64,000 bases of DNA, from NCBI GenBank assembly GCA_003576845.1, contig QEVJ01000011.1, positions 1-64,000 of the forward strand, read 5' to 3'. Shown in pieces: positions 1 to 64,000 of this stretch (position 1 is the stretch's first letter; the number at the start of each line of letters is the position of its first letter). Under the pieces are notes generated by a model that was given only the letters and a program-made list of their open reading frames with translations, was not told the origin of the DNA and ran no database searches. The translations under genes were made by a program, and so were the position numbers. The stretch is from Planctomycetota bacterium. GTDB taxonomy: Bacteria; Planctomycetota; Planctomycetia; Pirellulales; PLA5.

Positions 1-1633
1 CTTGCCGCTGCAACACCTGTTGTGCCGCCAGCAAATCCGCGTCCTCGCCGTCCGCCGGGATCGCGCCGGTCTCGGCGATCGGCTTCGCCGTTCGCTGCAC
101 GGCGACGTCGGGCGTCACGCCCGCGCCGCTGATCGGTCGCCCGCTGGGACCGTAGAACTTGGCTGTCGTGAGCCGCACGCCGCCGCCGTCTTCCATGCCC
201 ACGAGGTTCAGCGGGAAGATGCCTTGCACCGAGCCTTTGCCGTAACTGCGGCGGCCGACGATCGTGCCGCGGCGGTTGTCTTGAATTGCGGCCGCGAAAA
301 TCTCGCTGGCGCTTGCGCTGTCGCCGTCGACCAGCACGACCAGCGGAACCTGCCACGTGCCGACCCGGTGGGCCGTGTAGTTGAAGTCTTCCTGCGGGCT
401 GCGGCCGCGGGTCGAAACGATCGTGCCCGACGAAACGAAGCGGTCGGCAATCTCGACGGCCGCCGTAAGCAAGCCGCCAGGATTGCCGCGAAGGTCGATC
501 ACCAGGCTTCTCATGCCCGCGTTGTGCAGTTGCCACAGGGCCGTGTCGAGGTCGCGGGCGGTGGTTTTTTGGAATGAGGCGACCTTCATGTACGCCATGC
601 CGGTCTTCGCGTCGAGCATCTTGGCATTCTCGATGCTGGGAACGTCGACGTTCGCCCGGCGGACGCGAAGTTCTCGGGTTTCGCCGGTCGCCGAAACGAC
701 GCTCAGCGTGCAAATGCTTCCCTCGACGCCCTGCAAGAGCGACGCCGCGCCGTCGGTCGTTACGCCCTTGGCCGAGCGGCCATCCACCGCGACGATTCGC
801 TCGCCGGTCCGCAGCCCGGCGATCGCCGCGGGGCTGCCGGGGATTACATGGACGAGCAGCAGCGCGTCGTCGGCCGCCTTGATCTCGATGCCCAGCCCAA
901 CGAAGTTGCCCTCGATCTGCGAGAACACGTCGCGAAGCTGATCGGCCGTCAGATACGTCGAGTAGTGATCGAGCGATGCCGCGGCGCCGCAGGTGAATTC
1001 GAGAATCGTCGCGGACGTCGGCAGTCCGAGCCGTTTCGCGCCCAAATCGGCGACTTCCGCCACGACCTCGCGGGTTTCGAAGCGGTTCCGCGCACCGCGG
1101 GCCGCGACCGTCCGCCGCACCTCCTCGCGGAAGGCGACGACCTGTTCGCGGTCGATGCCGCGCAGGTTCTGCTCGGCAAACGACGGCTTGACGAGGGCCG
1201 TATCGAGCATTGCCCGGCCGTGCTCGACCAGTTGGCCGTAGTTGGGCGAATGGACGTAGTGCGACTCGATCTTGAGCAGCACGTCGTTATAAATGGCCAG
1301 CGCGTCGCTACGAGTGAGGGAACCGACGGCGCGGCGGAAGCTTTCGTCGTGATACCGGCGGCCGACGTCGAAGTGGATGCGGGCCTGATCGTGCCGCTCG
1401 ATCAGCGTGCGATCGTTGGGAAAGTCGCGGAGGGCCTCTTCGTAGTGCGAAAGCGCTTCGCCCCACTGCTCGCCCGACTCGAACTTCCGCCCCTCGCGGA
1501 GCAGTTCATCGACGCGGACGCGGGCGGCCGAAGACTCGACCGCTGTCGGCGCGGAGGCCTGTCCAAACGCGGGAGCAATCGCCACGACCGCTACGACCAA
1601 TAGCGACCATAGCCTAGACGCTGTGCGCGGCAT
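1..1633 (-). CDS. S41 family C-terminal processing peptidase (3' end beyond window)
   Basis: The frame read leftward from the ATG at 1633 is open to the window edge, so about 544 codons are visible and the C-terminus is missing. It starts with a signal peptide (MPRTASRLWSLLVVAVVAIA, cleavage near the following AFGQA). A TPR-like helical segment with EALSHYEEALRDFPND follows, then a PDZ domain (GLGIEIKAADD, GSPAAIAGLRTGERI). The S41 catalytic core has LVIDLRGNPGGLL, the serine in SASASE and the lysine 25 residues later in YGKGSVQ. These are the Ser/Lys dyad motifs of CtpA/Prc-type periplasmic proteases, which trim or degrade exported proteins from the C-terminus. The family and catalytic residues are clear. 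The substrate cannot be told. A good sigma-70-type promoter lies about 90 bases upstream. Confidence 0.93.
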   Translation of the reverse strand, partial: MPRTASRLWSLLVVAVVAIAPAFGQASAPTAVESSAARVRVDELLREGRKFESGEQWGEALSHYEEALRDFPNDRTLIERHDQARIHFDVGRRYHDESFRRAVGSLTRSDALAIYNDVLLKIESHYVHSPNYGQLVEHGRAMLDTALVKPSFAEQNLRGIDREQVVAFREEVRRTVAARGARNRFETREVVAEVADLGAKRLGLPTSATILEFTCGAAASLDHYSTYLTADQLRDVFSQIEGNFVGLGIEIKAADDALLLVHVIPGSPAAIAGLRTGERIVAVDGRSAKGVTTDGAASLLQGVEGSICTLSVVSATGETRELRVRRANVDVPSIENAKMLDAKTGMAYMKVASFQKTTARDLDTALWQLHNAGMRSLVIDLRGNPGGLLTAAVEIADRFVSSGTIVSTRGRSPQEDFNYTAHRVGTWQVPLVVLVDGDSASASEIFAAAIQDNRRGTIVGRRSYGKGSVQGIFPLNLVGMEDGGGVRLTTAKFYGPSGRPISGAGVTPDVAVQRTAKPIAETGAIPADGEDADLLAAQQVLQRQ

Positions 1634-1980
1634 CACCGGTGACTCTCGGGGGGATGTAGCAGATAACGGGACGGTAACGGCGGGACGGCCGCGCGCAGGT
1701 GGGTCCACATTCTGCGGCCAAGGCTAGTATAAGGCCTTGTGCCGCGATGTCAAAAAAATGGCGCGGCAATTTCGCCGTTAAGAGCGGCGCGCGACGCAAA
1801 ACCCGACCGGGCGAATAGCGGTTGCGCCGCGTGAACCTGGAATGCCGGCCGTGGCGTGATGCGTCGCGCCGTGCGATCGCAGACGAGCGATAAGAAACGT
1901 CGGACGACGAGCCGCGCCCATCGACGCGGCTCCCGTCGACAAGACCAATACGCACCGCAGAACCGGAATGTTCGTCGCCC
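1634..1980. other. intergenic spacer, 347 bp
   Basis: I see no coding sequence here. It holds the promoter of the S41 peptidase (1726-1753) and, just beyond the stop of the ABC permease, a perfect 8-bp stem (GAGCCGCG at 1909-1916, CGCGGCTC at 1925-1932). That hairpin could end permease transcription, although it lacks an adjacent T-run. Confidence 0.6.
1726..1753 (-). promoter_or_regulatory. sigma-70-type promoter for the S41 peptidase
   Basis: On the minus strand, TTGACA (1748-1753) and TATACT (1726-1731) are separated by exactly 16 bases. Both hexamers are nearly consensus, in a GC-rich background where such matches are rare. The -10 lies about 93 bases before the ATG at 1633. Confidence 0.65.
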
Positions 1981-2835
1981 CTAACTGCTCGCGCTGCGAT
2001 AGCTTGCAAGCGCCCGCACGAATACCCACCGCGACAGCGCCAGCGACGCCGCCGTCGCCACCAGCCCGACGAGCGCCAGCATCCAGCCTTGTTCGCTCAA
2101 GGGCCACGCCAACAGCCGCGCCGGCACGTTCACCACGACCAGCACCGGTACGACGAACGTGAACGCCGCGCGGAGAACCTTGCCCGGCACGTTGCCGCCG
2201 TAAATCTCCATCGGGTAGCGCGAGAAGTTCGTGATGTAGAACCAGAAATCGTACAGCGACTGGTTCCGGCCCAGCCAGATGCTCGTCGCCGAGAGGGCGA
2301 TCATCAAGCTGTAGAGAATCGCCACGCCGCACGCGATGTAGACGGGATACAGCAGCACCTGCCACGCCGTGAGCACGAGCGGCGCGACCGGATCGTTCGC
2401 CAGCCGCCAAAGCGAATAGCCGAGCAGCCCCAGCCCAAACACGAAGTTCACCAGCGACGACCAATCGACGCGGTTGAGCGAGACGAGGAACTGGGTATCG
2501 ATCGGCTTGACCAGTGCGAAGTCCAGCCGCCCGGTGCGAATCTGTTCGCTGATCTCCTCGCAGTTGGGCATGAACAGCGTCTGGACGATGCTATTGACGA
2601 ACAGCGTCGTCGCCAGGAACACGAAGAACTGATACTGCCCCCACCGCGCGCCCGCCGCGTGGCCGATCTCGTCCGTGTACCGGAAGATCAGCAGGTAGAA
2701 CCCGAGATTCATCAGCATCCACGACAGGGACGAGATGGTCTCGATGATGAAGTTGCTCTGGAACGTCATGTCCCGCACGAGGCTGTTGCGGGCGAACGTG
2801 AGGAAGACGCGGACGTAGGAGGGATGCTGCGACAT
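1981..2835 (-). CDS. ABC-2 family transporter permease
   Basis: 284 aa when started at the ATG at 2835 (MSQHPSYVRVFLTFARN). The longer frame up to 2970 lacks hydrophobic or conserved character. Six or so membrane segments are visible, for example ISSLSWMLMNLGFYLLIF, FFVFLATTLFVNSIV, LVLTAWQVLLYPVYIACGVA and FTFVVPVLVVVNVPARLL. The short motif TGRLDFALVKPIDTQFL matches the COG3694/DUF990-type ABC-2 permeases, which sit in the inner membrane and work with a separate ATP-binding protein. No ATPase gene or second permease is adjacent, so the partner must lie elsewhere. Substrate unknown. Start chosen by homology-like N-terminus. Confidence 0.85.
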   Translation of the reverse strand: MSQHPSYVRVFLTFARNSLVRDMTFQSNFIIETISSLSWMLMNLGFYLLIFRYTDEIGHAAGARWGQYQFFVFLATTLFVNSIVQTLFMPNCEEISEQIRTGRLDFALVKPIDTQFLVSLNRVDWSSLVNFVFGLGLLGYSLWRLANDPVAPLVLTAWQVLLYPVYIACGVAILYSLMIALSATSIWLGRNQSLYDFWFYITNFSRYPMEIYGGNVPGKVLRAAFTFVVPVLVVVNVPARLLAWPLSEQGWMLALVGLVATAASLALSRWVFVRALASYRSASS

Positions 2836-3861
2836 GGCGGATCGGCTTTGCAGATTATAGAAAGCCGCCGCCGGCCGGCGAGGGCGCTCTCCGGCTAGCC
2901 GCATCCGGCAATGCGCTCGCCGCAGGGACCTCTCAACGGGAATAACGTAGAGCGGCACGTTAAGCCGCACCGTTTTTTGGCACGACGTTTGCTAAATGCC
3001 GTGCCAACGATTGCCCGCTGCAAATCGGAACACCGTCGGACGAGGCCGGAACACTTCGTTACGCCGGGATTTGACGGGGCGAACGTCAGTTTGCAGAGAG
3101 GAGAGCGGTCAGAAGGAAGAACAGAGGAGCGAGGCAGCAACGGAGAAGGGTGCAAAGAGGCTCCGCGACAGAGAATGGGCCGGAACAGAGACGAGGGGAC
3201 GAGGAGTCAGAGAACGGGGCCAACGGCCTGGGGCCGGTATGCGGAAGAGGCCGGTAGCAGGCGACATCCGTCGGCGGTGTAGCGACACATCGACCGCCGG
3301 GTGAAAACGCTGCCCAACGGGAGACCACAAAGTCGAGGCACTCGTGGCGAAGCGTTGTCGCGAGTTTCGGCAGCGAAGGGGTTCACGGAAGAGACAAGCG
3401 GAAGCACAGAGAAGAAGGCCCGAACAGAGAAGCAAGGCGAAACGGGGGTGAACGGCCTCGGCCGAACACCCAGAGCAAGGCGGGTTGGGAACCGAAGCCA
3501 GAGAGCGGTTCTCAGCTCGCCTGCTTTATTTTAATGCGCTTCAAAATCGAACGCGCGTATTATTTTAATACAAACCGATCGTCAGGTAATCTCCGCCGCA
3601 GCCGGTTTCATTTCGAGTTTTTTCGGGAAATCTTGGAAAAACTCGGGATTGTTTTCCCGGTTTCGGCCCTTCTGAGTACACCCGCGGCATGGGTTCGCTT
3701 AGAAAAGTGCGCGGTCTAGGCGCTGCACGGTGTGAACGGACCCCCACTCCGGCCGCTCGGGAATTGCCACCGAACGACTCCGGGCGAAATCGCCGCGCCG
3801 CAAATACGCCCCGCCCTCGGCGCCATTGGGCGACGAGAGGTTGGGCAACGCGAGGTTGGGA
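2836..3861. other. gene-free spacer of about 1 kb, purine-rich then AT-rich
   Basis: No credible gene. From about 3080 to 3480 the plus strand is strongly G+A rich (runs of GAGA, GAAGG, AACAG), and the only open frames are low-complexity shadows. From 3521 to 3660 the composition turns AT-rich. TTATTTTAAT occurs twice (3526-3535, 3560-3569), and CGAGTTTTT/AAAAACTCG forms an inverted repeat at 3614-3645. The AT-rich end may hold the promoter region of the downstream DUF1549 operon. A decayed gene or an unannotated RNA cannot be excluded. Confidence 0.5.
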
Positions 3862-5658
3862 ATGACGCTTCGTTTGACGATTCGCCGCCGAATTCGGTTT
3901 ACCTGTCGAGCCTTGGCGCTCGCGGCCCTTGGCTTGTTCGCGACTTCAATGGTGGCCATTCGCTGGGCCCCGAACGCTTGGGCAGCAGACGACAAACCGC
4001 GCGCCGCCAGCCAGGCCGAAGCCGGCTCCGTTCCCGCTGCTCCATCCCGCCGCTCGGGACCCGCAAGCAGCGACTATGGCATCCCCCAGGTCGCGTTCAT
4101 CAATGAGCAGATTCGCGCCGGTTGGGCCGCCCACAACCTGACGCCGTCCAAAGAAGCGACCGAAGGCGAATGGTGCCGCCGCGTCTACCTCGACGTGATC
4201 GGCCGCATTCCCAGCGTCGGCGAGCTCGACGCCTACCTGAAAGACCGCTCGCCCAACAAGAAGCTAACCCTCGTCAACCGCCTCTTGTCCGACGAGTATC
4301 AGGAGGAGTACACCCGCAACTGGACGGCCATCTGGACCAACATCCTCATCGGCCGCAACGGCGGGATGGAAGAAAACACGCTGACGAATCGCGACGGAAT
4401 GCAGAAGTACCTGCGTGATTCCATCGCCCGCAACAAGACCTACGACAAAATGGTCCACGAGTTGATCGGCGCCACGGGCGACACGGCCCCCGGCGCGGCG
4501 CACTTCAACGGCGCGACCAACTTCCTCGCCGGAAAGCTCGAAGAGGAAGGCGCCCAAGCCACGGCCAAGACGGCCCAAATCTTCCTCGGCCTGCAAATCC
4601 AGTGCACCCAATGCCACAACCACCCGTTCAACGACTGGAAGCAGAACCGCTATTGGGAACTCAACGCCTTTTTCCGCCAGACGCGGGCGCTGCGGTCCTT
4701 CGTTCCCGGCACCGACGACATCCGCGCGGTCCGGCTGATCAATGAGGACTTCGCCGGCCAGGGCAATCCGCCGAATCCCGAAGAAGCCGAAATCTACTAC
4801 GAGCTGCGCAACGGCCTCGTCAAGGTCGCCTATCCCGTCTTCGTCGACGGCAGCGAAATCAGCAAGAGCGGCTATCTCGAAGACTCGATTCGCCGCACGA
4901 AGCTCGCCGACCTGGTGGTACAGTCCGAGTACATGCCGAAGGTCATGGCCAATCGCATGTGGGGGCACTTCCTCGGCTACGGGTTTACCAAGCCCGTCGA
5001 CGACCTCGGTCCGCACAACGCGCCCTCGCACCCGGAACTGCTCGATTATCTCGGCAAGGAGTTCGCCAAGAACAGCTTCGACGTGAAAACGCTCATTCGC
5101 TGGATCGTGCTCAGCGAACCGTACAGCCTGTCGAGCCGCGGCGTCGCGGGCAATAAGGCCGACGATCCCCTCTTGGGCGAAAAGCCGCAATTCACGCACT
5201 TTTACTTGCGCCAGATGCGGGCCGAAGAGCTTTATCAGTCGCTCCTCGTCGCCACCGCCGCCCAAAAAGCCGTCGGCAGCTACGAACAGCGCGAAAAAGA
5301 AATGCGCGAGTGGATGCGGCAGTTCGTCATCGCGTTCGGCAACGACGAGGGCGAAGAAACGACCACATTCAACGGAACCATCCCGCAAGCGCTCATGATG
5401 ATGAACGGCGATTTGATCCAGAAGGCCGTCAATTGCGAGCCGGGTAGTTTCCTGCACACGGTCGCGGCCAACGACAACTTGGCCGCCGGTGCGAAGATCA
5501 ATTACCTGTTCCTCGCCGCCCTCTCGCGAGGGCCGACGTCGAGCGAGTTGGGCGTCGCCAACAAACTATTTACCGCCCGCGGCAACGACACGGCCGCCGC
5601 CCTGCAAGACATCTGGTGGGCCGTCCTCAACAGCAACCAATTCATCCTCAACCACTGA
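3862..5658 (+). CDS. DUF1549/DUF1553 domain exported protein
   Basis: 598 aa from the ATG at 3862, which has GAGG 8 bases upstream and opens a signal peptide (MTLRLTIRRRIRF then a hydrophobic stretch ending ANAWA|ADD). An upstream in-frame ATG at 3826 would give a poor N-terminus. DUF1549 comes first (residues about 70-250; QIRAGWAAHNLTPS, EWCRRVYLDVIGRIPSV), with CTQCHNHPF holding a CxxCH motif. DUF1553 follows (about 330-590; VMANRMWGHFLGYGF, DDLGPHNAPSHPELLDYL). This pair of domains is a planctomycete speciality, usually encoded next to a DUF1501 protein as it is here. The function is not established; a role in the breakdown of polymers outside the cytoplasm is only a guess. Confidence 0.9.
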   Translation: MTLRLTIRRRIRFTCRALALAALGLFATSMVAIRWAPNAWAADDKPRAASQAEAGSVPAAPSRRSGPASSDYGIPQVAFINEQIRAGWAAHNLTPSKEATEGEWCRRVYLDVIGRIPSVGELDAYLKDRSPNKKLTLVNRLLSDEYQEEYTRNWTAIWTNILIGRNGGMEENTLTNRDGMQKYLRDSIARNKTYDKMVHELIGATGDTAPGAAHFNGATNFLAGKLEEEGAQATAKTAQIFLGLQIQCTQCHNHPFNDWKQNRYWELNAFFRQTRALRSFVPGTDDIRAVRLINEDFAGQGNPPNPEEAEIYYELRNGLVKVAYPVFVDGSEISKSGYLEDSIRRTKLADLVVQSEYMPKVMANRMWGHFLGYGFTKPVDDLGPHNAPSHPELLDYLGKEFAKNSFDVKTLIRWIVLSEPYSLSSRGVAGNKADDPLLGEKPQFTHFYLRQMRAEELYQSLLVATAAQKAVGSYEQREKEMREWMRQFVIAFGNDEGEETTTFNGTIPQALMMMNGDLIQKAVNCEPGSFLHTVAANDNLAAGAKINYLFLAALSRGPTSSELGVANKLFTARGNDTAAALQDIWWAVLNSNQFILNH

Positions 5659-5662
5659 TCCC

Positions 5663-5758
5663 GTAGGTCAGGCACTCCTGTGCCTGACGGGAATCGGCCC
5701 GAAACCAAGTCGTCCTGGTTCCAGTGAATATCGTCAGGCACGGGAGTGCCTGACCTAC
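5663..5758. repeat. nested palindromic repeat (CAGGCACTCCTGTGCCTG type)
   Basis: Two 27-bp arms, 5663-5689 and 5732-5758, are inverted copies of each other with one mismatch. Each arm is itself a palindrome (GTCAGGCAC/GTGCCTGAC). The element sits between the DUF1549/1553 and DUF1501 genes, so it would be transcribed as a large hairpin inside the operon. Confidence 0.8.
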
Positions 5759-5815
5759 AACTACAACCTGCAACCGATCCACTTAACGAACCATCGCCGG
5801 TCTCTGGAGACGAAT

Positions 5816-7090
5816 ATGAGCTTTTACGCGACCCCCTCAGGCATGACCCGCCGCCATTTCATGCGGCACCTGGCCGGTTCGGCCGCGCTCGTGGGACCCG
5901 CGATGGCGCTGACCAATTCGTTCGCCCAACAAGCCGGCGACCTCAAGCGCCGCGGCAAATCGGCGATCCTGCTCTGGATGGGCGGCGGTCCCGCGACGAT
6001 CGACATTTGGGACTTGAAGCCCGGCGCCGCCACCGGCGGTGAGTTCAAGCCCGTCAGCACCGACATCTCCGGCACCCAAATCTCCGAGCACATGCCGGAA
6101 ACCGCCAAGATTATGAAGCACTTGTCGATCGTCCGGTCGATGAGCACCCGCGAGGCTGATCACAATCGCGGCCGGTATTACATGCACACGGGCTACGTCC
6201 CGAACCCGAACATCGAGCACCCCAGCTACGGCTCGGTTCTGGCGCACGAGCTGATCGCCCAGCGTCAGAATACGCTCGAAATCCCGCCGTTCGTCGCCGT
6301 CGGCGGCGGCAGCGTCGGTCCCGGGTTCCTCGGCATGGCCTGGGCCCCGTTCGTCGTCGGCAGCAACGGCGAAGTCCGCAACCTGCAAATGGGCATCGAT
6401 CAAACGCGGCTCGAACAGCGGATGGCCACGCTCAAGCTCATCGAAGGCAACTTCATCAAGGAAAACCGGGGTCTGGCCGCCACCGAACACGCCAAAATCC
6501 TCGGCAAGACCGAAGCCCTGATGACCAGCAAGCAAATGGAGGCATTCAAGGTCAACAAGGAACCGAAGGAAGTCCTCGAGCGCTACGGCAACAGCGGTTT
6601 CGCCCGCGGCTGCTTAATGGCCCGGCGGCTGGTCGAGACGGGCGTGCCGTTCGTCGAGGTCGATCTCGGCGGGTGGGACACGCACAACGGCAACTTCAAC
6701 GCCCTCCGCACGAAGCTGCCCGAACTCGACAAGGCCATGAGCGCCCTCGTCACCGATCTCGTCGAACGCGGTTTGTACGACGACACGGCGATCATCTGGA
6801 TGGGCGAATTCGGCCGCACCCCGCGAATCAACGGCGGCGCCGGCCGCGACCATTGGGCACGTAGCTGGAGCGTCGTCGTCGGCGGCGCGGGTTTCGCCCG
6901 CGGGGCCGTCGTCGGCAAGACAAACTCCGACGGCACCGACGTCGATTCCGAGCCGTATTCGGCCGAAGACCTCATGGCCTCGGTCTGCCACAGTGTCGGC
7001 ATCTCGCTGGAAACCACGTTCACCAGCCGCAACGGCCGGCCGATGAAAATCGCCAACGGCGGGAAGGTTATCAAAGAATTGTTCACATAA
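5816..7090 (+). CDS. DUF1501 domain-containing exported protein
   Basis: 424 aa from the ATG at 5816, preceded by CTGGAGA at proper spacing. The open frame extends upstream to 5489 but only through the previous gene and the repeat. The N-terminus MTRRHFMRHLAGSAALVGPA is Tat-like with paired arginines. DUF1501 features, related to the alkaline phosphatase/sulfatase fold, include ILLWMGGGPATIDIWDLKPG near the start, RSMSTREADHNRGRYYMHTG in the middle, and FVEVDLGGWDTHNGNF plus IIWMGEFGRTPRINGGAGRDHW towards the end. It is the usual partner of the DUF1549/1553 protein upstream and is followed by a strong terminator, so the two form one operon. Biochemical activity is unknown. Confidence 0.92.
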   Translation: MSFYATPSGMTRRHFMRHLAGSAALVGPAMALTNSFAQQAGDLKRRGKSAILLWMGGGPATIDIWDLKPGAATGGEFKPVSTDISGTQISEHMPETAKIMKHLSIVRSMSTREADHNRGRYYMHTGYVPNPNIEHPSYGSVLAHELIAQRQNTLEIPPFVAVGGGSVGPGFLGMAWAPFVVGSNGEVRNLQMGIDQTRLEQRMATLKLIEGNFIKENRGLAATEHAKILGKTEALMTSKQMEAFKVNKEPKEVLERYGNSGFARGCLMARRLVETGVPFVEVDLGGWDTHNGNFNALRTKLPELDKAMSALVTDLVERGLYDDTAIIWMGEFGRTPRINGGAGRDHWARSWSVVVGGAGFARGAVVGKTNSDGTDVDSEPYSAEDLMASVCHSVGISLETTFTSRNGRPMKIANGGKVIKELFT

Positions 7091-7167
7091 GTTCTGCCGG
7101 CGCAAGGCGATTTGCCGAGTACCTTCGGCGACGCGCTGTGCTTAGAAGATAGTTCGAGCCACCCAGA

Positions 7168-7221
7168 CGACGGCCGCCTCTGCGACGGGGACCTACCGCG
7201 CAAGGCGGCCGTCGGTTTTTT
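7168..7221 (+). terminator. Rho-independent terminator of the DUF1501 operon
   Basis: A perfect 12-bp stem (CGACGGCCGCCT at 7168-7179, AGGCGGCCGTCG at 7203-7214) with a 23-base loop is followed by G and six T. It lies 78 bases after the DUF1501 stop and faces the convergent YchF-like gene. Confidence 0.85.
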
Positions 7222-7262
7222 CGGGAAATGCCGAAGGCGAGAGATCTGAGATTCGACAATCA

Positions 7263-8291
7263 TCAGACGCTAAACCGCACGTGCAGAATGTCGCCGTCGC
7301 GGACGACGTAGTCCTTCGGTTCCTGCCGTAGAAGATTGTGGGCTTTGATTTCGCGTTCGCTGCCCAGGCGGACGAGGTCGTCGACCGTCATCACTTCGGC
7401 CCGGATGAAGCCGCGGGCGAGGTCGCTGTGGATGTTGTCGGCCGCTTCGAGGGCCGTGCCGCCTTGGCGGAGCATCCACGTGCGAACTTCCTTTTCGCCG
7501 GCCGTGAAGTAGATCATCTGGCCGGAAACGTCCATGATGAGCCGCAGCAGCGCCGCCCGGTCGAGACCGACCAGGTTCATTTCGGCTTCGAACTCGGCCC
7601 GTTCGGCCGGCTCCATGCGGGAAAGCTCGCGCTGCAAGCCGACGGGCACGGCCACGACGCGGCACTTGTCGGTCGACAGCTTCTCGAAGCGGGCGGCGTC
7701 CGTGTCGTCGTCCGCAAGATTGACCACGACGAGCCGCGGCTTTTCCGTGAGCAGTTGAAACGAGCGGGTGGCCTTGAGTTGCTCTTCGTTGAGGCCCGAT
7801 TCGTGAACGGTCTTGCCCGCTTCGAGCGAGGCCAGCAGCGGTTCGAGCGCGGCGAGTTCCGCGATGTCCTGATCGCGGTTGGGCCGCGGCTTTTTGATCT
7901 GCTCGCGAAGCTTTTCGATCCGCCGGGAAACGACTTCCATGTCGGCCAGCAAGAAGTCTTCGTCGAAGCGGCGGATGTCGGCCGCGGCGTCGTTCCCGCC
8001 AAACGCCGCGACGACCAGGACGAGGCAGCCGGCCTCCTTGATGTGGGCGAGGCGCGCGGCGTTGCCTTCGTGCGTGCGCGACAGGCCCGGCGTGTCGACC
8101 AGTTCCAGCGAGGCGAGCGTGATCTTCTTGGGGCTATATATCTTGCAGAGCGGCTCGACGCGGTCGTCGGGCACCGGCGTCGAGGCGGATTGCGAAGCGT
8201 GCGCCAGCGCCGGGTCGGCGGCGACGCCCGTGAGCCACTCGAAAAACGTGCTCTTGCCGGAGGATTGGTAGCCTACGATGCCGATTTTCAT
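7263..8291 (-). CDS. YchF/Obg-like GTPase (DUF933 type)
   Basis: 342 aa from the ATG at 8291 (MKIGIVGYQSSGKSTFFEWL). Upstream in-frame codons to 8786 read through low-complexity spacer. The N-terminal G domain has P-loop GYQSSGKST, switch motif LVDTPGLSRTHEG and the atypical base-recognition segment VVNLADDD in place of NKxD. This resembles YchF, which prefers ATP. A helical insertion follows (residues about 130-190), and the C-terminal DUF933/TGS-like domain ends with MIYFTAGEKEVRTWMLRQG...DNIHSDLARGFIRAEV. Family size is usually about 360 aa. The P-loop differs from the common GLPNVGKST. It is a cytosolic ribosome-associated NTPase by family. Convergent with the DUF1501 operon. Confidence 0.88.
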   Translation of the reverse strand: MKIGIVGYQSSGKSTFFEWLTGVAADPALAHASQSASTPVPDDRVEPLCKIYSPKKITLASLELVDTPGLSRTHEGNAARLAHIKEAGCLVLVVAAFGGNDAAADIRRFDEDFLLADMEVVSRRIEKLREQIKKPRPNRDQDIAELAALEPLLASLEAGKTVHESGLNEEQLKATRSFQLLTEKPRLVVVNLADDDTDAARFEKLSTDKCRVVAVPVGLQRELSRMEPAERAEFEAEMNLVGLDRAALLRLIMDVSGQMIYFTAGEKEVRTWMLRQGGTALEAADNIHSDLARGFIRAEVMTVDDLVRLGSEREIKAHNLLRQEPKDYVVRDGDILHVRFSV

Positions 8292-8437
8292 GGCGGGGGC
8301 TGGGGACTGGGGGCTGGGGACTCGGGCGGATTCGGGATTCGGGGAAACGGAGAATAGCACGCTTTGGCGTTTGCCGCGAGGCGGCGCGACTTGCGGCGGC
8401 GAGCGAACTTGCACAGTAGCCGCGCGATGGGAGCCGG

Positions 8438-8450
8438 CACAATAATTGTG
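8438..8450. promoter_or_regulatory. 13-bp perfect dyad between divergent genes
   Basis: CACAATAATTGTG is a perfect palindrome around a central A, lying in the divergent spacer between the YchF-like gene and the TIGR03067 gene. The position suits a regulator binding site, but no regulator is known. Confidence 0.35.
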
Positions 8451-8499
8451 AAGAGACGCCGGCGGTCGGCGTCCGGCCTCCTGTTTAAGGAGTCGAGCC

Positions 8500-8949
8500 A
8501 TGCGAGTACATGCACCTGCACTGCTTGCGGTTGCGCTGGCGCTGTTCGCTTCGTTCGTCCGCGCGGACGAGCCGCAGAAAGAAGCGCGCGACGCGATGCA
8601 AGGCACGTGGACGATCGAATCGTTCACGCTTAACGGCAACGAGGTCGATCCCGGCCAATTGAAGAACTGGCGGCGGATCGTCGAACGCAACCACGTCACG
8701 TGGAAGAACGGCGACCAAACCATGATCGAGCTGGAGATCAAGTTCGATCCGAGCCAAGCGCCGCACACGCTCGACAGCACGATCAAGACGGGCGAGTCGA
8801 GCGGCCATACGCTCCTGGCGATCTACGAATTCAAGGACGACAAGCTCACCGTGTGTTTTGCCAATCCGGGCGACGCGCGGCCCAAAGAGTTTTCGAGCAA
8901 GCCGGAGAGCGGGCAGTCGCTGTACGTGGCTCGGCGCGTCAAGAAGTAG
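8500..8949 (+). CDS. TIGR03067-type small exported protein
   Basis: 149 aa. The start at 8500 has AAGGAG 9 bases upstream and gives a clean signal peptide (MRVHAPALLAVALALFASFVRADE). The mature part carries the pattern MQGTWTIESFTLNGNEV near its start and LLAIYEFKDDKLTVCF...RPKEF towards its end. This matches the planctomycete TIGR03067 lipocalin-like domain as I know it. The role is unknown. Its last 11 bases overlap the convergent ribD stop, so transcription of the two must interfere or end within the genes. Confidence 0.82.
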   Translation: MRVHAPALLAVALALFASFVRADEPQKEARDAMQGTWTIESFTLNGNEVDPGQLKNWRRIVERNHVTWKNGDQTMIELEIKFDPSQAPHTLDSTIKTGESSGHTLLAIYEFKDDKLTVCFANPGDARPKEFSSKPESGQSLYVARRVKK

Positions 8950-10054
8950 CGGGGCGAATCGTTCGGCCGCGGATGTAGACGTCTTCGCCGACCTGCTGAA
9001 CTTCGACATTGCCCAGCCGCGCCGCTTCGTCGAGAAGCGCTCGACCCGCGCCGGCGATGGGCGGTTTGGCGAACAGGCCGCCGACGAGTTTCGGGGCGAT
9101 GAAGGCGTGAACTTCGTCGATGAGGCCCGCGTCGAACATGCTGCCCAGCAGCGTCGGTCCGCCTTCGACGAGCACGTTCGTTATTTGCCGGCCGGCGAGT
9201 TCTTCGACGAGTTCCCAGAGGCGATCGGCGGGCGTACCGGCGGCGAGAGCAAAGACTTCGCAGCCGGCCTCGGCGAGCGCGCGGCACTTCGCGCGGTCGG
9301 CTTCGATGCTAACGGCGACGAGCGTGTCGAATTCGTTGGCCGTGCGAACGAGTTGGCTTTCGAGCGGAAGCTGGGCGTGCGTATCGACGACGATCCGCAG
9401 CGGTATGCGGGCGCCCGGCGGGCGGGCGGTGAGGAGCGGATCGTCGGCGATCGCCGTGCCGCGGCCGATCATGATTGCGTCGACGCGGCCGCGAAGTTGA
9501 TGCACGATCGCGCGGCTCGCTTCGCTTGAGATCCACTTGCTGTCGCCCGCACGGGTGGCGACGCGGCCGTCCAGGGTCATGGCCCATTTGGCGATGAACC
9601 AGGGACAGGACTGCGTGACGAGCTTGATGAACGGAGCATTGAGATCGCGGGCTTCCTGCTCGCAAAGGCCGAACTCGACGTCGATCCCGGCCGCCTTCAG
9701 GTCGCTGATGCCTTGGCCGTCGACGAGCGGAAAGGGATCGCGCATCGCGGCGACGACGCGGGCGATGCCTGCGGCGCGTAGGGCTTCGGTGCAAGGCGGC
9801 GTCTGGCCGTAATGGCAGCAGGGTTCGAGCGAGACGTAGGCGGTGGCGCCGCGGGCCGCTTCGCCCGCCGCCGCGAGCGCGTGGACCTCGGCGTGCGGCC
9901 CGCCGTATTGTTGGTGATAGCCCTCGCCGACGATTTGTCCGTCGCGAACGAGGACGCAGCCGACCATCGGGTTCGGCTCGACGGCGCCTTGCCCGAGGCC
10001 CGCCAACTGCAATGCCCGCTGCATGAAGAGACGATCGCTGGAAACGGCGTTCAT
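8939..10054 (-). CDS. ribD: bifunctional deaminase/reductase RibD (riboflavin synthesis)
   Basis: 371 aa, usual length. It carries out the second and third steps of riboflavin synthesis: deamination of the pyrimidine intermediate, then NADPH-dependent side-chain reduction. The N-terminal cytidine-deaminase-like domain (1-145) has the zinc motif HAEVHAL and PCCHYGQTPPCTEAL, with PNPMVGCVLV at the front. The reductase domain (about 147-370) shows PFIKLVTQS, MTLDGRVATRAGDSKWISS and NVLVEGGPTLLGSMFDAGLIDE. The upstream gene on the same strand ends only 33 bases before this start, so they are probably cotranscribed. No other rib gene is in the window. Confidence 0.95.
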   Translation of the reverse strand: MNAVSSDRLFMQRALQLAGLGQGAVEPNPMVGCVLVRDGQIVGEGYHQQYGGPHAEVHALAAAGEAARGATAYVSLEPCCHYGQTPPCTEALRAAGIARVVAAMRDPFPLVDGQGISDLKAAGIDVEFGLCEQEARDLNAPFIKLVTQSCPWFIAKWAMTLDGRVATRAGDSKWISSEASRAIVHQLRGRVDAIMIGRGTAIADDPLLTARPPGARIPLRIVVDTHAQLPLESQLVRTANEFDTLVAVSIEADRAKCRALAEAGCEVFALAAGTPADRLWELVEELAGRQITNVLVEGGPTLLGSMFDAGLIDEVHAFIAPKLVGGLFAKPPIAGAGRALLDEAARLGNVEVQQVGEDVYIRGRTIRPATS

Positions 10055-10087
10055 CGATTGGGCGTGGTGCAGCGGAACGCGGGCGGG

Positions 10088-12271
10088 TCAATCCATTCCG
10101 GGGAGCCAGAGTCCCGATTTCTTTTCTTCGGCGGGCGCACCGGCGCCGACCGCTTCGCCGGAGAATGCGGGGGCTTGCGCCTTGAGTTCGACGCCGCCGA
10201 CGGAAATACCCGCGTCGCGCGATGGCATGTCGTACATCGCCCGCGGGTCGATGACGCCGAAGGCCGTGAGAATTCGCATCAATTGCTGGGCCACGCCCGG
10301 CTCCTGGCGATGGGCCATGATCCGTTCGATCAGGGCGTCGACTGGGCGGGCCTTGTCGGGCCGGCTCAAACTCGCGGCGAGCTCTTCGAGCAGCCAGACG
10401 GCCGGGGATTTGCCGCGGGCAACGTCCAACTCGCGTCCCCGACGAAGGCAGTCGAAGAGCTGAGTGATGCTGGATGTGGCGCGGGCGAGGCTAAGCAGGA
10501 CGCGTATCTTGCGATCGGCGTCGATCGACGAGCGTTCGACGATGGCTTCGCCGAGCCGCGACAACGCCGCGACCGCACGCACCGATGCGGCGAGATTAAA
10601 GGCCATGAGCAGTTGCTCGTCGGGCATCAACTGCGCCGGCAATCTTGAAAGGCGGAGCAGAGAGATGTGGTCGAGATCGACGCGGAACGGCTCGAGGTCG
10701 TTGAGCGCCGGCAGACCGAGATTGGTGCGAAGCTCGTTGAAGACGGACGCGTCTTCGGTTTCACGGTGGTTCGACTCGAGGTCGAGAATGGCCGCCAGAA
10801 CCAGGCGGCGCATCCGCGGATCCGCGTCGCGGGCGGCTTCGCCGTATGTTTTTCCTTCCGTGCCGCGGCCGGTCATCTGCGGCCACTTTTCGAGCAGGCG
10901 ATAACGGAACTCCTCGCGGCTGAGGCGTTCATAGGCATCTGTCGCGACCGCCGGCGGCCAATGCCACCGCCACATCAACGTTCGCTGAGTCTGGCCGATT
11001 TGCTGGAGGACGCGCTCGTCGGTTATTCCGCCGAGGGCGTCACCGCCAATTTCGGCGAGGATGGAGAGCGCCTTGTCGAGTTCGTCGCGGCGGACCTCCA
11101 TTTCAATGCGGGCGTCGCGGTCGGTCTCACGACCGAAGAGGAACAATTCCCCCAGCACGCAAGGGACGTCTTCGCGGCGAACGCTCGCGCCGCCGTCGGC
11201 TTCGACGGCTGCCGCGTCGAGCGCGGGGCGGTCCAGCAGGCGAAACGCATCGCGGGGCGGCGGACGGTCTTCCTGCGCAAGCGACGACAGATCGACTCGC
11301 AGGCGAATCAGGCGTTTGTCCGAGAGCAGGCGGGGCAAGAGGGCGTCGAAGTCGTTGACGGCGACCGTCGCGCCTAGCAGGTCGACGGCGTCTGTAGTCA
11401 GGTCGTCGGCGCTGAGCCGCAGGGCGATCGCGTGCAATTCGTACTCGACGGCTTCGTCGAGCGGAACACCGTCGAGGGCGGCGAGCTTCTGGAAGGCCTC
11501 GGCGGCTGCGGCGTCGTCGGCGAGGCATGCACGCTCGATGGCCACGGCCCTCCACAAGGCGGCTTCTTTGGGGTGCTGCGCCAGGAGCGCCTCGAAGCGG
11601 TCCAAAGCCACCTGAAACTTGCCCAACTCGGACAAGGACGCCGCTGCGTCGAACTCGGCCTTGTAGGGTGCGTCGGTGGCGCAATACAAATGGCCCGAGT
11701 CGTCTTTCCAGACCAGCGGCAGCGAGGGATCGCGGTCCATCGAGATCAAGGACTGGGCCGCGGGATTGTCTTCGCTTTCCATCCAGAGATCGACGATCCG
11801 CAGGTGCGCGCGCGCAGCCCAGACGTGTCCGGCGGCGAGCAAGGCGTTGGCGGTCGTGAGCACGCCGCCGGTGATGAGGACGATGCCGAAGCCGGGGGCT
11901 TCTTCTTGGATCGATTCGATCGCGCGTTGGAGCATGGCGACGCCCTCGCGGACGCGGTCCGCCTGAACTTCCAGCGGCGCGACGCACGCGAGGGCGATGG
12001 GGTTGTCGGGATAGGCCGCGAGCATTTCGCGAGCGGCCGAGTCGTAAGCCTCCGTGTCCCCCGTGGCCAGCAGCGTCTGAATTTTCTTCGCCCAGATGCT
12101 CGGTTTTTCGCGGAGCTTCGCGGGCAAGCGGGCGATGTGCTCGAGCGCCGCGCGGCGCTGTTCACCGTCGAGCATGCGGTCGAGCTTTTCGACTTCGGGG
12201 ATGACTTCGGCCCCGCAGCAGAACTTGATTTTCTTACCGCTTCCGCAGGGACAGGGCGTATAGGCGTCCAT
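10088..12271 (-). CDS. SEC-C motif protein with TPR-like body
   Basis: 727 aa from the ATG at 12271. The start is set by the SEC-C zinc motif at the very N-terminus (MDAYTPCPCGSGKKIKFCCG, Cys-x-Cys...Cys-Cys). Frame upstream of it is non-conserved. Residues about 20-300 are helical repeats resembling TPRs (LLATGDTEAYDSAAREML, GKFQVALDRFEALLAQHPKEAALW). The remaining 400 residues are helical without a domain I recognise; the tail ends KKSGLWLPGMD. SEC-C motifs mediate zinc-dependent binding, for example SecA to SecB. Large SEC-C proteins of this architecture are conserved in planctomycetes without assigned function. Precedes ribD in a likely operon. Confidence 0.75.
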   Translation of the reverse strand: MDAYTPCPCGSGKKIKFCCGAEVIPEVEKLDRMLDGEQRRAALEHIARLPAKLREKPSIWAKKIQTLLATGDTEAYDSAAREMLAAYPDNPIALACVAPLEVQADRVREGVAMLQRAIESIQEEAPGFGIVLITGGVLTTANALLAAGHVWAARAHLRIVDLWMESEDNPAAQSLISMDRDPSLPLVWKDDSGHLYCATDAPYKAEFDAAASLSELGKFQVALDRFEALLAQHPKEAALWRAVAIERACLADDAAAAEAFQKLAALDGVPLDEAVEYELHAIALRLSADDLTTDAVDLLGATVAVNDFDALLPRLLSDKRLIRLRVDLSSLAQEDRPPPRDAFRLLDRPALDAAAVEADGGASVRREDVPCVLGELFLFGRETDRDARIEMEVRRDELDKALSILAEIGGDALGGITDERVLQQIGQTQRTLMWRWHWPPAVATDAYERLSREEFRYRLLEKWPQMTGRGTEGKTYGEAARDADPRMRRLVLAAILDLESNHRETEDASVFNELRTNLGLPALNDLEPFRVDLDHISLLRLSRLPAQLMPDEQLLMAFNLAASVRAVAALSRLGEAIVERSSIDADRKIRVLLSLARATSSITQLFDCLRRGRELDVARGKSPAVWLLEELAASLSRPDKARPVDALIERIMAHRQEPGVAQQLMRILTAFGVIDPRAMYDMPSRDAGISVGGVELKAQAPAFSGEAVGAGAPAEEKKSGLWLPGMD

Positions 12272-12531
12272 CGCGAACCGTCCGGTGGCCGGAGGAAAGG
12301 GGGCGATCGAGCAGCATTGGGGACTTTGACGGGAACGGTTGATCGTAGCAGACGGTCCGGGGATTGGCGAGGCGGAGCCGGCGGCCAAGCTGGACGCCCT
12401 GTGGGGGGCGGAATATGATGAATGGCGCCAGCGACCCGCTCCCCTTGCGGCGTCCGAACCGGCGGAAAGCGTCCGCTTGCGGAGGCCTCTTCCGGGGCGA
12501 ACGTCGTCCCTCCTCGCATTCCCTCCTGCCT

Positions 12532-15351
12532 ATGCGAACGTCGCTTTACCAGCGCCGGCCGATGCTCGCGGCGGCGAACGTCCTCGGCTGGATTGTGCTT
12601 GGCCTGTGGGGAATCGGCCCGGGACTTGGCGCGGCGAGACTATCGGCCGCCGAATCCGGTTCCGCGGCGCTGGGGGCAAAGCCTACGGCCGAGCAAGTCG
12701 AATACTTCGAGCAGAAGGTGCGTCCGCTGCTGGCGGCGCGGTGCTACGAATGCCACGGCGAGAAGAAGCAGGAGTCGGGCTTGCGGCTCGATTCGCGGGC
12801 GACGCTGCTGGCCGGCGGGGATAGCGGCCCCGTCGTCGATCTTGCCGCGCCGGCGAAGAGTCCGGTGTTGACCGCGATCGCGTACATGGGCGACACGCAA
12901 ATGCCGCCAACCGGCAAGCTGCCGGAGGAGGAGATCGCCGTTCTGCGCCGCTGGATCGAAATGGGAGCGCCTTGGCCCGAATCGGGCACGACAAAACCGC
13001 TCACGGACGACGAGTTGTTCGCGCATGCTCGGGCCAGCCACTGGGCGTTTCAACCAATCGCCGCGCCGCCGCTGCCCGCGGTCAAGAAGCCGAGCCTGGC
13101 AGCGCGTCCAATCGACCGGTTCGTGCAAGCGCGGCTCGACGCGGCGAATCTCGTTCCATCGCCGGCCGCGGATCGGCAAACGCTGATCCGCCGGTTGTCG
13201 TTCGATCTCGTCGGCCTTCCGCCCTCGCCGGATGAGGTCGATGCGTTCGTGGCCGACGAAAGTCCCGACGCAGAGGCGCGGCTTGTCGATCGCCTGCTCG
13301 CATCGCCCAGCTACGGCGAGCGTTGGGGGCGACACTGGCTCGACGTCGCCCGCTATGCCGACACGCGCGGTTACGCTTTTGGCCGCGAACGGCGGTTCGC
13401 CTACTCCTACACGTATCGCGACTATGTGATTCGGGCGTTCAACGGGGACTTGCCCTACGACCGGTTCGTCGTCGAGCAACTGGCGGCGGATCGGCTCGAA
13501 CTCGGCGAGGACAAGCGGCCGCTCGCGGCGCTCGGTTTTCTCACCGTCGGACGGCACTTCGATAGCCAGCCGGACGACATGGACGAGCGGATCGACACGG
13601 TTTCGCGCGGGCTATTGGGACTGACGGTGGGTTGTGCCCGGTGCCACGACCACAAGTATGATCCGATTCCGTCGGAGGATTACTATTCGCTGTATGGCGT
13701 GTTTGCGAGCACGAAGGAGCCGGAGGAGTTGCCGATCATCGGCGAGCCAACCGAGTTGGCGGCGTTCGAGGAGTATCAGACCAAGCTCAATGCGCTTCAA
13801 AAGGAGTTCGACGATTACCTGTCCGCGCGGCACGCGGAGTTGCTCGACAGCTCGCGGAAGCGGACGCCCGAGTACCTTGCCGTGGTCGCCACGAAACCGG
13901 CCGCCATGTTTCGCGATCGGGCGTTCGCCCAGTCCTTGCGGGCCGACGACATCAAGCCGCGGCTGCTGGAACGCTGGCGGGCATACGTCGCACAGCGGGC
14001 GAAAAAAGACCACGCGGTATTCGGGCCGTGGCGATTGCTCATGGACCTCGACGAAGCGAAATTCGCCGCCGAAACGCCGGCCGTGCTCGAGCGCATCGCG
14101 GGCGACGACAAGTACAACGCGCTCGTGAAGTCGGCCCTCGCAGCCGAACCTCCGAAGTCTCGCGAGGACGTCGGTCGCGTTTACGGCAAGCTGCTGGCGG
14201 ACATCTATTCCAAGGCCAACGAGCCAAATCCGCCGCCGGGCGCGGACGAACTCCGCAAGGTCATGCTCGCCGACGACGCGCCGACGTCGATCCCGCGCGA
14301 TCAGGCTCGCGATTACCTCAATCGCGACGAGAAAAACCGGCTGTCCGAGCTTAAGCGGAAGATCGACACGCATCAGGTGAAGTCGCGCGGAGCGCCGCCG
14401 CGGGCGATGATGCTCGTCGATGCGCCACAGCCGTTCGACCCCTACGTGTTCGTTCGCGGAAACCAGCATCGGCACGGCAAGAAAGTGCCGCGGCAGTTTC
14501 TCAAGGTCCTCGCCGGAGACACGCGCAAACCGTTTGCGCAGGGTAGCGGACGACTCGAACTGGCCGAGGCGATTACCGCGGACGACAACCCGCTCACCGC
14601 GCGGGTAATCGTCAACCGCGTGTGGATGTATCACGTCGGCAAGCCGCTGGTGGGAACTCCGAGCGATTTCGGCCTCCGCAGCGACCCGCCGACGCATCCG
14701 GAGTTGCTCGATTACCTCGCGTTGCGGCTGCGGTCGCAGGGATGGTCGCTCAAGCAGCTTCACCGCGAGATCGTGCTGTCGAACACGTACCGGCAGCAAA
14801 GCGCCGACCGTCCGGAAGCCGCGGCGGTCGACCCGGAGAACCGGCTGGTGTGGCGGATGAACCGGCGACGGTTGGAATTCGAGGCCCTGCGCGATTCGCT
14901 CGCGGCGGCGGCGGGAATGCTCGACCTGCGGCAAGGCGGGCCGCCCGTCGATCTCGTCGCCAAGCCCTTTACGACCCGGCGGGCCGTGTACGGCTTCATC
15001 GACCGCCAGGACTTGCCCAATCTCTTTCGCGCGTTCGACTTCGCCAGTCCCGACCAGAGCACGGCGCAGCGCCCGCAAACGACCGTGCCCCAACAGGCGC
15101 TGTTCCTGATGAACTCGCCGTTCGTCGCCGAGCAGGCGGAGCGATTCGCGGCGCGGCGCGATCTGGCGGTCAATGGCTCGACGACCGCCCGAATAGAGGC
15201 GATGTACCGCGCGCTCTTCGGGCGAATGCCGACTTCGCAAGAAGCGACGCTGGGAATCGAGTTCGTCGCAGCCGGGCCAACTCCGGAACAGGCCTGGCGG
15301 CGTTATGCGCAGGCGCTGCTGATGACCAACGAATTCTCGTTCGTGGATTGA
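12532..15351 (+). CDS. planctomycete cytochrome C (PSCyt1) + DUF1549 + DUF1553 exported protein
   Basis: 939 aa from the ATG at 12532 (MRTSLYQRRPMLAAANVLGW). A start at 12562 is also possible; the reading frame open from 12364 is not needed. After the signal sequence comes a cytochrome-type domain with the haem-binding motif CYECHG (residues about 70-75) and GDTQMPPTGKLP. DUF1549 follows (PIDRFVQARLDAANL, YGERWGRHWLDVARYADTRG, with CARCHDHKYDPI), then a charged linker and DUF1553 (VIVNRVWMYHVGKPLV, PTHPELLDYLALRLRSQGW). This is the long form of the protein at 3862. One base after its stop the MMPL transporter begins, so they are translationally coupled or at least cotranscribed. Function unproven. 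Confidence 0.9.
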   Translation: MRTSLYQRRPMLAAANVLGWIVLGLWGIGPGLGAARLSAAESGSAALGAKPTAEQVEYFEQKVRPLLAARCYECHGEKKQESGLRLDSRATLLAGGDSGPVVDLAAPAKSPVLTAIAYMGDTQMPPTGKLPEEEIAVLRRWIEMGAPWPESGTTKPLTDDELFAHARASHWAFQPIAAPPLPAVKKPSLAARPIDRFVQARLDAANLVPSPAADRQTLIRRLSFDLVGLPPSPDEVDAFVADESPDAEARLVDRLLASPSYGERWGRHWLDVARYADTRGYAFGRERRFAYSYTYRDYVIRAFNGDLPYDRFVVEQLAADRLELGEDKRPLAALGFLTVGRHFDSQPDDMDERIDTVSRGLLGLTVGCARCHDHKYDPIPSEDYYSLYGVFASTKEPEELPIIGEPTELAAFEEYQTKLNALQKEFDDYLSARHAELLDSSRKRTPEYLAVVATKPAAMFRDRAFAQSLRADDIKPRLLERWRAYVAQRAKKDHAVFGPWRLLMDLDEAKFAAETPAVLERIAGDDKYNALVKSALAAEPPKSREDVGRVYGKLLADIYSKANEPNPPPGADELRKVMLADDAPTSIPRDQARDYLNRDEKNRLSELKRKIDTHQVKSRGAPPRAMMLVDAPQPFDPYVFVRGNQHRHGKKVPRQFLKVLAGDTRKPFAQGSGRLELAEAITADDNPLTARVIVNRVWMYHVGKPLVGTPSDFGLRSDPPTHPELLDYLALRLRSQGWSLKQLHREIVLSNTYRQQSADRPEAAAVDPENRLVWRMNRRRLEFEALRDSLAAAAGMLDLRQGGPPVDLVAKPFTTRRAVYGFIDRQDLPNLFRAFDFASPDQSTAQRPQTTVPQQALFLMNSPFVAEQAERFAARRDLAVNGSTTARIEAMYRALFGRMPTSQEATLGIEFVAAGPTPEQAWRRYAQALLMTNEFSFVD

Positions 15352-15352
15352 T

Positions 15353-17632
15353 GTGCCGCGTTCCAAATCTTCGCCGCTGCTCGCTCGCTTTGCCGCCGTG
15401 CTCGTGCGGCGGCGAACGTGGCTGCTCGCCGCGGCGATAGCAATCTTCGCCTGGGCCTCGGTCTCTTCGCAGCAGGTCGAGTTCGACCGCTCGCTCGAGA
15501 ACATGTTCGCGGCCGACGATCCGGTGCTGCCGCCGTTTCGACGGCTCAAGCGGACGTTTCACGCGGGCGACGTGGTTTTGGCAGCCTATGCGGACGACAA
15601 TCTGTTCACGGCCGAAGGGCTCGATCGGGCACGCGCGCTTGCCGCAAAGCTCGAAGCCGTCGAGGGAATCGAGCTCGTCGTCGGCCCGCATAGCAGCTTT
15701 CTCGGCCCGGCGATCTTACTGCCCAAGAACCCCTGGTCGCAGCGGCTCATCGACACGTTCGCCGGGTTCACGCACAGCCGCGACGGGCGGACGGCGGCGC
15801 TCATTTGCGTCCTGGCCGAGAACGCCGATCACACGGCAACGGTCGAGGCAATTCGCGGCATCATCGACGAGGCGCCTTCGGGCGTCCTTGCTGGCGAGCC
15901 GGTGATGATCGTCGACGGCTTTCGATATCTCGAGCGCGACGGCACGCGGCTGGGATGGATTTCGACGACGCTCTTGGCGCTCGTGATCGTCGGGTGCTTT
16001 CGGAGCCTGCGGTGGGTCGTCGTGCCGTTGGCCGTCGTCGTCTGGACGCGCGTCGTGACCGAAGCCGTGCTCGTCGCACTCGGGTTGAGAATGTCGATCG
16101 TTTCCTCGATGCTCGGGGCGATCGTCACGGTGGTCGCCGTCGCCGCGGTGATGCACGTGATCGTGCGGTTCAGGATGGCGCGGGCGCGTGGACGGTCGGC
16201 GAGCGCGTCGCTGCGCGAAACGATCGTGCTGCTCGCCGCGCCGGTGTTTTGGGCCTGTCTGACCGATGCGATGGGATTCGCGTCGTTGCTCGTGTCCGAC
16301 GTGGCCCCGGTTCGCGATTTCGGCCTGATGACGGCGACAGGCGCGATGATCGTGCTCGCCGCGCTGGTGCTCCTCACGCCCGGATTGGCGTTGTTCGGCA
16401 AGTGGGACGCCGATCCGCAACGGACCTGGGGCGAATCGCATCTCGACGAAGGCTTGACGTGGTCGTTGCGGCTCGTCGAGCGGCATCCGCGGTGGATTGC
16501 GGCGCTCGCCGCGGTCACCATTGGCGGGCTGAGTCTCGGTGCGCTGAACCTGAGCGTCGAAACGGATTTCACCCGCAACTTTCGCCGCGACAGCGAGATC
16601 GCCGAATCGTATGCGTTCATCGAGTCGAGGCTCGGCGGGGCCGGCGTGTGGGATATCGTGCTCCCCGCGCCGGCGAAGCTCGATGCGGCATATTTGGAGC
16701 GCGTGCGGCGGTTGCAGGCGCGGCTTCGCGATCCGGAACAATTCGATGGCTACAACGGTTCCAAGGCGCCAACCGCCGTGCTGAGCCTCGTCGACGTGCT
16801 CGACGGGGTAACGAACGACCGCTTGCGTTCGGCCCCTAGGCCGTTGCACGATTTCGTACTCGGCAACGGATTGCGTGCTCTGCGCGGAGGGTCGACGATG
16901 GTTCGGGCCTTTTACAGTGAAGATCCGGATGCGGCCGGGCGACACTACTATCGGATTATGCTCCGGGCGCCCGAGCGCCTCGACGCGGCCGAAAAGAACG
17001 CGTTGATCGGGCGCGTCGGCGGCATTTGCGACGAAGAGGAGATGCTCGCGCCGGCAGGCGACAAGGCGTTGAGCTTCACTGCCGGTGAAGTGACGGGCTA
17101 CTATGTGCTGCTGGCACGGTTAATCGACAGCATCTTGGACGACCAGTGGCGGATGTTCGCGATCGCGGCGGGGAGCATCGGCCTGGCGATCGCGATCGCC
17201 TTTCGCAGTCTGCGGATTGCGTTTGCCGCGATGGCCCCGAACTTGTTGCCGATCCTCGTCGCGCTCGGCATCTGGGGCTGGCTCGGACTGAAGGTGAACA
17301 TCGGCACGGCGATGATCGCGGCCGTGTCGACCGGCTTGTCGGTCGATTCGTCGATTCACTACCTGACGGAGTTTCGGCGACGGCTGCGCGGCGGCGAGAA
17401 CGTAGCGGCGGCGCTACGGGCGGCGCATCAGGGCGCAGGCCGCGCAATGACGTTTGCCACGTTCGCCCTCGTCGTCGGTTTCGCGGCCCTCGTGCGGAGC
17501 GAGTTCGTGCCGACGATCTATTTCGGCTCGCTCGTCGCCCTGGCGCTCTTGGGCGGTCTGTTCGGGAACCTCCTGCTCTTGCCGCTCGTGTTGCGATGGT
17601 TGTTTCGCGACGGCGCGGACTCGGGCCGCTAG
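15353..17632 (+). CDS. MMPL/RND superfamily transporter
   Basis: 759 aa, starting with GTG at 15353, one base after the preceding stop. Two repeats of the RND fold are visible. The first has one membrane helix ([17 protein letters not shown]), an exported domain (about 40-200) and then five helices ([43 protein letters not shown]). The second repeat has the same layout ([66 protein letters not shown]). The GLSVDSSIH segment matches the helix-4-like proton pathway region of MMPL proteins. The family exports lipids, hopanoids or hydrophobic compounds. The cargo is unknown here and no hopanoid genes are adjacent. Confidence 0.88.
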
Positions 17633-17730
17633 CAAACGCATCGCGGCGCTACGATAATGGCGCCGCGTTGCCGCGGCGAGGAGAACTTGTGTCCGCTGGC
17701 GACGGCCAGAACCGCCAATCGCTGTCATTC

Positions 17731-18909
17731 ATGAAAATCACCGGCATCGAAACGCTCGTCTGCCACGCCCGAATGCGGAATTGGGTGTTCGTAAAAGTCT
17801 TGACGGACCAGCCGGGCTTGTGGGGCTGGGGCGAGGCGACGCTCGAATGGCACACGAGGGCCGTCGTCGGCGCGGTCGAAGACATCGCCCAGCTCATCGT
17901 CGGCGAGGATCCCCGCCGCATCGAGCATCTCTGGCAAATGATGTATCGCCAGCACTTCTGGCACGGCAACGGGATCGTCCGCGGCACCGCGATCAGCGGC
18001 ATCGACATCGCCCTGTGGGACATTCTGGGCAAGATTCACGGTGTGCCTTGTCATCAACTCTGGGGCGGCCCGGTGCGCGACACGATTCGCACCTATTGTC
18101 ACCTGGGCGGCGGGCGGATGGAGTCAGTCTACGAAGTGCACCCCAGCGACGCCGCCCGCTTCGCCGAACTTGCTCAACAAGCTGTCGCCGACGGCTTTAC
18201 GGCGATGAAGTGCATGGCCGTGCCGGAGACCGCGCCCATCGAAGGTCTTGTGCCCGTGCGCTATGCCGCGGCGTGTATCGAGGCGATGCGCGGCGCGGTT
18301 GGCCCGACGATCGACCTGATGGTGGATTGTCACGCTCGGCCTTCGCCGCGGATGGGCGTGCAGTTTGCCAAAGCGCTTGAGCCATACGGCCTGTACTTTT
18401 TCGAGGAACCGTGCTGGCCCGAGTGCATCGACGGGATTGCGGAAGTGCAACGCGCCGTAACGACGCCGATTGCCACCGGCGAGCGGCTCGTGAGCCAGCA
18501 CGCCTTCCGCGAGCTGCTCGAAAAGCGGGCGGCGAGCGTGCTTCAGCCCGACATCACGCATTGCGGCGGCCTGAGTGAAGCCCGGCGGATCGCGGCGATG
18601 GCCGAAGCGTATCGCGTGGCCCTCGCGCCGCACAATCCACAAGGCCCCGTGAGCACGGCCGCTAGCCTGGAATTCGGCTTCGCCACGCCGAGCTACATCA
18701 TCTGCGAAACGGTCCACGCCGACGTGCCGTGGCGGCAAGATGTTGTGAGCGAGGGCTTCACCGTCGAAAAACAAGGCCGCACGGTCCGCCCCAGCCAGCG
18801 GCCCGGTATCGGCATCGAAATCAACGAAACGGAAGTGCGCAAGCATCCATTTCAACAGGAATTGTTGCAGCGGTCGTTTTGTGCGGATGGATCGGTGACG
18901 GATTGGTAG
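17731..18909 (+). CDS. mandelate racemase/muconate lactonizing enzyme family dehydratase (galactonate dehydratase-like)
   Basis: 392 aa from the ATG at 17731. An in-frame GTG at 17689 has a better ribosome site (GAGGAGA) and would add 14 residues; the family normally begins at MKITxIET, so I kept the ATG. Enolase-superfamily features: N-terminal capping domain (1-125, [37 protein letters not shown]), then the barrel with the metal ligands in [21 protein letters not shown] and ATGERLVSQ, and [21 protein letters not shown]. The layout best fits acid-sugar dehydratases of the galactonate dehydratase group. The exact substrate is unknown. No sugar transporter or aldolase lies beside it. Confidence 0.85.
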
Positions 18910-19000
18910 GTTCGTAGGTCACGCCAAGCGGCGTTGTACTTGCCAAGTGGAACGACTTATTCCGCACCGGCCTGACATGAAATCCATCGCTAGTCGCGGC

Positions 19001-19030
19001 CAGTGGCGGCCAGTGGCGGCCAGTGGCGGC
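19001..19030 (+). repeat. 10-bp tandem repeat, three copies
   Basis: CAGTGGCGGC is repeated exactly three times, directly before the inverted repeat at 19040. Confidence 0.9.
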
Positions 19031-19039
19031 AGTTCTCGC

Positions 19040-19080
19040 CACCTTGAAAATTCGAGCATGGGCCTCGAATTTTCAAGGTG
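19040..19080. repeat. perfect 17-bp inverted repeat
   Basis: CACCTTGAAAATTCGAG (19040-19056) and its exact complement (19064-19080) are separated by 7 bases. The AT-rich stem stands out from the surrounding GC-rich DNA. No T-run follows, so it looks more like a dispersed palindromic element than a terminator. Confidence 0.85.
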
Positions 19081-19235
19081 CAGAATTACGTACCACCTTC
19101 GGGTGCAATGCGCCAACGGCTTCCCTAGGGCCGCTACGTAGTGCCGATAGCGCCGGTGGCATCTTGCGCGCGATCGCGGTACGCTATCGACGCCCGTAGG
19201 ACGACGTCCCGCGCCCCGAACCCCGCGCCCCCGCC

Positions 19236-20108
19236 ATGTCCCGCGCCGCCTCCGAATACCGCTACGAAAAACTCACCTGGCCCGAAATCAACGACGCCGT
19301 CGATCTCGGCAAGGTCTGCATCGTCCCCTGCGGCGCGGTCGAGCAGCACGGGCCGCACTTGCCGCTCGATGTCGACCTCGTTTGTCCCACGGGCATCGCC
19401 GCCGGCGCCGGTCGCGCGATTCCCGACAAGCTCCTCGTGCTGCCGGTCGTGGCTTACGGCTACACCGGACACGTGATGGACTTCCCCGGCACGATCAACA
19501 ACGACTACGAGCATTTCCTGGCCCACGTGCTCGACATTACCAAGTCGCTGGCGTATCACGGCTTCAAGAAGATCGTGCTACTCAACGGGCACGGCTCGAA
19601 CATGCCCGTGCTCGATCTGGCCGCGCGGCGGACGAACCTGGAGACCGACGCCGAATGCCTCGTCACGGCGTGGTGGCAATTGCTCACCGTCGACAAAGAA
19701 TTCCTCCCCAGGTGGCGCGAGAGCAAGTTCCCCGGCGGCTGTTCCCATGCCTGCGAACTTGAGACTTCTCTGTACCTGTACCTCGACGACGACTACGTTC
19801 GCAAGGACCAGATCAAAAGCGGCACGATCAGCTTCAACGACGAAAACAGCCCGTTCAATTGGGTCGACCTGTTCGCGGCCGGTCCGGCGACGGTCGTTTC
19901 GTGGACGAGCAGCTACAGCGAGACGGGCGTGCTCGGCGACGCGGAGAAAGCCTCGGCCGAAAAGGGCAGGCTCGCGTACGAAGAGGCGGTCCAGCAACTC
20001 GTGCGGTTCGTGACCTGGTTCAAGGATCGGCCCAAAGACGTCCGCCGCGACCGGCACCGCACGCCGCCGACCATGCCGATTCCCTGGGGCCAGCGGCCGG
20101 TGAAGTAG
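19236..20108 (+). CDS. creatininase family protein
   Basis: 290 aa, the usual length. The creatininase/MftE fold is metal-dependent and hydrolyses cyclic or linear amides. Visible metal-site motifs are PCGAVEQHGPHLPLDVD near residue 30, IVLLNGHGSNM near 115 and SHACELETSL near 170, with TGHVMDFPGTI between. These cover the expected Glu, His, Asp and His ligands. The start at 19236 follows no strong ribosome site but is the only Met near the conserved YEKLTWPEI. Neighbouring genes give no pathway. Creatinine itself is an unlikely substrate, so only the fold and hydrolase chemistry are claimed. Confidence 0.88.
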   Translation: MSRAASEYRYEKLTWPEINDAVDLGKVCIVPCGAVEQHGPHLPLDVDLVCPTGIAAGAGRAIPDKLLVLPVVAYGYTGHVMDFPGTINNDYEHFLAHVLDITKSLAYHGFKKIVLLNGHGSNMPVLDLAARRTNLETDAECLVTAWWQLLTVDKEFLPRWRESKFPGGCSHACELETSLYLYLDDDYVRKDQIKSGTISFNDENSPFNWVDLFAAGPATVVSWTSSYSETGVLGDAEKASAEKGRLAYEEAVQQLVRFVTWFKDRPKDVRRDRHRTPPTMPIPWGQRPVK

Positions 20109-20149
20109 CGATCGCCGCGTCATATAACTATCGCCGCGTCATAATATAT

Positions 20150-20240
20150 TGATGATCGATGAACGATGAGTGATGAGCGTTTGCCAGGCGACGATCATTC
20201 CGTAGTTCATCGCTCATCATTCATCAATCATCGTTCATCA
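20150..20240. repeat. imperfect inverted repeat of GATGA units
   Basis: Arms 20150-20179 and 20211-20240 (30 bp each) match as inverted copies at 26 of 30 positions. They are built of short GATGA-type units. The repeat lies just before the small gene at 20256. Confidence 0.75.
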
Positions 20241-20255
20241 CTTGCCAACCGTCTC

Positions 20256-20579
20256 ATGTCCGAACCCGCGCCGCTTGCCGTTCACGATTTCCGCTCCCGC
20301 AACGTTGCGGCTGCGCTGGAATTTTTGAAGCGGACGCGGAACGAACTGCGGATGCTCCGCCGGGCGCTCGTCTGGCCCGACAAGTTTCAGGTGTTCGACG
20401 TGAATCGCGACTACTTCGAGATTCGCGGCGTCGGGTACGGCGACGCGGAAATCGTGCCGATTCTCGATGCCGTCAATGCCGCCTATAATCCCGATACGGT
20501 TCACAACGCGACGAGCGAGCCGTACAAGGAATTCTCGACGGGGCGGCGTTATCCCTGGGCCCAAGACCGCGTGATGTGA
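20256..20579 (+). CDS. conserved-looking hypothetical protein, 107 aa
   Basis: Started at the ATG at 20256 (MSEPAPLAVHDFRSRN); the longer frame from 20166 runs through the inverted repeat. The protein is soluble with no signal peptide. It is helical at first (RNVAAALEFLKRTRNELRMLRRAL), then mixed (WPDKFQVFDVNRDYFEIRGV), ending YKEFSTGRRYPWAQDRVM. I do not recognise a family. Codon usage matches its neighbours and the residue pattern is not low-complexity, so it is probably a real gene. It is followed at once by a REP-like hairpin. Confidence 0.6.
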   Translation: MSEPAPLAVHDFRSRNVAAALEFLKRTRNELRMLRRALVWPDKFQVFDVNRDYFEIRGVGYGDAEIVPILDAVNAAYNPDTVHNATSEPYKEFSTGRRYPWAQDRVM

Positions 20580-20584
20580 GGAAA

Positions 20585-20656
20585 CTGTAGGAGGCGAATC
20601 CTTTCGCCGATGGAGCGGCAACTAGTCCCGTCGGCGAAAGGATTCGCCTCCCACAG
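20585..20656. repeat. REP-like palindrome (GGAGGCGAATCCTTTCGCC family), copy 1
   Basis: Arms 20585-20610 and 20631-20656 (26 bp) are inverted copies with one mismatch, loop 20 bases. The same element recurs at 27502-27574, which shows it is a dispersed family. Confidence 0.9.
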
Positions 20657-20675
20657 CACGCCGCACCTTAGCTGC

Positions 20676-21794
20676 ATGATGCACCCACCGTTTCCGACGT
20701 CGCTCGCTCGCCGTTTGCTCGCCTGGTATCGTCGCTCTGCTCGTCCGTTGCCGTGGCGCGTCGATCGCGATTCGTACCGGGTGTGGATCAGCGAGATCAT
20801 GCTGCAACAGACGCAGGTCGCGACCGTCGAAGCATACTTCGCGCGGTTTATGGCGGCCTTTCCAAGCGTCGCGCATCTGGCCGCCGCGCCGGAAGCCGAC
20901 GTGCTGCGGCTCTGGGAAGGGCTTGGATACTACCGCCGCGCTCGCCAGCTTCATCGGGCGGCAAAGCAAATCGTCGCCGAGCATGGCGGCGAGTTTCCGA
21001 GCGATGGAGACGCCGTTCGCCGCTTGCCGGGAATCGGCCGCTACACGGCCGGCGCCGTCCTGTCGATCGCCTTCGACCGGCGCGAGCCGATTCTCGAAGC
21101 CAACACCGTGCGGTTGCTCTCCCGGCTTGTGGCTTTTCGAGGCAACCCGCACGATGCCGCAGGGCAAAAGCATTTGTGGCAAGTCGCGGCCGCCATTCTG
21201 CCGAAGCGTTCGCCCGGCGAGTTCAATCAAGCCTTGATGGAGTTGGGGAGTCAAGTCTGCACGCCCCGCGAGCCGCGATGCGACGCCTGCCCGCTCGAAA
21301 TGCTCTGCCCCACGCGCGCGGCTGGCTTGCAGGCGGCGATTCCTCCGCCGAAAACCAAGCCGCGCATCGAATCGGTCCGCCACGCGGCGATCGTCATTCG
21401 CCGCGGGCCGCGCGTGCTGCTGGTCGAGCGTCAAGAGGGCGAGCGGTGGGCGGGACTGTGGGACTTTCCACGAATTGCGCTCGGCGGCGAGCAGGGCGCG
21501 GCGCTCGATCGGCGCATCGTCGAGGCGTTGCAAGCGGATTTGGGAATGTCCATCGGCGAACCGGAGTTGCTTTCGACGCTCCGCCACAGCGTCACGCGGT
21601 TTCGGATCACGCTCGAATGCTATGCGGCGGAGTTCCTGGGGCAACGCAAGCATGCCGGGCCGGGCGTAGGGAAGTGGTTCTCGCCGGCGGAAATCTCCAT
21701 GCTGCCGCTGAACACGACGGGGCGCAAGATCAGCCGCTTGCTCCCTGACGGGCTGGGGCAGTTGAAGCATCGCCCGCGGGCCGCTATAGGATAG
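20676..21794 (+). CDS. mutY: A/G-specific adenine glycosylase MutY
   Basis: 372 aa from the ATG at 20676; the open frame from 20610 reads through the REP-like repeat. It removes adenine mispaired with 8-oxoguanine in base-excision repair. Motifs: WISEIMLQQTQV with the catalytic Glu, helix-hairpin-helix LPGIGRYTAGAVLSIAF, EANTVRLLSRL, and the 4Fe-4S cluster C-x6-C-x2-C-x5-C (CTPREPRCDACPLEMLC). The C-terminal third (from about residue 235) is the NUDIX-like domain (VLLVERQEGERWAGLWDFP) that recognises 8-oxoG. Forty-nine bases later comes the probable selenoprotein. Confidence 0.95.
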   Translation: MMHPPFPTSLARRLLAWYRRSARPLPWRVDRDSYRVWISEIMLQQTQVATVEAYFARFMAAFPSVAHLAAAPEADVLRLWEGLGYYRRARQLHRAAKQIVAEHGGEFPSDGDAVRRLPGIGRYTAGAVLSIAFDRREPILEANTVRLLSRLVAFRGNPHDAAGQKHLWQVAAAILPKRSPGEFNQALMELGSQVCTPREPRCDACPLEMLCPTRAAGLQAAIPPPKTKPRIESVRHAAIVIRRGPRVLLVERQEGERWAGLWDFPRIALGGEQGAALDRRIVEALQADLGMSIGEPELLSTLRHSVTRFRITLECYAAEFLGQRKHAGPGVGKWFSPAEISMLPLNTTGRKISRLLPDGLGQLKHRPRAAIG

Positions 21795-21843
21795 CAATCG
21801 CATTTCGTGGCACAACGCTTCCTCTCGTCCTCGAAGGCCCGCT

Positions 21844-22194
21844 ATGCCCCGCAAGATCGACTGGAGTTATCACCGCCCCGGTTGAGCGACCTGTGGCAAG
21901 ACGCAAGAGTTTCTTGCGAAGGCCGCGGTTGCGCCGAAGGAGACGGTCGACGCCCGCAAGCATACGCTCGCGGCGGCCGACGCGCTCGCCCTGGCGGCCG
22001 ATGCCAGCGAAATTTACGTCGCCAAAGGCAAGAGCGTGGTCCACGTGAACATGAAAATGGACAAGCCCGACGCGGATACGCTCAAAAAGCTGCTCGTCGG
22101 CCCGACGGGCAATCTCCGCGCCCCGACGCTACGCCTCGGCAAAACGCTCGTCGTCGGGTTCAATGAGCAGATGTACGACGAGTTGTTTCGATAG
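21844..22194 (+). CDS. ArsC/thioredoxin-like probable selenoprotein, in-frame UGA read as Sec
   Basis: 117 codons from ATG 21844 to TAG 22194, with one internal TGA at 21883-21885. Before it: MPRKIDWSYHRPG. After it, in the same frame: ATCGKTQEFLAKAAVAPKET, then a full-length ArsC-like remainder (KHTLAAADALALAADASEI, HVNMKMDKPDADTLKKLL, GNLRAPTLRLGKTLVVGFNE). Reading TGA as selenocysteine gives a U-x-x-C redox motif (U14-A-T-C17) exactly where thioredoxin/ArsC-type proteins have C-x-x-C. A hairpin fitting a bacterial SECIS lies 16 bases downstream. The family is, as I recall, annotated elsewhere as ArsC family (seleno)protein, a small cytosolic redox protein. No Sec machinery genes are in the window. 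A nonsense mutation is the alternative. Confidence 0.82.
21893..21926 (+). promoter_or_regulatory. SECIS-like hairpin downstream of the in-frame UGA
   Basis: Upper stem CGCAAG (21902-21907) pairs with CTTGCG (21913-21918) around the 5-base loop AGTTT. An internal loop (AAGA/AAG) leads to a lower stem, GTGGC (21893-21897) with GCCGC (21922-21926), which includes one G-U pair. The loop starts 22 bases after the UGA and has a G within its first two positions. Both agree with the published pattern for bacterial SECIS elements. Confidence 0.7.
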
Positions 22195-22197
22195 GTC

Positions 22198-22282
22198 GGG
22201 ATTCGGGATTCAGGATTCGGCATTCGGAGAATGCCGTGTTGCTGGGCGCCGTCCCCGAATCCCGAATCCCGAATCCTGAATT
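22198..22282. repeat. GGATTCGG heptad array, inverted
   Basis: GGGATTCGGGATTCAGGATTCG-type units at 22198-22227 are mirrored by CCGAATCCCGAATCCCGAATC-type units at 22254-22282. They fill the spacer before purH. Similar tracts occur before several other start codons in the window. Confidence 0.8.
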
Positions 22283-22286
22283 CCAC

Positions 22287-23891
22287 ATGTTCAACGCACT
22301 CATCAGCGTCAGCGATAAGACCGGTCTTGTCGAGTTCGCCCGTGGACTGGTCACCGCCGGCGCGAAGATTTACAGCACCGGCGGCACACGCAAGCACTTG
22401 GAAGAGGCGGGCGTCGCGGTCGTCGACATTGCCAGCTACACCGGCTTTCCCGAAATGATGGACGGCCGGCTCAAGACGCTACACCCCAAGGTGTTCGGTG
22501 GAATTCTCTGCCGCCACGACCGAGCCGACGACATGGCGGCCATCGGCCAGCACGGGATCGAAAAGTTTCCGCTCGTGGTCGTGAATCTGTATCCGTTCGC
22601 CGCCACGATCGCCAAGTCCCGCGTGTCGCTTGCGGAAGCGATCGAGCAGATCGACATCGGCGGACCGAGTCTCGTCCGCGCCGCGGCCAAGAATCACGCC
22701 TTCACCGCAATCGCCACCGATGCCGGGCAATACGCCGCGATCCTCGACGAAATTCGCGCGCACGGGCAGACCTCCGCCGAGCTGCGGTTTCGACTGGCTG
22801 CCGCGGCGTTTGCCCACACGGCGGCCTACGACGCGACGATTGCCGATTACTTTGCGAAACAGCAAGACATCCAAGCCGGGGCCGCGACTACTTTCGCCCC
22901 GACGGTGCGGTTGGCGCTTGAGCGGGTCGAGGAGCTGCGCTACGGCGAAAACCCGCACCAGGCGGCGGCGCTGTATGTCGACCTGTCGCGCGGTCGTGCC
23001 GCGGGCGGGACAAATCTCGTCGCGGCCCGCAAGCTCAACGGTAAGGAGCTGTCGTACAACAACCTGCTCGATCTCGACAGCGCGCTGGCGATTGCCCGAT
23101 CGCTCGTCGAGGACGACCCGAAGCGGGCCGGCGCCGTGGTGATCAAGCACAACAATCCGTGCGGCGCGGCGACAAGGGCGACGCTCTCGGAAGCTATGCG
23201 GGCGGCGCTCGACGGCGATCCGGTCAGCGCGTTCGGTTCGGTCATCAGCGCCACGCGGCCGATCGACGCCGCGACCGCCGAAGTGCTCGTCGAGCCGAAC
23301 CGGTTCGTCGAAGCGATCGTCGCGCCCGACTTCGAGCCGGCGGCGCTCGAAATCCTCACGACGAAACCGAAATGGAAGGCCAACGTCCGGCTGATGGCGG
23401 TCGGAGCGCTCGACGCGGGCGCTGGCGGCGCGAAGGCGCTGCAACTACGCCAGATCGACGGCGGCTTGCTCGTGCAGGAAGACGACGTCGGGCTCGATCC
23501 GGTCGCCGAATGGAAGGTGGTGACGACGGCGCAACCGAGCGATCGGCAATCGGCCGAGTTGCGGTTCGCTTGGGCGGTTTGCCGGCACGTGAAGAGCAAC
23601 GCCATCGTGCTCGCCAACGATCGGGCCATCTGCGGCGTCGGGGCGGGCCAGATGAGCCGCGTCGATTCGACCGAAATCGCGATTCGCAAGGCCGGCGACC
23701 GGGCCAAGGGAAGCGTGCTCGCGTCGGATGCGTTCTTTCCGTTCCCCGACTCGATCCACCAAGCCGCGGCGGCGGGTGTGGCGGCGATCATTCAGCCCGG
23801 CGGATCGCGTCGCGACGAGGAGGTCATCGCCGCGTGCAACGACCACGGTTTGCCGATGATTTTTACCGGGCGGCGGCATTTCAAGCATTAA
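22287..23891 (+). CDS. purH: bifunctional AICAR formyltransferase/IMP cyclohydrolase PurH
   Basis: 534 aa from the ATG at 22287 (MFNALISVSDKTGLVEFA), the expected start and length. It catalyses the last two steps of purine synthesis, formylation of AICAR and ring closure to IMP. The N-terminal MGS-like cyclohydrolase domain has STGGTRKHLEEAG, KTLHPKVFGGIL and NLYPFAATIAK. The transformylase domain shows LRYGENPHQAAALY, KLNGKELSYNNLLDLDSAL, IKHNNPCGAA and the end GGSRRDEEVIAACNDHGLPM. The frame upstream of 22287 lies within the heptad array. Confidence 0.97.
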   Translation: MFNALISVSDKTGLVEFARGLVTAGAKIYSTGGTRKHLEEAGVAVVDIASYTGFPEMMDGRLKTLHPKVFGGILCRHDRADDMAAIGQHGIEKFPLVVVNLYPFAATIAKSRVSLAEAIEQIDIGGPSLVRAAAKNHAFTAIATDAGQYAAILDEIRAHGQTSAELRFRLAAAAFAHTAAYDATIADYFAKQQDIQAGAATTFAPTVRLALERVEELRYGENPHQAAALYVDLSRGRAAGGTNLVAARKLNGKELSYNNLLDLDSALAIARSLVEDDPKRAGAVVIKHNNPCGAATRATLSEAMRAALDGDPVSAFGSVISATRPIDAATAEVLVEPNRFVEAIVAPDFEPAALEILTTKPKWKANVRLMAVGALDAGAGGAKALQLRQIDGGLLVQEDDVGLDPVAEWKVVTTAQPSDRQSAELRFAWAVCRHVKSNAIVLANDRAICGVGAGQMSRVDSTEIAIRKAGDRAKGSVLASDAFFPFPDSIHQAAAAGVAAIIQPGGSRRDEEVIAACNDHGLPMIFTGRRHFKH

Positions 23892-24053
23892 CGTTCGCTT
23901 ATGCCGGCGGCATCGCTCGGTGGACTTATGCGGTCTGGCCGTTGACGCTTCGTGAGGCCGGAGGCGAGAATCTACTCGCGGCGGCTAACCTCTTTCTGTG
24001 TCGCGGCGCACGATCGTCGCGACCATATCTCGCGGACTCAAGGAGCGAAAATC

Positions 24054-24803
24054 ATGGCTCGAAGCGCGCGTGGCATTGGTTTCGCGGCGTTGGTACTATC
24101 GGCGATCGCGCTCTTAGCGGCGCAGCGGGGCGCGGCGGCCGAACCTTCCCCGGCGGACATCATCGAGCTGGCGATCAAGGCGACCGGCGGGGCCGAGGCG
24201 ATTGCCAAGCAAAAAGCAATGACCTGGGGCGAAAGCGGCACATACTACGGCCAGGGCGCCGCGCAACCCTACACCGCCCGATACGCAAGCGAACTGCCGA
24301 ACAAGTTCAAGATGGAAATCGTCGATGTGTTCACGATCGTGTTCGATGGCAAGCAGGGCTGGATCAAGTCGATGGGAACCGTCACTGAAATGACCGACGA
24401 CCAGCTCGCCGAACAGAAGGAGAACACTTATACCAGCCGCCTCACGACACTGTTGCCACTCAAGGAGAAGGAGATCACGCTCTCCGCGGCGGGCGAAGGC
24501 AATGTCAACGGCAAGCCGACCATCGCCATCAAGGTTTCGAGCAAAGACCATCGCGACGTCACGCTATCGTTCGACAAGGAAACGTTCCTCCTGGCCAAGG
24601 TCGAGTCGACGGTCAAATCGAGCGAGCTCGGCAAGGAAGTCAAGCAAGAGATCGTGCTCTCGGGCTACGACGAAGTCGAGAAGGTCAAAATGCCGAAGAA
24701 GTACGTCATTACGCGGGATGGCGAGAAGTACGTCGAGTCGGAAATGACGGACGTCGCGATCGTCGACAAGCATGACGAAGGGACGTTCGGCAAGCCCGAA
24801 TAG
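24054..24803 (+). CDS. exported hypothetical protein, LolA/LppX-like fold suspected
   Basis: 249 aa from the ATG at 24054, with AAGGAG 9 bases upstream. The signal peptide is MARSARGIGFAALVLSAIALLAAQRGAAAE. The mature protein opens with DIIELAIKATGGAEAIAKQK, a start typical of exported proteins related to lipoprotein-sorting factors. It then has beta-rich sequence (TIVFDGKQGWIKSMG, PTIAIKVSSKDHRDVTLSFDKETFLLAKVES) and a repeat-like end (MPKKYVITRDGEKYVESEMTDV). I infer a lipid-binding half-barrel, not a proven function. It converges on the small cytochrome-like gene, with a shared hairpin terminator between them. Confidence 0.7.
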   Translation: MARSARGIGFAALVLSAIALLAAQRGAAAEPSPADIIELAIKATGGAEAIAKQKAMTWGESGTYYGQGAAQPYTARYASELPNKFKMEIVDVFTIVFDGKQGWIKSMGTVTEMTDDQLAEQKENTYTSRLTTLLPLKEKEITLSAAGEGNVNGKPTIAIKVSSKDHRDVTLSFDKETFLLAKVESTVKSSELGKEVKQEIVLSGYDEVEKVKMPKKYVITRDGEKYVESEMTDVAIVDKHDEGTFGKPE

Positions 24804-24843
24804 CGCGGTGCGATCGTCGAGATTCACGTTCTCATCAAATAGC

Positions 24844-24884
24844 AACGCCGTGCGCCGCAAGAAACTCGCGGCACACGGCGTTTT
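24844..24884. terminator. bidirectional hairpin terminator
   Basis: A 15-bp stem (AACGCCGTGCGCCGC at 24844-24858, GCGGCACACGGCGTT at 24868-24882, one mismatch) with a 9-base loop ends in a run of four T at 24881-24884. It lies between the convergent genes ending at 24803 and 24906. Confidence 0.75.
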
Positions 24885-24905
24885 GCTAACGTCGGCGAAT
24901 CGTCG

Positions 24906-25280
24906 CTACGATGGCTTGTGTTCCTTGTGGCAGGCGGCGCAGTTGGCGGCTTTGGCGAGCGCCGCGCCGGCGCCGTCCTTGCCTTCGCCGACGGCCTTGG
25001 CAGCGTCCGCGACGGCCGCGGTCTTGGTGCTCCAGGAATCGGCGTCGCCCTTGGGCGCCTTGTTCTTCGGCAGTTCGCTGAGCATTGCGACGAGCGCCTG
25101 GGTTTCGGCCTTGCTGGCTTTGCCATCGGCGACCTTCTTGCACAAGCCGCTCTTCATGCACTTGGCCATGATCTCTTTCACGGAATGCTTGGCCTTCGCC
25201 TCGTCTGCCGCGCGTAATCCGGCCACGGAGCACATCGCGATCGCGGCCACGCCGCCAATCATCCATTGCCAACGTTTCAT
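24906..25280 (-). CDS. small exported protein with C-terminal CxxCH motif
   Basis: 124 aa from the ATG at 25280, at the signal peptide MKRWQWMIGGVAAIAMCSVAGLRAAD; the longer frame reaching 25934 overlaps hemDE antisense and is spurious. The mature part is alpha-helical and lysine/alanine-rich, with VKEIMAKCMKSGLCKKVADG, a middle helix VAMLSELPKNKAPKGD, and CAACHKEH near the C-terminus. That is a single haem-c binding motif at the end of a four-helix layout, as in cytochrome c'-type proteins. I suggest a small periplasmic cytochrome. Redox partner unknown. Confidence 0.78.
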   Translation of the reverse strand: MKRWQWMIGGVAAIAMCSVAGLRAADEAKAKHSVKEIMAKCMKSGLCKKVADGKASKAETQALVAMLSELPKNKAPKGDADSWSTKTAAVADAAKAVGEGKDGAGAALAKAANCAACHKEHKPS

Positions 25281-25518
25281 GCCACACACTCCAAACAAGT
25301 AACGGAAATTGGGAAAACGACAGCCCCACCCACGAAAGCGTAGCTTAATTGGGTGGCAAGCCAAAAACCAGCGGCCGGAGTCGGTGCTCGCGGCCATATC
25401 GGGACCAATGTGGCGCCCTGTGGCGGGCGGACTAGGCGGTCTAAAATGGCGAGCTGCCGCCGCTTGACGCAAAATGCCCTTGGCTTCGCCCGGAACCCCT
25501 GCCAGTCGAGTCTCCGCT

Positions 25519-27486
25519 ATGTCCTCGCCGCCGTCCGGCCCCGACAGGAACATTCCGGAGAAAACCCCGACCAACTTCGCGAGCCTGCGCGTAGCGGCGT
25601 TCGAGAGCCGGATGGCTGGCGAGATGGAGGCGATGATTACCCGCGCCGGCGGCCTTCCGCGAGTCAGCCCGTCGATGCGCGAGGTACCGCTCGATGCCAG
25701 CCGAGACACGATCGACTTTGCCCACCGGCTTCTTACGGGACAGGTCGACGTGGTCGTTCTAATGACGGGCGTCGGCACGCGGCAACTTGTGGAACAGGTG
25801 TCGCGGCACGTCGATCGCGAGCGGTTTCTGGCGGCGCTCGCCGATGTCACCACAATCGCCCGCGGGCCAAAGCCGGTGGCCGTGCTCAAAACCTTTGGCC
25901 TCGCGCCGACATATCGCGCCGCCGAGCCGAACACGTGGCGCGAAGTGCTGTCGCTCGTCGACGAGCGATTGCCGATCGCGAACCTGAACGTTGCGGTGCA
26001 GGAGTATGGCCAGCCGAACGTGAGTCTGATCGCCGGACTCGAGGCCCGCGGGGCGAAGGTCGAATGCGTCCGCGTTTATCGTTGGGACTTGCCGGAGGAC
26101 ACGGCCGCGCTCGAAGCGAATGTGCGCGAGATTGCCGGCGGCAACGTCGACGTGCTGTTGTTCACGTCGAGCCAGCAGATTCACAATCTGCTCGAAGTCG
26201 CGCGGCGGCTGGGTCTGGCCGATGCGGTGCGCGAGGCGACGCGGCGGATGGTCGTGGCGTCGATCGGACCGACGACGAGCGAGACGCTGCGGCAACTCAA
26301 CTTGCCTGTCGATCTGGAACCGGAGCACAGTAAGATGGGCCACCTGGTCCAAGCGGCGGCGGAGCGATCGGGCGATCTGCTCGCGCGGAAAAAGCAGGTG
26401 ATCTCGGTCCTGGAAACGCTGCACGTCGAAGGCATGGTCATCGACACCAAAGCGCCGTGGTATGAAAGCCCCTTCATGAAAGCTTGCCGCCGCGAGCCGA
26501 CGCCCGTGACGCCGATCTGGCTGATGCGGCAAGCCGGGCGGTACATGGCCGAGTATCGCGAAGTTCGTGCGAAGACGACGTTTCTGGAACTGTGCAAGAA
26601 TCCGGCCCTGTGCGCGGAGGTGATGATTACGGCCGTGAATCGGCTCGGCGTCGATGCGGCAATCATCTTTTCGGATTTGTTGCCGATTCTCGAGCCGATG
26701 GGGATGCAACTCGAATTTGCCGCCAACGAAGGGCCGGTGATTCACAACCCGCTGCGCGAGGCGGACGACGTCGATCGCCTCGTCGAGCTAGAGAGCGTCG
26801 ACGCGCTGCACTTCGTGATGGAGACGGTGCGGCAGACCCGGGCTGGGCTGTCGGACAAGTTGCCGCTGATCGGATTTGCCGGGGCGCCGTTCACGCTGGC
26901 GAGCTATGCGATCGAAGGCGGTGGGAGCCGGAACTTTCTACACACGAAGACGCTCATGTATCGCGACGAAGGAGCGTGGAGCGCGCTGATGGGTCGGTTA
27001 TCGCGGGCGGTGGCGCGGTATCTCAACGCGCAAATCGCCGCCGGTGCGCAGGCGGTGCAGCTTTTCGACAGTTGGGTCGGTTGTTTGGGGCCGGACGATT
27101 ACCGCCGCTACGTGCTGCCCTATGTGAAGGCGGTAATCGAAGCCATCGTGCCAGGCGTGCCGGTGATTAACTTCGCGACCGGAAACCCGGCGCTCGTGCC
27201 GCTGCTCGCGGAAGCGGGCGGGGCCGTGATTGGGCTGGATTGGCGCGTGCGGCTCGACGAGGCTTGGGAAACGATCGGCCCGGACCGCGGCGTGCAGGGA
27301 AACCTCGACCCGGCAGTGCTACTGGCCGATCGGGTCGAGATTCGCCGACGGGCCAAGCAAATTCTCGACCAGGCAGCGGGTCGGCCGGGGCACATTTTCA
27401 ATCTCGGCCACGGCGTATTGCAGCAGACCCCCGTCGACAATGCGATTGCGCTCGTCGACGCGGTGCACGAACTATCGCGGAAGTAG
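25519..27486 (+). CDS. hemDE: uroporphyrinogen-III synthase / uroporphyrinogen decarboxylase fusion
   Basis: 655 aa from the ATG at 25519, one unbroken frame. Residues about 20-295 are a HEM4/HemD domain (LRVAAFESRMAGEMEAMITR, VVVLMTGVGTRQLVEQV, VLLFTSSQQIHNLLEVARRL, VASIGPTTSETLRQLNLPV), which closes and flips hydroxymethylbilane. Residues about 316-655 are a full HemE (PVTPIWLMRQAGRYMAEYRE, IIFSDLLPILEPMGM, GFAGAPFTLASYAIEGG, LFDSWVGCLGP, FNLGHGVLQQTPVD), which decarboxylates uroporphyrinogen III to coproporphyrinogen III. The two act in sequence in haem synthesis, so fusion would allow channelling. A possible internal HemE start is ATG 26476. No other hem gene is adjacent. Confidence 0.92.
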   Translation: MSSPPSGPDRNIPEKTPTNFASLRVAAFESRMAGEMEAMITRAGGLPRVSPSMREVPLDASRDTIDFAHRLLTGQVDVVVLMTGVGTRQLVEQVSRHVDRERFLAALADVTTIARGPKPVAVLKTFGLAPTYRAAEPNTWREVLSLVDERLPIANLNVAVQEYGQPNVSLIAGLEARGAKVECVRVYRWDLPEDTAALEANVREIAGGNVDVLLFTSSQQIHNLLEVARRLGLADAVREATRRMVVASIGPTTSETLRQLNLPVDLEPEHSKMGHLVQAAAERSGDLLARKKQVISVLETLHVEGMVIDTKAPWYESPFMKACRREPTPVTPIWLMRQAGRYMAEYREVRAKTTFLELCKNPALCAEVMITAVNRLGVDAAIIFSDLLPILEPMGMQLEFAANEGPVIHNPLREADDVDRLVELESVDALHFVMETVRQTRAGLSDKLPLIGFAGAPFTLASYAIEGGGSRNFLHTKTLMYRDEGAWSALMGRLSRAVARYLNAQIAAGAQAVQLFDSWVGCLGPDDYRRYVLPYVKAVIEAIVPGVPVINFATGNPALVPLLAEAGGAVIGLDWRVRLDEAWETIGPDRGVQGNLDPAVLLADRVEIRRRAKQILDQAAGRPGHIFNLGHGVLQQTPVDNAIALVDAVHELSRK

Positions 27487-27501
27487 CCGATTGCCGCGCG
27501 A

Positions 27502-27574
27502 TGTAGGAGGCGAATCCTTTCGCCGACGGCGAGGCCCAACGTGCATCTGTCGGCGAAAGGATTCGCCTCCTACA
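27502..27574. repeat. REP-like palindrome (GGAGGCGAATCCTTTCGCC family), copy 2
   Basis: Perfect 25-bp arms, 27502-27526 and 27550-27574, with a 23-base loop. It nearly duplicates the element at 20585. It sits 15 bases after the hemDE stop and 15 bases before the HIT gene stop, so it may also end transcription from both sides. Confidence 0.9.
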
Positions 27575-27589
27575 GAAAGATTTCGGCGC

Positions 27590-27931
27590 CTAGCCCGGGG
27601 GCCACGTGAGCGGCCGGCCGCCGAGGATGTGGAAATGCAGGTGGTCGACGGTCTGCCCGCCGTCGGGGCCGCAGTTGACGACGACGCGATAACCGTCGGC
27701 GAGCTTCAATTGGGTCGCCAGCCGCGGGATCATCAAGAGCAAGTGGGCAAGCAGGGCCGCATCGTCGTTGGCGGTTTCATCGAGAGATGAAATCGGCGAT
27801 TTGGGAATCAACAGGACGTGCGTGGGGGCCTGCGGGTTCACGTCGTGAAACGCCAGGCACAGGTCGTCTTCATAAACGATGTTGGCCGGGATTTCGCGGT
27901 CGATAATGCGTGCAAAGATGGTTTTGGACAT
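27590..27931 (-). CDS. HIT family nucleotide-binding protein
   Basis: 113 aa from the ATG at 27931 (MSKTIFARIIDREIPANIVYE), the standard Hint-type start and length. The longer frame to 28057 has no homologous look. The HIT triad is present as HLHFHILGG, preceded by VVNCGPDGGQTVDHLH. Hint proteins hydrolyse AMP-lysine and other nucleoside phosphoramidates in the cytosol. Convergent with hemDE across the REP-like hairpin. Confidence 0.93.
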   Translation of the reverse strand: MSKTIFARIIDREIPANIVYEDDLCLAFHDVNPQAPTHVLLIPKSPISSLDETANDDAALLAHLLLMIPRLATQLKLADGYRVVVNCGPDGGQTVDHLHFHILGGRPLTWPPG

Positions 27932-28376
27932 GGCAGACGGTCCTGGGGCGGCGGCTGGGGTAAATCGATCGCAAAAAAGCCAGGAAAACCGGCGTGGATT
28001 CCGCATCCCGGGCATTATAACGAGGGTCGGTCGTCGCTTGACACTCGCCGGGACCACCGGTATCTTTTATTGCTAGCGAAACCACTAAGTTCTGTCGTGG
28101 AACGGTTTTCGAGCGGATCGGGCGCACGTTGGCCCGGTTTGGGCGGAGACCGTTTGGTTTTTTCGTAGTGCTGCGAGGCACATTTTTTTGTGCCGAGCGG
28201 GGCTGCGAAGGGCCTTTTGGTGCGCGCCGATAGCGCCGCAGCGGAACGAAGGTCGGCAAGCGAACCACCTACACCTTTCGGCAATTCGCGTCGCACGGAG
28301 CGGGCGCGAGTGGCGAACGGCGAGCGAACGAAGGGCTGCGGCTTGCTTCCCGCGAAGCACACCGCGGAAAAGTGAC
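27932..28376. other. spacer of 445 bp before nusA
   Basis: No gene is seen, although rimP often sits here in other bacteria. The segment 28160-28376 has frames open on both strands but no start with a ribosome site and no family resemblance. It probably holds the nusA leader and promoter. I could not pick out a convincing promoter. Confidence 0.5.
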
Positions 28377-29705
28377 ATGAATCCAAGCGAAATCTTGCGG
28401 ATCGTCGACGCGATTCACCGCGACAAGAATATCGACAAGGAAATCGTGTTCACGGCGATCGAGTCGGCCCTCGTCTCGGCGATGAAGAAGCATTATAGCG
28501 AGACCGATGAAATCGACGTAAAGATCGACCGCACGTCGGGCGAGATGCAGGGCTTTCACAACGGCGCCCCGCTGGACGCGGATATCGTCGGCCGCGTCGG
28601 TGCGCAGACCGCCAAGCAAGTCATCATCCAGAAAATCCGCGAAGCTGAGCGCGACGCACTCTACGACGAATACGAAGCCACGATCGGCGACATGATTACG
28701 GGCGTGATTCACCGTTACGAAGGCGGCGTGGCGACGGTGCAACTGGCGAACGTCGAAGCGATCCTGCCGCGGAGCGAGCAGATTCCCGGCGAAACGCACC
28801 ATCCCAACGAGCGCGTCCGAGCGACGGTGTTCGAGGTCCGCAAGCAGGGCAGCCGTGTGAAGGTCGTCCTCAGCCGGACGCGGCCGCAATTCGTCCAGCG
28901 GCTCTTCGAGCAGGAAATCCCCGAGATCGCCGAGGGCGTGATCGAGATCAAGGCGATGGCCCGCGAGCCGGGCTATCGCTCGAAGGTGGCGGTGAGCAGT
29001 TCCGATTCGCGGGTCGATTGTGTCGGCGCGTGCGTCGGCGTCCGCGGCAATCGGATCAAGAACATCGTCGACGAACTGGCCGGCGAGCGGATCGACATCG
29101 TGCGCTGGAACGACGACCTCAAAGTCCTGATCGGCAATGCCTTGCAGCCGGCGGAGGTGGAAGACGTAATCTTCTGCCAGATGCTGGGGCGGGCGATCGT
29201 GCTGGTCCGCGAGGATCAGTTGTCGCTGGCGATCGGCCGGCGGGGTCAAAACGTCCGCCTGGCGAGCAAGCTTTGCGGCTGGGACATCGAGATCATGACC
29301 CGCGAAGAGCTCGACGAGCAGATCGACCGGGCCGTCGGCGGGTTCAGCCAGTTGGAAGGCATGGACGAAGCGCTGGCGCTCAAACTGGTCGAAGAAGGCT
29401 ACATGTCCTACGACGATCTGTCGATCATTGAGCCGTCCGACCTGATGGCGATGGGGAACTTGACGGAAGAGCAAGTCGACAGGATCGTGGAGCAGGCCGA
29501 AGAGCGAGCCCTAGAAGCGGAACAGATCGAACAGGACCAACGTCGTAAGCAGCGCGAGCTGGAACGGATCGAGAAGGCGACGGCCGAAGCCCATCGGCTC
29601 GAGGCCGAGCGCGACGCAGCGCGACAAGCGCTGCTCGAAGCTGCGAATCCTCCGCCGATCGAAGGAGCTTCGCCGGAAGGCGAGGCCGGCGGAAATAGTG
29701 CCTGA
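28377..29705 (+). CDS. nusA: transcription termination/antitermination protein NusA
   Basis: 442 aa from the ATG at 28377 ([20 protein letters not shown]). N-terminal RNA-polymerase-binding domain (1-125), S1 domain (about 130-200, [17 protein letters not shown]), then two KH domains ([21 protein letters not shown] and [17 protein letters not shown]). After them come a short HhH-like segment ([20 protein letters not shown]) and a charged coiled tail ([21 protein letters not shown]). The protein binds RNA polymerase and nascent RNA to control pausing and termination. It heads a run with infB and rbfA, as is usual, but rimP is missing in front. Confidence 0.97.
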
Positions 29706-29852
29706 CGTGGCGGCCAAAGAGACGAGCGACTGACCGCTCGGCTTGCAAGTGCCGCGATCGATGGGAGACACCGAATGAATTAGTTTCAAGGTTTTGATAG
29801 GTCGTTTCGCCGCCGCGTGCTTTGGCCGGCGAAAGACCGCTTGGAGGCCCAC

Positions 29853-32558
29853 TTGGCCGTTCGCATCTATTCGTTAGCGAAAGAACTCAAGGTCGACAGC
29901 AAGGATCTGGTGGATCTTTGCGCGAAGGCTGGCATTACGGGCAAAGGCTCGGCACTGGCCAGCTTGACCGACGAGGAAGTCGACCGCGTCCGGGCGTTCG
30001 TCAGCGGCGGCAGCCGCGGCGAAGCTGCCGCCAAAGCGCCGGTAGAAGTTCCGGTTGCGGCGGCGGCTGTGGTTGCTCCGCCGGCGCCTGCTGCTCCGCC
30101 AGTGATTGCGCCCCTGGGGGACGTTTCGGTTCGCCCGGCGCCGCCGTCGGGCCCGATGCGGCGCGAAGACTATATCGCGCCCGGCGGCGTAACGGGTAAG
30201 CCGCGGGTACTCGAACCGAAGCACGACAAGGCGCCCGCCGAGGCCAAGAAGAAGCCAGACGGCGAAGGCGGCGCCAAAGCGCCGCCGCTTCCGCGGGTAG
30301 CGCCGTTGGCGCCGCGGCTCGCGCCTCTGCCCGCCGGAAAGCAGCCGGTCGTTCCGCCGAAGCCCGCCGAACCCGCCCCGCAAAAGCCGGATATCAAGCT
30401 GCCGATCGACGCGATTCGGGCCAGCAAGGCCGGCTCGAAGCCGCTTTCGGAGCACATGAAGAAGCACGAGGAGAAGCGGCTCTCCGAGATGCAGAAGGCC
30501 AAGCCCGGCAAGTCGCCGAGCGCGAAGCCGGCGCCCATCGCGCTGCCTTCGGCGGGCGAGGGCCGCGGCAAAGGCCGCAAGGGCAAGCCGGGCGAAGAGG
30601 GCGAAGGCGGAGGCGAAGGCGCCGGTAAGTTGCTGGGCGGCCGCGCCGCGCGGCAGTTGCAGCGCAAGCGGCAGGAATCGACGGGATTGGGGCGGCGCGG
30701 CGACGAGGAAACTCGCGTCATCACCCGCAGGCCCACCAAAATCAAGCGCACCGGCGCGAAGACCGCCGCTCCGCGGAAAGGCAAGGTCGTGATTCAGCTT
30801 CCGGCCACGTTGCGGAGTTTCTGCGAAAACGCCGGCGTGCCCGTCGCCGAAGCGCAGCGGGCATTGCTCGCCCACGGCGCGATGATGACGATCAACTCGG
30901 CCTTGAGCGAGGAGCAGGCCGAGATGCTGGCGCTCGAAATGGGGATCGAAGTCGAGGTCCGCCGCGAGGTGACGCTCGAAGACGAGATGCTCGCCAAGCT
31001 CCGCGACACGGCCGACGCGCCGGAATCGCTCGAGCCGCGCCCGCCAATCATCACGTTCCTGGGGCACGTCGACCACGGCAAAACGTCGCTCTTGGACAAG
31101 ATCATCGGTATCGACGTGGCCAGCGGCGAAAGCGGCGGCATCACGCAGCACATCCGCGCGTATCAAATCGAACGGAACGGCCGCAAGATCTCCTTCGTCG
31201 ACACGCCGGGCCACGAAGCGTTCACCGAAATGCGGGCCCGCGGGGCGAACGTGACGGACATCGCCGTGCTCGTCGTCGCGGCCGACGACGGCGTCATGCC
31301 GCAGACCGAAGAAGCGATCAGCCACGCCAAAGCAGCCGGCGTGCCGATCGTCGTGGCCCTCAACAAGATCGACTTACCCGGCGTGAACGTCGATCGGATT
31401 TATCAGCAGCTTTCCACGAACGGACTGACTCCGGCCGAATGGGACCCGGAAGGCGTCGAAGTCGTCAAGACGAGCGCGATGACCGGCCAAGGGCTGGATC
31501 AGTTGCTCGAAACGCTGCTGCTGACCGCCGACTTGCACGAAATGAAGGCCAACCCGAATCGGGCGGCCACGGGTACGTGCATCGAGGCCCATCAAGAGCC
31601 GGGCCGCGGCGTCGTGGCCAAGGTGGTCGTGCAAAACGGCACGCTCCGCGTCGGCGACATCTTCGTCTGCGGCGAGACGAGCGGCCGCGTCCAGGCGATG
31701 TACGACACGCTCCGTCCGAACGTCCAGGTCGCCGAAGCGGGCCCCGCCATGCCCGTCAACGTTACGGGGCTCGACAGGGTTCCCGGCGCAGGCGAGCACT
31801 TCTACGTGATGGACGACATTACGGAAGCCCGCCAGATTGCCGCGTCGCGCGAAGCCCGATCGCGGCAGACGACGCTGGCCGGCATCGAGTCGCACGTCAC
31901 CCTCGAAAACCTGTTCGACCGCCTCGGCCAGACGGGCCAGGTCCAGTCGCTGAATCTGATCTTGCGGGCGGATGTCCGCGGGTCGATCGACGCGATTCTC
32001 AAAGAGATCGGCAAGTTCAAGCACGACGAAGTGAAGATTCGCGTGCTGCAAGCGCTCGTCGGCGGGATAACCGAGGCCGACGTGCATCTGGCCCATGCGT
32101 CGGACGCGATCATCATCGGCTTCAACGTGGTGGCCGACGAGGCGGCCCGGATGCTGGCCGAGCAGTACAAAGTGAGCATCCGGCGGTACGAAATCATCTA
32201 CAAGCTCAGCGAAGACCTCAAGCATGCCGTCGAGGGCAAGCTCAAGCCCGAGCAGCGCGAGGTCGATCTCGGCCGGGCGCTCGTGCAACAGGCGTTCTCG
32301 ATCAGCCGGGTTGGCACGATCGCCGGTTGCCGCGTGATTTCGGGGACGGTCGCCCGCAACGGCCGCGCTCGGGTCATCCGCGACAGCCGGATCATCGGCG
32401 AGTATGCGATCGAGTCGCTCAGGCGCGAGAAGGACGACGCCCGCGAGGTTCGCGAGGGCTTGGAATGCGGCATCCGGCTCGCCGGGTTCAACGACGTGAA
32501 GCCCGGCGACGTGCTGGAGGTCTACCGCATCGAGGAAGTCAAGCGGACGTTGGATTAA
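29853..32558 (+). CDS. infB: translation initiation factor IF-2
   Basis: 901 aa. I place the start at TTG 29853, because GGAGG ends 5 bases before it and translation then begins (M)[18 protein letters not shown], the canonical IF-2 N-terminal motif. The in-frame ATG at 29817 adds 12 non-conserved residues. A long Ala/Pro/Lys-rich linker (about 60-300) is followed by the GTPase domain with [30 protein letters not shown] and NKIDLPG, then domains II-IV ending [19 protein letters not shown]. It brings initiator tRNA to the 30S subunit. Third gene downstream is not truB as in many genomes. Confidence 0.97.
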
Positions 32559-32597
32559 ACGGGGACTGGAGGCTGGGGACTGGGGACTGGGGGAACC

Positions 32598-33089
32598 ATG
32601 ACTTCGCGGCGAATGGCGAAAATGGCCGAGGCGATTCGCGAGGTCGTCGGCATGGCGATCCTGGCCGAGATCAAGGATCCGCGTGTTCGGGACGTAACGG
32701 TCACGCACGTGGACGTCGCGCCGGACCTTCGTTCGGCTAAAATCCATGTATCCATCATGGGGGACGACAAGCAGCAAAAGCTGTGTTTATACGGATTGGA
32801 AAGCGCCGCCGGGTTTTTACAGCGAAAAGTCGGCGACCGGATCGAAACCCGGTATACCCCGCGGCTTACATTTGAGCTGGACATGGGGGTCAAGAGGTCG
32901 ATCGAAATGGCCCGGATTCTCAAGGAAGTTCTGCCGCCTGAGCCGGCGGAGGCTGAGGACATCGACGACGAAGCGGAGTACGAGGACGTCGGCGGCGAAG
33001 ACGCGCTGGAGCTGCCGGACGACGAGTTCGAGGACGAGTCGGAGAACGGCGGCGAGCGGACCACCGGGGAATCGGACGAAACGCAATAA
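32598..33089 (+). CDS. rbfA: ribosome-binding factor A with acidic tail
   Basis: 163 aa. The RbfA KH-like core occupies residues 1-115 ([62 protein letters not shown]). It assists maturation of the 30S subunit 5' rRNA end. The last 48 residues are almost entirely acidic ([34 protein letters not shown]), longer than in most RbfA proteins. It follows infB after a 39-base spacer containing GGGGACTGG repeats. Confidence 0.93.
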
Positions 33090-33211
33090 GAATCGCGGCC
33101 CCCACGACGCGCTCGCACGGCCAGCTTCGCCGTTTGCAGCGAGTCGGGCGACGGGCGCCAGTAGCAAGATTTCGCATTACGAACCGGTCGCGACCCGACC
33201 GCATACGAAAC

Positions 33212-34162
33212 ATGGGCACATCGAACCGCGCGGCGCTGTTGGCGAAGACGCACAAGACGCTCAAGAAGCACTACAAGCCGGCGACGGTTGCGGACCGGCC
33301 GCTCTTGGGGCAATTGCTGTTCGCGCTGTGCCTCGAGAATTCGCCGCACGAAGCCGCCGAGAAGGCGCTCGCCGAGCTGCAGACCGGCTTTTTCGACTGG
33401 AACGAAGTCCGCGTTTCGACCGTCACGGAACTGGCCGAATTGATGGGCCAGCTCCGCGACCCCAAGAGCCAGGCCGCGAATCTCAAGCGCGCCTTGCAAG
33501 CGGTATTCGAGTCGACCTATTCGTTCGACCTCGATGCGCTCAAGAAGAAGAACCTCGGCCAGGCCGTGAAGGATTTGGAGAAGCTTCCCGGCGTGACGCC
33601 GTTCGCGGTGGCGTTCGTGACGCAGACGTCGCTGGGGGGCCATGCCATTCCGCTCGACCGCGGCGCGCTCGAAGCGCTCTTTGTGCTCGGCATCGCGACG
33701 GAGAAGGAAGCGGCCAGCGGTGTCGTGCCGGGCGTCGAGCGGGCGATTCCCAAGAACAAAGGCGTCGAGTTCGGCTCGCTGCTGCATCAGCTCGGCGTCG
33801 ATCTGCTGACGAAGCCGTTCTCGAACGACGTGCGGGAGATTTTCGTTTCGATCGCTGCGGACGCGAAGGAGCGGCTGCCGAAGCGCGGGGCAAAGAAGCC
33901 GGAGCCGCCGCCCGCGGCGCCGCCGAAGCCGGTGACGGCCGAGGCGAAGCCGGAAAAAGCCCCCGCAGCAGCCGGCAAAGCGGCCGCGACCGCGGGCAAG
34001 GCGACTCCCGCTCCTGTGACGGCCAAGAAGAAGGAAAAAGCCCCGGCGGAACCGCCGGCCAAGAAGCCCGCGGCGAAAAAGCCGTCCGAAGCCAAGAAGC
34101 CCAAGCCCGCCGAAAAGAAGACCGCCGGGAGCAAACGCCTGGCAAAATCGAAACCGCGGTAG
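33212..34162 (+). CDS. HhH-GPD (endonuclease III-like) protein with histone-like tail
   Basis: 316 aa from the ATG at 33212 (MGTSNRAALLAKTHKTLKKH). Residues 1-215 resemble the endonuclease III fold: LFALCLENSPHEAAEKALAE, VSTVTELAELMGQL, and the helix-hairpin-helix segment LPGVTPFAVAFVTQTSLGG followed by PLDRG. Aligned to EndoIII (LPGVGRKTANVV...VDTH), the catalytic Asp position is kept (D in PLDRG) but the Lys is replaced by Phe. The four Fe-S cysteines are absent. Residues 225-316 are a Lys/Ala/Pro tail (KKEKAPAEPPAKKPAAKKPS) like histone H1. DNA binding is likely; glycosylase or lyase activity doubtful. It sits between rbfA and yebC. Confidence 0.72.
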   Translation: MGTSNRAALLAKTHKTLKKHYKPATVADRPLLGQLLFALCLENSPHEAAEKALAELQTGFFDWNEVRVSTVTELAELMGQLRDPKSQAANLKRALQAVFESTYSFDLDALKKKNLGQAVKDLEKLPGVTPFAVAFVTQTSLGGHAIPLDRGALEALFVLGIATEKEAASGVVPGVERAIPKNKGVEFGSLLHQLGVDLLTKPFSNDVREIFVSIAADAKERLPKRGAKKPEPPPAAPPKPVTAEAKPEKAPAAAGKAAATAGKATPAPVTAKKKEKAPAEPPAKKPAAKKPSEAKKPKPAEKKTAGSKRLAKSKPR

Positions 34163-34322
34163 CGGCGTGTGCGGGATATAATTCGCCCGCGCGGTCCGCG
34201 AAGCGATCGCCGCGGCATCGTTCATTCGCCGCCGGACCGGCATCGACCGGCATTCCGCCGCGGCAGAGGCGTTCACTGCGACGCCCACCGAGAATCACGT
34301 TCGCGAGCATGGGAGAGTAACG

Positions 34323-35078
34323 ATGGCAGGACATTCACACTGGGCGAACATCGCGCACAAAAAGGCGCTGATCGACAACAAGCGCGGCAAGCAGTGGAGC
34401 AAGCTTTCCAAAGCGATCATCGTCGCCGCGAAGATGGGCGGCGGCGATCCGGACCAGAACCCGCGGCTGCGGCTCGCCGTGAGCGACGCCAAAGCCGGCC
34501 GTATGCCCAAGGACACGATCGAGCGAGCGATCAAGAAGGGGACCGGCGAGCTCGACGGCGGCAACATGGAAGAAGTTGTGTACGAGGGCTATGGCCCCAG
34601 CGGCGTCGCCGTGATGTGTGAAATCCTCACCGACAACCGCAATCGCACCGCCCCGGAAATCCGCAAGCTGTTCGAGATCGCCGGCGGCAGCTTGGGCGGC
34701 ACCGGTTGCGTCGCCTGGATGTTCGATCGCAAGGGCCTGTTCATGATTCCCGCCGAAGGAACGGACGAGGACAAGCTGATGGAACTGGCGCTCGAAGCGG
34801 GGGCCGACGATGTCAAGCTCGCCGATCATCAGTACGAAGTGACCTGCGACCCGGCGACGTATACGACGGTCGGCGACGCGCTCGAAGCGGCCGGCGTCAC
34901 GGTCGAGATGAAGAAGATCACCAACATCCCCAAGTCGACCGTCGACCTCGACGCGGAAAACGCCCGCAAGGTGCTCAAGCTGATGGAAGCGCTGGACGAC
35001 CACGACGACGTGCAGGGCGTGTCGGCGAATTTCAATATTCCGGAAGAGACGATGGCGGAGCTGGAGGTTGGAGGTTAG
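34323..35078 (+). CDS. YebC/PmpR family protein
   Basis: 251 aa, the usual size. It begins MAGHSHWANIAHKKALIDNK with an in-phase start at 34323, 8 bases after GGGAG. Core motifs: VAAKMGGGDPDQNPRLRLAV, MPKDTIERAIKKGTGEL, YEGYGPSGVAVMCEILTDN and KGLFMIPAEGTDEDKLMELA. Members were described as DNA-binding regulators, and one branch relieves ribosome stalling at proline tracts; which applies here is not visible. The last six codons run into the GGAGGTTGGAGG repeat tract. Confidence 0.93.
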   Translation: MAGHSHWANIAHKKALIDNKRGKQWSKLSKAIIVAAKMGGGDPDQNPRLRLAVSDAKAGRMPKDTIERAIKKGTGELDGGNMEEVVYEGYGPSGVAVMCEILTDNRNRTAPEIRKLFEIAGGSLGGTGCVAWMFDRKGLFMIPAEGTDEDKLMELALEAGADDVKLADHQYEVTCDPATYTTVGDALEAAGVTVEMKKITNIPKSTVDLDAENARKVLKLMEALDDHDDVQGVSANFNIPEETMAELEVGG

Positions 35079-35153
35079 AGGTTGGAGGTTGGGAATCTCG
35101 CAGTCGGACGGGTTTGGGCATTGGGATTTGAGCATTGGTCATTGGGTTGCTCT

Positions 35154-36929
35154 ATGTCGTTGGTCGTGCAGAAATTCGGCGGCACAAGCGTTGCCGACGC
35201 CGAGAAGATCAAGAACGTCGCCCGCAAGGCGATTCGCGCCCACCAGGCGGGCAACCGCGTGGTCATGGTGGTGAGCGCCATGGGGCACACGACCGACGTG
35301 CTCGTCGACCTGGCAAAGCAAGTCAGCGACCGCCCGCCGGCACGCGAAATGGACATGCTCCTTTCGACCGGCGAGCAAGTGAGCGTGGCGCTCGTGGCGA
35401 TGGCGATTCACGCGATGGGGAACAAGGCGACGAGCCTCACCGGCGCTCAAATCGGCATTCGCACCGATAGCACGCACACGAAGGCCCGCATCCGGTCGAT
35501 TTCGACCGAACGCATGCGGCGGCTCTTGGACGAAGGGAACATCGTCATCGCCGCCGGTTTCCAGGGCATCGACGAAAACCTGAACATCACGACGCTCGGC
35601 CGCGGCGGCAGCGACACTACGGCCGTCGCTTTGGCCGCCGTGCTGGGCGCCGATGCGTGCGAGATTTACACCGACGTCGACGGCGTCTACACGACGGACC
35701 CGCGCGAACTGCCCGAAGCGCGGCGCGTGAAGCGGATCAGCTACGACGAGATGCTGGAACTCGCCAGTCTCGGGGCGGGCGTGATGCACAACCGGTCGAT
35801 CGAATTCGCCAAGAAATTCTCCGTGCCGATCCACGTGCGGAGCAGCTTCACCGATCAGCCCGGCACGATGATCGTCCCGCAGCCCGAATCGCGGGATCAG
35901 GCGGTTTGCGGCGCGGCGCTTACCAAGAGCGAGGCCCAGGTGACGATCCAGGGCCTGCCGGACAAGCCGGGAACGAGCCTCGCCGTGTTTGCGGCCATCG
36001 CCGAGCACAAGGTGACGGTCGATATGATCGTGCAGAACGTCGGCGAGCACGGCAAGGCCGACATTTCGTTCACCGTGCCGCGGGACGAGCTCGGCATCAC
36101 GCTCGAAACGGTCGCCAAGGTCGCCGGCGAACTCGGCGCGGCGGGATTCTCGCACGACGACAACGTCGCCAAGGTCTCGGTCGTCGGCCTGGGCATGGCC
36201 AAGCGGACCGGCGTCGCCGACCAGATGTTCCGCGCCTTGAGCGAAGCCGGCGTCAACATCGAGATGATCTCGACGAGCGAGATCAAGATTTCCGTGCTCG
36301 TGGGGCGCGACGACGCGCTCAAGGCGCTGCGGGCGGTGCATCAGGAGTTTCAGCTCGACCAGCCGCCGGCCGGCAACGGCGACGAAGCCGAAAGCGCCGT
36401 CGCGGTGGACGAGCCGGACGCGGTGGAAATCGTCCGCCGGTTGCAGTCGATGGAAGAGCTGACGATCGACGACGTGTCGCTCGACGACACGCAGGCCCGC
36501 GTGACGATCGCCGGCGTGCCCGACGTGCCCGGCGTGGCGGCGGACGTGTTCGAGCAGATCGCGGCGGCGGGGATTTTCGTAGACATGATCGTGCAGAGCT
36601 TCGGCCGCGAGGGACGGGCGACGCTCAGTTTCACCGTGCCGCAAAAGGACCTCGAAGCGGCCGTGAAGATCGCCGATGTGCTCGCCAAGAGGTACGAATG
36701 CCGCTCCATCACCAGCAGCCCGCGAGTGGCGAAGCTCTCGGTTTCCGGTATCGGCCTCCGCAGTCACACGGAAGTTGCGATCCGCATGTTTCGGACGCTC
36801 TCCGACGCGGGCATCAACGTCGAGATGATCAACACGAGCGAAGTCCGCGTGAACGTCGTGGTCGAAGGGCAGCACGGCCCGGCGGGGCTTGCGGCGCTGC
36901 AGAAGGCGTTTGCTCAGTTTCAGCGGTAA
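35154..36929 (+). CDS. lysC: aspartate kinase with four ACT domains
   Basis: 591 aa from the ATG at 35154 (MSLVVQKFGGTSVADAEKIK); the 24 upstream codons cover simple repeats. It phosphorylates aspartate, the entry to Lys, Thr, Met and diaminopimelate synthesis. Kinase domain 1-245: KFGGTS, STGEQVSVALVAMAI, LGRGGSDTTAVALAAVLGAD, YTDVDGVYTTDPR. Then an ACT pair (about 260-420, QGLPDKPGTSLAVFAAIAEH, ISTSEIKISVLV), an acidic linker, and a second ACT pair (about 440-591, IAGVPDVPGVAADVFEQIA, INTSEVRVNVVVEG). Two copies of the regulatory module are the long form known from cyanobacteria. They imply feedback by end-product amino acids. Confidence 0.95.
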   Translation: MSLVVQKFGGTSVADAEKIKNVARKAIRAHQAGNRVVMVVSAMGHTTDVLVDLAKQVSDRPPAREMDMLLSTGEQVSVALVAMAIHAMGNKATSLTGAQIGIRTDSTHTKARIRSISTERMRRLLDEGNIVIAAGFQGIDENLNITTLGRGGSDTTAVALAAVLGADACEIYTDVDGVYTTDPRELPEARRVKRISYDEMLELASLGAGVMHNRSIEFAKKFSVPIHVRSSFTDQPGTMIVPQPESRDQAVCGAALTKSEAQVTIQGLPDKPGTSLAVFAAIAEHKVTVDMIVQNVGEHGKADISFTVPRDELGITLETVAKVAGELGAAGFSHDDNVAKVSVVGLGMAKRTGVADQMFRALSEAGVNIEMISTSEIKISVLVGRDDALKALRAVHQEFQLDQPPAGNGDEAESAVAVDEPDAVEIVRRLQSMEELTIDDVSLDDTQARVTIAGVPDVPGVAADVFEQIAAAGIFVDMIVQSFGREGRATLSFTVPQKDLEAAVKIADVLAKRYECRSITSSPRVAKLSVSGIGLRSHTEVAIRMFRTLSDAGINVEMINTSEVRVNVVVEGQHGPAGLAALQKAFAQFQR

Positions 36930-37018
36930 TTGCCCCGCGCGCTTGACCGCGGCTCGTCCAGACTCGAAGATCAGCACGTGGCGGCGGATGGCCGGATTCT
37001 GCTGATCTGGAGTTTGAG

Positions 37019-38467
37019 ATGAACCGCAACGACGCAAAGGCGCAAAGGGGTCGGGGGATCAATCGCTCGCGTTGGCAGATAATGCTGATGCCGGCGGCAG
37101 TCGCTTGGCTGATGGTCGTCAACGCGCCGCAGTTCGTCCTCGCGGCCGAAGGCGCGGAGTTGCGGATCGCGACATTCGCGGCCGACGTGACGCCGCCGCT
37201 TGGGGCGCCGCTTTGCGATGCGCTCGTCAAGCCGGCGGAGAAGGTCGACGATCCGCTGTCGGCCCGCGGCGTGGTGATTCTCGGCGCGGGGAAGCCGATC
37301 GTGCTGTGTGCGGTCGATTGGGTCGGAATCGGCAACGCGGGAAATCGAGCGTGGCGCGAGGCGCTCGCCGATGCGGCGGGAACGACGGCCGACCGCGTCG
37401 CCGTCCATACGCTGCATCAGCACGACGCGCCCGGCTGCGACTTCGCGTCCGAAGCGCTCCTCGCCGAGCACGGCCTGGCCGGCAAGCAGTTCGATCCGGC
37501 CGACGCGCGGCGGAAGATCAAGGCGACCGCCGACGCGGTAAAAGCGTCGCTCGGCAAGGCCCGCCGCGTCACGCACGTCGGCTTCGGCAAGGGCCGCGTG
37601 GAGCAGGTCGCGTCGAATCGTCGGGTTCTCGGTCCCGACGGCAAGGTGATGCACGTGCGGTTCAGTTCGTGCCGCAATCCGGAGGCGATCGCCGCGCCGG
37701 AAGGCGTGATCGATCCCGATGTGCGGCTCGTGGCGTTTTACGACGGCGAGAAGCCCGTAGCGGCGATCACGTACTATGCCACGCACCCGCAGAGCCATTA
37801 CGGCAACGGCGCGGTGAGCGCGGACTTCGTCGGCGCGGCCCGGACGATTCGCGAGAAAGCGCTCCGCGAAAGCGGGTTCGCTGACGTGGTGTGCGTACAC
37901 TTCAACGGCGCCGGCGGCAACGTCGCGGCGGGTAAATACAACGACGGCTCGCCGGAGAATCGGCCGAAGCTGGCGGAGCGGTTGGCGGCGGGAATGCGGC
38001 TGGCGTGGGACGACGCCAAGCGAACACCCATCGCGGCCAGCGACGTGGGTTGGAAAACGGCCGCGGTGGTTCTTCCGCCGAACCCGGCACTCGATGAGAA
38101 AAAACTGCTCGCGACGCTCGCCGATCGCGCGGCGACGGAGCGCGACCGCATCCGGGCGGCCCGCGACCTCGTGTTCCTCCGCCGCGGCCAGTCGAAAGAC
38201 GCCGTCGACATCGGCTGCCTGCGGTTGGGCGAAGCGCGGATCGTCCACATGCCGGGCGAACTGTTCGTCGAGTACCAGCTCTCGGCCCAAGCGATGCGTC
38301 CGGACAGCTTCGTAGCAATGGCCGCCTACGGCGACTACGGCAGCGGTTACATCGGCACGGCAATCGCGTATTCGCAGGGCGGGTATGAGACGAGTTATGT
38401 CTCGCGCGTCGCGCCGGAGGTGGAAAGCGTATTGACGAACGCGATGCAACAGTTGCTGAAGAATTGA
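37019..38467 (+). CDS. exported neutral/alkaline ceramidase-like protein
   Basis: 482 aa. The start at 37019 is taken because of TGGAG 8 bases before it. A Met at 37082 would also keep the signal segment (MLMPAAVAWLMVVNAPQFVLAAE). The mature protein opens with LRIATFAADVTPPLGAPL, followed by ARGVVILGAGKPIVLCAVDWVG, HTLHQHDAPGCDF and TYYATHPQSHYGNG, with several His in likely zinc-binding contexts. This is the pattern of planctomycete proteins annotated as neutral/alkaline non-lysosomal ceramidase N-terminal domain. True ceramidase activity is not shown. The later part has FNGAGGNVAAGKYNDGS and YGDYGSGYIGTAIAYSQGG. Confidence 0.78.
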   Translation: MNRNDAKAQRGRGINRSRWQIMLMPAAVAWLMVVNAPQFVLAAEGAELRIATFAADVTPPLGAPLCDALVKPAEKVDDPLSARGVVILGAGKPIVLCAVDWVGIGNAGNRAWREALADAAGTTADRVAVHTLHQHDAPGCDFASEALLAEHGLAGKQFDPADARRKIKATADAVKASLGKARRVTHVGFGKGRVEQVASNRRVLGPDGKVMHVRFSSCRNPEAIAAPEGVIDPDVRLVAFYDGEKPVAAITYYATHPQSHYGNGAVSADFVGAARTIREKALRESGFADVVCVHFNGAGGNVAAGKYNDGSPENRPKLAERLAAGMRLAWDDAKRTPIAASDVGWKTAAVVLPPNPALDEKKLLATLADRAATERDRIRAARDLVFLRRGQSKDAVDIGCLRLGEARIVHMPGELFVEYQLSAQAMRPDSFVAMAAYGDYGSGYIGTAIAYSQGGYETSYVSRVAPEVESVLTNAMQQLLKN

Positions 38468-38485
38468 AGATCGTGGATCGCGGTC

Positions 38486-39055
38486 ATGCACTTGCCGGAT
38501 TCGTCGCAATACGAGCTTGAAGCCGAATTCGACCTTCGGGGAGAGGAAATCCGCAAGGCATTTCTTGTCGCCGCGAAGCACAACGGATCGATTCGACGCG
38601 CGGTTTACGGCGGCTGGATCATCATTGGCGCGTTTGCGGCCGCGTGTCTGCTTCTCTTGGCACATTTTGCGACTCCGCGCGAGATGGTCTGCTTTGCGGT
38701 GATGTTTTTGGCGATGGGGGCGATCTTCCCGTTCGTTGCTCCCGGTTTGCTGCTTGCCCGTTCGCGTGACAAGACGCTGTCTGCCGTAGGGCCGATCAAG
38801 CGCGTGCGGATTGCCGTCACGCGCGATGAAATCGTCTTGGCCAGCGACGTGTCTCGCGGTGCTACGGCGCTACGCACGGTGACGCTCGCGCGGGATCGCG
38901 ACTTTCTGACCATTCTTTTTTCCAACGGCAACTTCAGCGTCGTTCCTCGTGGAGGGAATTTCGGCCGCGAGTCGTTCGACACATTCTGTGATAAACTGAA
39001 CCGGCTAATCGACGCCGCAAAACTGGCAAGCGCCGGCAACCCTTACGGCAGGTAA
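38486..39055 (+). CDS. two-helix membrane protein, YcxB-like
   Basis: 189 aa starting 18 bases after the previous stop. A hydrophilic N-terminus (YELEAEFDLRGEEIRKAFLV) is followed by two membrane helices at about 45-65 (WIIIGAFAAACLLLLAHF) and 70-92 (MVCFAVMFLAMGAIFPFVAPGLL). A cytosolic C-terminal domain has VRIAVTRDEIVLASDVSRG and ILFSNGNFSVVPRGGNFGRE. The layout of a two-helix anchor and PH-like domain resembles YcxB-like proteins; I infer this from topology and motif rhythm only. Function unknown. Confidence 0.6.
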   Translation: MHLPDSSQYELEAEFDLRGEEIRKAFLVAAKHNGSIRRAVYGGWIIIGAFAAACLLLLAHFATPREMVCFAVMFLAMGAIFPFVAPGLLLARSRDKTLSAVGPIKRVRIAVTRDEIVLASDVSRGATALRTVTLARDRDFLTILFSNGNFSVVPRGGNFGRESFDTFCDKLNRLIDAAKLASAGNPYGR

Positions 39056-39146
39056 CATCACATCACCAACGAGCTTCCCGTTCCCCGAATCCCGAATCCC
39101 GAATCTTCCCCGACCCCTGCCCCCCGATCCCCGACCCCCGTCCCTC

Positions 39147-39539
39147 ATGCAAATCCTCGGCATTGGCACCGACATCATCGAATGTCTTCGCATCGCGAAG
39201 ATGATCGAGCGGCACGGCGAGCGGTTCGTCTCGCGGGTGTTCACGCCGCTGGAGATCGAGTATTGCGCGACGCGGCGGGCGGCGACGCAGCACTACGCCG
39301 GACGCTGGGCCGCCAAGGAAGCGATCATGAAGGCCCTCGGCACCGGCTGGGTACGCGGCGTCAACTGGACCGACATAGAGATCCGCAACGAACCGGGTGG
39401 GAAGCCGTCGACCGCGTTTCGCGGGGCCGTTCGAGATCTCGTCGCGGCGCTGGGAATCACCGACGTGCTGCTCAGCATTTCGCATTGCCGCAGTCATGCC
39501 GTCGCGTATGCGATGGCGGTGGTCGAGGACGAGGAGTAG
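39147..39539 (+). CDS. acpS: holo-[acyl-carrier-protein] synthase
   Basis: 130 aa, standard length. It transfers the 4'-phosphopantetheine arm of CoA to ACP. The family motifs are GIGTDIIECLRI at the N-terminus (metal-binding Asp) and RWAAKEAIMKALGTGW (Glu/Lys) in the middle, with LLSISHCRSHAVAYAMA near the end. A GATTCGG-type repeat tract fills the spacer upstream, and the hydrolase gene follows after 32 bases. Confidence 0.95.
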   Translation: MQILGIGTDIIECLRIAKMIERHGERFVSRVFTPLEIEYCATRRAATQHYAGRWAAKEAIMKALGTGWVRGVNWTDIEIRNEPGGKPSTAFRGAVRDLVAALGITDVLLSISHCRSHAVAYAMAVVEDEE

Positions 39540-39571
39540 CAGGCGAGAGGCACGAGGAGAATGCGGTGACG

Positions 39572-40450
39572 ATGCTCGTTGAGCTGGTGCAAGCGAATAC
39601 CGCGGACGGAGTGCGGCTCGACGGAGCGCTGTTGCCGCGGCGCGGCGACGATGCGATCGCACGGCGGATCGGACTCGACGCCGTGCTCTGCCTGCACGGC
39701 GCGGGAAGTCATTTTTACGGCTCGTCGATCTTTCCGGGATTGCTTGACACCTTCGCGGCGCTCGGCCTGGCCGTGCTGCGCGTGAACACGCGGGGGCACG
39801 ACATCGTCAGCACGGCGGCGACCGAACGCGGACCGAAGCGGTTCGGCGGCGCGTTCGAGATCGTCGACGATTGCCGGTACGACGTGGCGGCGTGGCTCGA
39901 TTTTCTCGCCGGCCGCGGGTTGTCGCGCGTCGCCGTCGTGGGACATAGTCTCGGCGCGGTCAAAGCGATCTATGCTTTGGCGAACGCTCCGCACGATGCG
40001 GCGCGGGGGCTGATCGCGATTTCGCCTCCGCGGCTTTCGTTTCAGCACTTTCGCAATTCGCCGCGCGACGCCGAGTTCTTCGCGGCCATCACTACCGCCC
40101 AGGAGCACGCCGCCGCCGGTCGTGGCGAGACGCTGATGGAGGTCACGTTTCCGCTGCCGTACTTGATTACTGCGGCGGGCTACGTCGACAAGTACGGCCC
40201 GGCGGAGCGGTACGACTTTTTGAACCACATCGTCCGCATCGCATGCCCGAGCTTGTTCCTGTTCGGCGAGTTGGAACTCGCCCAGAACGCGGCATTCTCC
40301 GGTCTAGCCGAGGCGGTCGAGCGTGCGCCCGCCGGTCCGTGTCCACGCGAATTGGCCACGATCCCGCGGGCGAACCATTTCTACGTCGGCGTCGACGAAG
40401 CGCTCGCGGCACGAGTCGGCAAGTGGCTGGAAGCAACGTTCGCACACTGA
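39572..40450 (+). CDS. alpha/beta hydrolase
   Basis: 292 aa from the ATG at 39572. A GTG two codons earlier (39566) fits the GAGGAGA site better and would add only Val-Thr. Hydrolase features: LDAVLCLHGAGSHFYGS (oxyanion region), nucleophile elbow VVGHSLGAVKAIY with the Ser, ACPSLFLFGELE before the acid, and ANHFYVGVDEALA with the likely catalytic His. It probably acts on an ester or a similar small substrate in the cytosol; no signal peptide is visible. The spacing to acpS suggests cotranscription, but no functional link is evident. Confidence 0.85.
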   Translation: MLVELVQANTADGVRLDGALLPRRGDDAIARRIGLDAVLCLHGAGSHFYGSSIFPGLLDTFAALGLAVLRVNTRGHDIVSTAATERGPKRFGGAFEIVDDCRYDVAAWLDFLAGRGLSRVAVVGHSLGAVKAIYALANAPHDAARGLIAISPPRLSFQHFRNSPRDAEFFAAITTAQEHAAAGRGETLMEVTFPLPYLITAAGYVDKYGPAERYDFLNHIVRIACPSLFLFGELELAQNAAFSGLAEAVERAPAGPCPRELATIPRANHFYVGVDEALAARVGKWLEATFAH

Positions 40451-40663
40451 AGAATCGCGCCGCCTGTCTCCTGGCTCCCTTCTCCCCAGCACGCCGCGAA
40501 TTTCCCTTGCCGCAACCGCCGTTCGAGCCGATAATGAGAACGTCGGGCGACCGTTCGGTTTCCATCCCTGCCCGGCGGAGATCGTCTTTCTCAACCCTTG
40601 ACCGGCAGGCCGGTCGGCTCCCGCGCCGCATTCGAAACGAGCCTTAACACTCGGCGCATTCTC

Positions 40664-41764
40664 ATGGAAAACAGCAAGCTGCGCAGGCAAATTGCCTGGG
40701 AAGCCGCGCGTTTGATGTACGTGCGGCAGGAATCGGAGTACTTTCGGGCGAAGCAGAAGGCGGCCCGGCGGATTTGCCGCGGTTGGGTCAAGCCCGCGGA
40801 CCTGCCGAGCAACGCCGAGATTCGCGACCAGATTCAGCTTCAAGCCCGGCTGCACGAGGGCGACAAGCGGCTCGAAAACCTTCGCGAGATGCGGCTCGAA
40901 GCCCTGCGGATCATGCGGATGCTGCGGGCGTTTCGGCCGCGGCTCATCGGCAGCACGCTCACCGGCCACATCCGCAAGGGATCGGATATCGACCTGCACG
41001 TGTTTTCGGACAGCATCGAAGCCGTGACCGGCGCGCTCGACATGGAGGGCATCGTCTACGACGTCGAACGCAAGCAGGTCCGCAAGCACAACGAAGAGCG
41101 CGTGTTCACCCACGTTCACATCCGCGAGCGGTTTCCGATCGAACTGACCATCTACGCGGAGAATTTGGTGAGCTACGGCTTCAAAAGCTCGATCACCGGC
41201 AAGCTGATCGAGCGGATGAGCATCGCCGAACTCGAGCAGTTCCTCGAACGCGAATACCCGGCGGTCTCGCTCGATGCGGAGGAACTCGAAGCCGAGTCGA
41301 AGATCGACCGGTTCGCGATGTACGAGATTCTGCTGCTGCCGCTGGAGAAGGTGAAACAAAGTCCCAAGTGGCATCCCGAGGGCGATGCGCTCTACCATAG
41401 CTTGCAGGTGTTCGACTTGGCGTGCGACGAGCTGCCCTACGACGAGGAGTTTCTGACGGCGGCGCTATTGCACGACGTAGGCAAGGCGATCGACAACGAG
41501 CGGCACGTCGAAGCGGCGCTCGAAGCGCTCTCCGACTACTGCACGCCGCGCACGCTGTGGCTGATCGAGCACCACATGCTGGGGCACCAGTTGCGCGACG
41601 GCACGCTCGGCGCCCGCGCGCGGCGGCGCTTGGCGGAACACGAAGACTACGACACGCTGCTGTTGCTTTCGGACTGCGACCGCAACGGCCGGGAACGCGG
41701 GGTAGCGGCGAGCGAGTTGGACGAGGCGCTCGACTACCTGCGGGAGTTGGCACAGGAGGAGTGA
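40664..41764 (+). CDS. nucleotidyltransferase-like plus HD domain protein
   Basis: 366 aa from the ATG at 40664. Domains in order: a helical N-terminus (RRQIAWEAARLMYVRQES), a Pol-beta-type nucleotidyltransferase core at about 90-175 (RLIGSTLTGHIRKGSDIDLHVF, with the GS and D-x-D metal ligands at about 95 and 107-109), and an HD phosphohydrolase domain from about 245 (YHSLQVFDLA, LLHDVGKAID with the HD pair at 270-271, IEHHMLGHQL, LLLSDCDRNGRERG). The combination resembles proteins that add and remove nucleotides, for example tRNA-nucleotidyltransferase/phosphatase or GlnD, but no regulatory ACT domain is present. Substrate unknown. Confidence 0.8.
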   Translation: MENSKLRRQIAWEAARLMYVRQESEYFRAKQKAARRICRGWVKPADLPSNAEIRDQIQLQARLHEGDKRLENLREMRLEALRIMRMLRAFRPRLIGSTLTGHIRKGSDIDLHVFSDSIEAVTGALDMEGIVYDVERKQVRKHNEERVFTHVHIRERFPIELTIYAENLVSYGFKSSITGKLIERMSIAELEQFLEREYPAVSLDAEELEAESKIDRFAMYEILLLPLEKVKQSPKWHPEGDALYHSLQVFDLACDELPYDEEFLTAALLHDVGKAIDNERHVEAALEALSDYCTPRTLWLIEHHMLGHQLRDGTLGARARRRLAEHEDYDTLLLLSDCDRNGRERGVAASELDEALDYLRELAQEE

Positions 41765-41839
41765 GCCGTTCGCAGACCATTTGCTCGTGCATCGCGAACC
41801 ATGTTAGAATTCAGACACCTCACGAAGGAGTCACGTCCT

Positions 41840-42049
41840 ATGCCAGCGACGCGCGAAGAGATACTTAGTGCAGCAATGCAGTTGCCTGAAGCGGACCGAC
41901 TGTCGATCGCCGCTCAACTTCTGGATACGATTCCGGACGATGCGCCGGGGTTGTCGATGGACGACGAGGGCTTACTTGAAGAGTTGGAGCGTCGATTCAA
42001 CGATAAGGCCGGTGCGGTTCCGTTCTGCGAGCTTTGGAAGCAAGAGTGA
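41840..42049 (+). CDS. orphan addiction-module antitoxin (TIGR02574-like)
   Basis: 69 aa from the ATG at 41840, with AAGGAG 10 bases upstream. The sequence MPATREEILSAAMQLPEADR, then LSIAAQLLDTIPDDAP, matches the short antitoxin family TIGR02574, which normally precedes a RelE/ParE toxin. Here the stop codon TGA overlaps a GTG, and the frame after it closes after 37 codons without any RelE-like sequence. The partner is therefore absent or reduced to its first codons. The transcript ends in a strong hairpin immediately afterwards. Confidence 0.75.
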   Translation: MPATREEILSAAMQLPEADRLSIAAQLLDTIPDDAPGLSMDDEGLLEELERRFNDKAGAVPFCELWKQE

Positions 42050-42086
42050 CACCGGCTCCAAGCCTCACTGCCAACGAGCGTAAAAG

Positions 42087-42123
42087 AAGCGGCGTCGAAG
42101 GCAACTCGCCGTCGACGCCGCTT
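42087..42123. terminator. bidirectional hairpin terminator
   Basis: A perfect 12-bp stem (AAGCGGCGTCGA at 42087-42098, TCGACGCCGCTT at 42112-42123) with a 13-base loop. It lies between the convergent antitoxin and exported-protein genes. TTT follows on the plus strand and TTCTTTTA on the minus strand. Confidence 0.75.
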
Positions 42124-42155
42124 TGGATTTCAGCGATTCATCTTGCGGTTGGGCC

Positions 42156-43790
42156 TTAGAACGCTCCGCCGCCGGCCGCGCCGAACAGGCCGATGGCCTT
42201 GCCGGCGAGGTTGATAATGCCCTGTTCGACTTCCATGCGATACCGGACGCCGTTCGGGATCGGCCGCAGCGCGACGCGGTAGTGGTCCTTGCCTTTGAAC
42301 TTGGCCACTTCGTCGGCCAACATGCCGGCGATCGGGTTATCGCCCTGCATCGAAGCGGCAAAGTTGACGATCGGACCGGCGGAGATGCTGAACTCGAGCG
42401 GCGCGACTTCCTTCTCGCCCGCGGCCTTCGAGGCGTCCATCGCCTTCTTGAGGTTCGCAGCCGCGTCGCGGCCGCACGAGAAATACACGCTGTTCGCGTC
42501 GAAGCCGATCACCACGTCGAACTTCTCGCCGAGGAACTTCACCGCGTCCCGATCGGGCACCGGAATGCTCATCGTGTGAAAGCGGGCGCCGGCATGCGAA
42601 TCGGCGTTGAACTCCATGCCCGGAAAGTCCGGCTCGTCCTTGGCGACTTCGACCACGTCTTTGAGGGCCTTCTCGACCTTTTCGGCGTCGGCGACGTGAC
42701 CGCCCACGACGACGGAGAGGGCATCGGGCTTGAGGACGACCGAGGCGGCCATGTCAAACTTGCCGCTGTCGATCGTGGCGGCCAGCGCATCCATCACGTT
42801 GTTGAAGGCGCTCTTCACGGCGGCCCGCTGCTCGTCCGTGCGGAAGTTTGCTTCCTTTTCGATCTCCTTGAGCATCTGGTCGCGGACGCTCTTCATAGCG
42901 GCGACGGATTGGTCGGCGTCTTCCTTGCTGATCTTGCCCGAGAGGTTGAATTTGCCTGCCGCATCGTCTTGCAGAAAGCCGGCGAAGCGGGTGGTGGCGT
43001 TTTCGTAGGCAGCGAACTTCTTCGACGTTTCGCTGCCGCTCTTGGCGACCCAGTTGAGGTCGACGAAGGTCTTCTTCTCCTTGTCGTCTACCGACCAGCC
43101 GAGCGTGAGGTGCTCGGTGTCGTCGATCAGCTTGACGATTTCGTCGATCGCCGCGGTGGCCGTTTCCATGCGGGCCTTGAATTCCTCTTCGGTTTCACCG
43201 TCGAGGCGGTCGGCTTGTTGCACGCCGCTCTTGAGAGCGCCCATCGCCAGATCGCGCATGTGCTCGGGAATATTCTGGATCAATGCCCGAACGCAGATGT
43301 CGTATTCCTTCTCTTGCCCATTGAGCAACTTTTGCGGATCGGCGGGCAGGTCGGTGAGCGAGTCGATGTTATCGCTCAAATAGGCCCAGGCGCCTTGTTG
43401 CTTGGCGAACGCGCGGCCGCGCCCCAGGCGGACTTCATACGCGCCGTCGCCCGCGTCCTCGGCGGCGAACGCGGGGATGGACATAAAGGCCTTGAAGTCG
43501 GAAACCGGGATGAAACCGACCGTGCGGAAGCCCAAGCCGTCGCTCGTCACGAGCACGCCGGCGGGCTTGGTCTTGTCGACGCCCTTGGTAAAGCCGGCCG
43601 CGCCGAACTTGACGATATTGGTCAGCGCCTGGCTCTCGGCCATTTCGCCGAGCTTGTCGACGTTCGAGAGCAAGCGGTCGAGGCTGGCCGCCGACGCGAC
43701 GATCACCGGCTTCGGATCCTCGGCCGACGAACGCGATGCGCCGCACAGCAGCAGGGCCACCGCCAGGGTGGACAATAGGGACTTTCTCAC
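42156..43790 (-). CDS. large exported hypothetical protein, 544 aa
   Basis: Started at GTG 43790, which has GAGGAG 9 bases upstream and opens the signal peptide (V)RKSLLSTLAVALLLCGASRSSAE. The upstream in-frame extension to 43898 has no such site. The body alternates amphipathic helices and strands: ASLDRLLSNVDKLGEMAESQ, GFIPVSDFKAFMSIPAFAAE, WAYLSDNIDSLTDLPADPQK. It ends LAGKAIGLFGAAGGGAF. The length, signal peptide and duplicated-looking halves fit a family of planctomycete periplasmic proteins of unknown role. I do not recognise a catalytic motif. Convergent with the antitoxin gene. Confidence 0.78.
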   Translation of the reverse strand: MRKSLLSTLAVALLLCGASRSSAEDPKPVIVASAASLDRLLSNVDKLGEMAESQALTNIVKFGAAGFTKGVDKTKPAGVLVTSDGLGFRTVGFIPVSDFKAFMSIPAFAAEDAGDGAYEVRLGRGRAFAKQQGAWAYLSDNIDSLTDLPADPQKLLNGQEKEYDICVRALIQNIPEHMRDLAMGALKSGVQQADRLDGETEEEFKARMETATAAIDEIVKLIDDTEHLTLGWSVDDKEKKTFVDLNWVAKSGSETSKKFAAYENATTRFAGFLQDDAAGKFNLSGKISKEDADQSVAAMKSVRDQMLKEIEKEANFRTDEQRAAVKSAFNNVMDALAATIDSGKFDMAASVVLKPDALSVVVGGHVADAEKVEKALKDVVEVAKDEPDFPGMEFNADSHAGARFHTMSIPVPDRDAVKFLGEKFDVVIGFDANSVYFSCGRDAAANLKKAMDASKAAGEKEVAPLEFSISAGPIVNFAASMQGDNPIAGMLADEVAKFKGKDHYRVALRPIPNGVRYRMEVEQGIINLAGKAIGLFGAAGGGAF

Positions 43791-44119
43791 GTGTCGAATC
43801 TCCTCAAAGTGAATGGACAGAATGCCGCAGCGGTCGCCCGGCGTATTTGATTGGCAAGCGGCAAGGGCGGGCAATCCGCCGCGCCGTCGAACGGCCACTT
43901 ATGATGGCGGTAAAACGTTCGGACGGCTATACCCGCGGGCCGCTGGATAAGTTTTGGTCACGGCGGCCGAAACCAAGCGGGATTCGCCCGCATAGCCCCG
44001 GCGTCGATTTCCCCCCGGTGCCCATTTAGCCCCTGGTGAGCACACCGGGGCAATCCGCAGCGCGCAGTACGACCCCGCCGAAGAACCGGCCCAACCCCGG
44101 CCAAGAACCCCGCGGGCGA
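43791..44119. other. intergenic spacer, 329 bp
   Basis: No coding sequence is seen. It holds the upstream region of the exported protein and, nearer infA, the hairpin at 44013-44050. Confidence 0.5.
44013..44050 (-). terminator. hairpin downstream of infA
   Basis: CCCCGGTG (44013-44020) and CACCGGGG (44043-44050) pair perfectly over 8 bp with a 22-base loop. The hairpin is about 70 bases after the infA stop on the minus strand. There is no clear T-run. Confidence 0.4.
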
Positions 44120-44341
44120 TTACCGCTCGCGGTAGGTGATGCGCCCCTTGGTGAGGTCGTAGGGCGACAACTCGACCCGCACCTTATCCCCCGGGACGAT
44201 GCGGATGAAATGCTTGCGCATGCGACCCGCGACGTGGGCCAGAACTTCGTGGCCCCCTTCGATTTCGACGCGGAATCGCGTGTTCGCAAGTGCTTGCGTG
44301 ACCACGCCCTCGACTTCGAGAGCTTCTTCCTTCTGCGCCAT
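44120..44341 (-). CDS. infA: translation initiation factor IF-1
   Basis: 73 aa from the ATG at 44341 ([20 protein letters not shown]), the standard length. A single OB-fold domain: [40 protein letters not shown] and [15 protein letters not shown]-1 fills the A site of the 30S subunit during initiation. It stands alone here, with aldose epimerase divergent upstream and no ribosomal protein genes next to it. Confidence 0.96.
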
Positions 44342-44620
44342 AAACGGCTCCCCGGCGACCTTGTTCCTGGACGCGACAATGCCCGGCCGAGAAACGACGG
44401 CCAACGAGGGCAGCGCCAGGCAGGACCGATTGCACCCGCCGCCGGACGGCAATCGCTCCAGATAATACGACCCACAATAGCATACCACACGGCGCAACCG
44501 AGTCCAGGCGAACGAAAAAACTCACGGCCCGCGGCCACCGATACGGAGCGAACGACCGCACCGAGGGGTTCGGCGGGGAGATGACCGGGAAAATGCGCGG
44601 TCGCCACTGGCCGGATCGCG
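44342..44620. other. divergent spacer between infA and galM-like gene (first part)
   Basis: Together with the next 140 bases this is a 423-bp divergent spacer. No gene is seen. An AT-containing stretch near 44460-44490 probably holds the infA promoter, but I could not fix -10 and -35 boxes with confidence. Confidence 0.4.
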
Positions 44621-44659
44621 TCTAAACGCCGGGTCTAAATGCCGCGTCTAAATGCCGTA
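44621..44659 (+). repeat. 13-bp tandem repeat, three copies
   Basis: TCTAAACGCCGGG, TCTAAATGCCGCG and TCTAAATGCCGTA follow one another without gaps. They end 11 bases before the -35 box of the aldose epimerase promoter. Confidence 0.85.
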
Positions 44660-44669
44660 ACCGACACAT

Positions 44670-44698
44670 TTTACATTTCCCGCCCGGTGAACTAGATT
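44670..44698 (+). promoter_or_regulatory. sigma-70-type promoter for the aldose epimerase gene
   Basis: TTTACA (44670-44675) and TAGATT (44693-44698) are 17 bases apart, and the -10 is 66 bases before the ATG. The 13-bp tandem repeats just upstream could be regulator sites. Confidence 0.5.
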
Positions 44699-44764
44699 GG
44701 GCATTCGTCCGGAAGCTGCAATGCGCCGGAACCTGCCGTGTCATTCACCTGCGGAGACTAGATC

Positions 44765-45934
44765 ATGCGTCCTGGAACCACCCGATTCGGCGGCCTGGCC
44801 TTGGCGGTCGCGGCGACGCTGCTCGCCGGCGATGCCGAAGCTGGCCCGCTGCGCAAGATTCGCAAAAGGAGCAATCTCACCGTGTCCGTCACGCAACAGT
44901 CGTTCGGCAAGACCCAAGCCGGCCAAGAGATTTCCGAGTGGACCCTGACGAACGGCTCGGGCGTCGAGGTGCGGGTGATCAACTTCGGGGCGCTGGTCAC
45001 CTCGGTGAGAACGCCCGACCGCGAGGGGAAACTCGGCGAGATCACCCTCGGCTTCGACAACTTTGCCGGTTGGGAAAAGAATCCGCCGTATTTCGGCGTG
45101 ACGGCGGGCCGCTTCTGCAATCGGATCGCCGGCGGCAAGTTCACCATCGACGGCGTCGAATACAAGCTCGCCACGAATAACGGCCCGAACCACTTGCACG
45201 GCGGCATCGTCGGCTTCAATAAGCGCGTCTGGACCCCGGCCGGCACGAAGCAATCGAGCGACGCGGCCAGCGTGGCGTTCAAGTATCAGAGCAAAGACGG
45301 CGAGGAAGGCTATCCGGGCAACCTCGACGTGCTCGTGACGTATACGCTGACCGACGCCGACGAGTTGCGGATCGACTACGAAGCCAAGACCGATAAGGCG
45401 ACGCACGTCAATCTGACGAACCATGCGTATTGGAATCTCGCCGGCCGCGGCAGCGGCGACGTGCTCGGCCATGAAATTACGATCAATGCCGACCGCTACT
45501 TGCCGGTCGACGACACGGCAATTCCGACGGGCGAGTTGGCGCCGGTTAAGAACACGCCGATGGACCTCACGAAGCCGCAGAAGATCGGCGCGAAGATCAA
45601 GGAAGTCGTGGGCGGCGGCGGCGGTTACGACCACTGCTACGCCCTCAATCGCACGGACGCCGACAAGGGCAAGCTCGTCCTTGCCGCCCGCGTCCACGAA
45701 CCAAAGTCGGGCCGGATGCTCGAAATCACGACCACGGAGCCGGGCGTCCAGTTCTACACCGGCAACTTCCTCGACGGCACGCCCGACAACGCCGGCAACA
45801 AGCAGCATTGGGGCTTCTGCCTGGAAACGCAACACTTTCCCGATGCGCCGAACAAGCCGGAATTCAAATCGACGCTGTTAAAACCGGGCGAGACGTTTAG
45901 GTCGTCGACGGTGCATGTGTTTTCGGTGAAGTAG
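44765..45934 (+). CDS. exported aldose 1-epimerase
   Basis: 389 aa, with GGAG 8 bases before the ATG at 44765. Unlike the cytosolic GalM of E. coli it begins with a signal peptide (MRPGTTRFGGLALAVAATLL, cleavage near AEA). The galactose mutarotase fold shows ISEWTLTNGSGVEVRVINFG, GVTAGRFCNRIAGGKFTIDG, the catalytic-histidine segments NNGPNHLHGG and LTNHAYWNLAG, and the end region GVQFYTGNFLDG with the likely Glu base in FCLETQHFPDAPN. It interconverts alpha and beta anomers of sugars, here probably in the periplasm. Confidence 0.93.
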   Translation: MRPGTTRFGGLALAVAATLLAGDAEAGPLRKIRKRSNLTVSVTQQSFGKTQAGQEISEWTLTNGSGVEVRVINFGALVTSVRTPDREGKLGEITLGFDNFAGWEKNPPYFGVTAGRFCNRIAGGKFTIDGVEYKLATNNGPNHLHGGIVGFNKRVWTPAGTKQSSDAASVAFKYQSKDGEEGYPGNLDVLVTYTLTDADELRIDYEAKTDKATHVNLTNHAYWNLAGRGSGDVLGHEITINADRYLPVDDTAIPTGELAPVKNTPMDLTKPQKIGAKIKEVVGGGGGYDHCYALNRTDADKGKLVLAARVHEPKSGRMLEITTTEPGVQFYTGNFLDGTPDNAGNKQHWGFCLETQHFPDAPNKPEFKSTLLKPGETFRSSTVHVFSVK

Positions 45935-46043
45935 CGCCGCCACGGTGCCGGTTCGCTCTTTGCTCGCAGTGCCACTCGCTGGAGTTGTGAACTTCTGTGC
46001 CACGAAGTAGAACGCTTCCTCTCAGAATCTTTCCGACGATGCC

Positions 46044-46412
46044 ATGGAAACCTTCTGTGACGACCCAAGAATCTTCGGCTTCTGGCAATCGGAGGACATC
46101 AACGGCGTTCCCCAAGACCCAATGTGGGCCGTCCACGAATTCCGCCGCGATGGAACCGTGATCAGGGCAACGGTGTGGATCGAGAACGGCAAGGTCGAGC
46201 GTTTTGTCGACGAAACCGACGATTTCACGTTCTTGAAAGGGCAACTGCGACGTGGTCGCCGCAACCAAGTGGGAGTTCTGGAAACCGACTACCAAGACCA
46301 GCCGCTTCGCTTCGTGAACGGCGAAATCCAATTCGACTATGAGGATTCGCCAGGCGTCGCGACATGGATAAGAATCGAGTCAGTCGAAGCCGTCGACCGC
46401 AAACGCCGCTAA
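46044..46412 (+). CDS. hypothetical protein, 122 aa
   Basis: Starts METFCDDPRIFGFWQSEDIN with no signal peptide. Compact beta-type sequence (WAVHEFRRDGTVIRATVWIE, FTFLKGQLRRGRRNQVGVLE, GVATWIRIESVEAVDRKRR). The opening IFGFWQSE and mention of a strand-rich body recall small lipocalin-like proteins, but I do not recognise the family. GC content is slightly lower than its neighbours, and it borders the palindrome cluster, so it may be accessory. Confidence 0.55.
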   Translation: METFCDDPRIFGFWQSEDINGVPQDPMWAVHEFRRDGTVIRATVWIENGKVERFVDETDDFTFLKGQLRRGRRNQVGVLETDYQDQPLRFVNGEIQFDYEDSPGVATWIRIESVEAVDRKRR

Positions 46413-46550
46413 CCCTTCTTGCGCATTGAAGACCGTGACTCCTGCTTTTCCGTCGCGTCACCATTGCAGCATGTGCGTGAAAACAGGCGGAGAAACGGCG
46501 TTTGGGCGAACCGACGAGCGTTAACTGCGTTAACTGCGTTGAGCGCCGCC

Positions 46551-47067
46551 CGCCCGGCATTCATTGCCCACGGACTTCGCTTGGCTCGCGGCCGGGTGGC
46601 ACTGACGCCGACGTTGCCGTGAATCTCCGCCGCCATTATCGTGGGGTGGCACTGGCTCGGCCAGTGCTGGGGTGGGGACGGACTCGGCGAGCACGTTGGC
46701 CCAGTCCCTTGACTTCGCAGCGCCGTGTGGTCGGCCAATGACGCATCGCAAGACGATCCGTCACTTTCGCAGGTGGCACTGGTGGCTTTACCCACCAGTG
46801 CAGGGTCTAGGACGCGCTCTCCATTCTCGTGCGCCCGGTCCCGTTATTGCCCAATGCGCTCGGGCCGAAAGACATCGCTTCACCTGTCGCGCATGGCAAG
46901 CACGAACAATCATCGAGAACGGAAAGCCAGTCCGGGCCGCCGCACTGGTGGGTGAAGCCACCAGTGCCACCCCACGAGGAATCGACACGGCACGCAGCGA
47001 GCATTAGCCACGATCGGCGCCACCCGCCGGGCATTCATTGCCCATCGACTTGGATTGGCTCGCCGGC
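46551..47067. repeat. cluster of palindromic and direct repeats
   Basis: Three hairpins share the core GCACTGG/CCAGTGC: 46649-46667 (8-bp stem, 3-base loop), 46776-46801 (10-bp stem) and 46942-46967 (10-bp stem, 6-base loop). A 43-bp direct repeat beginning CGCC and containing GGCATTCATTGCCCA occurs at 46551-46593 and 47025-47067 (about 83% identical). No gene is seen between 46413 and 47003; the second direct copy forms the 3' end of the small gene at 47004. Confidence 0.8.
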
Positions 47068-47219
47068 TTTGCCTGCCATACCGGCCGACCGGACGCAAGC
47101 TGGCGGCGAGCGGCGTCTTCGGCGATCGCGGCGATGTTTCCGCCAAAGCGCTCGGATATCTCGCGCCGAATCCGGTGGATTTCTTCGATGGGCGTTTCCG
47201 GTTCTGGCTTATGAATCAT
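47004..47219 (-). CDS. probable antitoxin partner of the PIN toxin
   Basis: 71 aa from the ATG at 47219, which overlaps the end of the PIN gene by 11 bases, so translation is coupled. The N-terminal 50 residues (MIHKPEPETPIEEIHRIRRE, ISERFGGNIAAIAEDAARRQ) are a helical pattern seen in small proteins that accompany PIN toxins. The last 20 or so residues are encoded by the 43-bp direct repeat copy and are probably not conserved, so the repeat appears to have replaced the native 3' end. Function inferred from position. Confidence 0.6.
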   Translation of the reverse strand: MIHKPEPETPIEEIHRIRREISERFGGNIAAIAEDAARRQLASGRPVWQAKPASQSKSMGNECPAGGADRG

Positions 47220-47685
47220 CGCCAAGCAACTCCTCGGGCGTGCAAATGATCGGGATCGGAATGCCAGCTTCCATTAGGAATTCGTGAATGCGGGGCAGTA
47301 TCCTGGCGTTCGCGATGTGCCGGCAGTTCCACGTCAGTAGGTAGTTTACGCGGTGATGCACCACAGCGGCGATGTGCAACGCATCGACCTGTGCATTTGC
47401 CGGCAAGATCGCCCGCGACAGGATCCTTTCGGCAATTTGGATTATTTCGGGAGCGTTGGACAGGATCGGAATGCCGTCCAGGAATCGTATTCGCTCGGCG
47501 GCAAGGTCTGGATCGCCGGCAGAGATTTCGTCAATCACGTACTGCGAAACGACCAAATCATAATTGAACCGCTCGGTGTCCCACCATTTTTGAGTCAGTA
47601 ACTGATGCGCCGCCGTGACAAGATGGGAACTCGTGCGTTGCTGCAGGTAACTTACCACGGATGTTTCGATGTAAACGCTATCCAT
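47209..47685 (-). CDS. PIN domain protein, VapC-like toxin
   Basis: 158 aa from the ATG at 47685 (MDSVYIETSVVSYLQQR); an in-frame start at 47703 is less typical. The PIN fold is indicated by the N-terminal Asp, the central NYDLVVSQYVIDEISAGD with Asp/Glu, and the late DALHIAAVVHHRVNYLLTWN with an Asp at the expected metal-ligand place and NCRHIAN. Family members are ribonucleases that stop growth until neutralised by an antitoxin. The toxin gene comes first and the antitoxin second, the reverse of the common vapBC order. Substrate RNA unknown. Confidence 0.8.
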   Translation of the reverse strand: MDSVYIETSVVSYLQQRTSSHLVTAAHQLLTQKWWDTERFNYDLVVSQYVIDEISAGDPDLAAERIRFLDGIPILSNAPEIIQIAERILSRAILPANAQVDALHIAAVVHHRVNYLLTWNCRHIANARILPRIHEFLMEAGIPIPIICTPEELLGDDS

Positions 47686-47981
47686 GTATTTGAGGCCGAC
47701 CACCGCCGAGCCGGAAAAGCTGGGTTTTCAGGGGCGCCGCTCCGCCTATGATTCTACGCGGGCCGCGCAGAAGCCGCCATCCGCTGATTTGCCTGGCTGC
47801 GTCAAACGGCGTTCGATCGAGTGGCCAGGGTGCCACATTGTCGAAAAAACGTGCTTCGCTGGCGAAACCTTGCGGCCCGGTCGGCGCACCAATCTTTGCG
47901 CCGTCGCGGTATAATGCCTGTGGGGTTTTAGGGTCCCGACGCGGCCGTTTTCCGCTGCGGCCTTTTCAGAAGGAATCTGCC

Positions 47982-49085
47982 ATGTCGCGAGCCTTGTTTT
48001 CTCGCCGGACGCTGCTTGCCGCTGGCCCTTTGGCTCTGGCGCCGCTGTCGTATTGGACTTCGCGTCTGGCCGCCGCTCCGGACGACGCCGTGCCGCCCAA
48101 GCCGAGCGATGCCGAGCTAACCGGCGACGAGATTACCGTCGCCTCGAAGGCCGCCATGAAGCGGGCGACCGATTTCCTGCTCCGCACGTTCAACAGCGAC
48201 GACGGCTGCGGGACCGACATCCGCCACCCCAGCGACATCGGCTGCTCGGCGATGGTCGGCCTCGCGCTGCTCGCCCAGGGGCATACCGTCATCGAGGGCG
48301 AACTGTACCAGCGGGTCGATCGCGTCCTGCGATACATGCTCCGCACGGTCAACCAGATGCCGGCCAACAACATCACGAGCCAGTTCGGCACGCAGTTGCA
48401 GAACAAGATCGGCGTGCAGGCCCACACGTTCTTCGCCACGCTGTTCTTGAGCCAGGTGATCGGCGAGGACTCGGACGAAGAAAACCGCGTTCGCCGGGCG
48501 CTCAAGCGGCTCGTCGACGTGATCGCCCGGCAGCAGACCCACGACGGGCACTGGGGCCAGGAAAGCTGGGCCCCGATGCTCGGTACCGTGATGGGCTGGG
48601 TCGCGCTCCGCGGGGCGCACTACGCCGGCTTCCGCGTCGCCGCGTCCGCCGAAAAGACCGCCGACCATATCATCAAGTCGATGACCACCGAGCTCAATCG
48701 GCATCAGCAAAGTTGGATGCACCAGCTTTACAAGAACGCGACCGGCGTCCGCGTGCTCTACGCGTCGAAGCGCGACGACGAGGCGATCGCCCGCAAGGCG
48801 TTCGAGAGCGTGCTCGCGCTCATCAAGGGGAGCGATTCGCCGTTTTCGCAGGCCGGCGGCGAAGAGTTCCTCTCGTTCCACCTCATCACCGAAACGATGC
48901 TCCAGAAAGGCGGCGCGGATTGGAAAACGTGGTATCCGCTCGTGCGCGACAAGCTGCTCGCCGTTCAGAACAGCGACGGCAGTTGGACAGGGCACCACTG
49001 CATCACGAGCCGGACATTCTGCACGGCGGCGGCAACGCTCGTCCTCGCCGCGCCCAATCGGTTTCTGCCGATCTCGCAGCAGTAG
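47982..49085 (+). CDS. exported prenyltransferase/squalene oxidase repeat protein
   Basis: 367 aa from the ATG at 47982, with GAAGGA 8 bases upstream; the frame open from 47748 has no ribosome site. The Tat-like signal is MSRALFSRRTLLAAGPLALA. The mature protein is all-helical with repeats seen in terpenoid-cyclase-like toroids: ATDFLLRTFNSDDGCGTDIR, VDVIARQQTHDGHWGQESWA, VRDKLLAVQNSDGSWTGHHC. Its QxxDGxW motifs are of the QW type. Catalytic DxDD is not evident, so this is probably a fold relative and not a cyclase. Convergent with the lactonase gene. Confidence 0.8.
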   Translation: MSRALFSRRTLLAAGPLALAPLSYWTSRLAAAPDDAVPPKPSDAELTGDEITVASKAAMKRATDFLLRTFNSDDGCGTDIRHPSDIGCSAMVGLALLAQGHTVIEGELYQRVDRVLRYMLRTVNQMPANNITSQFGTQLQNKIGVQAHTFFATLFLSQVIGEDSDEENRVRRALKRLVDVIARQQTHDGHWGQESWAPMLGTVMGWVALRGAHYAGFRVAASAEKTADHIIKSMTTELNRHQQSWMHQLYKNATGVRVLYASKRDDEAIARKAFESVLALIKGSDSPFSQAGGEEFLSFHLITETMLQKGGADWKTWYPLVRDKLLAVQNSDGSWTGHHCITSRTFCTAAATLVLAAPNRFLPISQQ

Positions 49086-49106
49086 TGTGCGTCGCGAGTT
49101 CGCGTC

Positions 49107-50270
49107 TCATTCCGCCACGAACTGGATGCACACGGGCGAAGGACATTCGACGAGATCGCCGACGGGTTTGAGCTTGCCGCTGTCCTGGTTGATGCTGAAC
49201 ACCGCGATCGTGTCGCTCGATTGGTTTTCGGCGAGCAGCCACTTGCCGGTCGGGTCGATAGCGAAGTTTCTGGGCGTCTTGCCGCGGGTCGACTGGTTTT
49301 CTACGTAGGTGAGCGTGCCTCTTGCCGGGTCGATGGCGTAGACGACGATCGTGTCGTGCCCGCGGTTCGAGCCGTAGAGGAACTTGCCCGACAGATGGAC
49401 GTGGACGTCGGCCGTGCTCCAACCGTTTTGATACGTTTCGTCGGGCCGCAGTGTGCTGAGCGTCTGTAGCTCCTTGAGCGTGCCTTTGTCGGCGTCGTAG
49501 GCGAGGGCCGTCATCGTGCAGTTGATCTCGTTGATCGCGTAGGCGAACTTGCCGCTGGGGTGAAACGCAAAATGCCGCGGGCCGGCGCCGGGCTTCATCT
49601 TCGTATGCGGCGGGTCGTTTGCCGTGAGCGATCCGCTGTCCGCGTCGAACTTGTAAACGAGCAACTGGTCGAGACCAAGATCGGCGGCGACTGCGAACTT
49701 GTTCGCTGCGTCGAGGTTGATCGAATGGGCGTGCGGTTCCTTTTGCCGCGCGGGATTGACGCTGGAACCGGTGTGTTTGATGTCGGCGGTCATTTTGCCG
49801 AGCTTGCCGTCGCCGCCGATGGCAATGGCCGCCACGGTTCCGCCGCCATAGTTGGCCACGAGCACGTATTTGCCGAGCTTGTCGACGGTCAGGTGACACG
49901 GACCCGCGCTGCCGCTGGGCGATTCATTGAGCTTTGTCAGCTTGCCGGTGGCTTTGTCGATGGCGAGCGCCGCGACACCGCCGGTTTTCTTGCCGTCAAA
50001 GTTGTCGATCTCGCTCACGGCGTAGACGTACTTGCCGGTCGGATGCACGGCGAGGAACGAGGGGCTTTTCAACTCGGCGGCGAGGCCGAGCGATTCGAGC
50101 TTGCCCCCCGTCGCCGCGTCGAAGCGAAAGGCGTAGATGCCCTGGCTCTTGCCGCCGGTGTAGGTACCGACGTACATGAGGTACGACGACGGCGCGGCGA
50201 TTGCGGTGTTGGCGGCGGTTGCGGCCGCGAGCGACAAAAGTCCGACGGCGATAAGGCGGGTGACGTTCAT
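49107..50270 (-). CDS. exported 6-phosphogluconolactonase-type beta-propeller (lactonase family)
   Basis: 387 aa from the ATG at 50270 (MNVTRLIAVGLLSLAAATAA), a clean signal peptide; upstream in-frame codons to 50543 read through the Gfo/Idh gene antisense. The seven-bladed propeller of the YbhE/lactonase family is plain: YVGTYTGGKSQGIYAFRFD, FLAVHPTGKYVYAVSEIDN, EPHAHSINLDAANKFAVAAD, RHFAFHPSGKFAYAINEI, RNFAIDPTGKWLLAENQSS. The cytosolic enzyme opens 6-phosphogluconolactone; exported members like this probably act on other lactones. Convergent with the squalene-cyclase-like gene. Confidence 0.9.
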   Translation of the reverse strand: MNVTRLIAVGLLSLAAATAANTAIAAPSSYLMYVGTYTGGKSQGIYAFRFDAATGGKLESLGLAAELKSPSFLAVHPTGKYVYAVSEIDNFDGKKTGGVAALAIDKATGKLTKLNESPSGSAGPCHLTVDKLGKYVLVANYGGGTVAAIAIGGDGKLGKMTADIKHTGSSVNPARQKEPHAHSINLDAANKFAVAADLGLDQLLVYKFDADSGSLTANDPPHTKMKPGAGPRHFAFHPSGKFAYAINEINCTMTALAYDADKGTLKELQTLSTLRPDETYQNGWSTADVHVHLSGKFLYGSNRGHDTIVVYAIDPARGTLTYVENQSTRGKTPRNFAIDPTGKWLLAENQSSDTIAVFSINQDSGKLKPVGDLVECPSPVCIQFVAE

Positions 50271-50379
50271 GGCAGATTGTTTCGTGAGGGTGGAAGTTGG
50301 GCTAACATAAGAGGCATACATCGGCGTTCCAAGTTTAGACCGATTCCAACCCCGTTCGCAATCCTGGCGGAGGATCATC

Positions 50380-51747
50380 ATGGCCCGCAATTCGCGTTCG
50401 CAAGCCGTCTCGCGTCGCAAGTTTCTCCAGACGAGCGTGGCCGTGGCCGCGGTGCCCACGATTATTTCGGCGCGGGCCATCGGCCGCGAGAATGCCGTCG
50501 CCGCCAGCGAGCGGGTGACGATCGGCATCATCGGCACGGGCAATCAGGGCCACAACGATATTCGCTCGTTCCTCGGCGACAACCGCGTGCAGATCGTCGC
50601 CGTGTGCGACGTGAACCGCGAGAGCGCGGGCTATTGGAACGGCGGCGTCGCGGGCCGCGAACCGGCCAAGCGGCTCGTCGAAGGGCATTACGCCAAGAAC
50701 AAACCGAGCGGCGAGTACAAAGGTTGCGATACGTACGTCGATTTCCGCGACGTTCTCGCCCGCAAGGACATCGACGCGGTCGAGGTCTGCACGCCCGACC
50801 ATTGGCACGCGATCCCGGTCATCGAAGCGTGCAAGGCCGGCAAAGACGTCTACTGCCAAAAGCCGCTGTCGCTCACGATCGCCGAGGGCCGCGCGATGTG
50901 CAACGCGGTGAAGAAGCACGAACGCATCTTTCAGACCGGCAGCCAACAGCGGAGCGATCGGAACTTTCGCCGGGCGTGCGAACTGGTGCTCAACGGACGG
51001 ATCGGCAAGCTGCACACGGTCCGCGTCGGATTGCCTGGCGGCCGGCCCGACCTCGGCAAGACGGGCGATCGTAAGAAGCCCGAAAAGGTCCCGGAAGGTT
51101 TCGACTACGACCGTTGGCTCGGTCCTGCGCCGGAGGCGCCGTATGCCCCCGCGCGGTGCCACGTGAACTTTCGCTGGATTTACGACTACTCCGGCGGGCA
51201 GGTGACGGACTGGGGCGGGCATCACCCCGACTGCGCCCAGTGGGGCATGGGCACGGAGCTTACCGGCCCGATCGAGATTCGCGCCGCCAAGGGCGAGTTC
51301 CCGAAGGACGAGCTGTGGAACACGGCCACCGAGTTCCATTTCGAGGCGATTTACAAGAGCGGCGTGAAGATGATCGTCTCGAACCGCGAGAAGATGGGCG
51401 TTCGCTTCGAGGGGAGCGACGGCTGGGTCACGGCGGATCGCGGCCGCCACGACGCGCTCGACAAGAAGATTCTCGACTCGAAGATCGGCGAAAGCGAGAT
51501 TCACTTGTACGAAAGCAACGACCATTTCCGCAACTTCATCGACGGCGTGCTCGCGCGGAAAGAATGCGTCGCGCCGTGCGAGGTGGCCCACCGCTCGATT
51601 ACGATTTGCCACCTGGGCAACATCGCCATGCGGCTGGGTCGCGAGTCGCTCAAGTGGAACCCCGAGAAGGAAGAGATCGTCGACGACGCCGAGGCGGCGA
51701 AGTGGCTGAGTCGGGAGTATCGAGCGCCGTGGAAGTTGGAGGCGTGA
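50380..51747 (+). CDS. Gfo/Idh/MocA family oxidoreductase, Tat-exported
   Basis: 455 aa, with GGAGGA 8 bases before the ATG at 50380. The Tat signal MARNSRSQAVSRRKFLQTSV has the SRRKFLQ twin-arginine motif. The Rossmann fold follows (VTIGIIGTGNQGHNDIRSFL), with YVDFRDVLARKDIDAVEVCT, the EKP-like motif in the form CQKPLSLTIAEGRAM, and the C-terminal half WIYDYSGGQVTDWGGHHPDC with the family His. It is an NAD(P)-dependent dehydrogenase probably folded with its cofactor before export. The substrate is likely a sugar or polyol. Its 3' end is copied in part in the repeat just after it. Confidence 0.92.
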   Translation: MARNSRSQAVSRRKFLQTSVAVAAVPTIISARAIGRENAVAASERVTIGIIGTGNQGHNDIRSFLGDNRVQIVAVCDVNRESAGYWNGGVAGREPAKRLVEGHYAKNKPSGEYKGCDTYVDFRDVLARKDIDAVEVCTPDHWHAIPVIEACKAGKDVYCQKPLSLTIAEGRAMCNAVKKHERIFQTGSQQRSDRNFRRACELVLNGRIGKLHTVRVGLPGGRPDLGKTGDRKKPEKVPEGFDYDRWLGPAPEAPYAPARCHVNFRWIYDYSGGQVTDWGGHHPDCAQWGMGTELTGPIEIRAAKGEFPKDELWNTATEFHFEAIYKSGVKMIVSNREKMGVRFEGSDGWVTADRGRHDALDKKILDSKIGESEIHLYESNDHFRNFIDGVLARKECVAPCEVAHRSITICHLGNIAMRLGRESLKWNPEKEEIVDDAEAAKWLSREYRAPWKLEA

Positions 51748-51751
51748 GCGC

Positions 51752-51812
51752 GGGATGCGGGAAACCTAACGGTCGGACACGTGCCACGGTCGGGAGACCG
51801 CGACACAACGGG
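51752..51812 (+). repeat. 61-bp dispersed repeat, copy A
   Basis: The element includes GGTCGGGAGACCGCGACAC and is related, in inverted orientation, to 52550-52610 (49 of 61 positions equal by my alignment). It lies just after the Gfo/Idh gene. At 51813-51845 a 30-bp piece resembling the end of that gene (GCGGCGAAGTGGCTGA...) is repeated. Confidence 0.8.
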
Positions 51813-51919
51813 AGCGGCGAAGTGGCTGAATCGGGAGTGTCGGACGACACGGGCATTGAAAGATTTATGATGTAACGGGCGGCAAGTCGCCGCGCCGTTT
51901 GAATTGCGCGACATATTCT

Positions 51920-52528
51920 ATGAAAGCGCTGTTGATTCTAGGTCTCGGCTTAATCTGCTTCGCAGGTTGCCAGCATCGCCGACCACGGATTCCCGACCAC
52001 CTTCCGGTGCCGGAGAACGTCTATTATGCAAGGGAGACGCGGCAAATCCGCCTCGAGATCGATGGTCGGCAATTCAAACCAACAGTCGACCTTGAAAAGG
52101 ATGTTATTGCCCGTGACTATTACGGGGTTACCGTCATCGTAATAGTCGGTGACGGGAGGCCTCGCGCGGCTGTAATCGAAACAAAGGACGGGCGAATCGG
52201 GACCTTCGGAGCCTATGCCGAAGAGACATGGGACACCGCATGGTCGAACATCTGCGACGGCAACATCGACGCGCGGGTTCCTATCGGTTCCGACATCCGC
52301 AGGTACTTGTTTCTAATTCGATATGGCAGGGTTGGCGAAATCGACGGCGAGCGGCATGTATTCGAAATGGAAGCATCCGATCTGCCGGATTCGCCGGACG
52401 AATTCGTCCGAGTGGCGAAGTTCAGCGAGTTGCCAAGATTCGAAGATCGACACGATCGCGAAACGATCAAGGTCAGTGAAATTGCTGCGAAGGCCTATGC
52501 GAAGGAACTAAGGAAGCTGCTGGACTGA
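51920..52528 (+). CDS. hypothetical lipoprotein, 202 aa
   Basis: From the ATG at 51920 it has a lipoprotein signal MKALLILGLGLICFAGCQHR with a lipobox-like FAGC, so Cys17 is probably lipidated. The mature part is mostly strands (YYARETRQIRLEIDGRQFKP, YYGVTVIVIVGDGRPRAAVI, YLFLIRYGRVGEIDGERHVF) followed by a charged helix. I do not recognise the family. GC content and codon use look lower than the neighbours, and the gene is bracketed by the inverted 61-bp repeats, hinting at acquisition as a unit. Confidence 0.7.
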   Translation: MKALLILGLGLICFAGCQHRRPRIPDHLPVPENVYYARETRQIRLEIDGRQFKPTVDLEKDVIARDYYGVTVIVIVGDGRPRAAVIETKDGRIGTFGAYAEETWDTAWSNICDGNIDARVPIGSDIRRYLFLIRYGRVGEIDGERHVFEMEASDLPDSPDEFVRVAKFSELPRFEDRHDRETIKVSEIAAKAYAKELRKLLD

Positions 52529-52549
52529 AGTGCATTGCGAGGTACTAAC

Positions 52550-52610
52550 CCCGTCGTGTCGTGGTCTCCCGACCTCGGCACTTGCTAGGCCGTCAGGTCT
52601 CCCGCATTCC
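52550..52610 (-). repeat. 61-bp dispersed repeat, copy B (inverted)
   Basis: Reverse complement of this segment contains GGTCGGGAGACCACGACAC and aligns over its full length to copy A at 51752-51812 with 12 mismatches. The two copies flank the lipoprotein gene at 51920. Confidence 0.8.
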
Positions 52611-52656
52611 ACGGGGTATTGCCGACAATCGACGCAACGAAACTGGATAAAGTCTG

Positions 52657-53250
52657 ATGGGATCCAAACGCACGCGGATTACTTCACCTTCTGCGGCCCT
52701 ATTGTCGATCGTGGCGATCATTGCAACGGGATGCGACGCACCGCGCGGATCGCCCGCGCCAAAGATTGACTTTCACAAGGTGCTGCGCTGGCCTTGGGTC
52801 GAGGAAAGCAAGACCGGCACTCCAGGCATCGACTACGGAGAGATTTGGTGTGCCATGGACCGACGCGCCGACGACAAACCGCTCGTCGCAATCTGGTTCG
52901 ATGCCTGGCCCGCGGGGCAGCAGATTGGGCGATCTCGTGGCACGCTTGCGGCAAGCGAACACAAGCAACCCATCCGATTCGACCATGGCAAGGTCGTCAC
53001 CGTCGAATATCGAATGGAAGCCGGTCACGAAGGCATACTCGACTTCCGGATCGACGGCAAGGAATACAATTTGGACTCCGGCCGCCTGTTCCTCATTACG
53101 ATTCGCGAAGGAGCGCCAAGAGCCCTGCAACTCCAGCGAGAACTCGGGCCAGAGGGTATGAAATTCGACGCCGGCTCGATTGGCGCGTCAGCCCACGCGG
53201 ACACGGAAATTCGCGAGTTCTTCAAATCCGCAGCCAAGCACTCGCCATAG
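52657..53250 (+). CDS. hypothetical lipoprotein, 197 aa
   Basis: Begins MGSKRTRITSPSAALLSIVA and reaches a lipobox at IIATGC, so Cys26 is the probable lipid site. The mature part has IDFHKVLRWPWVEESKTGTP, YGEIWCAMDRRADDKPLVAI, VEYRMEAGHEGILDFRIDGK and ends in a helix with FFKSAAKHSP. No family is recognised. Together with the preceding lipoprotein it forms a small accessory pair between the Gfo/Idh gene and a terminator hairpin. Confidence 0.68.
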   Translation: MGSKRTRITSPSAALLSIVAIIATGCDAPRGSPAPKIDFHKVLRWPWVEESKTGTPGIDYGEIWCAMDRRADDKPLVAIWFDAWPAGQQIGRSRGTLAASEHKQPIRFDHGKVVTVEYRMEAGHEGILDFRIDGKEYNLDSGRLFLITIREGAPRALQLQRELGPEGMKFDAGSIGASAHADTEIREFFKSAAKHSP

Positions 53251-53253
53251 AAA

Positions 53254-53288
53254 CAGCCCGCGGAAACGCCAAGCGTCCCCGCGGGCTG
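53254..53288. terminator. hairpin terminator between convergent genes
   Basis: A perfect 10-bp stem (CAGCCCGCGG at 53254-53263, CCGCGGGCTG at 53279-53288) directly follows the lipoprotein stop at 53250 and faces the convergent cytochrome-like gene. The reverse strand has TTT shortly after the stem. Confidence 0.65.
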
Positions 53289-53322
53289 ATGTCGGTTGAC
53301 GGTCTTTGGTTCGCGGGGACGA

Positions 53323-53748
53323 CTACTCGTCGCCGCCCGCATCGGCCGGGGCTTCGACCGGCAGCTTGCCTTCCTTGAGGAGTTCGCCGAAGGTCGGGCC
53401 GCTGCCGTTTTTCATGGCTTCGACCTTGATGAGCGCGTCTTGGATCTTGGCAATGTCCTTCTTGTCCTTCTTGCCGATGAACTTTTCGAGCGCTTTGCCG
53501 TAGGCGTTGTGGTTCTTCTTGCTCACCTTGCCGTCGGGACCTTTGTTCGGGTCGTGGCAGACGTTGCACTTGGCGACCTTGACCGCGGCGGCGATCGCTT
53601 TTTGCTGGTCGGTGCTTTCATCGCCGACATACTTCGCGTCGAACTGTTTCTTGAACTCCGGAAACGCGCTGGCCGTGTTCGGGCGGATCGACGAGAGCGC
53701 GGCCACGGCCAAGAGTCCACAACCGAGCGTCAGACAGACCTTCTTCAT
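53323..53748 (-). CDS. small exported cytochrome-like protein (one CxxCH)
   Basis: 141 aa from the ATG at 53748, with GGAG 8 bases upstream. A TTG at 53763 is in frame but unnecessary. The signal peptide is MKKVCLTLGCGLLAVAALSS ending near TASA. The mature part has FPEFKKQFDAKYVGDEST, AAVKVAKCNVCHDPNKGPDG with the haem-c motif CNVCH, then a lysine-rich helix (AYGKALEKFIGKKDKKDIAK). It is a small periplasmic single-haem protein by inference. A similar-sized CxxCH protein is encoded at 24906, but the motif placement differs. A candidate promoter lies about 160 bases upstream. Confidence 0.8.
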   Translation of the reverse strand: MKKVCLTLGCGLLAVAALSSIRPNTASAFPEFKKQFDAKYVGDESTDQQKAIAAAVKVAKCNVCHDPNKGPDGKVSKKNHNAYGKALEKFIGKKDKKDIAKIQDALIKVEAMKNGSGPTFGELLKEGKLPVEAPADAGGDE

Positions 53749-53906
53749 GCGTCGAATCTCCAAGGATCGCGGGTGAGGTGTCGCTTGCTGGACACCCGGG
53801 GATGCAAGCCCACTCCCGACTTACGAATCGAAGGCGGGACCGGTTCGCCGCAACGCACGCGGACACAACCGGCGAGGAGCAGGCGGCGGGTAGGGTCAAC
53901 TTTTTC

Positions 53907-53935
53907 AGTAAAGCCCGACGGCCGAAAGTTGTCAA
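53907..53935 (-). promoter_or_regulatory. sigma-70-type promoter for the CxxCH protein
   Basis: On the minus strand TTGACA (53930-53935) and TTTACT (53907-53912) are 17 bases apart. The implied leader to the ATG at 53748 is about 155 bases. The -35 is perfect; the -10 matches four of six. Confidence 0.45.
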
Positions 53936-54038
53936 GTTGATCGACGACCCCTCGCGATGGTGGTGTGTCCTCGGTTGTGCGGATTCGCTCGGTGGGTCGC
54001 GGGGCCCAGGGTGCGGTGTTCTGAGGCGCTAACCACTG

Positions 54039-54620
54039 CTAGCAATACTCCGACGCCCACTGGGCCCACTGCTGGGCGATTTCTTTTTCGCTCGGCCCTT
54101 CGCCGCGTTGCTGCCGGCCGGCGTAGATGGTCTCGAAATCCTCGACCGCTTGCCGCGTCGCCAATGCCGCGCTCGGCGCGAGCCGGTCGATGAATAGCAC
54201 GCCGTCGAGGTGGTCCGTTTCGTGCTGAATGACGCGGGCGAGCATCCCTTCGGCTTCTTCGCGGACTTCGTTCCCAGCAAGGTCGTAGGCGTGGATCACG
54301 ATCCGCTCGCTCCGCGTCACGTCGCCGTAAAGCCCGGGCAGGCTCAAGCAGCCCTCCTCGCCGACCTTTTGGCCCTTGGGCTTCGAGATAACGGGATTGA
54401 TGAACACCCGCTGCTGGTCGCGAGCGGCGGGATCGGCTTCGAGATTCGCGACAAAGAACCGCAGCGGCAGGTCGACCTGGTTCGCCGCCAAGCCGACGCC
54501 TTTGGCCGCATACATTAACTCGAACATTTCGTCGACGATTTTCCGCAGCCGCGCGTCGAACCGCCGCAGGGGTTTCGACGTGTGGCGAAGCGTCGGATGG
54601 GGATACTGAATGATCTGCAA
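54039..54620 (-). CDS. def: peptide deformylase
   Basis: 193 aa from TTG 54620, chosen because GGAG is 6 bases upstream and the protein then starts (M)QIIQYPHPTLRHTSKPL like other deformylases. The upstream frame to 54710 is not conserved. It removes the formyl group from nascent proteins. All three motifs are present: GVGLAANQV, EEGCLSLPG and QHETDHLDG, giving the metal ligands Cys, His and His plus the catalytic Glu. No fmt gene follows. Divergent from the VWA gene. Confidence 0.94.
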   Translation of the reverse strand: MQIIQYPHPTLRHTSKPLRRFDARLRKIVDEMFELMYAAKGVGLAANQVDLPLRFFVANLEADPAARDQQRVFINPVISKPKGQKVGEEGCLSLPGLYGDVTRSERIVIHAYDLAGNEVREEAEGMLARVIQHETDHLDGVLFIDRLAPSAALATRQAVEDFETIYAGRQQRGEGPSEKEIAQQWAQWASEYC

Positions 54621-54878
54621 GGTTCGCTCCGCGCGTCGGACCTCAGGGGGCGGGCAATTGGTCGCCGACACAAACAAAACCGGCCCAAACGCAACCGCTT
54701 GGACCGGCACAGACGATTATACGGGCGAGGCGCGCGGGGCCAAGTGCGTTCGGGGGAGGCGCCGTGCATGTTATGCTCCGCGGGGGCGGGGGCATCGGCT
54801 CGTTTCGTTGACCCACTCCTTCGCCAGTTCTAGAATTGTCCGAGCACGGGGTAATCTCCTTCTCGCAAAGGCCTTTCC

Positions 54879-55832
54879 ATGCGTGGCCGTCTTTCGGTGC
54901 CGGCGTGGCTGATTTCGACCGTGCTGCACGTGCTCGGGCTGTTCTTGGCGGCGGCGCTGACGGCGACTGCACCGCGCGGCGCGGCCGACGAACCGGTTCG
55001 AGAAATCGGGATCGTTTTGGCGCAGGATACGGGCGAGAAGCGGGAGTATTTCGAGGCGGAGACGCCGCAGGGCAACGCCGACGCGGACGATCCCGCGGCC
55101 GCCGGAAGCGACGACAGCGGGTCGAGCCTTTCCGCGACGCCGGGCAAGAGCGAATCGCCGCTCGACGCCGAGGACCTGCTGCCCGACGCGCCGGGAGCCA
55201 TTCCCGGCGCGGTGGCCGATGGGCTCGTCGGCAACGCGGGGCAAGCCACCCGCGGCACGGGCGCGAACACGATGATCGGCGGAAGCGCCAAGACCAAAGT
55301 CTTTGGCGTCGAAGGGTCGGGATATAAGTTCGTGTACGTGTTCGACCGCTCGGATAGCATGAGCGAGCCGAACGGGCGTCCGATGTCCGCGGCAAAGGCC
55401 GAACTCGTGGCCAGTCTCCGCAATCTCGACCGCACGCATCAATTTCAGATTATCTTTTTCAACCACGCCGATCCCGTGGTTTTCAACCCCACGGGGCAGA
55501 CCGGCCGGCTGGTATTTGGCGACGACGCGAACCGCAGCCTGGCGGAACGGTTCGTGGCGGGCGTGGCCCCAAATGGCGGCACGAATCCGGAAACGGCGCT
55601 CGTCATGGCCGTGAACATGCGGCCCGACGTGATTTTTTTTCTTACCGACGGCCAGGACCTTACGCTCTCGACGATTGACCGCGTGACGCGGCTCAACCGG
55701 GGCAACGCCTATATCAACGCGATCGAATTCGGCGCGGGACCGGGAAGCCCGAACGCCATGATGCTGCTGCTCGCCCGCCGCAATAACGGGCAGGCGGGGT
55801 ATGTGGATACGACGTCGCTGCGGGGAGAATAG
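54879..55832 (+). CDS. exported VWA domain protein
   Basis: 317 aa. An N-terminal membrane/signal segment (VPAWLISTVLHVLGLFLAAA) is followed by a long low-complexity acidic stretch (about 45-140, DADDPAAAGSDDSGSSLSAT). The VWA domain runs from about 145 to the end: YKFVYVFDRSDSMSEPNGRP with the D-x-S-x-S metal-ion site as DRSDS, FQIIFFNHADPVVF, PNGGTNPETALVMAV and VIFFLTDGQDL. The MIDAS looks complete. TonB-like single-anchor proteins of this sort may take part in envelope complexes. The ECF sigma gene follows after 175 bases. Confidence 0.85.
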   Translation: MRGRLSVPAWLISTVLHVLGLFLAAALTATAPRGAADEPVREIGIVLAQDTGEKREYFEAETPQGNADADDPAAAGSDDSGSSLSATPGKSESPLDAEDLLPDAPGAIPGAVADGLVGNAGQATRGTGANTMIGGSAKTKVFGVEGSGYKFVYVFDRSDSMSEPNGRPMSAAKAELVASLRNLDRTHQFQIIFFNHADPVVFNPTGQTGRLVFGDDANRSLAERFVAGVAPNGGTNPETALVMAVNMRPDVIFFLTDGQDLTLSTIDRVTRLNRGNAYINAIEFGAGPGSPNAMMLLLARRNNGQAGYVDTTSLRGE

Positions 55833-56007
55833 GATTCGGGGTTTGGGGATTCGGGATTCGGGCGTCGCGGCGAGCTTCCGGGCGTTTTTGGTCGCAAAAG
55901 TGTTGCGTCGCAGCCGCGGTAGAGGACAGAATGGAGGCGGTTGCGGGGCGCCGGTCGACGCGGTTCGGCGATCGACCGGTCCGAACGCTTTAACGGAGTG
56001 CGTAGTC

Positions 56008-56652
56008 GTGGACGACGTGCGCGAGCAAGCCGATGCGGCGCTGATGCGCTGTGCCCAGGAGGGACGGGGCGAGGCGTTTGCCGAAATCGCCCGGCGGTAT
56101 CACGGGCCGCTCTTGCGCGTCGCGCGGAGCCGGCTGGTGCGCGAGGATTGGGCCGAAGAGGCGGTGCAAGAGACGCTCATGGCCGCGCTTCGCTCGCGGC
56201 ACACCTACGACGCCAGCCGCGGATTTCGCACCTGGCTGTGGACGATACTTTTGAACCAATGCACGGCCGTCCGGCGACGGCAAAACCGAGCCGGCCGCGT
56301 CGCGAATTGGACCGACCGCGGCGAACCGATCGCCGACGGGCCGGCCGCGATCGAAGAACACGCCGTCGAGCCAGGCGATTCGCCGCTTGCGGCGCTGTTG
56401 TTCAAGGAACGGGCCGAACGGCTCGATCGGTTGCTCGCGGAACTCGGCGAACCGCAGGCCGACGCGCTGCGGCTGCGGTTTTTTGCCGGCCTCAAGTTCC
56501 AAGAGATCGCCGACGCGATGGGCTGTTCGCTGCTCACCGCGAAGAATCGCGTGAAGGCGGGGCTGTTGCGGTTGGCGCGGATGTTGCCGTCGCCTTCGGC
56601 GGCGGGCGATGACGGACAACAACACCCAGACGCGATGTGCGATGCGCCGTGA
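56008..56652 (+). CDS. ECF-type RNA polymerase sigma factor
   Basis: 214 aa from GTG 56008, with CGGAG 9 bases upstream; the longer frame from 55801 covers the GATTCGGG spacer. Region 2: AFAEIARRYHGPLLRVARSR, EDWAEEAVQETLMAALRSRH (D/E-rich core-binding and -10 helix). Region 4: LAELGEPQADALRLRFFAGL, KFQEIADAMGCSLLTAKNRV with the helix-turn-helix. The short linker between is typical of ECF sigmas. The next gene is its probable anti-sigma factor, separated by 100 bases of repeat-like spacer. Confidence 0.92.
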   Translation: MDDVREQADAALMRCAQEGRGEAFAEIARRYHGPLLRVARSRLVREDWAEEAVQETLMAALRSRHTYDASRGFRTWLWTILLNQCTAVRRRQNRAGRVANWTDRGEPIADGPAAIEEHAVEPGDSPLAALLFKERAERLDRLLAELGEPQADALRLRFFAGLKFQEIADAMGCSLLTAKNRVKAGLLRLARMLPSPSAAGDDGQQHPDAMCDAP

Positions 56653-56752
56653 GCGACGAACGGTTGGAATGGTGAATCGAAAACGGTGAATTGTGAATCG
56701 TGAATGCTGCTCCCCGAATCCCGCCCCTGAATCCTGACCCCCGACCCCTGCC

Positions 56753-57394
56753 ATGAACTGCGACCAGGTATTCGATATTCTCACCCGCGGGCCGTTTCCT
56801 TCCGGCGCCGCGAGCGACGCGGCCGTGCAGCGGCATTTGAGCGGATGCGCCGAGTGCCGGCAGTTGGCCGAGGCGCTGCGGCCGGCGCTCGACTTGATTC
56901 ACGAAGCGGTGCCGCCGGAAGAAAGCTGGGGCTTGCCGGGCTATTGGGAGGACGTGCCGCCGGGCGAGCGACCGCGCGAGCAGCCGGTGACGGTGAAGCA
57001 GCGGCCGCAGTTGGCCGTGCGACGGGTACGGTTGCCAAATGAAGCCCGAACGCGGCGGTCGGCGGCGAACGAACGCTGGCGGCTCGCGGCGATCGCGGCC
57101 GTGGCCGGAGCGCTTGCGGCGGTCGCGGTATTGGGGATCGAACGGATCAGCGGCGAGCGAGCGACGGGCGCCGGACCGGCGACCGCCGTGCTGACGCCCA
57201 TCGCCTGGCCGCCGGAGAAGTGCGAGCATGAAACCGTGGCCGTGGCGACGACCGCCGGGCAATTGGCTGCCGAGTTGCGGTCGTGTCGCAATTGTCACGA
57301 CGAGACGCCCACGCCTCATTGGAACAAGCGGCCCGCAACCGTCGATGTGGCCGCCACATGTCTCGTGTGTCACGAGTTCGTCGCACGCGAGTGA
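56753..57394 (+). CDS. anti-sigma factor with zinc finger, one TM helix and two CxxCH motifs outside
   Basis: 213 aa. Residues 1-40 form a ZAS zinc-binding domain, Cys3-x24-His28-x3-Cys32-x2-Cys35 (HLSGCAEC), typical of anti-sigma factors that bind ECF sigmas. A proline-rich linker and one membrane helix (about 108-127, LAAIAAVAGALAAVAVLGI) follow. The outer domain (128-213) ends with two haem-c-type motifs, CRNCH (178-182) and CLVCH (203-207). The gene follows the ECF sigma gene at 56008, so the pair is a membrane-spanning signalling unit. A haem- or redox-responsive outer domain is an inference from the motifs. Confidence 0.82.
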   Translation: MNCDQVFDILTRGPFPSGAASDAAVQRHLSGCAECRQLAEALRPALDLIHEAVPPEESWGLPGYWEDVPPGERPREQPVTVKQRPQLAVRRVRLPNEARTRRSAANERWRLAAIAAVAGALAAVAVLGIERISGERATGAGPATAVLTPIAWPPEKCEHETVAVATTAGQLAAELRSCRNCHDETPTPHWNKRPATVDVAATCLVCHEFVARE

Positions 57395-57411
57395 ACGGCA
57401 CATCGCATCCA

Positions 57412-57458
57412 CAAAAAACTGCCCCGGGGACATCGCTTCAATGCGACGTGCCCGGGGC
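57412..57458 (-). terminator. terminator of the M56/BlaI operon
   Basis: On the minus strand, stem GCCCCGGG (57451-57458) pairs with CCCGGGGC (57421-57428) over 8 bp. It is followed after two or three bases by TTTTTT, the complement of AAAAAA at 57412-57417. It lies 33 bases past the M56 gene stop. Confidence 0.65.
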
Positions 57459-57490
57459 GTGTCGTTCAGTGACGAGTGGACGATCGAGCG

Positions 57491-60169
57491 TTATTTCGCC
57501 CGCTGCTCGATCAGTTCGCGCGTCTTGGTGAGCTCGGCTTCTTTGGCGGCGAGTTCGTCGCGAAGCTTTTCGACTTCCGCCTTGAGCTTGGCCATCTGAG
57601 CCTGAAGCTCGGCCTGGACGAGAGCAAGTTCCGCGGCGCGGCGTTCCGCGAGCTCCGCGAGCTTGGCTTGTTCGGCAGCGCGGGCGGCTTCGAGCTGTTT
57701 GAGTGCCGCCTGCCTCGCCGCCTCTTCTGCTTGGGCACGCTCGGTTCGCTCGGCGAGCGCCCTTGCGACCGCTTCGAGCTTGAGTCGCAGCGCGTCGCCG
57801 GCCTCATGCTGCGCAGCGAGTGCGCGGCGCAGCTCGGCGGACTCGCGCTGCGCTTCCTCGCGACGTTCGGCGTCGGGACGGCGGTCGCCGTCGGGACGAT
57901 CAAGGCGATCGGGACGATCCGGTCGGTCAGGGCGCGGACGTTCGCCTTCGCGCGGAGGTCCATCCGGCCGATCGGGGCGATCGGGACGCGGTCGATCGCC
58001 GACTCGCGGCGGGCCGTCGGGCCGGTCTGGGCGATCGGGGCGGCCCGGTCGGTCCGGGCGCTCGCGCGGCGGCGGATCGCGGAAGCCGGGCCCGGGCCGG
58101 TCGCCTTCCGGACGATCGCGCAAGGTCCGCATCAGTTCTTCGTGCTCGCGGCTCAGACGCTCCGCGAGGTCGGGCATCCCGGCTGCGCGAAGATGCTCGA
58201 TCGCCGCTCGGAGATGTCGGGCTCGCTCGACTTGCTCGGGACGAGGACGCCGCGGTTCGCCGCCTTCACGATCGGGACGGTCGCCGCGCGGCCGGTCGCC
58301 TTCCGGTCGCTCGCGATCCGGACGCTCACGGTCGGAACGTTCGCGATCCGGTCTCTCGCGATCCGGTCTCTCGCGATCCGGTCTCTCGCGATCGGGTCGA
58401 TCACGATCGGGTCGATCGCGGCCCGGACGATCGCCTTCGCGGCGCTCGCCTTCGCCCCGCAGCTCGCGGAGGCGATTCGCGAGACGCTCGGCCTGCTGGC
58501 TGAGTTCGCGCGATTCGTCGGGATTGCGGTCGCCCAGCTCGCGGAGCCGGTTGCGAATGCGCTCGACGCGGGCTTCGATTTCGCGGGCTTCGCGCCGGCG
58601 AGCTTCCGCGCGCTCGTCGCCTTCGCGTTCGCCTTCGGGACGGTCGCGGCGCGGCGGCGCGTCGATGCGGCGCTCGCCTTCGCGCGGGCGGTCGCCTTCG
58701 CGTTCGCCCTCACCTTCGCGGCGGGGTCCCTCGCGCTCTTCTTCATCGTCTTGTTGGACGACGGCGACGGTTGTCGCGCCCGCGGCAAGTTCCGCGGCGG
58801 GCGTGTCGGCCGCGGCCGAACCGCCGGCGAACATGGCCAGGGCGACGCCGCACAGCGACTGTCGCCAGGTAGCGGCAAAGGTTTTCATTTCGGATTCTCC
58901 TGGGGTCGAGGAAAGGTGGGATCGTTGCGCGTAACAGACCGACAGCAAAACGGCGACCGCCGCCGCGCCGCAGGCCGCGCGGGCGACGGCAAGTTTGCCG
59001 TTCGATACGGGACGCCAAGGCCGTTCGCATTCCGAAAGCAGCCGTTCGACGCGGCGCCCAAGCGACGAGCGGAACTCGCCGTCCGCGCCGTACGCGGCAA
59101 CCGCGCGGCGGCGGGCGAGTCGCTTGCCCAGCACCACGAGCGCCGACGCAAGATGTTCCGCGCCGCCGGGAACCGCGCGGCTGGCTTCGTCGGCGACCAA
59201 TTCGCTCGCCTCGATCAAGCGGCGGCGAACGAACCACGCAGCGGGATGCCACCACAGCGCCGCGACCAGCACGTCCGCGAGCGTTCGCCACAGCGGATCG
59301 CCCGCCGCCAGATGCGCGAGCTCGTGCGCAAGCATCGCGCGGCGCTCATCCGCGGTGAAACGTCGCGAGAAATCGGCGGGCAAACCGATCGTCGGCCGCA
59401 CGACGCCGAAGGCGAGCGGCGACGTTCCCGACGGAAGACCGACGAGACGGACCGGGCGGCGATAACGGAATAAGGCCGCAAGCTGGCGCACGCCGCTTGC
59501 GGTTGCGGCGTCTGCATCCGCGTATTCCGGCAACTGGCGGACCAGGGCGCTCATCCCGCGGCAAGCCAGCAGCGCGCGAACGAACAGCAGCATCGTTCCG
59601 GCCAACCAGACCATGCCGAACGCCGCAACGGCGCGCGCTGCGACGTCGTTTTCGTCGGCGCGGCTCGGATCGGCGCCGGATGCAATCGGCGGCACGGCGA
59701 CTGCCTGTCCGACGTGCGGCAGCGTCTCGGCGGGCCGTATCGCCGCAGCCCAACTCGCGGAAAACTCGGCGAACGAGCCATCGTCGGATTCATTCAGGCG
59801 GGCCAGCCGGTCGTCGCCGAATGGGAGCGTCGCATCGGCGAGCGGCGCGATGGTCGCCGCCAATTCGTCGTCGTGCTTCGCAGAATCGCGATGCGAATGT
59901 GCCACGGTTTCGGTCGGCGGTTCCGCACCTGCTTGAACGGCCGCTTGAAATGCCGCAAGCGACGCCTGGCCGATGCCGCTCAGTTCGAGCGCGCAGAATC
60001 CGAGCGTGGCGACGATGGCGACTTGCCAGACGGTGCGGCGGACGAGCGACGACGCGAACGTGTGCGAAACGGCGAGCGCGGCAATCGCAACGGCGAACGC
60101 CGCGGCCGCGATGCCGAAAACGGCGCTGGATCCCGCGGCCGAAAGGTCGAACCACAGGTTGTCGCTCAT
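57491..60169 (-). CDS. M56 (BlaR1-type) metallopeptidase fused in frame to an RPD-repeat, coiled-coil secreted part
   Basis: 892 aa in one frame. Residues 1-427: membrane helices (AVFGIAAAAFAVAIAALAVS, VAAFGMVWLAGTMLLFVRAL) and the gluzincin motif HELAH at about 282-286, followed by LWWHPAAWFVRRRLIEASEL and the final helix. This is the BlaR1/MecR1 peptidase. At residue 428 (ATG 58888) a new signal-like start MKTFAATWRQSLCGVALAMF is preceded by AGGAG, 8 bases away; no stop intervenes. The second part has an acidic/Arg stretch, about 20 RPDR/RPDRE repeats encoded partly by 15-bp tandem units (about 58336-58400), and a 110-residue Ala/Glu coiled coil. BlaI precedes it. Confidence 0.78.
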   Translation of the reverse strand: MSDNLWFDLSAAGSSAVFGIAAAAFAVAIAALAVSHTFASSLVRRTVWQVAIVATLGFCALELSGIGQASLAAFQAAVQAGAEPPTETVAHSHRDSAKHDDELAATIAPLADATLPFGDDRLARLNESDDGSFAEFSASWAAAIRPAETLPHVGQAVAVPPIASGADPSRADENDVAARAVAAFGMVWLAGTMLLFVRALLACRGMSALVRQLPEYADADAATASGVRQLAALFRYRRPVRLVGLPSGTSPLAFGVVRPTIGLPADFSRRFTADERRAMLAHELAHLAAGDPLWRTLADVLVAALWWHPAAWFVRRRLIEASELVADEASRAVPGGAEHLASALVVLGKRLARRRAVAAYGADGEFRSSLGRRVERLLSECERPWRPVSNGKLAVARAACGAAAVAVLLSVCYAQRSHLSSTPGESEMKTFAATWRQSLCGVALAMFAGGSAAADTPAAELAAGATTVAVVQQDDEEEREGPRREGEGEREGDRPREGERRIDAPPRRDRPEGEREGDERAEARRREAREIEARVERIRNRLRELGDRNPDESRELSQQAERLANRLRELRGEGERREGDRPGRDRPDRDRPDRERPDRERPDRERPDRERSDRERPDRERPEGDRPRGDRPDREGGEPRRPRPEQVERARHLRAAIEHLRAAGMPDLAERLSREHEELMRTLRDRPEGDRPGPGFRDPPPRERPDRPGRPDRPDRPDGPPRVGDRPRPDRPDRPDGPPREGERPRPDRPDRPDRLDRPDGDRRPDAERREEAQRESAELRRALAAQHEAGDALRLKLEAVARALAERTERAQAEEAARQAALKQLEAARAAEQAKLAELAERRAAELALVQAELQAQMAKLKAEVEKLRDELAAKEAELTKTRELIEQRAK

Positions 60170-60252
60170 GCCGCACCTCGGTACACGTTCGCGATCGAGT
60201 TGTCCGTCGATGGAGGGCTGCTTGGCTTGCGATCCGCTTGCGGCCGGCTCGG

Positions 60253-60669
60253 TCAGGACGCGCCGCGCTTGCGGCTCCGCTTGTGGCGGCGAATCGTCTG
60301 CTCGATCTGGTCGAGCTCCGCGGGGCTGATTTCGCGGGCTTCCAGTAGGTGACTTACCGTGCTCGCCAGGTTGCCGTCGAATAACCGATCGACCAGGTCG
60401 TCGGTCATGCCGCGGGTGACTTCCTGCTCGGTCGCGAGCGGGCGGAACACGAACCGCCGACCCTGGCCTTCACCGGAGGGTTCGCTGTGCGCGACGAGTC
60501 CGCGGTCTTCCATTTTGCGGAGCATCGTGGCGACCGTGGTGTAGGCGAGCCGCAGCGGCGAAAGTTGCTCGTGCACGTCGGCAACGGTCGCCGCGCCGAG
60601 CCGCCAGAGCACTTTCATGATCGCCAGTTGCAGGTCGCCCAGGCGATAGATGCGGTCGTCGGAGGACAT
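60253..60669 (-). CDS. BlaI/MecI/CopY family repressor
   Basis: 138 aa. The N-terminal winged helix has RLGDLQLAIMKVLWRLGAAT, VADVHEQLSPLRLAYTTVATM, LRKMEDRGLVAHSEPSGEGQ and GRRFVFRPLATEQEVTRGMT. The C-terminal dimer helix follows. In related systems the M56 peptidase cleaves this repressor when it senses a signal, freeing the promoter. The M56 gene lies 83 bases downstream on the same strand. Two dyads overlap and follow its promoter (60728-60754), so autoregulation is likely. No beta-lactamase gene is near; the signal is unknown. Confidence 0.92.
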   Translation of the reverse strand: MSSDDRIYRLGDLQLAIMKVLWRLGAATVADVHEQLSPLRLAYTTVATMLRKMEDRGLVAHSEPSGEGQGRRFVFRPLATEQEVTRGMTDDLVDRLFDGNLASTVSHLLEAREISPAELDQIEQTIRRHKRSRKRGAS

Positions 60670-60727
60670 TTGTCGGGGGTCGGGATTCAGATTTCGGGAT
60701 TCGGGGAAGACTGCTCGCGGATGCCGA

Positions 60728-60767
60728 TTACCTGGGTAATACTACCACGGTAGTTTTTTCGCGTCAA
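60728..60767 (-). promoter_or_regulatory. blaI promoter with two operator dyads
   Basis: Minus-strand -35 TTGACG (60762-60767) and -10 TAGTAT (60739-60744) are 17 bases apart. Dyad 1, ACTACC-AC-GGTAGT (60741-60754), covers the -10 and spacer. Dyad 2, TTACC-TG-GGTAA (60728-60739), lies just downstream, its centre 14 bp away. Both share the half-site TACC/GGTA, as expected for tandem repressor sites. Confidence 0.7.
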
Positions 60768-60794
60768 GCAGGTTTCCCAATCGCCGCCGGGCAT

Positions 60795-61616
60795 TCAATC
60801 TTGGCGGCCGACGTTGGCGTAGAGCCGCGCCAGACGGTGGGCGTGCTCGTCGTAGGCGGATTCGAAGAGTTCCCGGCCGCGTTCGGCGCCGACCGTTGCG
60901 GCGGCAGTGAGCACCTTCGGCGGTTGGCCGGCGCGTACGAGCCGCGCGGCGACCTCGGCTTTGATCGCATTGACGACGACGCACCCGCCGACCGTCGAAC
61001 CCGGGGCGACCGGCGTGTCGAGCCCGTCGATCGCGACCATCGCGTCGCCGACCGGCGCGCCCGTATCGAGCACGAGATCGGCCACGTCGGTCAACTTCTT
61101 GCCGCCGGGATGCTTCGTCGCGCTTGCGAGGCAATGCGCGAGGCTCACCAATGCCACAACGCGGATACCGCGGGCCTGAAACTGCTCGGCCATCTCGATC
61201 GGCACCGTGTTGCAGCCGCTCGACGAAATGATAAGGGACGAATCGTCCCGCGACAGGTCGAAGTTCCGCAGGATGCGTTCGGCGAGTCCCGAAACCGTTT
61301 CGAGAAACATCGCCTGCCGCTGCCCGTTCGCGCCGACGACCTGGTTGTGGAACGTGAGCGAAAGCTCGACGATCGGGTGAAACCCGGGGAAGGAACCGTA
61401 CCGCGGCCACATCTCCTCGACCATGATCCGGCTGTGCCCAGCGGCGAAGAGGTGGACCATGCGTCCGGCGAGAATCGACGCGGCGAACCAATCGGCCGCC
61501 TGGGCGATCTCGCGCGCTTGCGTCGAGGCGCGATCGAGCAGCTCGCGGCAACGGGCGATGTACTCCGCGCTCGGGGAAGAATGAGACGAGTCGGACGGCA
61601 TGGCGGCAGGAGACAT
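60795..61616 (-). CDS. SIS domain sugar-phosphate binding protein
   Basis: 273 aa from the ATG at 61616, with CGGAG 5 bases upstream; the frame to 61673 extends beyond it. Helical N-terminus (ARCRELLDRASTQAREIAQAA), then one SIS domain: LAGRMVHLFAAGHSRIMVEE, LIISSSGCNTVPIEMAEQFQ (phosphosugar loop), IRVVALVSLAHCLASATKHP and GGCVVVNAIKAEVAARLVRA. SIS proteins isomerise or sense phosphosugars. This size and layout match the sugar isomerase/MurQ-like relatives, but the exact role is not resolved. It is divergent from nothing and lies between BlaI and a tiny membrane protein, all on the minus strand. Confidence 0.82.
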   Translation of the reverse strand: MSPAAMPSDSSHSSPSAEYIARCRELLDRASTQAREIAQAADWFAASILAGRMVHLFAAGHSRIMVEEMWPRYGSFPGFHPIVELSLTFHNQVVGANGQRQAMFLETVSGLAERILRNFDLSRDDSSLIISSSGCNTVPIEMAEQFQARGIRVVALVSLAHCLASATKHPGGKKLTDVADLVLDTGAPVGDAMVAIDGLDTPVAPGSTVGGCVVVNAIKAEVAARLVRAGQPPKVLTAAATVGAERGRELFESAYDEHAHRLARLYANVGRQD

Positions 61617-61724
61617 CGTTACTCCGGGAAATGCACCACCGTGGCGAGGCGGCCGCGAATTCGTCAAGCACATACTGGCGGCGGTAGTCCTTGAACAACG
61701 CGCTGCAAGAGGTTGACCGCCACC

Positions 61725-61868
61725 CTAACATAGCCACCACATCGCCACACCGATCAGCAAGCCAATCAGAAATGAAATGAGCGAGAAGATGGCAAGGGTT
61801 TCCCCCATCCTGTAGAAGCCGCCGGTAGGCTGCTCGTTGTCGTTCGCCTTGTTCTCGTTCTCGGCCAT
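61725..61868 (-). CDS. 47-aa predicted membrane protein
   Basis: Too small for usual ORF cutoffs: MAENENKANDNEQPTGGFYR, then a hydrophobic helix AIFSLISFLIGLLIGVAMWW and Leu-Cys before TAG at 61725-61727. A hydrophilic N-terminus plus one helix is the layout of small membrane regulators or structural subunits. No ribosome site is obvious before the ATG at 61868, which is the weak point. Codon pattern and residue bias look real. Downstream is the SIS gene on the same strand. Confidence 0.5.
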   Translation of the reverse strand: MAENENKANDNEQPTGGFYRMGETLAIFSLISFLIGLLIGVAMWWLC

Positions 61869-61916
61869 GCGTGCATCGTCTAGCGCAGCGGGGCAGATGA
61901 TTCGGTTATCGCAATC

Positions 61917-63362
61917 TCAACTCGCCGAGGGTTCTAGAGGCGGGCGTGCGCGCGGGCGTTGCGGCCGTCCTCGACGCGGTCGACCGTCTCCGCGCGGCCG
62001 TTCCTCGGCGTTGACGGCGGGAAATGCCTTCGCCAACTCCGCCTTGATCGCCGCGTGTTTCGGATCGCTTGCAACGTTCGTCCATTCGTGCGGGTCGGCC
62101 GCGTGATCGTAAAGCTCCTCGTCGCCGTTCGCATAGCGAATATACCGCCACCGTTCGCTACGGACGCTGTGGTTGTCCTTGTGGAACGTCGTGAGCGCCG
62201 GGCGGTCCCATTTCGCGATCGGATCGGCAAGCAGCGGCTTGATGCTCGTCCCTTCGACGTGCGGCGGAATCGCGATGCCGGTGAGATCGCACAGCGTCGG
62301 ATAGATCGACATGAAATCGACGGGCCGCGAGCAGGCCCCGTCCGGTTTCGTCACGCCGGGCACGACCCACACGAGCGGCGCGCGGGCTGCCTCTTCCCAC
62401 AGGGCGAATTTGCGCCAGTGCTCTTTCTCGCCCAAGTGCCAGCCGTGGTCGCCCCAGAGGACGACGATCGTGTTGTCGCGGTGCGGCGATTTGTCGAGAC
62501 CATCGAGCAAGCGGCCGACCATCGCGTCGGCGAAGGCGATCGTCGCCAGATACGCCTGCACGGCTTCCTTCCAGCGGCCCGAAGCGACGATCGCGGCATG
62601 GTCGCCGCGGGGATTCGCCATCCGCACGCCCGCGGGCGGAACGTCGGCCAGATCGTCGTCGCGATGCGGCGGCAGCTCGATCTTATCGAGCGGAAACATG
62701 TCGAAATACTTCTTCGGCACGTTCCAGGGCATATGCGGTTTCGTCAACCCGACGGCGAGAAAGAACGGCTTGTCGTGCGCCGCGGCGAGCTTCGCGAGGG
62801 CGTAATCGACGGCACGATAGTCGGGCATCGCGCCGTCACCCGAGGCGAGCGGCGCGAACTTAATCCCGCCGACGCCGTCGTTTTTGGCCGACGGATCGCG
62901 CCGCAACCCGCCGCCGCGCGGGACATGATATTCGGTCCATTCGCCGTCGCGGTGGGCGCTGCCGTGATAGATCTTGCCCGTGCCGAAAACGTCGTACCCG
63001 GCATTGAGAAACTGCGTGGTGAGCGTTTTCTCCTTCGCGATGACCGGTTGCCAGACCTGCCCGTTGTCGTAGACGCCGGTGGTGCTCGGCCGCAGACCCG
63101 ACATGAGCGCGGCCCGCGACGGGTTGCAGACCGGCGCGGCGCACTGGGCGTTTGCGAACGTCACGCCGCGGGCAGCGAGCCGGTCGATATTCGGCGTCCG
63201 TGTTTGCGGATTGCGGCCGAGATGCCCGACCCAGTGATTCAGGTCGTCGATGGCGATGAACAGAACGTTCGGCTTGCGGGCCGCCGGTTCGTCGGCGAGC
63301 GCGGCGGTCGATAGAAGGAGAACGGCGAATGCGAGCCACGGCCGAAGCGTCGCGATGGGCAT
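61917..63362 (-). CDS. sulfatase (iduronate-2-sulfatase-like)
   Basis: 481 aa from the ATG at 63362, with GCAGGAG 8 bases upstream, at the signal peptide MPIATLRPWLAFAVLLLSTA. Type I sulfatase motifs: KPNVLFIAIDDLNHWVGHLG (Asp-Asp calcium ligands), the formylglycine site CNPSRAALMSG (C-x-P-S-R), GKIYHGSAH and IVVLWGDHGWHLGEKEHW with the metal Asp/His. The layout suggests iduronate-2-sulfatase-like enzymes acting on sulfated glycans, outside the cytoplasm. The C-terminus is an Arg/Pro-rich tail (RPRGDGRPRRGRPQRPRA). Its first 503 bases lie within the over-running pyrophosphatase frame. Confidence 0.93.
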   Translation of the reverse strand: MPIATLRPWLAFAVLLLSTAALADEPAARKPNVLFIAIDDLNHWVGHLGRNPQTRTPNIDRLAARGVTFANAQCAAPVCNPSRAALMSGLRPSTTGVYDNGQVWQPVIAKEKTLTTQFLNAGYDVFGTGKIYHGSAHRDGEWTEYHVPRGGGLRRDPSAKNDGVGGIKFAPLASGDGAMPDYRAVDYALAKLAAAHDKPFFLAVGLTKPHMPWNVPKKYFDMFPLDKIELPPHRDDDLADVPPAGVRMANPRGDHAAIVASGRWKEAVQAYLATIAFADAMVGRLLDGLDKSPHRDNTIVVLWGDHGWHLGEKEHWRKFALWEEAARAPLVWVVPGVTKPDGACSRPVDFMSIYPTLCDLTGIAIPPHVEGTSIKPLLADPIAKWDRPALTTFHKDNHSVRSERWRYIRYANGDEELYDHAADPHEWTNVASDPKHAAIKAELAKAFPAVNAEERPRGDGRPRRGRPQRPRARPPLEPSAS

Positions 63363-63912
63363 GGGCGTGCTCCTGCGAAGTTCGTCGGAAGGCGTCGCTG
63401 TAGCGGACGAGCGCGTCTTCGATGACTTCGTGCGTGCTTGCGGCCGGTTGAAAATCTTCGACGGCAACCGCCTTGCCTTCGAGCGTCTTGTAGTCCTGAA
63501 AGAACCGCTGGAGCATGTTCAAGCGGTGGTGCGGCAATTCCGTCGCTTCGGTGAAGCCGTTGTACTCCGGATCGTCGAGCGCGACCGCCAGTATCTTGTG
63601 ATCGCGCTTGCCGCTGTCGATCATCGTCATCAGGCCGATCGCCCGGGCGCTGACCAGCGTAAGCGGCGCGACCGGTTCCTGGCACAACACGAGCACGTCG
63701 AGCGGATCATCGTCCTCGGCGAGCGTTTGCGGAATAAAGCCGTAGTTCGCCGGATAGTAGACGGCCGAATACAGGATGCGGTCGAGCTTCAGCAGGCCGG
63801 TCTTCTTGTCGAGCTCGTATTTGACGCTCGAACCCATCGGAATCTCGATCACGGCGGTGAACTCGATGGGAAGGCGTTCACCGGGAGTTACGTCGTGCCA
63901 GGCGTGAGTCAT
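62860..63912 (-). CDS. ppa: inorganic pyrophosphatase with run-on C-terminus
   Basis: 350 aa frame from ATG 63912. Residues 1-178 are a complete family I pyrophosphatase: TPGERLPIEFTAVIEIPMGS, KYELDKKTGLLKLDRILYSA, YYPANYGFIPQTLAEDDDPLDVLV (substrate and Mg ligands DDDPLDVLV), IDSGKRDHKILAV and LEGKAVAVEDFQPA. It hydrolyses pyrophosphate to phosphate in the cytosol. The usual family length is about 180 aa, but no stop occurs there. The frame continues 170 Arg-rich residues into the sulfatase gene in another frame and stops at 62860. A lost stop, a frameshift or sequencing error near 63380 could explain it. Confidence 0.85.
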   Translation of the reverse strand: MTHAWHDVTPGERLPIEFTAVIEIPMGSSVKYELDKKTGLLKLDRILYSAVYYPANYGFIPQTLAEDDDPLDVLVLCQEPVAPLTLVSARAIGLMTMIDSGKRDHKILAVALDDPEYNGFTEATELPHHRLNMLQRFFQDYKTLEGKAVAVEDFQPAASTHEVIEDALVRYSDAFRRTSQEHAHAHRDASAVARIRRSPSIDRRARRRTGGPQAERSVHRHRRPESLGRASRPQSANTDAEYRPARCPRRDVRKRPVRRAGLQPVAGRAHVGSAAEHHRRLRQRAGLATGHREGENAHHAVSQCRVRRFRHGQDLSRQRPPRRRMDRISCPARRRVAARSVGQKRRRRRD

Positions 63913-63917
63913 GGAGC

Positions 63918-63950
63918 AGAGGTCGGGGGTCGGGATTCAGGGGTCGGGAA
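63918..63950 (-). repeat. GTCGGGGGTCGGGATTC simple repeat before ppa
   Basis: A short G-rich array of GTCGGGGGTCGGGATTCAGG type fills the spacer just upstream of the ppa start. It belongs to the same family of simple-repeat tracts seen before other genes in the window. Confidence 0.6.
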
Positions 63951-64000
63951 ATGCTCTGCGAGCATTTTGCTGCGCTATTTCTCTCTTGCGGTGGCGGCGG

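Follow-up and report, generated by a model that had tools for sequence, protein, structure and literature searches.

A short gene interrupted by an in-frame TGA

The window, by which we mean the whole 64,000-nucleotide stretch of planctomycete DNA analysed here, contains on its forward strand, at positions 21844–22194, a predicted ArsC/Spx-like selenoprotein gene identified by translation and by its match to the family model NF041106.1. The gene opens with an ATG at 21844, runs through 12 further codons to an in-frame TGA at 21883–21885, and continues in the same frame for 102 codons to a TAG stop codon at 22192–22194. Its translation comprises 116 residues, namely 13 (MPRKIDWSYHRPG), a putative selenocysteine (Sec, U) at residue 14, and then 102 more. 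The resulting UxxC motif reads U14-A-T-C17, with the codon for Cys17, the presumptive resolving Cys, at 21892–21894. A Shine-Dalgarno-like GAAGG, read from the sequence, lies at 21833–21837 on the same strand, 6 nt before the ATG. The original prediction, which had set the TGA at codon 14 and counted 102 codons from there to the TAG, proved exact in all its coordinates. Its remark that gene callers would stop at 13 codons was equally apt, the standard open reading frame list being without the full gene and giving instead an overlapping frame at 21807–22166. The locus offers a clean example of a gene cut to 13 codons by an ordinary ORF caller.

Between the selenoprotein gene and the following gene, which reads like purH, positions 22196–22283 hold direct repeats of the GGATTC type and, after these, the inverse complement of the repeats, possibly a terminator hairpin or a small repeat element. 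Searches of the window against Rfam gave no match, and a tRNA search of the window found no tRNA. A scan of the window for other genes split by TGA returned only candidates that, on visual inspection, resemble antisense frames and frames of adjacent genes. The downstream neighbour of the gene is common to the congener (genome G001) only, and no conserved operon partner turned up in the flanking sequence retrieved for the homologues, up to about 2.5 kb; the genomic surroundings therefore give no hint of a substrate. Plasmids and phages, when searched, contained no relatives.

Conservation of the TGA codon and the selenocysteine machinery

The family is carried by 116 of 298 genomes of the class. 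Homologues with U and homologues with Cys at residue 14, for which the original prediction had proposed a search, were both found: among 111 aligned homologous loci, a set that includes the window itself and one pair of duplicate fetches, the column of the TGA holds TGA in 71 and a Cys codon in 40 (TGC 33, TGT 7), and no other codon. Of these 111 loci, 110 also have the motif's second Cys. The single departure is a UGA-form homologue (L132, G192:C44) with Val at that position (U-T-T-V), whose near relative L131 retains the Cys. A second collection of 80 loci, reaching by record title into Planctomycetota, Acidobacteriota, Methylomirabilota, Gemmatimonadota and others, comprised 66 with TGA, 12 with TGC and 2 that could not be placed. 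Quick trees call for 18–20 changes between Sec and Cys; few of their branches are well supported, and two changes are forced.

Could the TGA have replaced an ancestral TGC or TGT, through sequencing error or in a pseudogene whose protein is no longer made? TGA is one base away from the Cys codons, and Cys homologues exist. The same TGA is conserved in the congener, however, and recurs in some 70 other species, and we therefore reject sequencing error. In the comparison of window and congener, the region after the TGA has a dN of 0.18 and a dS of 0.89 (dN/dS about 0.2), and third codon positions account for 47 of the 77 differences. This ratio, together with the full-length Cys homologues, bears out the claim that the region beyond the UGA is translated, and it argues against a pseudogene, as does an RNA hairpin, described below, that is kept only alongside the TGA. 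We consider decay or error of this kind to have practically no chance of being correct.

The genome from which the window derives (99% complete) encodes all four components of the Sec pathway that had been proposed as a check on the reading, each above its curated cutoff: a tRNA-Sec with anticodon TCA (UCA; 69.9 bits), SelA (513.5 bits), SelB (365.4 bits) and SelD (361.8 bits). The SelD match of this genome (L018; G000:C145:10145-11071, minus strand) itself contains one in-frame TGA, and SelD is for this reason probably a selenoprotein in its own right. The congener has tRNA-Sec and SelB; SelA was not found in its draft assembly, which is 92% complete. Of 70 genomes with the UGA form, the window's own included, 66 have a SelA above the cutoff; of 40 with the Cys form, 22 do (Fisher p = 1.5e-6, for sequences that are related by descent).

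A second tRNA shaped like tRNA-Sec was observed in the source genome (L002:1501-1592, minus strand, corresponding to G000:C119:34131-34222, minus strand). It has a long variable arm and scores 50.3 bits against RF01852, over the cutoff, and it carries the Cys anticodon GCA. In these respects it resembles the selC* class of tRNA-Cys, which has been reported from Firmicutes, Thermodesulfobacteria, Nitrospirae and Proteobacteria (PMC7609411). No DNA similar to it was found in the congener or in 10 genomes of the same order. The presence of such a tRNA lends some substance to a model in which the UGA is read as Cys or another residue, whether by this tRNA or through a general reassignment of UGA. 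A GCA anticodon, however, reads UGC and UGU and not UGA; the genome possesses a true tRNA-Sec(UCA) together with SelA, SelB and SelD; and the congener, in which the GCA-anticodon tRNA was not found, has the same TGA. We have accordingly rejected reassignment, to which we attach only a very slight probability.

A predicted bSECIS hairpin conserved with the UGA

Directly downstream of the TGA, the RNA is predicted to fold into a hairpin spanning 21886–21932 of the forward strand, the core of which is the hairpin at 21893–21926 noted in the original prediction. Its apical stem consists of 7 bp (21902–21908 paired with 21912–21918) closed by a GUU loop at 21909–21911, with a spacing of 23 nt between UGA and loop. 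According to a recent model, bacterial SECIS (bSECIS) elements have a loop of 3–9 nt with a G within its first two positions, an upper stem of 4–16 bp, a spacing of 16–37 nt from the UGA and a minimum free energy of at most -7.5 (PMC13188914). The window hairpin falls within all of these limits, so that the distance and the early-loop G cited in its favour are indeed present. The 34-nt core has a predicted stability of -16.1 kcal/mol, and z-scores relative to dinucleotide shuffles are -3.65 for 34 nt and -3.71 for 58 nt. When codons were shuffled synonymously and the protein kept, z was -2.76, and none of 200 shuffles was as stable.

Comparison of the homologues ties this structure to the UGA. 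Standard pairs fill 90% of the apical-pair cells in the UGA forms, a share that drops to 31–60% when the partners are slid by 1–3 columns; 67 two-sided changes fall in the apical pairs, and the GUU loop is present in 67 of 68 distinct UGA-form sequences. The Cys forms lack this pattern, with 39% of apical-pair cells paired, the same as in shuffles. At least 6 of the 7 apical pairs plus a loop beginning with G occur in 64 of 70 UGA forms versus 1 of 40 Cys forms, and in the second collection in 59 of 66 versus 0 of 12. The sequences in this correlation between hairpin and Sec are related by descent, and it includes only two independent contrasts on strongly supported branches. Fold stability beyond that of synonymous shuffles is likewise higher in UGA than in Cys forms (Mann-Whitney p = 6.5e-5). 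Six UGA-form homologues (L052, L053, L070, L086, L121 and L127) have fewer than 6 of the 7 pairs; several of them, judged by eye, form a stem whose register is shifted and whose loop is 4 nt long. One Cys homologue (L063, TGT) still has AAGGGTTCCTTGAG, apparently what is left of a decayed bSECIS.

The hairpin also appears to leave its mark on the protein. Since the codons for Q-(G/E)-F behind the motif also spell out the GUU loop and stem, these residues are found in nearly every UGA homologue; Cys homologues have lost the hairpin and, as a rule, these residues as well. The RNA element thus appears to shape the protein sequence.

Taken together, the column restricted to Sec and Cys, the Sec machinery and the bSECIS element uphold the original reading of the UGA as Sec at the first Cys position of a CxxC motif, and from these sequence data we strongly infer that codon 14 is decoded as Sec. 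Sec/Cys pairing and bSECIS conservation in combination settle such a case. We propose that SelB, carrying Sec-tRNA-Sec(UCA), would bind the hairpin directly 3' of UGA codon 14, that selenocysteine would be inserted there to yield a U-A-T-C active site, and that Cys17 and the selenol of Sec probably alternate between the reduced state and a selenenylsulfide. That the product is a 116-residue selenoprotein of the ArsC/Spx superfamily with a thioredoxin fold, made in this manner, we hold to be nearly certain.

Fold, likely function and relation to known selenoproteins

An AlphaFold model of the protein (mean pLDDT 87.9) has a thioredoxin-like fold with U14 just before helix 1. Profile comparison gave as best solved relatives an ArsC-like protein from Staphylococcus aureus (2m46), Spx and YffB, with E-values down to 2.3e-10; the best Foldseek match was Spx, although TM-scores to solved relatives were only 0.5–0.58. 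These proteins (PDB 2m46, 6ghb, 1z3e, 3gfk and 1rw1) belong to the same superfamily and have the active-site motif in the same place, but they share about 13–21% identity with the window protein in fold alignments and represent a different subfamily. Classical ArsC has a single Cys at the position of the UxxC motif rather than a CxxC pair. The earlier label "ArsC-like" stands at the level of the fold; among solved structures, those closest to the window protein are of Spx, YffB and ArsC-like proteins. No signal peptide is evident, and the protein is likely a cytosolic selenol/thiol oxidoreductase, its Sec/Cys redox cycle being suggested by fold and motif.

Might the protein instead act as a selenium-based, Spx-like redox switch on RNA polymerase and not as an enzyme? 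Its best profile and fold neighbour of known role is Spx, and it matches TIGR01617 (Spx/MgsR) below the cutoff; its score of 23.6 bits, however, is far under the curated 75.05, and we regard such a role as improbable. For the family as a whole, the broader notion of a selenium-based Spx analogue, whose Sec/Cys switch would signal oxidative or selenium status and perhaps touch RNA polymerase in place of housekeeping oxidoreduction, is a speculation that we think quite unlikely.

How does this gene relate to selenoproteins already described? In profile searches, for which its TGA was submitted as Cys, the window protein matched NF041106.1, "ArsC family (seleno)protein", over the whole model (residues 5–111, profile positions 1–107 of 107) with 141.2 bits and an E-value of 1.6e-41, 56 bits above the curated cutoff of 85. 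Its U14-A-T-C17 agrees with the UxxC or CxxC active site expected of that family. A scan of 40 aligned family members, the window protein among them, matched every one to the same model. The Pfam ArsC model PF03960 scored 22.9 bits, slightly under its gathering score of 24. Selenoproteins have been reported from planctomycetes (PMC4807772), and Table 1 of a 2026 review has an entry for NF041106 under the name "Arsenate reductase-like protein", with one Sec, in UxxC, and refers to Zhang and Gladyshev 2008 as its source (PMC13188914). Since the family is listed there by accession, the window gene is a further member of a selenoprotein family already catalogued. The description "hidden selenoprotein" fits to the extent that a plain ORF caller misses the gene, but is overstated given a dedicated (seleno)protein model at NCBI. 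The 2008 paper, on the Global Ocean Sampling selenoproteome, included 42 Sec sequences of "Arsenate reductase 2" (cd03032, UxxC; PMC2398784), which, like the window protein, have Sec in the UxxC motif of an ArsC/Spx-type protein; these come from marine metagenome reads, and the likeness is seen at the level of description. With NF041106 (ArsC_rel_Se_1), the window gene shares a full-length match, Sec in UxxC and a bSECIS element after the UGA, and it differs in species only and in nothing of substance.
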